Shown here one piece after another: positions 1 through 20,097 of a DNA stretch of 20,097 nucleotides; the stretch's first letter is position 1; every line of letters begins with the position of its first letter. The notes under the pieces were generated by a model. That model was not told where the DNA came from and did not search any database. It saw nothing but the letters and a program-made list of their open reading frames with translations. The stretch comes from a virus, in IMG/VR virus record IMGVR_UViG_3300035162_001546, positions 1 to 20,097 of that record; one strand, given 5' to 3'. The position numbers were made by a program, and so were the translations under genes.

Positions 1-33
1 CAGACCTGTTGTCTCAACATCAAATACTATCAT
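1..33 (-). CDS. Start of a DnaQ-type 3'-5' exonuclease or exonuclease-first DNA polymerase (partial)
   Basis: The minus strand of the first 33 bases starts with ATG at 33 and reads MIVFDVETTGL. DVETTGL is the ExoI motif of DEDD-type 3'-5' exonucleases, in which the Asp and Glu bind the catalytic metals. The motif sits at the very N-terminus, as in stand-alone DnaQ-like proteins and in some phage family-A DNA polymerases that begin with the proofreading domain. The start overlaps the stop of the 65-aa gene in an ATGA arrangement, so it continues the same operon as the glycosyltransferase and nucleotide enzymes. The rest lies beyond the left edge, so exonuclease and polymerase cannot be told apart here. 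Confidence 0.7.
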   Translation of the reverse strand, partial: MIVFDVETTGL

Positions 34-230
34 CACAGAGCCTTCTTAATTCTATAGTTTCCAAATACTTGACCATCCAGCAATTCATCCCACATTCCTT
101 CTGGAGATTTTTTTCTTTTATAATCCATCATCTCTTGATGTTTCTTTTCCTTCATCTCTTCACGACTTAGTGGATTTTTCCTTTCTCTAGCACGTTTTCG
201 ACTACGTTGTTCTTCCGTTAGATTTCCCAT
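33..230 (-). CDS. Small basic protein of unknown function (65 aa)
   Basis: A 65-residue, highly charged protein. Residues 8-42 are dominated by Arg, Lys and Glu (RSRKRARERK near the start, then EEMKEKKHQEMMDYKRKK), which suggests a single long charged helix, possibly nucleic-acid binding. The C-terminal third (SPEGMWDELLDGQVFGNYRI) looks more like a small folded patch. I do not recognise the family. The gene overlaps the end of the glycosyltransferase gene by 29 bases and its TGA overlaps the ATG of the exonuclease-like gene, so it is probably translated by coupling. The ribosome binding site is weak (GGATGG about 9 bases upstream). The tight context supports it being real. Confidence 0.6.
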   Translation of the reverse strand: MGNLTEEQRSRKRARERKNPLSREEMKEKKHQEMMDYKRKKSPEGMWDELLDGQVFGNYRIKKAL

Positions 231-1050
231 TTTTTAATACCATCCCATAATTATTAATTTTTTGTGGCACAACTAAACCTTCTCTAAGAATCAATCTGTT
301 TTTCTTAAACGGTTTATAGTTAACGTGGTGATGCCACCTACCAAATTTCCAAGAAACAGTTGCGACATCAGGGTGTTGTTTTTGCAAACTTTCTGCAAAC
401 TCTCGCCTGTTGTCGGTGTCTTCATAAACTTCACCAGTGTTGCCTCCCTTCATCCTCATTGTAGTTACCTTGCCACAGAGGAAAGCATTAAACAAAATTG
501 TGCAATTCCCATCTTTTAGAACTCTTAAACTTAAATCTGTGTCCTCATTATATTTGCCACGCCATTTTTGATGCAAATCATTTTGGATAAGTATGCAGCT
601 ATAAATTCTTGTGTTTAAATAGTACGGTGGCACTCTGTCCGTGTTCTTACAAAAATTATAATAGTTCATCCCACTCAGAGGTACATTTTTATATCGTTCA
701 GTGAAGTCCTCACAACATCTAAAAATAGTTCCGTCTGTGACCTTTGGCTTCATGTTAAAATTTAACCTGTGAAAACCTTCCAAGTTATCATCTACAATCC
801 AGTGCCTCTTGTCGTTGTTTTTAATTGAGTGATCCCACACAAAATTTCGTACTGGTATTGAACCTTGGCCCAAATTAGAAAATGGCGTTACCAATATATT
901 TGCAGAAGGCCACTCGCTTCGATATTCGTTTTCTTCTTGAGGCTCGACAACCAGATAAAATGGAACATTCATTTCTGTTAGCTCTCTGGCAGTTAAACAC
1001 CTTTTTGGTCTGCCTTTGCTAATCACATAAATTGGGTATCTAGGATTCAT
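202..1050 (-). CDS. TET-associated-type glycosyltransferase (TAGT family), predicted DNA base glycosyltransferase
   Basis: A 282-residue protein that I recognise as a member of the TAGT family. This family was defined computationally in phages and in the eukaryotic GREB1 proteins and is predicted to add sugars to hydroxylated bases in DNA. Visible features are the N-terminal YPIYVISKGRP at 5-15 (first strand and nucleotide-sugar site), a VEPQEE segment at 35-40, IVDDN at 85-89 as the DxD-like metal and sugar-nucleotide motif, DFTERY at 115-120, KYNEDTDLSLRVL at 166-178 (a likely acidic catalytic stretch) and MKGGNTGEVYE near 200-210. The length fits a complete single-domain enzyme. It overlaps the preceding 80-aa gene by 11 bases, and similar gene pairs recur in phages as I remember them. 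The substrate base and the sugar donor cannot be read from the sequence. No base hydroxylase or hydroxymethylase lies in the window. Confidence 0.85.
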   Translation of the reverse strand: MNPRYPIYVISKGRPKRCLTARELTEMNVPFYLVVEPQEENEYRSEWPSANILVTPFSNLGQGSIPVRNFVWDHSIKNNDKRHWIVDDNLEGFHRLNFNMKPKVTDGTIFRCCEDFTERYKNVPLSGMNYYNFCKNTDRVPPYYLNTRIYSCILIQNDLHQKWRGKYNEDTDLSLRVLKDGNCTILFNAFLCGKVTTMRMKGGNTGEVYEDTDNRREFAESLQKQHPDVATVSWKFGRWHHHVNYKPFKKNRLILREGLVVPQKINNYGMVLKNGKSNGRTT

Positions 1051-1282
1051 TTACATATCTCTTTTTGCTATTAATCCCACGAACCAATTTTGGATGCCAA
1101 ATGCTTTTTGTTTTCGCATTAAGCTTCTGACCAATCATTTCAGCGAATTCTTGGAGGTCTTCATCATTTGCAAAACGAACGATTAGCTTTGAATAAGGCT
1201 CCTGCTTTTCTTGGACAAACTCTGGCATATCTTGCCATTCTTTTTGCCAAGCCAATTCAAACAACTCATCTTGTTTTTTCAT
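1040..1282 (-). CDS. Small TAGT-partner protein of unknown function (80 aa)
   Basis: An 80-residue protein with a compact alpha/beta core: a predicted strand IVRFAN at about 33-38, a helix DEDLQEFAEMIGQKL, then KTKSIWHPK and a C-terminal YVNES. The pattern of strand, EDL-x-EF-helix, IGQ and KTKS-I/L-W-aromatic/His-P is one I recall from small phage proteins encoded beside TAGT glycosyltransferases and also appended to ParB-like phage proteins. Its biochemical role is unknown to me. It overlaps the glycosyltransferase gene by 11 bases and the upstream diphosphohydrolase-like gene by 17, so all three are probably made together. The start has a good purine-rich site (GGGGGGAAGAAG) directly upstream. 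Confidence 0.7.
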   Translation of the reverse strand: MKKQDELFELAWQKEWQDMPEFVQEKQEPYSKLIVRFANDEDLQEFAEMIGQKLNAKTKSIWHPKLVRGINSKKRYVNES

Positions 1283-1613
1283 CTTCTTCCCCCCGAATAA
1301 TAAATTCTAGTACAGCTAATGCATTCCACGCCTCATGTGCTGCATGATGTAAACTAGATTCTTGGTCATATGTTTCAGTGTAGCCTTGCATCATATGTCG
1401 TGCCTTAGCTTGAGAATACCTAGCAATAGGATCCTTAACTTCCTGCCAACCATTTATTGAATATTTGGTAGCTCCGTAGGTGGTCACTTCTGCCACTGCC
1501 AAAAGCGCCCTGCTAAACCCAGATAACATTAGGTCTACTTTAGGTTTATGAGAATCCAATTTAGCACCAGCCTGATGCTGATCGATCCCATCAGGATCTT
1601 CTTGTTTTGCCAT
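1266..1613 (-). CDS. dATP/dGTP diphosphohydrolase N-terminal family protein (DUF5664-like, 115 aa)
   Basis: A 115-residue all-helical protein resembling the family once called DUF5664, now named dATP/dGTP diphosphohydrolase N-terminal (MazZ-like). Motifs in order are KLDSHKPKVDLM, ALLAVAEVTTYGATKYSINGW, RYSQAKARHMM, and ESSLHHAAHEAWNALAVLEF. The Glu, His and Asp residues in these helices would bind metal as in MazG-type pyrophosphatases. Members are expected to hydrolyse purine deoxynucleoside triphosphates. In phages whose DNA carries 2-aminoadenine, MazZ removes dATP and dGTP. No PurZ is visible here, so that specific role is not supported. I chose the ATG at 1613 over the in-frame ATG at 1631 because GAGGAAGGGAAG lies just upstream of the former. 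Confidence 0.75.
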   Translation of the reverse strand: MAKQEDPDGIDQHQAGAKLDSHKPKVDLMLSGFSRALLAVAEVTTYGATKYSINGWQEVKDPIARYSQAKARHMMQGYTETYDQESSLHHAAHEAWNALAVLEFIIRGEEDEKTR

Positions 1614-1809
1614 CACTCTTCCCTTCCTCATATGCCTCTTGAATTTTTACTTCAATAATATCTAGAAGCTCTTTTGATTTAGTGTCAGGTTTATTGGCTC
1701 GCTCAATTGTTTCTTTTAGCCTGTCTCGTGTCGTTGCATTGATGTCAAAGAGGCGAGCTACCTTCTCGTTATCAAGCTCAATGTCGTTGCCGACTAAATA
1801 TATATCCAT
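1591..1809 (-). CDS. Small protein of unknown function (72 aa)
   Basis: A 72-residue protein beginning MDIYLVGND. After a short N-terminal strand it is mostly charged helix (VARLFDINATTRDRLKETIE, then LLDIIEVKIQEAYEEGKSDG). I do not recognise a family. The start at 1809 is preferred over the in-frame ATG at 1860 because AGGGGA lies just upstream and its A is shared with the TGA of the phosphatase gene (TGATG), a typical coupled junction. Its 3' end overlaps the diphosphohydrolase-like gene by 23 bases. A role near nucleotide metabolism is suggested only by position. Confidence 0.6.
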   Translation of the reverse strand: MDIYLVGNDIELDNEKVARLFDINATTRDRLKETIERANKPDTKSKELLDIIEVKIQEAYEEGKSDGKTRRS

Positions 1810-2300
1810 CAATAATCCCCTGGGGCGACTTGGAGGCAGGTCAGCCCCTCTCCCCTCCACATATCAACACACTCGTTCCTGTCCTCAAGGACAAACCAAA
1901 CTTGACTGAAGTCATAGAGCTTCAAGAATTCATCATTGAAAACTTTTCTCTTTATGTATGCATCAGTCACGCTGTTCCCAGTTGGTCGCATCAGTAATCC
2001 ATCACACGGAACATCATGGATCTTGAGCCACTCCATTGTCTTCTTTCTAACAGAATTGCTTCGAGCAGTGATCATAACAACTTCGGTCTCCTCATCTTTC
2101 AGACCTCTTATGATGTTACAAACATTTTCAATTGGAGCGTCCTTTGACCCGACTAAGGTTGCATCAATGTCAACGATGATTACACGCTTCCGTCTTCTGC
2201 GCTCATCCAGAGCTTCACGCTTTTGCTCAGGGGTGGTGTAAGGTGACGAAGACTTTGACAATAGGTCAGCGGTGGTGTGATCTTTAATGTCGTGGTTCAT
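1809..2300 (-). CDS. HAD-superfamily phosphatase resembling the 3'-phosphatase domain of T4 polynucleotide kinase
   Basis: A 163-residue protein whose C-terminal 125 residues carry the HAD motifs: VDIDATL at 43-49 (motif I, nucleophile D44 and acid D46), MITAR at 76-80 (motif II Thr), the KRK region around 117-119 (motif III Lys) and FVLEDRNECVDMWR at 136-149 (motif IV acidic pair). The ending EGLTCLQVAPGDY closely resembles the end of the phosphatase half of T4 Pnkp. The kinase P-loop half of Pnkp is absent, so this is a stand-alone phosphatase. It may remove 3' phosphates from nucleic acid or dephosphorylate (modified) nucleotides, and the sequence does not decide which. The first 35 residues are polar and probably disordered. 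Translation uses the recurrent AGAAAGGAATT site, which overlaps the stop of the gene before it. Confidence 0.8.
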   Translation of the reverse strand: MNHDIKDHTTADLLSKSSSPYTTPEQKREALDERRRRKRVIIVDIDATLVGSKDAPIENVCNIIRGLKDEETEVVMITARSNSVRKKTMEWLKIHDVPCDGLLMRPTGNSVTDAYIKRKVFNDEFLKLYDFSQVWFVLEDRNECVDMWRGEGLTCLQVAPGDY

Positions 2301-2312
2301 TTTAATTCCTTT

Positions 2313-2801
2313 CTAAAACTGGTTTAAGATCTTTCTTCTGCGAATAGAATTGTTCTGCCATTCTGGGTGGTTCTCTTTCCCAACTGGAGCATCCCAGTTC
2401 CCAGCAACGATGCCACAGAAACCCATCAGATCAATTTCTGATGTCAAGTGTGCATCAGCATTGCCATGTAACATTGGGTGAAATTTTTGCCCATTGGTTT
2501 CTAATGTCACCAGATATCTTTGGTGTTCGTCAAAAGATTTTTTACTTTTATATTTGAAGTGATCTTTCAGAGCCATCCAATATCCAACATCATAAGCAGT
2601 TTCTGTGCTGTCTCCAACAGCCAATAAAATATTAGAGCTTACCATCTCTTGGCCTTGAGCAAAAACCATTTTTGATTTATCTGTCCTTCCCTCTGGAGAG
2701 AGAGAAGCTATCAGACCTCTTGGTGAAAAATAATCAAATCCAAATTTTTCAAATTCAGGAATAACTTTCTCTGCATCCCCAGAGACATAAATCTTTATCA
2801 T
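2313..2801 (-). CDS. Nucleoside 2-deoxyribosyltransferase-like protein (162 aa)
   Basis: The fold signature fits the nucleoside deoxyribosyltransferase superfamily: an N-terminal strand MIKIYVSGDA, FDYFSPRGL at 22-30, an SSNILLAVGDSTETAYDVGY segment at 55-74, and a following strand RYLVTLE. The stretch D64-S-T-E-T-A-Y-D71-VGYWMAL corresponds to the D-x-G-T-x-x-E-x-GYA motif, whose Glu is the nucleophile in characterised enzymes. Here that position appears to be Asp71, so activity or chemistry may differ. Enzymes of this family exchange or hydrolyse the N-glycosidic bond of deoxynucleosides or nucleotides. The C-terminal half (NPHPMLHGNA-like region, IDLMGFCGIVAGNW) is unusual for the short family members. 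It lies between the lipoprotein genes and the phosphatase in one operon, suggesting nucleotide salvage or modified-nucleotide metabolism. Confidence 0.55.
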   Translation of the reverse strand: MIKIYVSGDAEKVIPEFEKFGFDYFSPRGLIASLSPEGRTDKSKMVFAQGQEMVSSNILLAVGDSTETAYDVGYWMALKDHFKYKSKKSFDEHQRYLVTLETNGQKFHPMLHGNADAHLTSEIDLMGFCGIVAGNWDAPVGKENHPEWQNNSIRRRKILNQF

Positions 2802-2929
2802 TTCTTCTCCTCCTTGTCAGTCATGTTTGTCCCAATGGTCTGGATGTCTTTGCCTAGACCAGCGATTGTATTGCCACAGCCAGAAGTTAGCAGGGTGACA
2901 ATGACAGCAATGATTATCATGTTTATCAT
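2798..2929 (-). CDS. Entericidin-like small lipoprotein (43 aa)
   Basis: A 43-residue reading frame that begins MINMIIIAVIVTLLTSGCGN and continues TIAGLGKDIQTIG before a charged KEEKK tail. The hydrophobic segment ends in TSGC, a lipobox that puts the lipid-modified cysteine at residue 18. The following N-T-x-A-G-x-G-K-D-I-Q-x-x-G pattern is the hallmark of entericidin A/B lipoproteins, bacterial membrane proteins linked to programmed lysis. Its ATG overlaps the TGA of the preceding lipoprotein gene (ATGA), and its own TGA overlaps the ATG of the next gene, so it fills the gap exactly. In a phage it might affect the envelope, but that is speculation. Confidence 0.7.
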   Translation of the reverse strand: MINMIIIAVIVTLLTSGCGNTIAGLGKDIQTIGTNMTDKEEKK

Positions 2930-3225
2930 TTTGTGTCCCCAACTCTGGTTGCAGTTCTTCGTGCAGCCTCAACCAAACTGGATGTCATGCAAGTAACATT
3001 GATTACAATTGGTGTGATGTAATTGTTTACCTTGATCTTGGAGTAGATCATCACTGGGCGAAGGTCTGCCGATCTACACTCTTCAATAGCAGCTATAACT
3101 TCTTGCCGCTCCATCATCTCAACCTGCCTGTTGTGCAAGTTAAGCTCCATGCTTGGTGGCTCCGTGTTGGAGGAGCACCCAGCGAGTGCTGCCCCAGCTA
3201 GTAACGTGGCGAATAGCTTTCTCAT
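2926..3225 (-). CDS. Predicted lipoprotein of unknown function (99 aa)
   Basis: A 99-residue protein with a type II signal peptide: MRK, a hydrophobic run LFATLLAGAALAG and a lipobox ending at Cys17, followed by Ser-Ser, which favours outer-membrane sorting. The mature part contains VEMMERQEVIAAIEEC and a strand-rich segment (PVMIYSKIKVNNYITPIVIN), then a VTC motif. Two further cysteines (in EEC and VTC) could form a disulfide in the periplasm. I do not recognise a family. Its start shares one base with the stop of the 95-aa gene (TAATG) and its stop overlaps the entericidin-like gene. Two adjacent lipoproteins could act together, for instance in envelope alteration or lysis, but no Rz/Rz1 signature is visible. 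Confidence 0.7.
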   Translation of the reverse strand: MRKLFATLLAGAALAGCSSNTEPPSMELNLHNRQVEMMERQEVIAAIEECRSADLRPVMIYSKIKVNNYITPIVINVTCMTSSLVEAARRTATRVGDTK

Positions 3226-3512
3226 TATGCATCTCCCCTCGAAAGTTTAAGTGAAACAACAAGTGCTGCCTTTGAATGTGCACCTACCCACTCTTCACCT
3301 AATTCTTCCTTGGCAGCTTTGGTGTCTAACGTCATGCGGATGGCTTCCACTAATTTCAGGCCATGATCATCGTCAGTGCCAACAAAGAAATTAGTCTTTT
3401 GATCTTCCATCTCTGAAACGATTGCCTCTTTCAAAGCTTTCTTTTCAGTAGTCAATGCTCTGATCTTTGCGTCGATATCAAGGTGTCGTTGTACTGCTTG
3501 ATTGATATTCAT
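3225..3512 (-). CDS. Conserved-looking phage protein of unknown function (95 aa)
   Basis: A 95-residue protein with an N-terminal helical, probably coiled-coil part (LDIDAKIRALTTEKKALKEA) and a C-terminal alpha/beta part (FFVGTDDDHGLKLVEAIRMT, then a final SKAALVVSLKLSR). The organisation, with a helix and then a short segment with 'RMTLDTKAAKEELGEEW', is like several small phage proteins accompanying recombination or replication genes, but I cannot name it. Translation starts at an AGAAAGGAATTAAAATG site at 3517-3527, and a strong hairpin lies about 20 bases further upstream. Confidence 0.6.
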   Translation of the reverse strand: MNINQAVQRHLDIDAKIRALTTEKKALKEAIVSEMEDQKTNFFVGTDDDHGLKLVEAIRMTLDTKAAKEELGEEWVGAHSKAALVVSLKLSRGDA

Positions 3513-3546
3513 TTTAATTCCTTTCTAAGTTTTACTACTGCCTTAA

Positions 3547-3571
3547 CCCCGTCTCATTTCTGAGGACGGGG
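3547..3571. other. Intergenic hairpin upstream of the 95-aa gene
   Basis: CCCCGTC (3547-3553) pairs perfectly with GACGGGG (3565-3571). TCA/TGA inside adds three more pairs across one bulged base, closing a TTTC loop on the plus strand. There is no T run on either side, so it is not a convincing terminator. On the minus-strand transcript it lies about 20 bases upstream of the AGAAAGGA site and may act as an RNA processing or stability element. Confidence 0.6.
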
Positions 3572-3580
3572 CTTTGGAGA

Positions 3581-3790
3581 TTATAAGTGGCTGTCAGGGT
3601 TTGCTAAGAAATAGTCTTCCCGCTGTTTGACCCATCGTTCAGCCTCTGCTTTTGAATCAAATTGAGTGTCAGTGTAAAACACTCCAGCTTGCCAAGATTC
3701 CACCCGCCAATCTCTGAATGTTTTTTCACCACTGGTATAAGTTCCGTGGTTCAGTATTTTAAATTCGATAACTGGTGATAAGTCTGTCAT
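3581..3790 (-). CDS. First gene of the P1 operon, unknown function (69 aa)
   Basis: A 69-residue protein with several aromatic-rich strands (VIEFKILNHGTY, RDWRVESWQAG, VFYTDTQFDSK) and a C-terminal helix AEAERWVKQREDYFL. The layout of strands followed by 'SKAEAERWVKQ' is common in tiny phage proteins of a single antiparallel sheet packed on a helix. No function can be assigned. It is the first gene after promoter P1 and is preceded by the AGAAAGGAATTAAA site at 3795-3805. The first position in a probable early operon is consistent with a regulatory or anti-host role, which is inference only. Confidence 0.65.
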   Translation of the reverse strand: MTDLSPVIEFKILNHGTYTSGEKTFRDWRVESWQAGVFYTDTQFDSKAEAERWVKQREDYFLANPDSHL

Positions 3791-3806
3791 TTTAATTCCT
3801 TTCTAA

Positions 3807-3835
3807 ATTGGAGGAGCCGACTGCCCCTCTCCAAT
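3807..3835 (-). other. Leader hairpin between promoter P1 and the first start codon
   Basis: ATTGGAG (3807-3813) and CTCCAAT (3829-3835) form a 7-bp stem around a 15-base loop that is partly self-complementary. It sits one base away from the AGAAAGGAATT ribosome binding site. The upstream arm lies in the 30-base block shared with the P3 leader. It may control translation or protect the 5' end of the transcript. Confidence 0.5.
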
Positions 3836-3851
3836 AAAGACATTATGCACT
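3822..3851 (-). repeat. 30-base promoter/leader repeat, copy 1 (minus strand)
   Basis: Read on the minus strand this block is identical over 30 bases to 9892-9921 on the plus strand. It contains the -10 box CATAAT, the presumed transcription start and GTCTTTATTGGAGAGGGGCA. Identity stops abruptly at both ends, while the flanking -35 elements and RBSs are similar but not identical. Confidence 0.85.
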
Positions 3852-3870
3852 CTTTCACCAAAGAGGTCAA
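3842..3870 (-). promoter_or_regulatory. Promoter P1, sigma-70 type, minus strand
   Basis: On the minus strand TTGACC (3870-3865) is followed after 17 bases by CATAAT (3847-3842), an excellent sigma-70 arrangement. It lies in the 119-base gap between the methyltransferase gene and the 69-aa gene and points into the latter. It should drive the leftward operon of lipoproteins, nucleotide enzymes and the glycosyltransferase. The -10 hexamer is identical to those of P2 and P3. Confidence 0.75.
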
Positions 3871-3908
3871 GAACTATTTATACTATTATCCTAAGCAATA
3901 CCAATGGC

Positions 3909-4523
3909 TTATGCATAATCTTCTTCTTTCTCTAAAGATTTTCTGCATGGTGGAATCCATATAAGCTTGGGGCTGTTGAACTTAAAATTTTTCTTCCAGA
4001 CAAACCAAGCATAGCTGGTGGCGGTGGATGCCTTCTTATCCAATCGCCCTTTGACCATTGGCACTCGCTCAGAGAATTGAGCAAAATGTGTTGGAGGGTT
4101 GAGATCAAAAAGTCTGTCGTATCTCCCAACGCTTTCTAAAAATACAGTCCTCGCTAAAATTGCCACGCCAGTCGATGCAACTTCATTTGCCTTATTAATA
4201 AATTCTTCTGCTAATCGAAACGGTGGATTAGTAATGACCCAGTTAAAATTCTTGTGAGAGCTGTCCAAAAAATTATTGACCTTGCCATATCCATAATCAT
4301 AAATATCAGAAGATTCCACTTCGTTGAAATACTCCTTCAAAACTTTTGACATATGTCCTTTGTTACAGGCTGGCTCTAAACACCTGCCCTTCGTGTCATT
4401 ATTTAAAACGTGCTCCATCAATGCACGAGTTGCCCACGGTGGTGTTGGGAAATCGTCTAGGCTATCTTTTGCTTCGTGTCTCTGTGCCATTACTGCGTGT
4501 GTTGTGTTTTGTTCAGATGACAT
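3909..4523 (-). CDS. DNA N6-adenine-type methyltransferase (204 aa)
   Basis: A class I S-adenosylmethionine-dependent methyltransferase. DFPTPPWATRALMEHVL at 24-40 is the typical N-terminal lead-in of phage methylases. LEPACNKGHM at 49-58 is motif I (SAM binding), SSDIYDYGYG at 71-80 carries the acidic residue after motif I, and ITNPPF at 97-102 is the catalytic motif IV of amino-methyltransferases. LARTVFLESVGRYDRLF and SYAWFVWKK follow as in related phage enzymes. No separate target-recognition domain or restriction nuclease is visible, so this looks like an orphan methylase that may protect phage DNA or mark replication. The start at 4523 (AGGGGA 11 bases upstream) overlaps the helicase gene by 11 bases. 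An upstream in-frame ATG at 4586 would overlap by 74 and is less likely. Confidence 0.8.
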   Translation of the reverse strand: MSSEQNTTHAVMAQRHEAKDSLDDFPTPPWATRALMEHVLNNDTKGRCLEPACNKGHMSKVLKEYFNEVESSDIYDYGYGKVNNFLDSSHKNFNWVITNPPFRLAEEFINKANEVASTGVAILARTVFLESVGRYDRLFDLNPPTHFAQFSERVPMVKGRLDKKASTATSYAWFVWKKNFKFNSPKLIWIPPCRKSLEKEEDYA

Positions 4524-5976
4524 AATGTCTAAATCCCCTTGGCCTGACGATGAATAAGTTTTCTTTGGCGCGAGTAGCTGCAACATACCAGACCCTATTC
4601 TCTTCGTCGGAGTGCGAGTTCTCCCACGACAGTCTGCCCATGTCAGTTAGCATTACAACATTGTCTGCCTCGCCACCTTTTGATTGGTGGATGGTTGAGA
4701 TTGAGATCCTTGGCTTGTCGCTAAACTTCTCGCCATTCCTCAAGACAGATCTCAGATACTCTCTCTCGTCTGGCGCAATGCCCCTGAGCATGGACATCCA
4801 ATCCTGTTGCCTTGCTGCATCTGGCAGACCGACATCTTCAATGCCGTAGCCCTCTTTTTTCTCTAGCGTTACATTGAACCCAAAAAACTGGATCATGTTC
4901 TTAGTTTCAAAGAGAGAGATGGTGTTGCCCTTGCGGATCTTCTCCCAGCTGATAATTGCACGAGTCTCTTCTGACTCTAGTGAGTGCTTGCCGTTGTATG
5001 AATATGAATAGCCCTGCTGCCTCGCAGATTGTTTTAGTCGATTGAGCATATACTTTGATCTGCTTAGACACATCCACGTTTTCTCACCAGAGAAATCAAT
5101 TTGTTGTTCGTCGGCAATATACTCAACGCTGCCCTCTTCAGTCTTCGCAGACCAAGGCTTGGCGTAACGGTTTTTGATCCTGCCCAAGATGCCCAACGAT
5201 AATTTGTGAATAGATCTTGGGACACGATAGCTCTGGGGCAGAACTCGCTTGTCACCTTTGAGGCTCAAGAACTTATTAACGTCTGCACCAGCCCAACCAA
5301 AGATGGCTTGGTCATCATCTCCAGCAATGTAAACTTCAGTGGCCTCTGATGCTGCAAGTATGGCCATTCGATATTGCAGTGACGAAAGATCCTGAGCCTC
5401 ATCAAAAATACAAACGTCAACTGGCAACGCTGAATTATATTGGTCGAGCATATCAGTGAAATCTAACAGGCCGTTTTCTTTTTTATATTTTTTAAGTGAC
5501 GCACCATATTGGTTTATGGCGTGAAGTGTCAGGTCATTGACGTTGCCAATATTGTATTGGTCTTCAATTGAACGAAGGCCAACTCTGGCCAGAGACTCCA
5601 CTCTTGAACATTTATCTCCAAGGCCATCTCCAGTGTGGAGGCCCAGCTCTTCATCGTAAATGCCCTTGAACTCAATCCCCAGCGCCTTGCCCAGCTTGCG
5701 ATAGTGTGAGTTGTTCATCACCTCGTCACGCTGCAGCTCCAACTGTTTAAATGCTAAAGAGTGGAGCGTCCTGAAAAATGGAAATCTTTTTTCATCAAGG
5801 CCAAATTGTGCCATTGCCCTCTCTTGAGCTTCATTCGCTGCCTTGCGAGTAAAAGCTAGGTATGCGATTCGCTCTGGTGGGATGCCTCTGTTGATTGCAT
5901 CTTCAACTATCTTTAGAAGTGTTGTTGTCTTCCCAGTCCCTGGTGGCCCCAGAATTATCTGAACGTGCCTCATCAT
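4513..5976 (-). CDS. UvrD/PcrA-like superfamily 1 DNA helicase
   Basis: A 487-residue SF1A helicase with all canonical motifs: GPPGTGKTT at 10-18 (Walker A), AYLAFTRKAANEAQERA at 38-54 (Ia), DFTDML at 172-177, CIFDEAQD at 189-196 (Walker B), AGDDDQAIFGWAGAD at 218-232 (III), LPQSYRVPRSI at 246-256 (IV), STIHQSKGGEADNVV at 427-441 (V) and VWYVAATRAKENLFI at 462-476 (VI). It should use ATP to unwind DNA 3' to 5' in replication or recombination. At under 500 residues it is shorter than bacterial UvrD (about 720), with reduced 1B and 2B domains, which is usual for phage forms. The site AGAAAGGAATAA precedes two adjacent ATG codons (5976 and 5973), and either could start. It overlaps the 88-aa gene by 74 bases. 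Confidence 0.93.
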   Translation of the reverse strand: MMRHVQIILGPPGTGKTTTLLKIVEDAINRGIPPERIAYLAFTRKAANEAQERAMAQFGLDEKRFPFFRTLHSLAFKQLELQRDEVMNNSHYRKLGKALGIEFKGIYDEELGLHTGDGLGDKCSRVESLARVGLRSIEDQYNIGNVNDLTLHAINQYGASLKKYKKENGLLDFTDMLDQYNSALPVDVCIFDEAQDLSSLQYRMAILAASEATEVYIAGDDDQAIFGWAGADVNKFLSLKGDKRVLPQSYRVPRSIHKLSLGILGRIKNRYAKPWSAKTEEGSVEYIADEQQIDFSGEKTWMCLSRSKYMLNRLKQSARQQGYSYSYNGKHSLESEETRAIISWEKIRKGNTISLFETKNMIQFFGFNVTLEKKEGYGIEDVGLPDAARQQDWMSMLRGIAPDEREYLRSVLRNGEKFSDKPRISISTIHQSKGGEADNVVMLTDMGRLSWENSHSDEENRVWYVAATRAKENLFIVRPRGFRHYVI

Positions 5977-6169
5977 TTATTCCTTTCTGAATTGCATTGC
6001 CATGCAAGATATATCTAGTTTTTTCTAAGATGTACTCTGCCATCTTAAATTGCTCTGCAGTAAACGAACCCTCTTTCATTAGTGTGTCAATTGTCTTAAC
6101 AAATTTTTCGACGTTTGATTTGCTCGTCTCCGAATAACGCTTATGAATCTTTTCTTCTTCGTTGTCCAT
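5903..6169 (-). CDS. Small protein of unknown function (88 aa)
   Basis: An 88-residue protein. Its acidic N-terminus (MDNEEEKIHKRY) is followed by two helices, NVEKFVKTIDTLMKEG and FTAEQFKMAEYILEKTRYIL, and a polar, probably disordered tail that overlaps the helicase gene by 74 bases. I do not recognise the family. GGAAGTAGAAG just upstream gives a fair ribosome binding site. The position between primase, zinc ribbon and helicase suggests a replication accessory, for example a loader or adaptor, without direct evidence. The AGAAAGGAATAA site of the helicase is inside this gene. Confidence 0.65.
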   Translation of the reverse strand: MDNEEEKIHKRYSETSKSNVEKFVKTIDTLMKEGSFTAEQFKMAEYILEKTRYILHGNAIQKGINDEARSDNSGATRDWEDNNTSKDS

Positions 6170-6275
6170 CTTCTACTTCCTTTTTGCACGAGTCGCAAAT
6201 TATCCTGCCGTCCTTCTGCAAATAGTAGTGAGTTGTCTGGCCGCACCAAGGGCACTCTTTTAATTTATCATCCAT
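6141..6275 (-). CDS. Zinc-ribbon microprotein (44 aa)
   Basis: A 44-codon frame starting MDDKLKECPWCGQTTHYYLQ and ending in a basic, acidic-dotted tail (KKEVEDGQRRRKDS). Two knuckles, CPWCG and ICDSCK, separated by 15 residues, form a classic four-cysteine zinc ribbon. The ATG shares its A with the TAA of the primase gene (TAATG), and the 3' end overlaps the 88-aa gene by 29 bases, so it fills the gap precisely. Zinc ribbons next to primases often contact DNA or RNA polymerase, but a specific role cannot be assigned. Confidence 0.7.
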   Translation of the reverse strand: MDDKLKECPWCGQTTHYYLQKDGRIICDSCKKEVEDGQRRRKDS

Positions 6276-7804
6276 TAAAAATCTTCAGTGACTGAACTTG
6301 GAATATCAAGGTCATCGTCATCATAAAATTGAGGAGCAGGAACTGACCACACTTTAACTGGTTTTGATTTTATGCGAAAGGTTTTTCTGTCACCACCTAT
6401 CGTCCTTAGCCAAGACCAGACTTGATGTTGGGATGGATAGCGGAACCTCCTGCCCTCCAAATATATGAAGAGATCCTCACTCCTGAAATAAACTTTGTCT
6501 TCTTCTGGGTCATGCCAAGGCTTGCCATTCATCAATTCGTCACGGTGTCGAGCCTGAACCTTGCCAGTCAAAAATGAGTCGAGCATCTTCTCGAACTGAC
6601 CTTTTGGTGACGCATCGTCTGGGTCAATGATTACCTCAACAGAGTTTAACAGATCATTGATCCGCTGCTCCCACTGTTGGGCTGGCATTGTGCTGGGGCA
6701 CTTGTTTAGTTTCTCAACACAGATCTTCTGCAGCTGGCGCTGATCTAATAATTGCTGGGTAGTGATCTCAATCCGCTCGCCACCTATGTCAATATACCAT
6801 CTGACAGACTGTTTGTTTTCGGTCTCATATTTTGTGATTGCATCAATCTCAATCGACTGGCCACCCCCAACTCCACCAACGCCAAAATCTCGTTTGATGC
6901 ATTTTGACTTTTCACAGTAATTACAGATTGGGGATTGCTTGCAGGTGTATGCATAATCTTTTTTGCTGACAGACTTCACAAGTCCATTGACCTCACCACT
7001 GGGCAGAGGCTGATCTAAATTATCATAGTTGAAGCGCATGAGATCCTCTTGCCAGTCATCAGGATTTTTCTTGCGGTAGTAGACACCAACATTGAACAGA
7101 GAGATATTTCGTCCACCCTCTGGGAATCCCATTGTCATTATATGTTGGAGGCATGGTGGCCCATCTTCAAAATGTTTTGTCAGCTCTGGTTTGTATTTTT
7201 CCAGCTTATCAAAATTTGTTCTCTTCTTCTCAGCTAAATCTAGGAACTGTTTTAGTGAAAGCTTCTTGCCATTGTGGATTGCATATCGATCACTCTCATC
7301 ACCATCCCAGTAGCATAGGTTAATCCAGTTGCCCCGATCCATCTCATTTGCACGAGAGATCTGCTTTGGAAAAATCTCTACACCACCATAACCAAGGCCA
7401 GCTGCAAACTCATTTAACTTGGCAACCATGTCGATGGCCGCAATTGCTGGCTCGCAAAATAAATACAAGTGTGCGCCACCAGATTTTGATCGACACATGA
7501 CTAGGGGAGTGTCTCTTATTTTCTTCTCTAGCTCTTCTAACGTGTCCTTTAATTTAACTTCGCCACGGATGTCGATGTCGATGCAACCAAAGTTGCAGCT
7601 GTTGTCATCCTTCAGCATTATGATACCAAGAATATATTCTCCACCTTTTAGGTGGTGGCTAAAATTTTTCTCAGTTGCTGGCTCGCTTACTGTTACAGCT
7701 CTGCCCGATAGCTTCCCATCTGCCTCGTGTTTTTGGACACGGTACTGGCCGTGGGCAAGTGAATAGCCTTGGAATAAATCCATAAATCTTTTGGTCTCTG
7801 ACAT
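6275..7804 (-). CDS. Archaeo-eukaryotic-type (AEP/TOTE-like) DNA primase
   Basis: A 509-residue protein whose N-terminal 200 residues carry the AEP primase signature: FGCIDIDIRG at 72-81 with metal-binding D76 and D78, SKSGGAHLYLF at 106-116 with the catalytic His112, and EIFPKQ at 143-148 followed by GNWINLCYW, as in TOTE-type primases. A middle region (PPCLQHIMTMGFPEGGRN at 216-233, SLFNVGVYYRKK) is typical of phage primases of this group. A cysteine cluster follows, C288-x5-C294-x2-C297-x4-C302, then a Gly-rich linker VGGVGGG. The C-terminal 180 residues look like a winged-helix-rich accessory part. No helicase motifs are fused, so the separate UvrD-like helicase is the probable partner. 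It starts at an AGAAAGGAATGAGATG site directly after an intergenic terminator. Confidence 0.85.
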   Translation of the reverse strand: MSETKRFMDLFQGYSLAHGQYRVQKHEADGKLSGRAVTVSEPATEKNFSHHLKGGEYILGIIMLKDDNSCNFGCIDIDIRGEVKLKDTLEELEKKIRDTPLVMCRSKSGGAHLYLFCEPAIAAIDMVAKLNEFAAGLGYGGVEIFPKQISRANEMDRGNWINLCYWDGDESDRYAIHNGKKLSLKQFLDLAEKKRTNFDKLEKYKPELTKHFEDGPPCLQHIMTMGFPEGGRNISLFNVGVYYRKKNPDDWQEDLMRFNYDNLDQPLPSGEVNGLVKSVSKKDYAYTCKQSPICNYCEKSKCIKRDFGVGGVGGGQSIEIDAITKYETENKQSVRWYIDIGGERIEITTQQLLDQRQLQKICVEKLNKCPSTMPAQQWEQRINDLLNSVEVIIDPDDASPKGQFEKMLDSFLTGKVQARHRDELMNGKPWHDPEEDKVYFRSEDLFIYLEGRRFRYPSQHQVWSWLRTIGGDRKTFRIKSKPVKVWSVPAPQFYDDDDLDIPSSVTEDF

Positions 7805-7818
7805 CTCATTCCTTTCTG

Positions 7819-7847
7819 AAAAAAAGAGGGAGGACTGAGCCTCCCTC
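7819..7847 (-). terminator. Rho-independent terminator or attenuator upstream of the primase gene
   Basis: Read on the minus strand, GAGGGAGG (7847-7840), a 6-base loop CTCAGT and CCTCCCTC (7833-7826) form a perfect 8-bp GC-rich stem followed directly by seven T (7825-7819). It lies just after the stop of the acidic-tail protein and just before the primase ribosome binding site. No separate promoter is visible for the primase, so termination is probably partial and sets the ratio of upstream to downstream genes. Confidence 0.85.
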
Positions 7848-7855
7848 CTCCAATC

Positions 7856-8665
7856 TTACATAGTTTCTAGATCTTCTTCATCAGCTTGAGTTTCTGGTGA
7901 AACTTTAACTTCACCTGAACTTACCTGATCTTTGAAGTTTCTTGCTGCAAGATATATGTCGCGGCCAGACTTTAAGTTTTGAATGATACCACCTGAACTT
8001 GCATCAAACAACATCTCAATGTTCCAGCCAAACCAAGATCCCTGATCATTCTCTTCTGGGACTGTAGTCATTTTGTATGCATTCCAAAACATGGCAGGTG
8101 TGAACTTCTTTGTCTCATCAGACGGATGCGGAACCTGCAGCCTGTTGATCATTGAGTTCCAACGCCTAGCCTTCTTCAGTTGGCTCTTGCTCATTGTCAG
8201 CATTGCTGGTGAGAAGCCACCATCATTGTCAACGACATAAACAAAATACTCAGCTGTCGGGACAATCTCATTGCCATCTAAACTCAGGTACTCACCCTTA
8301 GCGCCACGACTGCAGCCCTCAAGGATCCCCGAATCCGATCCGTGGTCACGAACTAAGCCACCACGGTCTGGCTTCCATTCTATGTGGGCACGACGATATG
8401 AGATGGGCACGACTGTTATGCCTTCTTCACCATCAGATGCTTGGCCAGAGACGTTGTCAAAAATATGACCAGGCTCTGCGCCATCAACATAAGCACCATC
8501 ACGTTTGTTTACCTGTGGTGACATTTGCTGGAGCACAGCAAGTCGAGGGATCATAAAATCATCTTGAGTCATGCCCTCCATTCCTGCACCAGCATCAGCC
8601 AGCAGAAGGTCACTATCAAATGTAATCACGTTGTTGTCTTTTTTCTTCGCTATTTGGTTAGCCAT
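7856..8665 (-). CDS. Conserved phage replication-region protein with acidic tail, candidate ssDNA-binding protein (269 aa)
   Basis: A 269-residue protein. The core contains DDFMIPRLAVLQQMSPQVNK, GHIFDNVSG and ITVVPISYRRAHIEWKPDRG, a strand-rich pattern that I recall from marine phage proteins next to recombination and primase genes. It ends in an acidic tail (SPETQADEEDLETM), the feature by which unrelated single-strand DNA-binding proteins recruit partners. A role as ssDNA-binding protein is inferred from this tail and from its place before the primase. It is not proven by a recognisable OB-fold motif. The start at 8665 has AGGAGAGAAAAGA just upstream and overlaps the preceding gene by 8 bases. 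An in-frame upstream ATG at 8719 is less likely. Confidence 0.6.
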   Translation of the reverse strand: MANQIAKKKDNNVITFDSDLLLADAGAGMEGMTQDDFMIPRLAVLQQMSPQVNKRDGAYVDGAEPGHIFDNVSGQASDGEEGITVVPISYRRAHIEWKPDRGGLVRDHGSDSGILEGCSRGAKGEYLSLDGNEIVPTAEYFVYVVDNDGGFSPAMLTMSKSQLKKARRWNSMINRLQVPHPSDETKKFTPAMFWNAYKMTTVPEENDQGSWFGWNIEMLFDASSGGIIQNLKSGRDIYLAARNFKDQVSSGEVKVSPETQADEEDLETM

Positions 8666-9254
8666 TCTTTTCTCTCCTAATTTTAGCTCTACGGCCTGTG
8701 TAAATTTTAAACAGGTCATGTGGGACTTCTTTGCCTTCAGACATCCGCTCCTTGATGTAACTGTTCAAAGATGCTGGGTGTACTCCAACGCTACGTTTGT
8801 AATAAATCTTTCGATCACTCAGCTCTTTTGCAAAAGCATTGCAGTCTTCATCTTCATTACGTCCAAACTGAACCTCAACATTGCTCTTGATTAGGTCACC
8901 CGCTTTGTTATCGCGCAACCACTCAAAGCACTGCTGCTGGCGTATCTCAAGAGTAACTTTGTCATCACCTTTGGCACGATCAATCGCGCTGACAGATGGG
9001 ACAGATCCTGAGATTATGTCGTTAACTTCAACCTTCGAGCCGTTGCTCAAAGTAAAGTCTTTGACATTCAGTTCTTGCATTAGTTCGGGCAAGTCCTGTT
9101 CGGCCAACTTAGTGAGATCCTGCTTCTTTTGCTTCAACAGCTCATCAATGCGATTGATCTCGTTTTCAAGATCAAGCATACGACTTGCCATGTCAGCGAC
9201 TGCACCAATTTCATTGGACGATGGTGCAACGTCCTCAAGCAGATCTAATTCCAT
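8658..9254 (-). CDS. Coiled-coil phage protein of unknown function (198 aa)
   Basis: A 198-residue protein. Residues 20-62 form a predicted coiled coil (MLDLENEINRIDELLKQKKQ and following). There follow short strands (FTLSNGSKVEV), then a mixed region, and a C-terminal part with VGVHPASLNSYIKERMSEGK, DLFKIYTGRRAKI. The combination of 'VHP-x-SL-x-x-Y/F-x-KE' and 'P-x-DLF-x-x-Y/F-x-G' near the end is one I recall from many marine phage proteins of unknown role. It starts at an AAGAAAGGAATAGAAATG site and is co-transcribed with the acidic-tail protein that follows. A role in replication or recombination is suggested by context only. Confidence 0.65.
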   Translation of the reverse strand: MELDLLEDVAPSSNEIGAVADMASRMLDLENEINRIDELLKQKKQDLTKLAEQDLPELMQELNVKDFTLSNGSKVEVNDIISGSVPSVSAIDRAKGDDKVTLEIRQQQCFEWLRDNKAGDLIKSNVEVQFGRNEDEDCNAFAKELSDRKIYYKRSVGVHPASLNSYIKERMSEGKEVPHDLFKIYTGRRAKIRREKNG

Positions 9255-9256
9255 TT

Positions 9257-9619
9257 CTATTCCTTTCTTAATTCAAGGGCCACTGGCATATACCAGCCCT
9301 TACGACGATCTCGTTCTCCGTCTTCCTGATTTCTTTCCCAACGGAGAATTCTCACAGTTGGTGACATCTCACCTGCAATGGCAACGACTACCATGACAGC
9401 GATTGGGTCACCACCCCCAGGCCATAGGATATAATCTTCAGGCCCGAAGTCTTTCATTATTCTTCGAGCTTTTTGGATTGATGGGCCTGGTAAAAATTGA
9501 GGCTTGTCATTCTCCTCAAAGACAACTTCTAATGCACCATAACGAGATGCATCACTAAGGTCAGGTGTCCACCCAAACTTATTTTTTGTCGGTCGATTAA
9601 CTACGAAAACTTTTGGCAT
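9257..9619 (-). CDS. First gene of the P2 operon, unknown function (120 aa)
   Basis: A 120-residue protein beginning MPKVFVVNRPTKNKFGWTPD. It has a strand-turn start, a central YGALEVVFEEND, a short helix IQKARRIMKDFG, a Gly-rich turn DYILWPGGGDPIAVMVVVAI that looks like a buried strand-helix, and VRILRWERNQ near the end. I recall similar proteins (start 'FVVN-x-x-x-H/K-x-Y/F', central 'WPGGGDP') as uncharacterised proteins in marine phages. Function unknown. It is first after promoter P2, about 25 bases downstream of the expected transcript start, and uses TTTAGAAAGGACAG as ribosome binding site. Confidence 0.7.
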   Translation of the reverse strand: MPKVFVVNRPTKNKFGWTPDLSDASRYGALEVVFEENDKPQFLPGPSIQKARRIMKDFGPEDYILWPGGGDPIAVMVVVAIAGEMSPTVRILRWERNQEDGERDRRKGWYMPVALELRKE

Positions 9620-9648
9620 CTTTCTGTCCTTTCTAAATCGTGTTCGAT

Positions 9649-9677
9649 ATTATGAACTAAAAAATATTCAGTGTAAA
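9649..9677 (-). promoter_or_regulatory. Promoter P2, sigma-70 type, minus strand
   Basis: On the minus strand TTTACA (9677-9672) and CATAAT (9654-9649) are separated by 17 bases, and the region upstream is AT-rich (A/T tracts at 9680-9725 acting as a possible UP element). It points into the 120-aa gene and the replication module. The -10 box is identical to those of P1 and P3. Confidence 0.75.
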
Positions 9678-9679
9678 CC

Positions 9680-9872
9680 AAAAACCTATGTATAAGAGAA
9701 TATTTGAGAAAAAAAATAAAGTTTTTCAAAATCACTTTTTGCGGTAACACGGTAACGGAAACGCTGTATCCCTTTGTGGGTAAGGGTTTGAGGCCGTTCC
9801 TCTTCTCGACTTTAGTGGGTGAGCCGTTCCCCTTGTTTGGTTACATCGTTGTTATTATTAAAGAATTAGGGG
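9680..9872. other. Noncoding region between divergent promoters P2 and P3
   Basis: About 190 bases with no credible gene. The left part is A/T-rich with an A8 tract. The right part carries GGTAAC twice in GGTAACACGGTAACGG, and an imperfect direct repeat in which GTGGGTAAGGGTTTGAGGCC GTTCCTCTT is echoed by GTGGGTGAGCC GTTCCCCTT about 40 bases later. Divergent promoters around such repeats suggest a regulator binding site or a replication origin. Neither is proven. Confidence 0.5.
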
Positions 9873-9901
9873 TTGACTCTATATGAGGTATAGTGCATAA
9901 T
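9873..9901 (+). promoter_or_regulatory. Promoter P3, sigma-70 type, plus strand
   Basis: TTGACT (9873-9878), 17 bases, then CATAAT (9896-9901). It points to the cluster of tiny plus-strand genes and starts a leader of about 45 bases. From 9892 to 9921 it is identical to the P1 region on the opposite strand. Confidence 0.8.
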
Positions 9902-9921
9902 GTCTTTATTGGAGAGGGGCA
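9892..9921 (+). repeat. 30-base promoter/leader repeat, copy 2 (plus strand)
   Basis: Identical to the minus-strand reading of 3822-3851. It covers the -10 box, transcript start and the first GGAGAGGGGCA arm of the leader hairpin. Its placement in both operons on opposite strands about 6 kb apart suggests a shared regulator or shared 5' RNA element rather than chance. Confidence 0.85.
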
Positions 9922-9930
9922 CACGCCCTC
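9914..9930 (+). other. Leader hairpin downstream of P3
   Basis: GAGGG (9914-9918) pairs with CCCTC (9926-9930), extended by C9920-G9925 across one bulged G, closing an ACAC loop. It ends four bases before TTTAGAAAGGA, the ribosome binding site of the first gene. The position mirrors the hairpin downstream of P1, although the base pairing differs. Confidence 0.55.
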
Positions 9931-9953
9931 CTCATTTAGAAAGGAAACAAAAA

Positions 9954-10286
9954 ATGCAAAAATTAATTCCAACAACCGATTTATTCGCTAACTATTGTGG
10001 GTACTCAGATGTCCACCCATATGAGATCACTCGCATCGTTTCTGAAAAGTGCATCGAAGTCCGCGCAATGGACACTAGCAAACAGAAAACAAAATTAGAT
10101 TTTCATGTCGGTGGTTTCTCCGCTCACTGCTCTAATCAGCACGATCAAAAATATGATTACACTTCAAATGCTCAAAACAGTGTTCAAAGAATTCGCCTTC
10201 GCAAAAACGGTGGGTGGATGAATAAATATGATCAACGCTTCAGTATCGCAAAAGCGCCACATAAATTTTACGACTACAACTTTTAG
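9954..10286 (+). CDS. First gene of the P3 cluster, unknown function (110 aa)
   Basis: A 110-residue protein, probably all beta. Features are the N-terminal TTDLFANYCGYSDVHPYEIT, then CIEVRAMDT, a FSAHCSNQHDQKYDY stretch, IRLRKNGGWM and a C-terminal FYDYNF. The pattern of 'CGYSDVHPYEI', 'GGFSAHCSNQHDQ', 'RLRKNGGW' and terminal 'FYDYNF' resembles a widespread but uncharacterised family that I recall from phages and bacteria. Function unknown. The ATG at 9954 is chosen because TTTAGAAAGGAAAC lies directly upstream. An in-frame ATG at 9900 falls within the -10 box of P3 and cannot be the start on that transcript. Confidence 0.75.
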   Translation: MQKLIPTTDLFANYCGYSDVHPYEITRIVSEKCIEVRAMDTSKQKTKLDFHVGGFSAHCSNQHDQKYDYTSNAQNSVQRIRLRKNGGWMNKYDQRFSIAKAPHKFYDYNF

Positions 10287-10295
10287 GTTTACAAC

Positions 10296-10313
10296 GGGGA
10301 GCTTCGGCTCCCC
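10296..10313 (+). other. Stable UUCG-loop hairpin between two P3 genes
   Basis: GGGGAGC (10296-10302), TTCG, GCTCCCC (10307-10313): a perfect 7-bp stem closed by C(UUCG)G, the extra-stable tetraloop. It is followed not by a T run but by ACCATTTAGAAAGGAAT, the next ribosome binding site. It is more likely a transcript-stabilising or processing element than a terminator. Confidence 0.75.
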
Positions 10314-10337
10314 ACCATTTAGAAAGGAATTTAAATT

Positions 10338-10529
10338 ATGTCACTTTTAGCCTATTACACTAAAGTTGCGAAGCGCAAGTCAGATGCCGCACTTGCTTTT
10401 GCCGTTGCCGACATCAAAGCGGCATGGGCATCTAACCCAGAATTTGAGGCTGGGGTTACTGAGTACAGTAAAAGTCTGTGGGCAGAGTGGGATGCCTACG
10501 TTGTTGAAATTCAAAAAAGAAAAATATAA
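10338..10529 (+). CDS. Small helical protein of unknown function (63 aa)
   Basis: A 63-residue protein that is almost entirely helical (YYTKVAKRKSDAALAFAVAD, then IKAAWASNPEF and a final LWAEWDAYVVEIQKRK). It has three tryptophans and a basic C-terminus. No family is recognised. The start follows TTTAGAAAGGAATTTAAATT, the recurrent site of this genome, right after the UUCG hairpin. The stop is immediately followed by the ATG of the next gene, implying coupled translation. Confidence 0.65.
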   Translation: MSLLAYYTKVAKRKSDAALAFAVADIKAAWASNPEFEAGVTEYSKSLWAEWDAYVVEIQKRKI

Positions 10530-10712
10530 ATGACTAGAGAAGTATACATAAAGATTCACAACAAGCTGATAGAAGAATATCTGGAAGAAAACCCAGAAGC
10601 TGACGCAGCTGAAGTCTACGACAAAACCGCTGACTTGGCTGGTGATGCGTATGGTGATTATCTAGCGACTAATGCTGATCTAGCTCGTGATCTTGCCAAG
10701 GATAAAACTTAG
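10530..10712 (+). CDS. Small acidic protein of unknown function (60 aa)
   Basis: A 60-residue acidic protein with TREVYIKIHNKLIEEYLEEN followed by a helical segment rich in Ala and Asp (AAEVYDKTADLAGDAYGDYL) and a tail DLARDLAKDKT. No family recognised. The ATG follows the previous TAA without a gap and has only a weak A-rich site, so translation probably depends on the gene before it. Its TAG stop lies inside the TTAGAAAGGAAT site of the following gene. The charge would suit a DNA mimic or inhibitor, but this is only a suggestion. Confidence 0.65.
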   Translation: MTREVYIKIHNKLIEEYLEENPEADAAEVYDKTADLAGDAYGDYLATNADLARDLAKDKT

Positions 10713-10724
10713 AAAGGAATTGAA

Positions 10725-10913
10725 ATGCAAATGAATCTTGCAAGGCAGACATACAACACAGCGATAAAGTTTTTGCGTGTTGAGGTTGAGGTGCGTAACA
10801 CTCCATATGAGGAGGCTCTAGAAAAAACTCTTGGGAGGTTTGCACTGGGACTAAACCAGATTGCTTGCCTCACCGAAACTGCCCACGGTGTATATGGGGA
10901 GGAAAACAAATGA
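10725..10913 (+). CDS. Small protein of unknown function (62 aa)
   Basis: A 62-residue protein with a helical core (ARQTYNTAIKFLRVEVEV, EEALEKTLGRFALGLNQIAC). I recognise no family. It is preceded by TTAGAAAGGAATTGAA, one of the best copies of the recurrent ribosome binding site. Its TGA overlaps the ATG of the next gene (ATGA), and GGGGAGGAAAAC, the ribosome binding site of that gene, lies within its last codons. Confidence 0.65.
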   Translation: MQMNLARQTYNTAIKFLRVEVEVRNTPYEEALEKTLGRFALGLNQIACLTETAHGVYGEENK

Positions 10914-11074
10914 AGATGGCAGTTGAAGTTGCTAGAGGACTGGCCAAAGAAATCCTCTTGAAGGAGAGGTCTCTCAATGATGCAGCCTCATACTTGAATG
11001 AGCTGACAAAGATCCCAGTGTCATCGACATGGGACATGGTATACAGAGAGGTTGCTAAACTTAGAAAGGAATAA
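10910..11074 (+). CDS. Small helical protein of unknown function (54 aa)
   Basis: A 54-residue protein starting MKMAVEVARGLAKEILLKER, continuing SLNDAASYLNELTKIPVSST and ending YREVAKLRKE. Two helices around 'ASYLNELTKIPVSSTWDMVY' could be a small winged-helix-like or helix-turn-helix unit (SLNDAASYLNELTKIPVSS), which would make it a candidate DNA-binding regulator. This is a weak inference. The ATG at 10910 is preferred over an in-frame ATG at 10865 because GGGGAGGAAAACAA precedes it and it overlaps the previous stop. Confidence 0.6.
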   Translation: MKMAVEVARGLAKEILLKERSLNDAASYLNELTKIPVSSTWDMVYREVAKLRKE

Positions 11075-11077
11075 ACA

Positions 11078-11194
11078 ATGCACAAAGCTTTTATAAAGTT
11101 CTTTGTAGATCTTTACGAGAAGGCTAAAGTTTTAAGTCAAGAGGTTGATCCTCACATTAGTGTTGACAGGATTAAGATAGATCTGGAGGTTTAA
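11078..11194 (+). CDS. Microprotein of unknown function (38 aa)
   Basis: A 38-codon frame beginning MHKAFIKFFVDLYEKAKVLS and ending VDRIKIDLEV. The N-terminal helix is amphipathic and aromatic-rich. It is preceded by TTAGAAAGGAATAAACA, in which the AAG GAA TAA of the previous gene's end is part of the site. The next gene begins directly after its TAA. The strong start signal and exact fit between neighbours support it, though it is very short. Confidence 0.55.
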   Translation: MHKAFIKFFVDLYEKAKVLSQEVDPHISVDRIKIDLEV

Positions 11195-11392
11195 ATGGTT
11201 GTTGGGAAGAGCTGTTGGGTCAGCAAGAAACTGTTGGCTGTTTGTGTTATTGGTTTCGTGTCAATGTTTCTAACATTATTGACAGTGGAATTTATGGTTG
11301 GGTGTGGGGAGAAGACATACCACAAAGATAGAACTTGGGAAACTAATACTTGTGTTTTCCTTCCACATGAAGTAAAGAGAGGGGAGTGGTGA
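11195..11392 (+). CDS. Single-pass membrane protein, unknown function (65 aa)
   Basis: A 65-residue protein. A short basic N-terminus (VVGKSCWVSKK) precedes a hydrophobic segment of about 22 residues (LLAVCVIGFVSMFLTLLTVE and following), which predicts one transmembrane helix. The remainder (CGEKTYHKDRTWETNTCVFL) has two cysteines and would probably face the periplasm, although topology is not certain. The ATG follows the preceding TAA directly, with TCTGGAGGTTTAA as ribosome binding site. A small membrane protein early in infection could be a superinfection-exclusion or lysis factor. There is no specific motif for either. Confidence 0.65.
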   Translation: MVVGKSCWVSKKLLAVCVIGFVSMFLTLLTVEFMVGCGEKTYHKDRTWETNTCVFLPHEVKRGEW

Positions 11393-11393
11393 G

Positions 11394-11480
11394 TTGCTAG
11401 CTCGTTGTAACAGATGTAGATTGTCTCGACTTTCAAGCATAAGGCATACCTCAAGCAACTTACCCCTCCCTAAAACTTAG
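11394..11480 (+). CDS. Possible microprotein with TTG start (28 aa)
   Basis: A 28-codon frame that would start at TTG and read (M)LARCNRCRLSRLSSIRHTSS before NLPLPKT. GAGAGGGGAGTGGTGAG lies just upstream, it follows the previous stop closely, and it ends one base before the terminator stem. It contains a CNRC knuckle and many basic residues. Against it are the non-ATG start and tiny size, so it may be only the untranslated 3' part of the transcript. Confidence 0.25.
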   Translation: MLARCNRCRLSRLSSIRHTSSNLPLPKT

Positions 11481-11503
11481 CCCTCGAAAGAGGGTTTCTT
11501 TTT
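11481..11503 (+). terminator. Rho-independent terminator of the P3 cluster
   Basis: CCCTC (11481-11485), GAAA tetraloop, GAGGG (11490-11494), then TTTCTTTTT (11495-11503). The stem can be extended by a G-T and an A-T pair. It separates the small-gene cluster from the packaging genes. Confidence 0.9.
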
Positions 11504-11569
11504 GCTTAATTAAAAGTAATAATGCTAACAGTTATTTCCAGCTAACCACTGCAATGAGGTTGAGGCATT
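11504..11569 (+). other. Leader of the packaging/structural genes, possible late promoter
   Basis: Between the terminator and the first structural gene there are 66 AT-rich bases. TTTCTT within the terminator tail and TAATAA at about 11515-11520 could form a poor -35/-10 pair, but the match is weak and does not resemble P1-P3. A ribosome binding site GAGGTTGAGG precedes the ATG at 11570. If late transcription is turned on by another factor, its site should be here. Confidence 0.3.
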
Positions 11570-12178
11570 ATGAAAACACCAGATGAGAAACCCAAAAAGG
11601 GCCGTCCACGCAAGCACCCAGTCAAAGAAGACCACGGTGTTGTTGTTAAGAGACCAGTTAAGAATGGGCCTAAGTTCAATCCTGATTCAATGTTGAGAAC
11701 AAAAGAAGAGCCAAAGGGCTGGGATGGTAGGTTCAAAAGTGTTGAGCCAGCTGTCCACCAGAAGCCAGCAAGGACTAGCAGATATAAGTGGAACCACCCA
11801 GCAACTATCAACTGGATCATGGGACAGGCTGACCCTGTCGGCTTCCTCGCTGCAGTCATGCAAGGCAAAGAGATCTTCCCAGTGTATGCAAAAGACCCTG
11901 ACGGCTTGGCAACAAAGGCTGGCAACATTTCTGCTGACCCAGAGCTTCGGGTCATGGCTGCAAAAACTTTGTTAGCTAAATGCATCCCAGATTTAAAGGC
12001 TGTTGAAATCACAGCGCAGATCGAAACAAGAAAGGTTCTGGATATCTCCAGATTAGATGACAATGACCTCACCACAATTGAACGAGTTCTTGAACACGCT
12101 GTCATTGAGTCAAGTGAGAGCGGAGAAGATGAGGAGATCTCTGAAGGAATTTACCAAGGGATGCTGGCCGACAATTGA
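11570..12178 (+). CDS. Putative terminase small subunit (202 aa)
   Basis: A 202-residue protein directly upstream of, and overlapping by 50 bases, the large terminase gene, the usual place for the DNA-recognition subunit of the packaging motor. The N-terminal KPKKGRPRKHPVKE contains a GRP core like an AT-hook and would contact DNA. A globular central part follows (NHPATINWIMGQADPVGFLA, then DPELRVMAAKTLLAKCIPDL, typical of small terminase-like phage proteins), then a helical and very acidic C-terminus (VIESSESGEDEEISEGI) that may bind TerL. No direct sequence motif proves the assignment, so context carries much of it. Confidence 0.6.
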   Translation: MKTPDEKPKKGRPRKHPVKEDHGVVVKRPVKNGPKFNPDSMLRTKEEPKGWDGRFKSVEPAVHQKPARTSRYKWNHPATINWIMGQADPVGFLAAVMQGKEIFPVYAKDPDGLATKAGNISADPELRVMAAKTLLAKCIPDLKAVEITAQIETRKVLDISRLDDNDLTTIERVLEHAVIESSESGEDEEISEGIYQGMLADN

Positions 12179-13568
12179 ACCTGCCAGTAACTTTGTTGAC
12201 AACTGGCACATAGATGCAATCAGTGATCACCTGCAAGCTGTTGTCGAAGGTGACATCAAACGACTGATCATTAACATTCCACCACGACACATGAAATCAA
12301 TCTCTGTTGCTGTTGCTCTTCCTGCTTGGACTTGGACTGTGCAACCTGCCAAGAAATTCCTGTTTGCGTCTTATGCCTCGTCTCTTTCGATTCGTGATTC
12401 AGTTAAGTGTCGGAGGCTTGTCGAAAGCCCTTGGTACAAAGAACACTTCGGTGAGATGTTTAAGTTGACTGGTGACCAGAACCAGAAGCAACGGTTTGAA
12501 AACGACAAGACTGGCCAGAGAATAGCAACGTCAGTAGATGGTGCGCTGACTGGTGAAGGTGGAGACATCATTGTCATTGATGATCCGCACAATGTCCGTG
12601 AAGCTGACTCGTCAACTGTTAGACAGGGAGTTCTTGAGTGGTGGGATCAGGCAATGCAGTCTCGCCTCAACGATCCAAAGACAGGTGCATTCGTTATTAT
12701 TATGCAGCGTGTCCACGAGAATGATTTGACTGGGCACATATTAGCAAACGAACACGAGGACTGGGATCACCTCTGCCTTCCTGCTCGTTATGAGGTTGGA
12801 CATCCGACACCAGTAAGGTCGAGCCTTTATTTCACAGATCCAAGAACAGAAGAAAATGAGCTTCTCTGGCCAGAAAGAGTAGATGATAATACGTTGTCAA
12901 ACTTAGAGAAGTCCCTTGGCAGTTATGCATCCGCTGGCCAGCTGCAGCAGAGACCAATGCCAAAGGGCGGTGGAATTCTAAGAGCGGAGTGGTGGGTTCC
13001 TTGGGAGAAAGAATCTCTGCCAGACATCGAATATGTCATCCAGTCATGGGACACAGCCTTCAGCACAAAAGAAAAAAGCTCTTATTCGGCGCGAACCACA
13101 TGGGGAGTGTTTAAGAAAGACGGCCAGATAAATGCCATAGTATTGGATATGTGGTATGACCGTGTCACCTACCCAGAGCTTCGTCGTATAGCTCAAGAAT
13201 CATATTATGAGTACGAACCTGATGCGGTATTGATTGAAAAGAAAGCCTCTGGCCAGAGTTTGCTTCAAGATTTGCGTATGGCTGGCATCCCTGTGCTTGA
13301 GTATTCGCCTGACAGAGACAAGGAAGCTCGTGCCCATGCATCGTCAGCTCTGCTCGAAGATGGAAGAATTTACTTTCCTGCAAATAAAAAATGGGCTAAT
13401 AACTTAATAGACATTTGTGCAGCATTCCCTGCAGGTGATAATGATGATATAGTTGATACCTGCACTCAAGCTTGGCTAAGGCTACGCAAAGGCTGGTTTG
13501 TAACTCATTCTGAAGATTATGAGGATGATGAACAAGAACCTAAAAGAAGGATAAGTATGTATGGCTAG
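12129..13568 (+). CDS. terL: Terminase large subunit, DNA-packaging ATPase/nuclease
   Basis: A 479-residue terminase. ATPase: IINIPPRHMKS at 47-57 (a PPR-x-x-KS type Walker A with Met in place of the usual Gly), ASYASSLSIRDS at 80-91, DIIVIDDPHNV at 146-156 (Walker B), and VIIMQRVHENDLTGHI at 189-204 (coupling motif). Nuclease, RNase H fold: QSWDTAF at 305-311, IEKKASGQSLLQDL near 370-385 and DNDDIVDT near 436-443, which supply the acidic metal ligands. It should translocate phage DNA into the prohead and cut it. I chose the ATG at 12129 (GCGGAGAAG just upstream). An in-frame ATG at 12057 would add 24 unrelated residues. The last 8 bases overlap the portal gene. Confidence 0.95.
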   Translation: MRRSLKEFTKGCWPTIEPASNFVDNWHIDAISDHLQAVVEGDIKRLIINIPPRHMKSISVAVALPAWTWTVQPAKKFLFASYASSLSIRDSVKCRRLVESPWYKEHFGEMFKLTGDQNQKQRFENDKTGQRIATSVDGALTGEGGDIIVIDDPHNVREADSSTVRQGVLEWWDQAMQSRLNDPKTGAFVIIMQRVHENDLTGHILANEHEDWDHLCLPARYEVGHPTPVRSSLYFTDPRTEENELLWPERVDDNTLSNLEKSLGSYASAGQLQQRPMPKGGGILRAEWWVPWEKESLPDIEYVIQSWDTAFSTKEKSSYSARTTWGVFKKDGQINAIVLDMWYDRVTYPELRRIAQESYYEYEPDAVLIEKKASGQSLLQDLRMAGIPVLEYSPDRDKEARAHASSALLEDGRIYFPANKKWANNLIDICAAFPAGDNDDIVDTCTQAWLRLRKGWFVTHSEDYEDDEQEPKRRISMYG

Positions 13569-16005
13569 ATCTCCTGTTCCTGTTGTTGATGTTCCATTTG
13601 CTGAAGGTGCTCCCATTGACAGCCTTGAGGTTGAGCAGTTTGGTGATGATGAGGTTTTAATTGGAGATCCAAATTCTGATGTAGTTGATGAGCCAGACAA
13701 TGAGTTTGATTCAAACTTAGCTGAAGTCATTGATGAGAAAGAGCTGAATGCTATTGCCTCTCAATTGATCAGCAACTTCAACACAGACAAGAGTGCAAGG
13801 TCTGAGTGGGAAGAGCGTTACAAGAGTGGCCTAAAAACTTTAGATCCTGACGGTGGGATGGATGAAGCTGAAGATGCTCGTGCCTCTCGTGGCCTGAGTG
13901 TTGTTGTTCATCCGTTGATTGCAGAAGCTGCAACTCAATTCAATGCTCGTGCAATCGCTGAACTTTATCCAGCTGGTGGCCCAGTCAAGACAACTATCAT
14001 TGGCGAATCAGACGAAGAGACAGAAGACCAAGCTCGTCGTGTCCGTGACTTTATGAATTACCAGATCACTCAGGAGATGCCCGAATACTTCCCTGACTTA
14101 GATCAGATGCTCTTCCACTTGCCATTGATTGGCCAGACATTTAAGAAGGTCTGGTGGGATGCAAACCTAGATAGACAGTGCTCACAATTCGTTAAGGCTG
14201 AAGACTTCATTGTCGCGCCCGAAAGCAAAGACCTCTACACCTCGCCACGATACACTCAAATTATACGGATACCAAAGAACGATTATAACAGATATGTGCA
14301 ATCTGGTTGGTATATCCCTGTCGATTATTCTGGTGGCGGCAGTGACTTGTCAGATGATGTCTCAGCTGAGATCGAAGGCGTTGATGCCTATGGAGATGAT
14401 GCTGAAGATGAAGTAATGAACTTGCTGGAGATGCACGTTTACGAAAGTTTTGAGGGCATTGATGGCGCTAGTAATTTAGATGATGATGATGAGAACGAGA
14501 ACATTGTCGCTCTTCCTTATGTAATCACGATTGACTATGATTCTGAAAAAGTAATTAGCATTCGTCGTAACTGGTCAGAGGACGATGAAAAGAAACTAAG
14601 GCGCGACTGGTTTGTCAGTTACAAATTCCTCCCTGGTCTTGGGTTCTATGGCTTCGGCCTGTATCACATTATTGGTGGCCTTGGCAAAGCATCGACAGGT
14701 GCTCTTCGTGCACTGCTTGATTCTGCTGCGTTTGCAAATATGCAGGGTGGCTTCAAGCTGAAGGGCCGTGTTGCTGGTGGTGAGATTGATGTCAGCCCAG
14801 GGGAATTTATTGACCTAGATGCAACAGTCGATGACGTTAAGAAAGCTGTCATGCCTCTGCCATTTAAGGAGCCATCTGGTGTTCTGTTCCAGATGCTTGG
14901 ATACATGGCAGAGATTGGCCAGAGGTTTGCATCGACTGCAGACTTGAATGTTGGTGACGTTAATCCCAACGCACCAGTTGGATCGACAGTTGCCCTGATT
15001 GAACAGGGAAGCAAATCATTCTCAGCAATTCACAAGCGTCTGCATTATGCTCAGGGCCAAGAGTTCAAGCTCCTCGCTAAGTTAAATGCAGAGAACCTCC
15101 CTGAGTCATTTGAATTCTCAGTTACAGGCGCAAGCCAAACTATTAATGCTGCTGACTTTGATAAGCGCATTGATGTTGTCCCAGTCAGTGACCCAAACAT
15201 TTTCTCTACAGCTCAACGTATTGCTCAGGCCCAAGCCATTCTTCAGATGGCGCAGTCGGCTCCTGAACTTCACGACAAGTATGAAGCCTACAAAAGAATG
15301 TATGAGGCAATCCGTGTCCCCAACATTGATGAGATCCTTGAAAAGCCTGATGAGGCTGTGAGGCTTGACCCCATTGATGAGAACATGGGCGTTATGTATG
15401 GCAGAGGGATCAAAGCTTTCTCAGACCAAGACCACGAATCTCACATTGCAGTTCACACTCAGTTTCTTGCTGATCCGTCACTTGGCGGTTCGCCAATGGT
15501 GAAGGCTGTGCAGCCAGCATTAATTGCTCACATTGCTGAACACGTTGCCCTGTTATATCGCAGTCGTATGCAAGCAAGCATTGGAGTTGGGTTGCCAGAG
15601 CTTCCTGACTTGAGAAATCCTAAGTTCAAGTTTGACGAGATCGATCCACAGCTAGACTTAACGATCAGCCAGCGAGCTGCACAAGTTGTCCAGCAAGCGC
15701 CAATCATGCAAGAAATTCGTGGCCTGATTCCAGAGGGCCAAGGCGATAACAATCCACTACAATATGCACAGCAGTTAGCTAAGATGGAATCTGAAGCTTT
15801 ACAGGCTCGAACTCAGGCAGACATCCAAGCAACTCAGGCCAAGGCAAAGACAAGTATTGAGATTGATAAAGCCAAGGCAAAGAATGATATGCAGATAGCT
15901 GCAGCAAAAGTTCAGGCAGACTTACAGTCAAAGAACCAGAAGCTTCAGGCTGACCTTGAACTAGAACGACAAAAACAAATAATGGAGATCCAGAAAGATG
16001 GCTGA
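13561..16005 (+). CDS. Portal protein, P22-like
   Basis: An 814-residue protein placed right after TerL, as expected for the portal. It resembles the P22-like portal family: an acidic N-terminal extension of about 65 residues, then SEWEERYKSGLKTLD, an AEAATQFNARAIAELYPAGG segment, YFPDLDQMLFHLPLIGQTFKKVWW, a FIVAPES strand, and a long central part with VHVYESFE-like strands and LPLPFKEPSGVLFQMLGYMA around 430-450. The last 75 residues are a heptad-rich helix (AKAKTSIEIDKAKAKNDMQI and following), longer than needed for the ring and consistent with a C-terminal barrel. Twelve copies should form the vertex channel for DNA. The C-terminus overlaps the next gene by 8 bases. Confidence 0.9.
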   Translation: MARSPVPVVDVPFAEGAPIDSLEVEQFGDDEVLIGDPNSDVVDEPDNEFDSNLAEVIDEKELNAIASQLISNFNTDKSARSEWEERYKSGLKTLDPDGGMDEAEDARASRGLSVVVHPLIAEAATQFNARAIAELYPAGGPVKTTIIGESDEETEDQARRVRDFMNYQITQEMPEYFPDLDQMLFHLPLIGQTFKKVWWDANLDRQCSQFVKAEDFIVAPESKDLYTSPRYTQIIRIPKNDYNRYVQSGWYIPVDYSGGGSDLSDDVSAEIEGVDAYGDDAEDEVMNLLEMHVYESFEGIDGASNLDDDDENENIVALPYVITIDYDSEKVISIRRNWSEDDEKKLRRDWFVSYKFLPGLGFYGFGLYHIIGGLGKASTGALRALLDSAAFANMQGGFKLKGRVAGGEIDVSPGEFIDLDATVDDVKKAVMPLPFKEPSGVLFQMLGYMAEIGQRFASTADLNVGDVNPNAPVGSTVALIEQGSKSFSAIHKRLHYAQGQEFKLLAKLNAENLPESFEFSVTGASQTINAADFDKRIDVVPVSDPNIFSTAQRIAQAQAILQMAQSAPELHDKYEAYKRMYEAIRVPNIDEILEKPDEAVRLDPIDENMGVMYGRGIKAFSDQDHESHIAVHTQFLADPSLGGSPMVKAVQPALIAHIAEHVALLYRSRMQASIGVGLPELPDLRNPKFKFDEIDPQLDLTISQRAAQVVQQAPIMQEIRGLIPEGQGDNNPLQYAQQLAKMESEALQARTQADIQATQAKAKTSIEIDKAKAKNDMQIAAAKVQADLQSKNQKLQADLELERQKQIMEIQKDG

Positions 16006-16405
16006 GTTTACACCAGAAGAACTAGCGACAATAAATGAGATAATGCGCCAACAGTCTGGAGCAGCGACAACTCCTGAAGAAATGCAAATGCAGATGATGC
16101 AGATGCAACCAGTCCAACCTCAAAACTTTGGGGCACTTCCTCCTAAAGAATCAGGGGCAGCGACAACTCCTGAAGAAATGCAGATGCGTCAGCAACAACA
16201 ACCATCTCAAAATATGCAAGGCGAGCAAGGCAAGGCTCAATACCTCCAGCAACAAATTGAAGCTATCCGTTCAAGAATGGGTGGCGGTGCACCTCAAACT
16301 GGTTCACAACGTGTCATGGATGCAATGGGCACACTCCCTCCACAACAAGGTGCAATGACTCCCGAAGAGATGCAACAATTACAAATGATGAGAGGACAAC
16401 GCTAA
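15998..16405 (+). CDS. Gln/Met-rich protein with internal repeat (135 aa)
   Basis: A 135-residue, low-complexity protein dominated by Gln, Met, Pro and Glu. SGAATTPEEMQM occurs twice (about residues 20-31 and 52-63), with a weaker AMTPEEMQQLQMM near the end. The two strong copies are also near-identical in DNA. The middle contains a likely helix AQYLQQQIEAIRSRMGG. It is probably largely disordered. Its place between portal and the next structural genes suggests a head-assembly factor such as a scaffold or portal-associated protein. This is inference only, and it is too short for a typical scaffold. Confidence 0.7.
   Translation: MAEFTPEELATINEIMRQQSGAATTPEEMQMQMMQMQPVQPQNFGALPPKESGAATTPEEMQMRQQQQPSQNMQGEQGKAQYLQQQIEAIRSRMGGGAPQTGSQRVMDAMGTLPPQQGAMTPEEMQQLQMMRGQR
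16061..16086 (+). repeat. In-frame direct repeat, copy 1
   Basis: A 26-base block (GCAGCGACAACTCC through GAAATGCA) identical to 16157-16182, 96 bases away, encoding AATTPEEMQ. The 96-base spacing is exactly 32 codons, so the reading frame is kept. Identity at the DNA level suggests a fairly recent duplication or gene-conversion event. Confidence 0.85.
16157..16182 (+). repeat. In-frame direct repeat, copy 2
   Basis: Second copy of the 26-base block at 16061-16086, in the same frame of the Gln/Met-rich gene. Confidence 0.85.
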
Positions 16406-16698
16406 TGGCTGAAATTAATGTAGAGAACATGGAAGACAACGCAGAACTTTTCATGGAGAAGATGGGCTTTGCCCACGACACAGAAGGCGTTGAACTCTCT
16501 GATGACCAGCTCGTAAACTTCCTTATGATCTGTCACCAAATGGAATATGGCATTGGTGAAGAAGAGGAAGAAGAAGAAATGCACGAAGACGAAGGCATGA
16601 AGGTCAAAGTTATCAAGATGCATGATGGCGGTGACATGAAGTCAATGATGGATGACTTGCTTGGTCACGGTGGCCCGAAAGTCGAAGACAGATACTAA
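16405..16698 (+). CDS. Acidic protein of unknown function (97 aa)
   Basis: A 97-residue acidic protein. An N-terminal helical part (AELFMEKMGFAHDTEGVEL, LVNFLMICHQME) is followed by an acidic run GIGEEEEEEEMHEDEGM, then a short strand VKVIKMHDGG and DMKSMMDDLLGHGG. Its ATG shares its A with the TAA of the previous gene, and its TAA shares its final A with the ATG of the next, so it is tightly coupled. No family recognised. The charge could balance the very basic proteins encoded directly downstream, for example as a partner in head assembly, but this is speculative. Confidence 0.7.
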   Translation: MAEINVENMEDNAELFMEKMGFAHDTEGVELSDDQLVNFLMICHQMEYGIGEEEEEEEMHEDEGMKVKVIKMHDGGDMKSMMDDLLGHGGPKVEDRY

Positions 16699-16829
16699 TG
16701 CCTGTCCAAAAGGTCAAAGGTGGATATAAGTGGGGCAAGTCTGGAAAGACTTACAAGACCAAAGAGGCTGCAGAGCGTCAAGGTCGAGCCATTTATGCTG
16801 CTGGTTATAAAAAGAAAGGCAAGAAGTAA
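16698..16829 (+). CDS. Lysine-rich microprotein 1 (43 aa)
   Basis: A 43-codon frame: MPVQKVKGGYKWGKSGKTYK followed by TKEAAERQGRAIYAAGYKKK and GKK. The pattern 'VKGGYKWGKSGK-x-Y-x-T-K-x-x-A-x-RQG-x-AIYA-x-G' is a small family I recall in very many marine and environmental phages, encoded between portal and capsid genes, without known function. It looks like a beta-hairpin followed by a helix. TAATG start and a stop directly followed by the next ATG fix its limits. Confidence 0.75.
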   Translation: MPVQKVKGGYKWGKSGKTYKTKEAAERQGRAIYAAGYKKKGKK

Positions 16830-17003
16830 ATGGCAAAACGCCCTGGATTATATGCAAATATCGCTGCAAAGAAGAAACGAATAGCCGCTGGCTCTGGTGA
16901 GAAAATGCGTAAGAAGGGAGCCAAAGGTGCGCCAGACAAAGGTGTATTCAAAAAGATTAAAGCCTCTGAGAAGAAGAAGAAGAAGAAGAAGAAAAAAGGA
17001 TAA
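16830..17003 (+). CDS. Lysine-rich microprotein 2 with oligolysine tail (57 aa)
   Basis: A 57-codon frame starting MAKRPGLYANIAAKKKRIAA and continuing GSGEKMRKKGAKGAPDKGVF, then KKIKASE, nine lysines and Gly. 'MAKRPGLYANI-x-A-K-x-x-RI-x-AGSGEKMRKPG' is another small phage family that I recall from the same neighbourhood in marine phages, of unknown role. The C-terminus is encoded by seven AAG codons and two AAA codons (16971-16997), a microsatellite-like run prone to length changes. The ATG directly follows the previous TAA. Confidence 0.75.
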   Translation: MAKRPGLYANIAAKKKRIAAGSGEKMRKKGAKGAPDKGVFKKIKASEKKKKKKKKKG

Positions 17004-17007
17004 GGCA

Positions 17008-17178
17008 ATGGCCAAAGGTGTGAAGCATTATTTTAAAGACGGTAAGGAGCACAAGGGTGCTACTCACAAAGATGCCAAAGGCAAGGTGATGTCTGGCAAG
17101 ACGCACACAGCTTCAAGCAAATTTTTAGTTCACATGAAAGATTTATCTGACAGAGCCAAGAAAGTTGCAAAAAGGTAA
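17008..17178 (+). CDS. Lysine-rich microprotein 3 (56 aa)
   Basis: A 56-residue basic protein, MAKGVKHYFKDGKEHKGATH then KDAKGKVMSGKTHTASSKFL, ending MKDLSDRAKKVAKR. 'GVKHYFKDG-x-EHKG-x-THK' and 'GKTHT-x-SS-K-x-L' are features of a third small phage family that I recall in the same position. The three consecutive Lys-rich proteins could associate with DNA or stabilise the head, but their function is unknown. The ATG at 17008 has AAAAAAGGATAAGGCA upstream. An in-frame ATG at 16897 lies inside the previous gene and adds an implausible Arg-rich stretch. Confidence 0.75.
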   Translation: MAKGVKHYFKDGKEHKGATHKDAKGKVMSGKTHTASSKFLVHMKDLSDRAKKVAKR

Positions 17179-17184
17179 AATCAA

Positions 17185-17757
17185 ATGATTATTAGATTCC
17201 TCTTAGTTGTTATTGCCCTTGTTGTTTTTAGCTCAACGGCACAGGCAGACCTAACAACGTGCCAAGGCAAATATGCTCTCTGCGCTGCATCGACTTGCCA
17301 GCCAACAGGGAAGACAATTGCCGCTAACAACGGCAACACATACCCAGAAGTTATCTGCAAATGCCCAATCATAGACGGCCAGTCCATTGCCGACACCACT
17401 ATGGGAAATATGCAAGGGTCATGTGATCCAACAGACGATAAACACGTATGGAGTTTATTTGCTCCAAAGAAATATTACCCACAAGAGGCAAGCAACTTCA
17501 GCAAACGGCCAGAAAAGATGGAAGCTGTCGTACAAAAATGCGATGCGAGTCTGAATCAAGGGTTCAATGCCAGCAACTGTTTCAGCTTTAATTGTAAGAT
17601 TGGCCCTGACAACATTGCTATCTGTCGTTGCCCAATGGGACAAGTTCCAGCAAACACAACATTCTTAACAGAGGCAGGGCAAGGCAACCCAGAGGCTTGT
17701 TACCAGCATCCGGTTAGCTTGCCTGTCCAACAAACCATAGAATCCAAAAAAGGGTGA
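17185..17757 (+). CDS. Exported cysteine-rich protein of unknown function (190 aa)
   Basis: A 190-residue protein with a clear Sec signal peptide: MIIR, a hydrophobic core FLLVVIALVVF and cleavage after AQA at residue 21. The mature part has twelve cysteines (26, 33, 38, 58, 60, 80, 119, 132, 137, 147, 149 and 172), an even number that fits disulfide bonding in the periplasm or outside the cell. CKCP at 58-61 and CRCP at 147-150 are followed by similar stretches and may reflect two related halves. 'YPEVICKCPIIDGQSIAD' with 'GNMQGSC' and 'VWSLF' resembles secreted bacterial proteins of unknown function, so host origin is possible. Export is unusual in a structural gene block, so it could be a moron gene or a periplasmic factor. 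Confidence 0.75.
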   Translation: MIIRFLLVVIALVVFSSTAQADLTTCQGKYALCAASTCQPTGKTIAANNGNTYPEVICKCPIIDGQSIADTTMGNMQGSCDPTDDKHVWSLFAPKKYYPQEASNFSKRPEKMEAVVQKCDASLNQGFNASNCFSFNCKIGPDNIAICRCPMGQVPANTTFLTEAGQGNPEACYQHPVSLPVQQTIESKKG

Positions 17758-17766
17758 TGACTTTAA

Positions 17767-17928
17767 ATGCTTGAAGAGATACACTGCCCATATTGTTCAT
17801 CTGCCCAACAAATTGTAGAAGTTCATGGGCACAAGCAGTGTGTGAGGTGTGGAATAAACATCTCGCCTTGTTGCTCAGGCGAACAGATTATTGAGGAGGA
17901 TGAAGTTGGCGACATTCAAAGGCCGTAA
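17767..17928 (+). CDS. Zinc-ribbon protein (53 aa)
   Basis: A 53-codon frame reading MLEEIHCPYCSSAQQIVEVH then GHKQCVRCGINISPCCSGEQ and an acidic tail IIEEDEVGDIQRP. CPYC and CVRCG form a zinc ribbon with 14 residues between knuckles, and a CC follows at 35-36. The pattern 'CPYC-x-x-x-x-x-IVEVHGH-x-QC-x-x-CG-x-N-x-x-PCC-x-GE' is familiar from small phage and bacterial proteins, function unknown. The last codons, rich in GAG GAG GAT, double as the ribosome binding site of the next gene, which overlaps it. Confidence 0.75.
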   Translation: MLEEIHCPYCSSAQQIVEVHGHKQCVRCGINISPCCSGEQIIEEDEVGDIQRP

Positions 17929-18163
17929 GGTCTCACTCAACAAGCCAAGGCGCATTGCCAAGGGCGAAACCAGCCACGGCAAAAAGAAATCTGTTGTCTA
18001 TGTTATGGATGGTGACCGTGTAAAGCGTGTAACATTCGGTGATCCAAACATGAAGATCAAAAAAGCTCAAACCTCCAATCGCAAGAGCTTTCGTGCTCGC
18101 CACAACTGCGATGCCCCTGGGCCAAAAACAAAGGCACGATATTGGTCGTGTAAGGCATGGTGA
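17900..18163 (+). CDS. Small basic phage protein of the 'KARYWSCKAW' type (87 aa)
   Basis: A basic protein of 87 residues from the ATG at 17900, with MKLATFKGRKVSLNKPRRIA, a strand KKSVVYVMDGDRVKRVTFGD, then DPNMKIKK and the C-terminal RKSFRARHNCDAPG plus KTKARYWSCKAW. The C-terminal block, with its HNCD and WSCK cysteines, is highly conserved in small phage proteins and at the ends of some T4-like prohead proteins, as I recall, under a domain of unknown function (DUF6321-like). The start is ambiguous: AGGAGG abuts the ATG at 17900 with no spacing, so TTG at 17906 (about 7 bases away) or an upstream TTG at 17891 are alternatives. It overlaps the zinc-ribbon gene. Confidence 0.75.
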   Translation: MKLATFKGRKVSLNKPRRIAKGETSHGKKKSVVYVMDGDRVKRVTFGDPNMKIKKAQTSNRKSFRARHNCDAPGPKTKARYWSCKAW

Positions 18164-18166
18164 ATA

Positions 18167-18358
18167 ATGGCCAAAGCATCAGTTAAAAAAGTAGCAAACG
18201 CAGAGATCCGCGCAGCCAAGAGTTTTCTTGAGCGCAGAGGACTAACGACAAAAGACATCAGCCCAAAGAAGTTTGCCAAGGCCGCAAAAGAACTTGATAA
18301 AGGCTTTCAGGAGACGTTAAATATACTTGCACGAGAGTTATCTGCAGGGGAAGTTTAA
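18167..18358 (+). CDS. Small basic helical protein (63 aa)
   Basis: A 63-residue protein that is mostly helical (EIRAAKSFLERRGLTTKDIS, then PKKFAKAAKELDKGFQETLN, ILARELSAGEV), basic at the N-terminus and acidic at the C-terminus. No family recognised. Four bases separate it from the previous gene, and its TAA shares one base with the next ATG. A structural or assembly role is suggested only by the surrounding genes. Confidence 0.65.
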   Translation: MAKASVKKVANAEIRAAKSFLERRGLTTKDISPKKFAKAAKELDKGFQETLNILARELSAGEV

Positions 18359-19062
18359 TGGCTGACGATTTCAAAGGCAATTATGGTGCACTGGGACAAG
18401 TGTATTCTCTGCCCAGAGAAGGGTATCTTTCTCAAGACTTTGGAAATCAGACCGTGGGGCCACCAGGTATTTTAATTGATGAACCATCTCCTGTGGCTGA
18501 TTACCTTAAAAGTGTTGCTACTACAATTGGAGACTTGCCAAGCGCCTTTGGCCGTGGAATTGCATCTGGTGTTGGAGAGATTGGTTATGCGAGTGGTTTA
18601 GTTGACAAAGGCCAGATTGAAAAATTTAGGCGAGCAATGAAAAGCTCTAGTAATTTAGCCGCCTCAGAAGGTGCAAACCCAATAGTTTCTGAGGTGGCTC
18701 AAGAGTTTGGCAAACTTGCCCCAGCTTTTATTCCAGCGTTTAAAGTTCTTCGCGCATTGCCTTTCATGGGAAGGGCAGGATCAGCTCTGACTGCTGAAGC
18801 AATTAGCGGTGCTGTTAGTTTAGATCCTGCAACGCCAACAATCTCAGAACAAGTCAACAAAGATTTTGGTCTTGATAGCGAGATACTAGAAATGTTATCG
18901 CCAGACCCCAACGATCCAGAAATAATAAGAAGAGCTTACCAAGCTGCTGATGTTGCAGGGATTGGGCTTGCGTTTGAAGGCATATTAAAAACTGCTCAAT
19001 CTGCTAAAAAGATTTATGACTTTTCAAAGTCTTTTAATAGCAAGTTAAAGGAGCCAGAGTAA
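18358..19062 (+). CDS. Putative virion or internal protein of unknown function (234 aa)
   Basis: A 234-residue protein. The N-terminal 45 residues are turn-rich (YGALGQVYSLPREGYLSQDF, VGPPGILIDEPSP). Amphipathic and hydrophobic helices follow (YLKSVATTIGDLPSAFGRGI, FGKLAPAFIPAFKVLRALPF, ALTAEAISGAVSL) and a second helical half (EIIRRAYQAADVAGIGLAFE). Long weakly hydrophobic helices rich in Gly and Ala are typical of phage internal or ejection proteins that insert in membranes, but no specific family is recognised. It is coupled (TAATG) to the large open reading frame that follows and may be the first part of a set of proteins packaged together. Confidence 0.55.
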   Translation: MADDFKGNYGALGQVYSLPREGYLSQDFGNQTVGPPGILIDEPSPVADYLKSVATTIGDLPSAFGRGIASGVGEIGYASGLVDKGQIEKFRRAMKSSSNLAASEGANPIVSEVAQEFGKLAPAFIPAFKVLRALPFMGRAGSALTAEAISGAVSLDPATPTISEQVNKDFGLDSEILEMLSPDPNDPEIIRRAYQAADVAGIGLAFEGILKTAQSAKKIYDFSKSFNSKLKEPE

Positions 19063-20097
19063 TGTCTGCCAAAGCTTTATTTGGAGCACTCTCCAATTTA
19101 ATCCCAACATCTGCGTATCGTTCTAGGCTTGAGCCAGCCATTGAAGCGTTGCCACAGGAAAAAATGACACCAGAGCAAGCTCTAGGTAGTTTTAAAAAAT
19201 TCCCTGGGGGTGTTGGCGAGGATGAATTGCAGTACACAGGTATTAAAGGAATATTAGAGCAAGGCCAGCCAGTCACAAAGACAAGTCTACTAGAGCAAGT
19301 TCGATCCAACCCACTAGAGATCACGGATGTTTATAAGGGAGACTATTCGTTAAACCCTGAAGCCATAAACTTTAATCAACCAGCATATGATTTAACTAAA
19401 AAAATAGATGAAGCTGAAGCCGCTGAAGATTGGATAACTGTAGAGAAGCTTGAAAAACAATTAGACATGGGTAATCCAAAGTATGGCCGAGAAACCCTCC
19501 CAGGCGGTTCTAATTACCAAGAACTGTTGATGACGTTGCCAGTTGACAACAAAATGAAGCTAACGTCTCCAAGCCCTGACGGTTTGCAAATTGAACTACC
19601 AGCAAGTGCACCTTATCGTTCATCCCACTACGACGAACCCAACATCCTAGCACATGGACGATACAACACTCGCACCATTGACGGTGACAAGACGCTGTTT
19701 ATTGAGGAGATCCAAAGCGACTGGCATCAGGCTGGTCGAGATAAGGGGTATATTTACACGAAAGAGCGTCAAGCAGCTGACGATGCTATAACAGCAAAAA
19801 GGGCTGAAATAGAACAGATTGAAATAGAATACGAAGCTGCCAAGCAACCTATAGACCTAACCAGTGTTAATTCCATAGATGATTTGCCAATGATGACGGC
19901 TGATGAATCAAAGATATGGGATAGGCGTGACAAGGCAATAAATGAGCTGGCAGAGATAGTCAACCAGAGAGCAAAAACATCTGACGGTGTCCCAGACGCA
20001 CCCTACAAATCCACAGACAAGTGGGCTGGGTTAACTTTCAATCGGATGTTAAAGCAAGCTGTTGACAGTGGGCATGACCGTATCGCTTGGACTTCAG
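19062..20097 (+). CDS. N-terminal part of a large polyvalent/internal virion-type protein (partial)
   Basis: An open frame of 345 codons from ATG at 19062 to the right edge with no stop, so the gene continues beyond. It starts MSAKALFGALSNLIPTSAYR and contains MTPEQALGSFKKFPGGVGED near 41-60. A recognisable domain has two parts: LFIEEIQSDWHQAGRDKGY near 208-226, and after a charged coiled-coil insertion PDAPYKSTDKWAGLTFNRML with AVDSGHDRIAWTS at the end. This 'EEIQSDWHQ-x-GR... W-x-x-L-x-x-x-R-x-L... A-x-x-x-G-x-D-x-IAWT' signature occurs in large multi-domain phage proteins (polyvalent or internal virion proteins), as I recall. Such proteins are often injected with the DNA. The insertion of about 75 residues (ITAKRAEIEQIEIEYEAAKQ) between the two halves is mainly helical. 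Function remains unknown. Confidence 0.75.
   Translation, partial: MSAKALFGALSNLIPTSAYRSRLEPAIEALPQEKMTPEQALGSFKKFPGGVGEDELQYTGIKGILEQGQPVTKTSLLEQVRSNPLEITDVYKGDYSLNPEAINFNQPAYDLTKKIDEAEAAEDWITVEKLEKQLDMGNPKYGRETLPGGSNYQELLMTLPVDNKMKLTSPSPDGLQIELPASAPYRSSHYDEPNILAHGRYNTRTIDGDKTLFIEEIQSDWHQAGRDKGYIYTKERQAADDAITAKRAEIEQIEIEYEAAKQPIDLTSVNSIDDLPMMTADESKIWDRRDKAINELAEIVNQRAKTSDGVPDAPYKSTDKWAGLTFNRMLKQAVDSGHDRIAWTS

Follow-up and report, generated by a model that had tools for sequence, protein, structure and literature searches.

The 20,097-nucleotide stretch analyzed here (IMG/VR record IMGVR_UViG_3300035162_001546, positions 1 to 20,097; hereafter the window) is derived from a marine phage and begins with a group of genes in which a TAGT glycosyltransferase is encoded beside several other putative enzymes. 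This arrangement raises the question of which of these genes act together with TAGT, and on what substrate. The original prediction read positions 33-2801 as a single operon, and the genes are co-directional, overlapping and carried on the minus strand. The features relevant to the analysis are:

1..33, minus strand: first 11 codons (MIVFDVETTGL) of a DnaQ-like exonuclease, truncated by the window boundary
33..230, minus strand: small ORF of 65 aa between TAGT and DnaQ, for which relatives were searched and none found
202..1050, minus strand: TAGT glycosyltransferase of 282 aa (PF20691, predicted GT-A fold), with intact DDN (87-89) and NEDT (168-171) motifs
1040..1282, minus strand: MPEF-domain partner of 80 aa, directly upstream of TAGT and overlapping its start by 11 nt
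1266..1631, minus strand: dATP/dGTP diphosphohydrolase N-terminal-domain protein (dGTP_diPhyd_N) of 121 aa (PF18909, E 8e-23)
1591..1809, minus strand: small ORF encoding 72 aa when translated from an ATG at 1809 (start read from the sequence)
1809..2300, minus strand: HAD phosphatase of the PNKP type (PF25109, E 2e-24; PHROG polynucleotide kinase)
2313..2801, minus strand: eroded nucleoside-deoxyribosyltransferase (NDT)-like protein of 162 aa, recognized via a PF05014 homolog
3909..4586, minus strand: phage DNA methyltransferase with a TNPPF motif (PHROG 799, E 6e-60)
12057..13568, plus strand: terminase large subunit (TerL), 78% identical to that of CRP-901/902

The TAGT assignment was confirmed by a profile search of the window, in which the 282-aa protein matched PF20691 with 161 bits (E 4e-47; curated cut-off 27.5 bits) and covered profile positions 1-205. 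Alignment with its relatives showed that D87, D88, N168 and D170 are kept in 86 of 86 proteins and N89 in nearly all of them. A PDB sequence search with TAGT gave no meaningful match. Structural evidence was obtained from a fused MPEF-TAGT homolog, 55% identical to the window TAGT, whose model reached a pLDDT above 90 across most of the glycosyltransferase domain and was of low confidence in its MPEF part. A fold search with this model matched GT-A structures in the PDB; the top matches were collagen galactosyltransferases, which act on hydroxylysine. As judged from the model of this homolog, the window TAGT is a predicted GT-A glycosyltransferase, and the fold suggests an NDP-sugar as its donor.

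Analysis of the gene upstream of TAGT revealed a dedicated partner. The original prediction had mentioned several small proteins in the operon, and one of them, the 80-aa ORF at 1040-1282 that it did not single out, proved to be the conserved one. Its domain carries the signature W..MPEF...KTKS.W.P and was found upstream of TAGT or fused to it in 35 of 35 assessable TAGT-seeded IMG/VR loci and in all eight isolate phages. The reverse search, seeded by the MPEF domain alone, recovered an adjacent TAGT in 76 of 80 viral loci and a TAGT in 19 of 21 bacterial ones. Fusion or fission of the two proteins has been recurrent, with at least three label changes forced by well-supported branches of the tree. 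Neighborhood clustering for a conserved third gene gave none; of 87 dereplicated TAGT loci, at most 10 shared any one further gene. MPEF and TAGT thus form a near-invariant two-gene pairing, which identifies a partner protein for TAGT. A fold search with the MPEF domain returned no matches. Among the cultured phages with the pair, Vibrio phages 1.076.O and 1.124.O are small and have no thymidylate-synthase (TS)-like gene.

The remaining genes of the operon were then compared across TAGT loci. The HAD protein belongs to the predicted Pnkp-like family and has an intact D-x-D motif (VDIDAT), and the dATP/dGTP diphosphohydrolase assignment was likewise upheld, for the N-terminal domain only. The claim of a deoxyribosyltransferase-like protein held in part. 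The 162-aa protein gave no Pfam, PHROG or PDB sequence match of its own, and a 41%-identical homolog in a CRP-901-type contig (L099:171-776) is a genuine PF05014 member (E 1e-14). Compared with this homolog, the GPFF loop is absent from the window copy, and the Glu of the GTxxE family motif, which we take to be the nucleophile of nucleoside 2-deoxyribosyltransferases, is replaced by Asp. A collection scan for further NDT relatives yielded a sole match, a chance fragment within a capsid-type ORF. The predicted DnaQ-type exonuclease or polymerase has a DnaQ-like start, of which 11 residues lie inside the window.

Homologs of the HAD and NDT genes were absent from every other fetched TAGT locus, and those of dGTP_diPhyd_N occurred beside few of them (L002, L003/L004 and L124); the 72-aa ORF has a distant homolog in a CRP-901-type contig (L119). 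This lack of co-occurrence in dereplicated loci ruled out the NDT, HAD and dGTPase-like proteins as conserved TAGT partners and gives no support to the multi-gene hypermodification cassette that had been proposed. They are probably variable-region genes of the phage group, lying outside the TAGT system.

The terminase identity places the window phage with the CRP-901-type roseophages. TAGT was absent from the 22 TerL-related records searched, and a TAGT 94% identical to that of the window was found in an unrelated phage; these two results together indicate horizontal transfer of the gene. Three further contigs retrieved via TAGT (L039-L041) are of the CRP-901 type by TerL. Genes related to the methyltransferase (homologs in L122/L123) also occur in CRP-901 and CRP-902, which carry no TAGT.

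Further indications on the role of MPEF came from prophage versions, in which it forms the C-terminus of a ParB_N-like protein (ParB_N matches being partly under the Pfam cut-off) and the ParB-TAGT unit sits immediately before the terminase genes. Lactobacillus gasseri phage jlb1 shows the order ParB-TAGT-TerS-TerL. In an independent Pfam-seeded sample, three of three TAGTs had an overlapping upstream ParB-like gene, one of them with MPEF. At another locus (L134) the same pre-terminase slot is occupied by ParB_N fused to an N6/N4 DNA methyltransferase; it shares the position and the ParB_N module with the prophage versions, and there MPEF and TAGT stand in place of the methyltransferase. The 80-aa window partner consists of the MPEF domain only, and a profile search gave no ParB or ParB_N match for it.

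The window proteins scanned contained no hydroxylase or hydroxymethylase family match, as had been noted originally, and the search was extended to other records. TS-like or hydroxymethylase genes were found in none of 74 IMG/VR records, many of them fragments, and a TS-like gene in none of 48 + 30 records that included CRP-901, CRP-902 and related contigs. A TET/JBP model that had no positive control above cut-off matched none of 84 records (44 + 30 from IMG/VR, many being fragments, the rest isolates) and none of four bacterial genomes. The records of Vibrio phages 1.076.O and 1.124.O, both searched in full, contained neither a dCMP-hydroxymethylase nor a TS-like gene. Large MPEF-TAGT phages do carry thymidylate-synthase homologs; the Asn/Asp residue check gave Asn in the matched homologs of Aeh1, henriette, Kuja, 65 and PTm1 (the second match of PTm1 being weak), which argues against dCMP hydroxymethylases and is still compatible with dUMP hydroxymethylases. 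Since the hydroxyl-installing enzyme is also missing from other MPEF-TAGT records, many of which are fragments, its absence looks like a property of the TAGT group and not merely of a cut-off contig.

Based on these results, we consider it moderately probable that MPEF and TAGT constitute a mobile two-component DNA-glycosylation module acquired by a CRP-901-type roseophage. The MPEF protein would act as a DNA- or substrate-targeting subunit, the counterpart of the prophage ParB_N-MPEF protein, and the pair would transfer a sugar onto the DNA of the phage, either towards the end of replication or once it is complete, which may block nucleases. With no TET/JBP or TS-like hydroxymethylase detectable in the records searched, the acceptor would be either made by an unrecognized enzyme or a group present on an ordinary or methylated base. 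DNA as the acceptor is suggested by family precedent (the T6 enzyme) and by the ParB_N link, and TAGT-centered DNA glycosylation, as first predicted, probably remains the best reading. It is a more tentative idea, and a rather doubtful one, that MPEF/ParB and TAGT are self-sufficient and place the sugar directly onto an ordinary or methylated base with no separate hydroxylase or hydroxymethylase; such direct glycosylation would be a route to hypermodified DNA unlike the known pre-hydroxylated ones. If DNA-modifying, MPEF-TAGT would represent an anti-nuclease system that is compact and has been widely transferred, and it might add a new enzymatic way of attaching sugars to DNA.

Other readings place TAGT in a longer pathway. 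A full thymidine or cytosine hypermodification pathway, in which the dGTPase-like, NDT-like and PNKP-like proteins cooperate with TAGT and a hydroxymethylase is encoded elsewhere, in genome sequence missing from the window, would fit the overlapping genes of the operon and the precedent of the RB69 arabinosylation cluster, which includes a PNKP-phosphatase gene (PMC8056088). CRP-901-type phages also share a family with the marine HTVC023P-type pelagiphages (PMC10149686). Some of the latter carry TS and aG/PT-PPlase1 as hypermodification genes, and in certain clades that region also encodes a putative glucosyltransferase (PMC9599517). However, a TS homolog is missing from the CRP-901-type and MPEF-TAGT IMG/VR records searched, the neighbors are not conserved with TAGT and the NDT copy is eroded, which makes this pathway very improbable. 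We give hardly more credence to a scheme in which another glycosyltransferase, encoded outside the window, first glycosylates a hydroxymethylated base and TAGT then extends that sugar. The T6 TAGT does put a second glucose on alpha-glucosyl-hmC (PMC13216743), and the window covers 20 kb of a genome type of about 52 kb; but the two Vibrio phages have no dCMP-hydroxymethylase or TS-like gene in their full records, T4 gene 42 and the T4 glucosyltransferase genes are missing from Aeh1 and 65 (PMC2993671), and the T6 enzyme has no MPEF and was unmatched by a model of the MPEF-TAGT group.

A substrate other than DNA, namely a protein or surface glycan of virion or host with MPEF as the acceptor-recognition subunit, would agree with the collagen galactosyltransferase folds and with TAGT loci that carry an NAD epimerase, an FkbM methyltransferase, a second TAGT or another glycosyltransferase. 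Against it stand the ParB_N association, the pre-terminase slot shared with the ParB_N-DNA methyltransferase, the several TAGT loci amid replication genes and the activity on DNA of the characterized family member, T6 ggt (PMC13216743). This reading is unlikely, if somewhat less so than the two pathway schemes, and the DNA-glycosylation module is preferred.

The window TAGT shares the DDN and NED motifs and the predicted GT-A fold with the TET-associated glycosyltransferase family (PF20691), whereas TET/JBP was detected in none of the IMG/VR and isolate records searched (with no positive control), and an MPEF/ParB-like partner is found instead. The T6 beta-glucosyl-HMC-alpha-glucosyltransferase (ggt) belongs to the same Pfam family with only 36 bits and aligns at its WMIDDD and CEDM motifs with 18% identity; it lies beside the dCMP hydroxymethylase gp42. 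According to the available text of a recent survey, 288 of 753 phage genomes carry TAGT without the glucosyltransferases that it is thought to follow, and these solitary TAGTs were termed potentially novel transferases, their role being left open (Nucleic Acids Res 2026 gkag531). They come without alpha-GT or beta-GT, as MPEF-TAGT may; that text mentions no dedicated partner such as the one identified here, and the ParB link may already have been described elsewhere. The MPEF/ParB and TAGT pairing thus offers a handle on this published puzzle.

In Aeromonas phages Aeh1 and 65, which are large, T4-like and encode thymidylate synthase homologs, MPEF is fused N-terminally to TAGT, whereas the window genes are separate. 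Vibrio phage 1.076.O likewise encodes the two as a single protein. The TAGT of one of them has been given as a glucosyltransferase acting on an unknown base (PMC8056088). Such natural one-protein fusions provide an expressible, testable version of the module. The TS homologs of 65 and Kuja show an unusual PCM where PCH is expected.

The 282-aa product of 202-1050 matched the TAGT family (PF20691) over the full model with 161 bits. Across 86 dereplicated relatives, D87, D88, N168 and D170 were invariant, N89 was nearly so, and E169 and T171 were conserved at 95-97%; the DD and ED positions of T6 ggt align with those of the window TAGT. A structure predicted for L011, a natural fused relative 55% identical to the window protein, had pLDDT >90 for most of the GT domain, and its best PDB matches were solved GT-A glycosyltransferases. 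Family match, conserved residues and model confirmed the protein as a glycosyltransferase, as had been proposed, and the outcome named beforehand as refuting this, some other kind of protein, did not arise.

The original prediction had further placed this enzyme in a cooperating multi-gene cassette for DNA-base hypermodification. The identities of the neighbours held in part: the HAD_PNKP and dGTP_diPhyd_N domains were both matched by Pfam, and the 162-aa protein is akin to a true nucleoside deoxyribosyltransferase (NDT) of another CRP-901-type contig, but it has lost the GPFF loop and carries Asp instead of Glu in the motif. Neither the HAD gene nor the NDT gene had a homologue in any other TAGT locus fetched, and homologues of the dGTPase-N gene occurred in only a few of them. 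None of the three is a regular TAGT companion, which leaves the multi-gene pathway without comparative support, and the cassette reading was replaced by that of a two-component module, MPEF/ParB + TAGT.

What is conserved with the TAGT in these comparisons is the 80-aa ORF at 1040-1282, located directly upstream and overlapping the TAGT start. Positions 57-60 of its MPEF domain read K-T-K-S, and W16, M19-P20-E21-F22, F37, F46, Q52, W62 and P64 are near-invariant. In TAGT-seeded searches it was upstream or fused in 35/39 IMG/VR loci with a called TAGT, the remaining four starting at a contig edge, and it was present in all eight isolate phages examined. An MPEF-seeded viral scan yielded at least 496 confirmed loci, the best 80 of which were taken for the TAGT count: ORF calling placed a TAGT within 2 kb in 67, and nine more had a TAGT immediately beside the MPEF domain that the ORF caller had missed (76 of these best 80), with one further TAGT at 2.7 kb. 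In bacterial genomes a TAGT was close by in 19 of 21 MPEF-seeded loci, one of the other two being cut by the locus end. Fused and separate forms were intermixed on the TAGT tree, whose well-supported branches forced at least three label changes. The MPEF partner would have a role in the MPEF/ParB + TAGT module.

Prophages usually have the MPEF domain as C-terminus of a ParB_N-like protein that precedes the TAGT, and in several cases terminase genes come next; in one contig ParB_N-MPEF-TAGT is a single 673-aa protein. To keep seeding bias out, the Pfam TAGT model was run over about 790 bacterial genomes, which belong to two phyla. Three new TAGTs were above the cut-off, all with a ParB-like gene overlapping the TAGT start; the MPEF domain was found in one of these ParB-like genes, and TerS and TerL genes followed one of the TAGTs. 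Lactobacillus phage jlb1 has the order ParB-TAGT-TerS-TerL with a distant TAGT, and its locus gave no MPEF match. In locus L134 the pre-terminase slot is occupied by a fusion of ParB_N with an N6/N4 DNA methyltransferase. Mainly because this fusion replaces the TAGT module there, which is indirect evidence, we infer that the TAGT probably acts on DNA.

The module is also mobile, since a 94%-identical TAGT was found in a contig with different terminase and primase, 22 terminase-related records (CRP-901 and CRP-902 included) contained no TAGT, and three loci of CRP-901 type by TerL (L039-L041) carried a distantly related one (about 45% identical) near the terminase. In these three an NAD epimerase follows the TAGT, and a ParB-MPEF gene was in view in two; in L037, a close relative by TAGT, a DXD glycosyltransferase is fused to ParB-MPEF (3218-4522).

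The genes that accompany the MPEF-TAGT pair differ from locus to locus: methyltransferases (FkbM and others), an NAD epimerase, a further glycosyltransferase (a second TAGT or another kind), a nucleotidyltransferase-like gene or a radical SAM gene. They may serve to make the sugar donor or to modify the sugar once it is attached. None of these lies beside the MPEF-TAGT pair of the window. Methyltransferase-type genes between MPEF and TAGT were:
L194:5200-5703, NPPY-type methyltransferase
L178:2356-3198, class I type methyltransferase
L200:5197-5940, FkbM-type methyltransferase
Two TAGTs in tandem were observed in a viral contig (L198), a bacterial contig (L244) and Vibrio phage Kuja (L130).

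Regarding the acceptor, none of the 74 IMG/VR records searched contained a thymidylate synthase (TS)-like protein, a family including dCMP and dUMP hydroxymethylases, and neither did Vibrio phages 1.076.O and 1.124.O, using a model that works on control genomes and large phages; TET/JBP was absent from the records searched, in a search run without positive control. Large MPEF-TAGT phages do have TS homologs. Where the two enzyme types differ, those matched keep the Asn of thymidylate synthase; this residue speaks against dCMP hydroxymethylase and would be compatible with dUMP hydroxymethylase. The homologs of Aeromonas phage 65 (L148) and Vibrio phage Kuja (L145) have an unusual PCM for PCH at the active-site cysteine and are possibly dUMP hydroxymethylases. 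Aeh1 and 65 are listed without gene 42 (Petrov et al., 2010, PMC2993671), and the Aeh1 enzyme was entered with unknown base in a 2021 survey (PMC8056088). A 2026 study reports TAGT without alpha- or beta-glucosyltransferase in 288/753 phage genomes and terms such TAGTs potentially novel transferases (PMC13216743). Radical SAM genes were seen between ParB-MPEF and TAGT (L245:1541-2581, Pfam-confirmed) and directly after a TAGT (L243:6102-7082, by sequence only); both are candidate sources of the missing acceptor chemistry.

The terminase large subunit of the window is 78% identical to those of roseophages CRP-901 and CRP-902, whose genomes measure 52-53 kb, so that well over half of the phage genome is unseen in 20,097 bases. 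Genes running leftward encode replication functions (AEP primase, UvrD helicase, Pam3-like proteins, methyltransferase) and those running rightward packaging and portal functions, and GC skew switches sign near 10 kb. A primase-polymerase is reported as the enzyme used by CRP-901-type phages (PMC10149686); the window gene is:
6275-7804, minus strand, AEP-TOTE-type primase
A small lipoprotein with weak likeness to Cor superinfection-exclusion proteins is predicted at 2926-3225 (minus strand). A 19-base string, TTAGAAAGGAATTAAAATG, with a start codon at its end, is repeated ahead of several window genes (six matches with up to 3 mismatches versus 0.01 expected) and appears to be a translation-initiation or leader element. 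Its copies are:
2298-2316, minus strand
3510-3528, minus strand
3788-3806, minus strand
9252-9270, minus strand
10319-10337, plus strand
10709-10727, plus strand, 1 mismatch

Follow-up and report, generated by a model that had tools for sequence, protein, structure and literature searches.

Two inverted copies of a 30-base promoter and leader block in a phage related to Roseobacter phages as the probable core of an exchangeable start module

The window analysed in this work is the whole stretch of 20,097 bases of phage DNA, and the record behind it comprises solely this 20-kb fragment. The window is a piece of a Caudoviricetes phage that is kin to the Roseobacter phages CRP-901/902 (78% for TerL), and the near-identity search of the window against phage records gave no match. 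Two copies of a 30-base block are located on opposite strands at both sides of the replication module, which raises the question of why the same promoter and leader sequence is present at two sets of genes. The features of both copies and their surroundings are listed below.

3822 to 3851, minus strand: block copy 1, with the -10 element, the predicted start (about 3835) and the 5' arm of a hairpin
9892 to 9921, plus strand: block copy 2, with the predicted start at about 9908
3842 to 3870, minus strand: P_L2, leftward core promoter TTGACC-17-CATAAT, σ70-type by sequence
9873 to 9901, plus strand: P_R, rightward core promoter TTGACT-17-CATAAT, σ70-type by sequence
9649 to 9677, minus strand: P_L1 at the start of the replication module, TTTACA-17-CATAAT (promoter-like), with a short leader that has neither hairpin nor block; the internal comparison
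3807 to 3835, minus strand: predicted 5'-terminal hairpin of the P_L2 transcript, AUUGGAG.GGG...CUCCUCCAAU (-12.8 kcal/mol, z -1.8), whose stem takes in the first base
9912 to 9933, plus strand: predicted leader hairpin of the P_R transcript, GAG.GGGGC-ACAC-GCCCU.CUC (-12.7 kcal/mol, z -2.2)
3797 to 3804, minus strand: Shine-Dalgarno AGAAAGGA of the P_L2 leader, preceding the ATG at 3790
9938 to 9945, plus strand: Shine-Dalgarno AGAAAGGA of the P_R leader, preceding the ATG at 9954
3790 to 3581, minus strand: first gene after P_L2 (ATG at 3790), a 69-aa ORF with no PHROG or Pfam match
9954, plus strand: ATG of the first gene after P_R, for a 110-aa protein (phrog_19789, no assigned function)
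4513 to 9619, minus strand: replication module with Pam3 gp32/33/34-like proteins, primase and helicase, located between the outward promoters P_R and P_L2

The identity that had been predicted was confirmed by direct reading, where the minus strand from 3851 to 3822 and the plus strand from 9892 to 9921 both read AGTGCATAATGTCTTTATTGGAGAGGGGCA (30/30). The two -35 boxes (TTGACC and TTGACT), the 17-base spacers and the AGAAAGGA sites are also as the original prediction had described. The 28-base core with up to three mismatches occurs at these two places alone in the window and does not occur in 100 shuffles. The pattern TTGACN-17-CATAAT has exactly two sites in the window, P_R and P_L2, against 0.04 expected. 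The similarity of the copies reaches further, with 76% over 62 bases (3790-3851 and 9892-9953) up to the start codons; the 30-base block thus forms the identical core within a longer stretch of similar leader sequence.

A search of relatives for the block, which had been suggested with the original prediction, was also performed. The exact block was not found in viral_contigs beyond the window, and it appears to be restricted to one lineage. The leader is present in viral_contigs in one other record only, and the P_R core by itself was found there only in L010 and L011 (L189 is the contig of L011). The degenerate leader pattern search returned L087, which has the paired arrangement, and chance matches that mostly lack the hairpin.

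P_R and P_L2, both bearing the block, flank the replication module and face outward. P_R precedes small rightward genes that are followed by terS and TerL. P_L2 is located directly after the DNA methyltransferase gene and heads a leftward gene set that includes polynucleotide-kinase-like, dATP/dGTP diphosphohydrolase-like and TET-associated glycosyltransferase genes. The leftward replication module begins at P_L1 (9677-9649). Promoter-like matches overall number 33 in the window, where 32.6 are expected by chance, so the reading of P_R and P_L2 as promoters, both putatively active, rests on their context and on the relatives.

Both transcripts open with AUUGGAGAGGGGC, given a predicted start about 7 nt past the -10 element. 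Each block leader folds into one hairpin only, and both hairpins are modest when taken singly (z -2.2 and -1.8). Their stems finish 2-4 nt ahead of AGAAAGGA. A related Rhodobacteraceae genome (SB2) contains the 16S-tail pattern CACCTCCTTTCT, and AGAAAGGA is complementary to the end of this pattern. Neither block hairpin is on the terminator-like listing for the window, and the Rfam search of the window gave no match.

We propose, with a probability of roughly 0.6, that the promoter and its 5'-terminal-hairpin leader constitute an exchangeable module that has been recurrently copied between P_R and P_L2, with the hairpin protecting or insulating the early mRNA. The block would be the core of a host-σ70-type early promoter together with the start of the mRNA leader, of which the first ~25 nt would fold as a hairpin 2-8 nt ahead of a full-strength ribosome-binding site. 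The phage group would employ this leader as a start module (promoter core, optional 5' hairpin and ribosome site) whose two places, P_R and P_L2, are fixed, and the module would be copied or recombined between them. RppH/RNase E-type attack on the mRNA 5' end may be hindered by the hairpin, which may also keep the ribosome site open whichever gene follows, and the module would let new first genes be acquired with a working start.

It has been reported that a 5' hairpin guards some E. coli mRNAs by hindering attack at the 5' end, and such stabilising stem-loops include those of ompA and papA and synthetic 5' hairpins (PMC3997798). From this protection we infer the function of the phage leader hairpin, which probably protects or insulates the early mRNA. 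Both kinds of hairpin are located at or a few nt from the mRNA 5' end (here predicted) and upstream of an open ribosome site. However, the phage hairpin belongs to a promoter unit shared between operons, and its stabilising role is proposed by analogy.

The comparison with relatives comprised ~170 related loci, where most of the contigs are fragments. The distance from the -10 element to AGAAAGGA is bimodal in relatives (8-20 nt, or mostly 28-39 nt), and an early leader there either is very short or has a hairpin. Non-redundant long leaders numbered 32, and 19 of them are more stably folded than their own shuffles (p<=0.05), which is an excess with a binomial probability of 3.5e-17 against 5%, and of 8e-7 against the 19.5% obtained for ribosome sites that have no promoter. 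In 18 of these 19 leaders the stem begins 6-11 nt past the -10 element, the 5' end being predicted, and the stems of relatives end 2-8 nt ahead of the ribosome site. Most of the significant hairpins have no U-run (at most three T in the next 8 nt for 16/19).

The same leader anatomy recurs with stem sequences that are largely unrelated across lineages, and the hairpin is absent in many relatives. The variable leaders and unrelated stems indicate that the hairpin is an optional insert between the start and the ribosome site. Single leaders gave too few sequences for covariation; an informal comparison in one P_R set exhibits a C-G to U-A change (L078 against L065). L010 and L011 (TerL 97%) have the P_R core of the window joined straight to AGAAAGGA, with no hairpin and a different first gene. 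L169 and L170 have a related hairpin leader on the first rightward gene of the window, under a different promoter. The hairpin leader thus moves separately from the promoter.

Gene order served to assign P_R and P_L2 in 20 representative genomes, which were picked by eye to drop near-duplicates, and the promoter calls were algorithmic. The synteny-anchored P_R/P_L2 pairs of the same genome have a score of 11.25, whereas permuted pairs reach 7.19 +/- 0.56 (p=5e-5). This result is unchanged without the window, and p=9e-4 is obtained without the window, L087, L165 and L021. When all ribosome-site leaders of a genome are ranked by their match to P_R, P_L2 comes first in 12/19 genomes (p=5e-5), and this ranking controls for base composition. 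The similarity of P_L2 to P_L1 is not raised (p=0.27, n=12). A slight increase is seen between P_R and P_L1 (7.7 against 6.0, n=12), which may come from their common intergenic region.

The sequences shared within genomes differ by lineage. The sister genome L087 (primase 91%) has two hairpin leaders on opposite strands with ATAATTTTTTTATTGGAG common to both, and this sequence is absent in the window. L021 and L113 both have 23 nt, AAGAGAGATAATAGCTGTGTTGG, common to their own P_R and P_L2. L121 has AAGAGAGATAATAGCTGTGTTGG at both positions with one difference, where one copy has begun diverging, so identity is not strictly maintained. L117 has one 24-nt core at three promoters, and L165 has a 33-nt near-identical stretch at P_R and P_L2 from -35 to about -3. 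The likeness between P_R and P_L2 scarcely goes past the consensus in most relatives. This and the many relatives without the hairpin indicate that neither feature is obligatory.

These other pairings in related phages point to a start signal that has been repeatedly copied between two fixed genome positions, where it would probably serve the early mRNA as an exchangeable start-and-protect leader. The sharing is taken to come from copying or recombination rather than from convergence. The copied promoter cassette that the original prediction had put forward is well supported, given the sharing of P_R and P_L2 within genomes, the differences between lineages and the movement of the leader apart from the promoter. 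As a separate observation, L152 has tandem rightward promoters (5120 and 5588, minus strand) that are largely alike over 44 nt between -35 and the ribosome site, which would be a further duplication of a start module inside one genome.

The original prediction had also named a shared activator or repressor. This part was not borne out, with no dyad excess over shuffles, identity dispensable in most relatives and no regulator gene identified in the window. Co-regulation in the wider sense, where one factor (a phage regulator, a modified RNA polymerase or discriminator-based initiation control) keeps both promoters alike, is rather doubtful. The sharing peaks in the segment between 8 nt ahead of the -10 element and ~+1, and it recurs with lineage-specific sequences as expected of co-evolution with a changing factor; P_L1 does not share the segment with P_L2. 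The excess falls largely within the 7 nt that follow the -10 element (0.61 against 0.36, with two P_L2 calls replaced by hand for this positional analysis), and it is smaller in the 8 nt before the -10 element and in the first transcribed bases and absent in the 5' half of the spacer. Sharing centred on the -10 element and discriminator makes common control of initiation possible, and selection for common initiation behaviour would also yield the excess in the 7 nt.

However, different stretches are shared in different lineages, the L121 copies diverge, and dyads in the P_R and P_L2 spacers are at chance level (5% of each below p=0.05). For the dyad of P_L2, CTCTTTGGTGAAAGAG, p=0.037 was obtained; P_R does not contain this dyad. 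A tentative variant, which we hold to be a possible but minor candidate, is that the two divergent early promoters co-evolve, where the -10 element, the discriminator and the first transcribed bases would be repeatedly homogenised under a common factor or timing constraint, with the exchangeable 5'-terminal hairpin in the unit.

In phage lambda (nutL/nutR) and HK022 (putL/putR), similar leader RNA elements are located on two opposite-strand early transcripts; no two-hairpin put structure is seen in the predicted folds of the window leaders. The leader RNA of the window could likewise be an antitermination signal of the nut/put type for opposite-strand operons with terminators downstream. Three further sites are listed below, of which the first two are terminator-like.

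11479 to 11496, plus strand: site resembling an intrinsic terminator, after the rightward early genes and before terS
7829 to 7848, minus strand: strong terminator-like hairpin with a T-run, just upstream of the primase-gene AGAAAGGA and separate from the block
10296 to 10313, plus strand: internal hairpin GGGGAGC-UUCG-GCUCCCC; the AGAAAGGA that serves the gene at 10338 is downstream of it

The terminator-like sites downstream of P_R and in the left module, and the occurrence of one leader hairpin in both early transcripts of opposite strands, agree with antitermination. However, the element is a lone short hairpin with the ribosome site directly after it, it has no Rfam match, many relatives do without it, and the stems are unrelated between lineages; antitermination is accordingly very unlikely. 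Inversion of the 6-kb replication module by recombination at the two copies agrees with their inverted orientation exactly at the flanks of the module and with both promoters facing outward, but it is highly improbable, since 67/67 loci have a single arrangement with primase and TerL on opposite strands and no recombinase was seen beside the copies. An assembly artefact or chance repeat, to which the start of the 14.6-kb contig L007 (identical TerL) inside the hairpin leader could point, is just as improbable given zero shuffle matches, independent contigs (L010/L011) that carry the P_R core with their own flanks and the paired arrangement in L087.

The copied start module was also compared with the promoter early stem-loop (PeSL) cassettes of T4-type phages, which were reportedly described by Arbiol et al. 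in 2010 and by Comeau et al. in 2014, the latter under a title with the words 'promoter-terminator motifs'. As cited in PMC4503421, PeSL cassettes pair early promoters with stem-loops and have been connected with modular shuffling. Both systems have a small σ70-type early promoter adjoining a stem-loop, although the window promoters are so assigned by sequence. PeSL units recur in one genome at module borders, where they may mediate exchange, and the window group likewise has recurrence at places of gene exchange, with first genes that differ between L010 and the window. However, PeSL stem-loops are described as terminators and occur at many places, whereas the stem here begins at the predicted start, mostly has no U-run, is followed by a ribosome site and occupies two fixed positions. 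PeSL would be the nearest known analogue, and the window leader is not placed among PeSL cassettes because the stem-loops here are not terminators.

The phages of this group are related to phages that infect abundant marine Roseobacter lineages. Promoters and hairpins are not mentioned in the paper describing CRP-901/902, and gene control in this phage group appears unstudied so far. A 5'-hairpin start module copied between operons would, if true, show how lytic phages admit new early genes with expression kept. The pairing within genomes is a direct route to asking whether phage promoters evolve in concert, and the group-wide leader and pairing patterns are more useful than the exact block itself.

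Several minor observations were also made. L007 starts within the hairpin leader (L007 1-25), and the upstream context possibly varies there in the population. A hairpin ahead of the primase gene, as at 7829-7848 of the window and possibly an attenuator of the replication operon, is also found in relatives (e.g. L087 3029 and L092 2516). The TET-associated glycosyltransferase (202-1050, minus strand; Pfam TAGT 4e-47, phrog_842) has a single distant homologue among the fetched relatives, and its gene suggests hypermodified bases in the phage DNA. The leftward operon also contains a small lipoprotein-like ORF (2926-3225, minus strand; MRKLFATLLAGAALAGCSS) with homologues of 45-57% in relatives (e.g. 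L087 and L141). A short ORF at 16970-17003 (plus strand) terminates in about ten lysine codons, with GAA/AAG low-complexity repeats close by.
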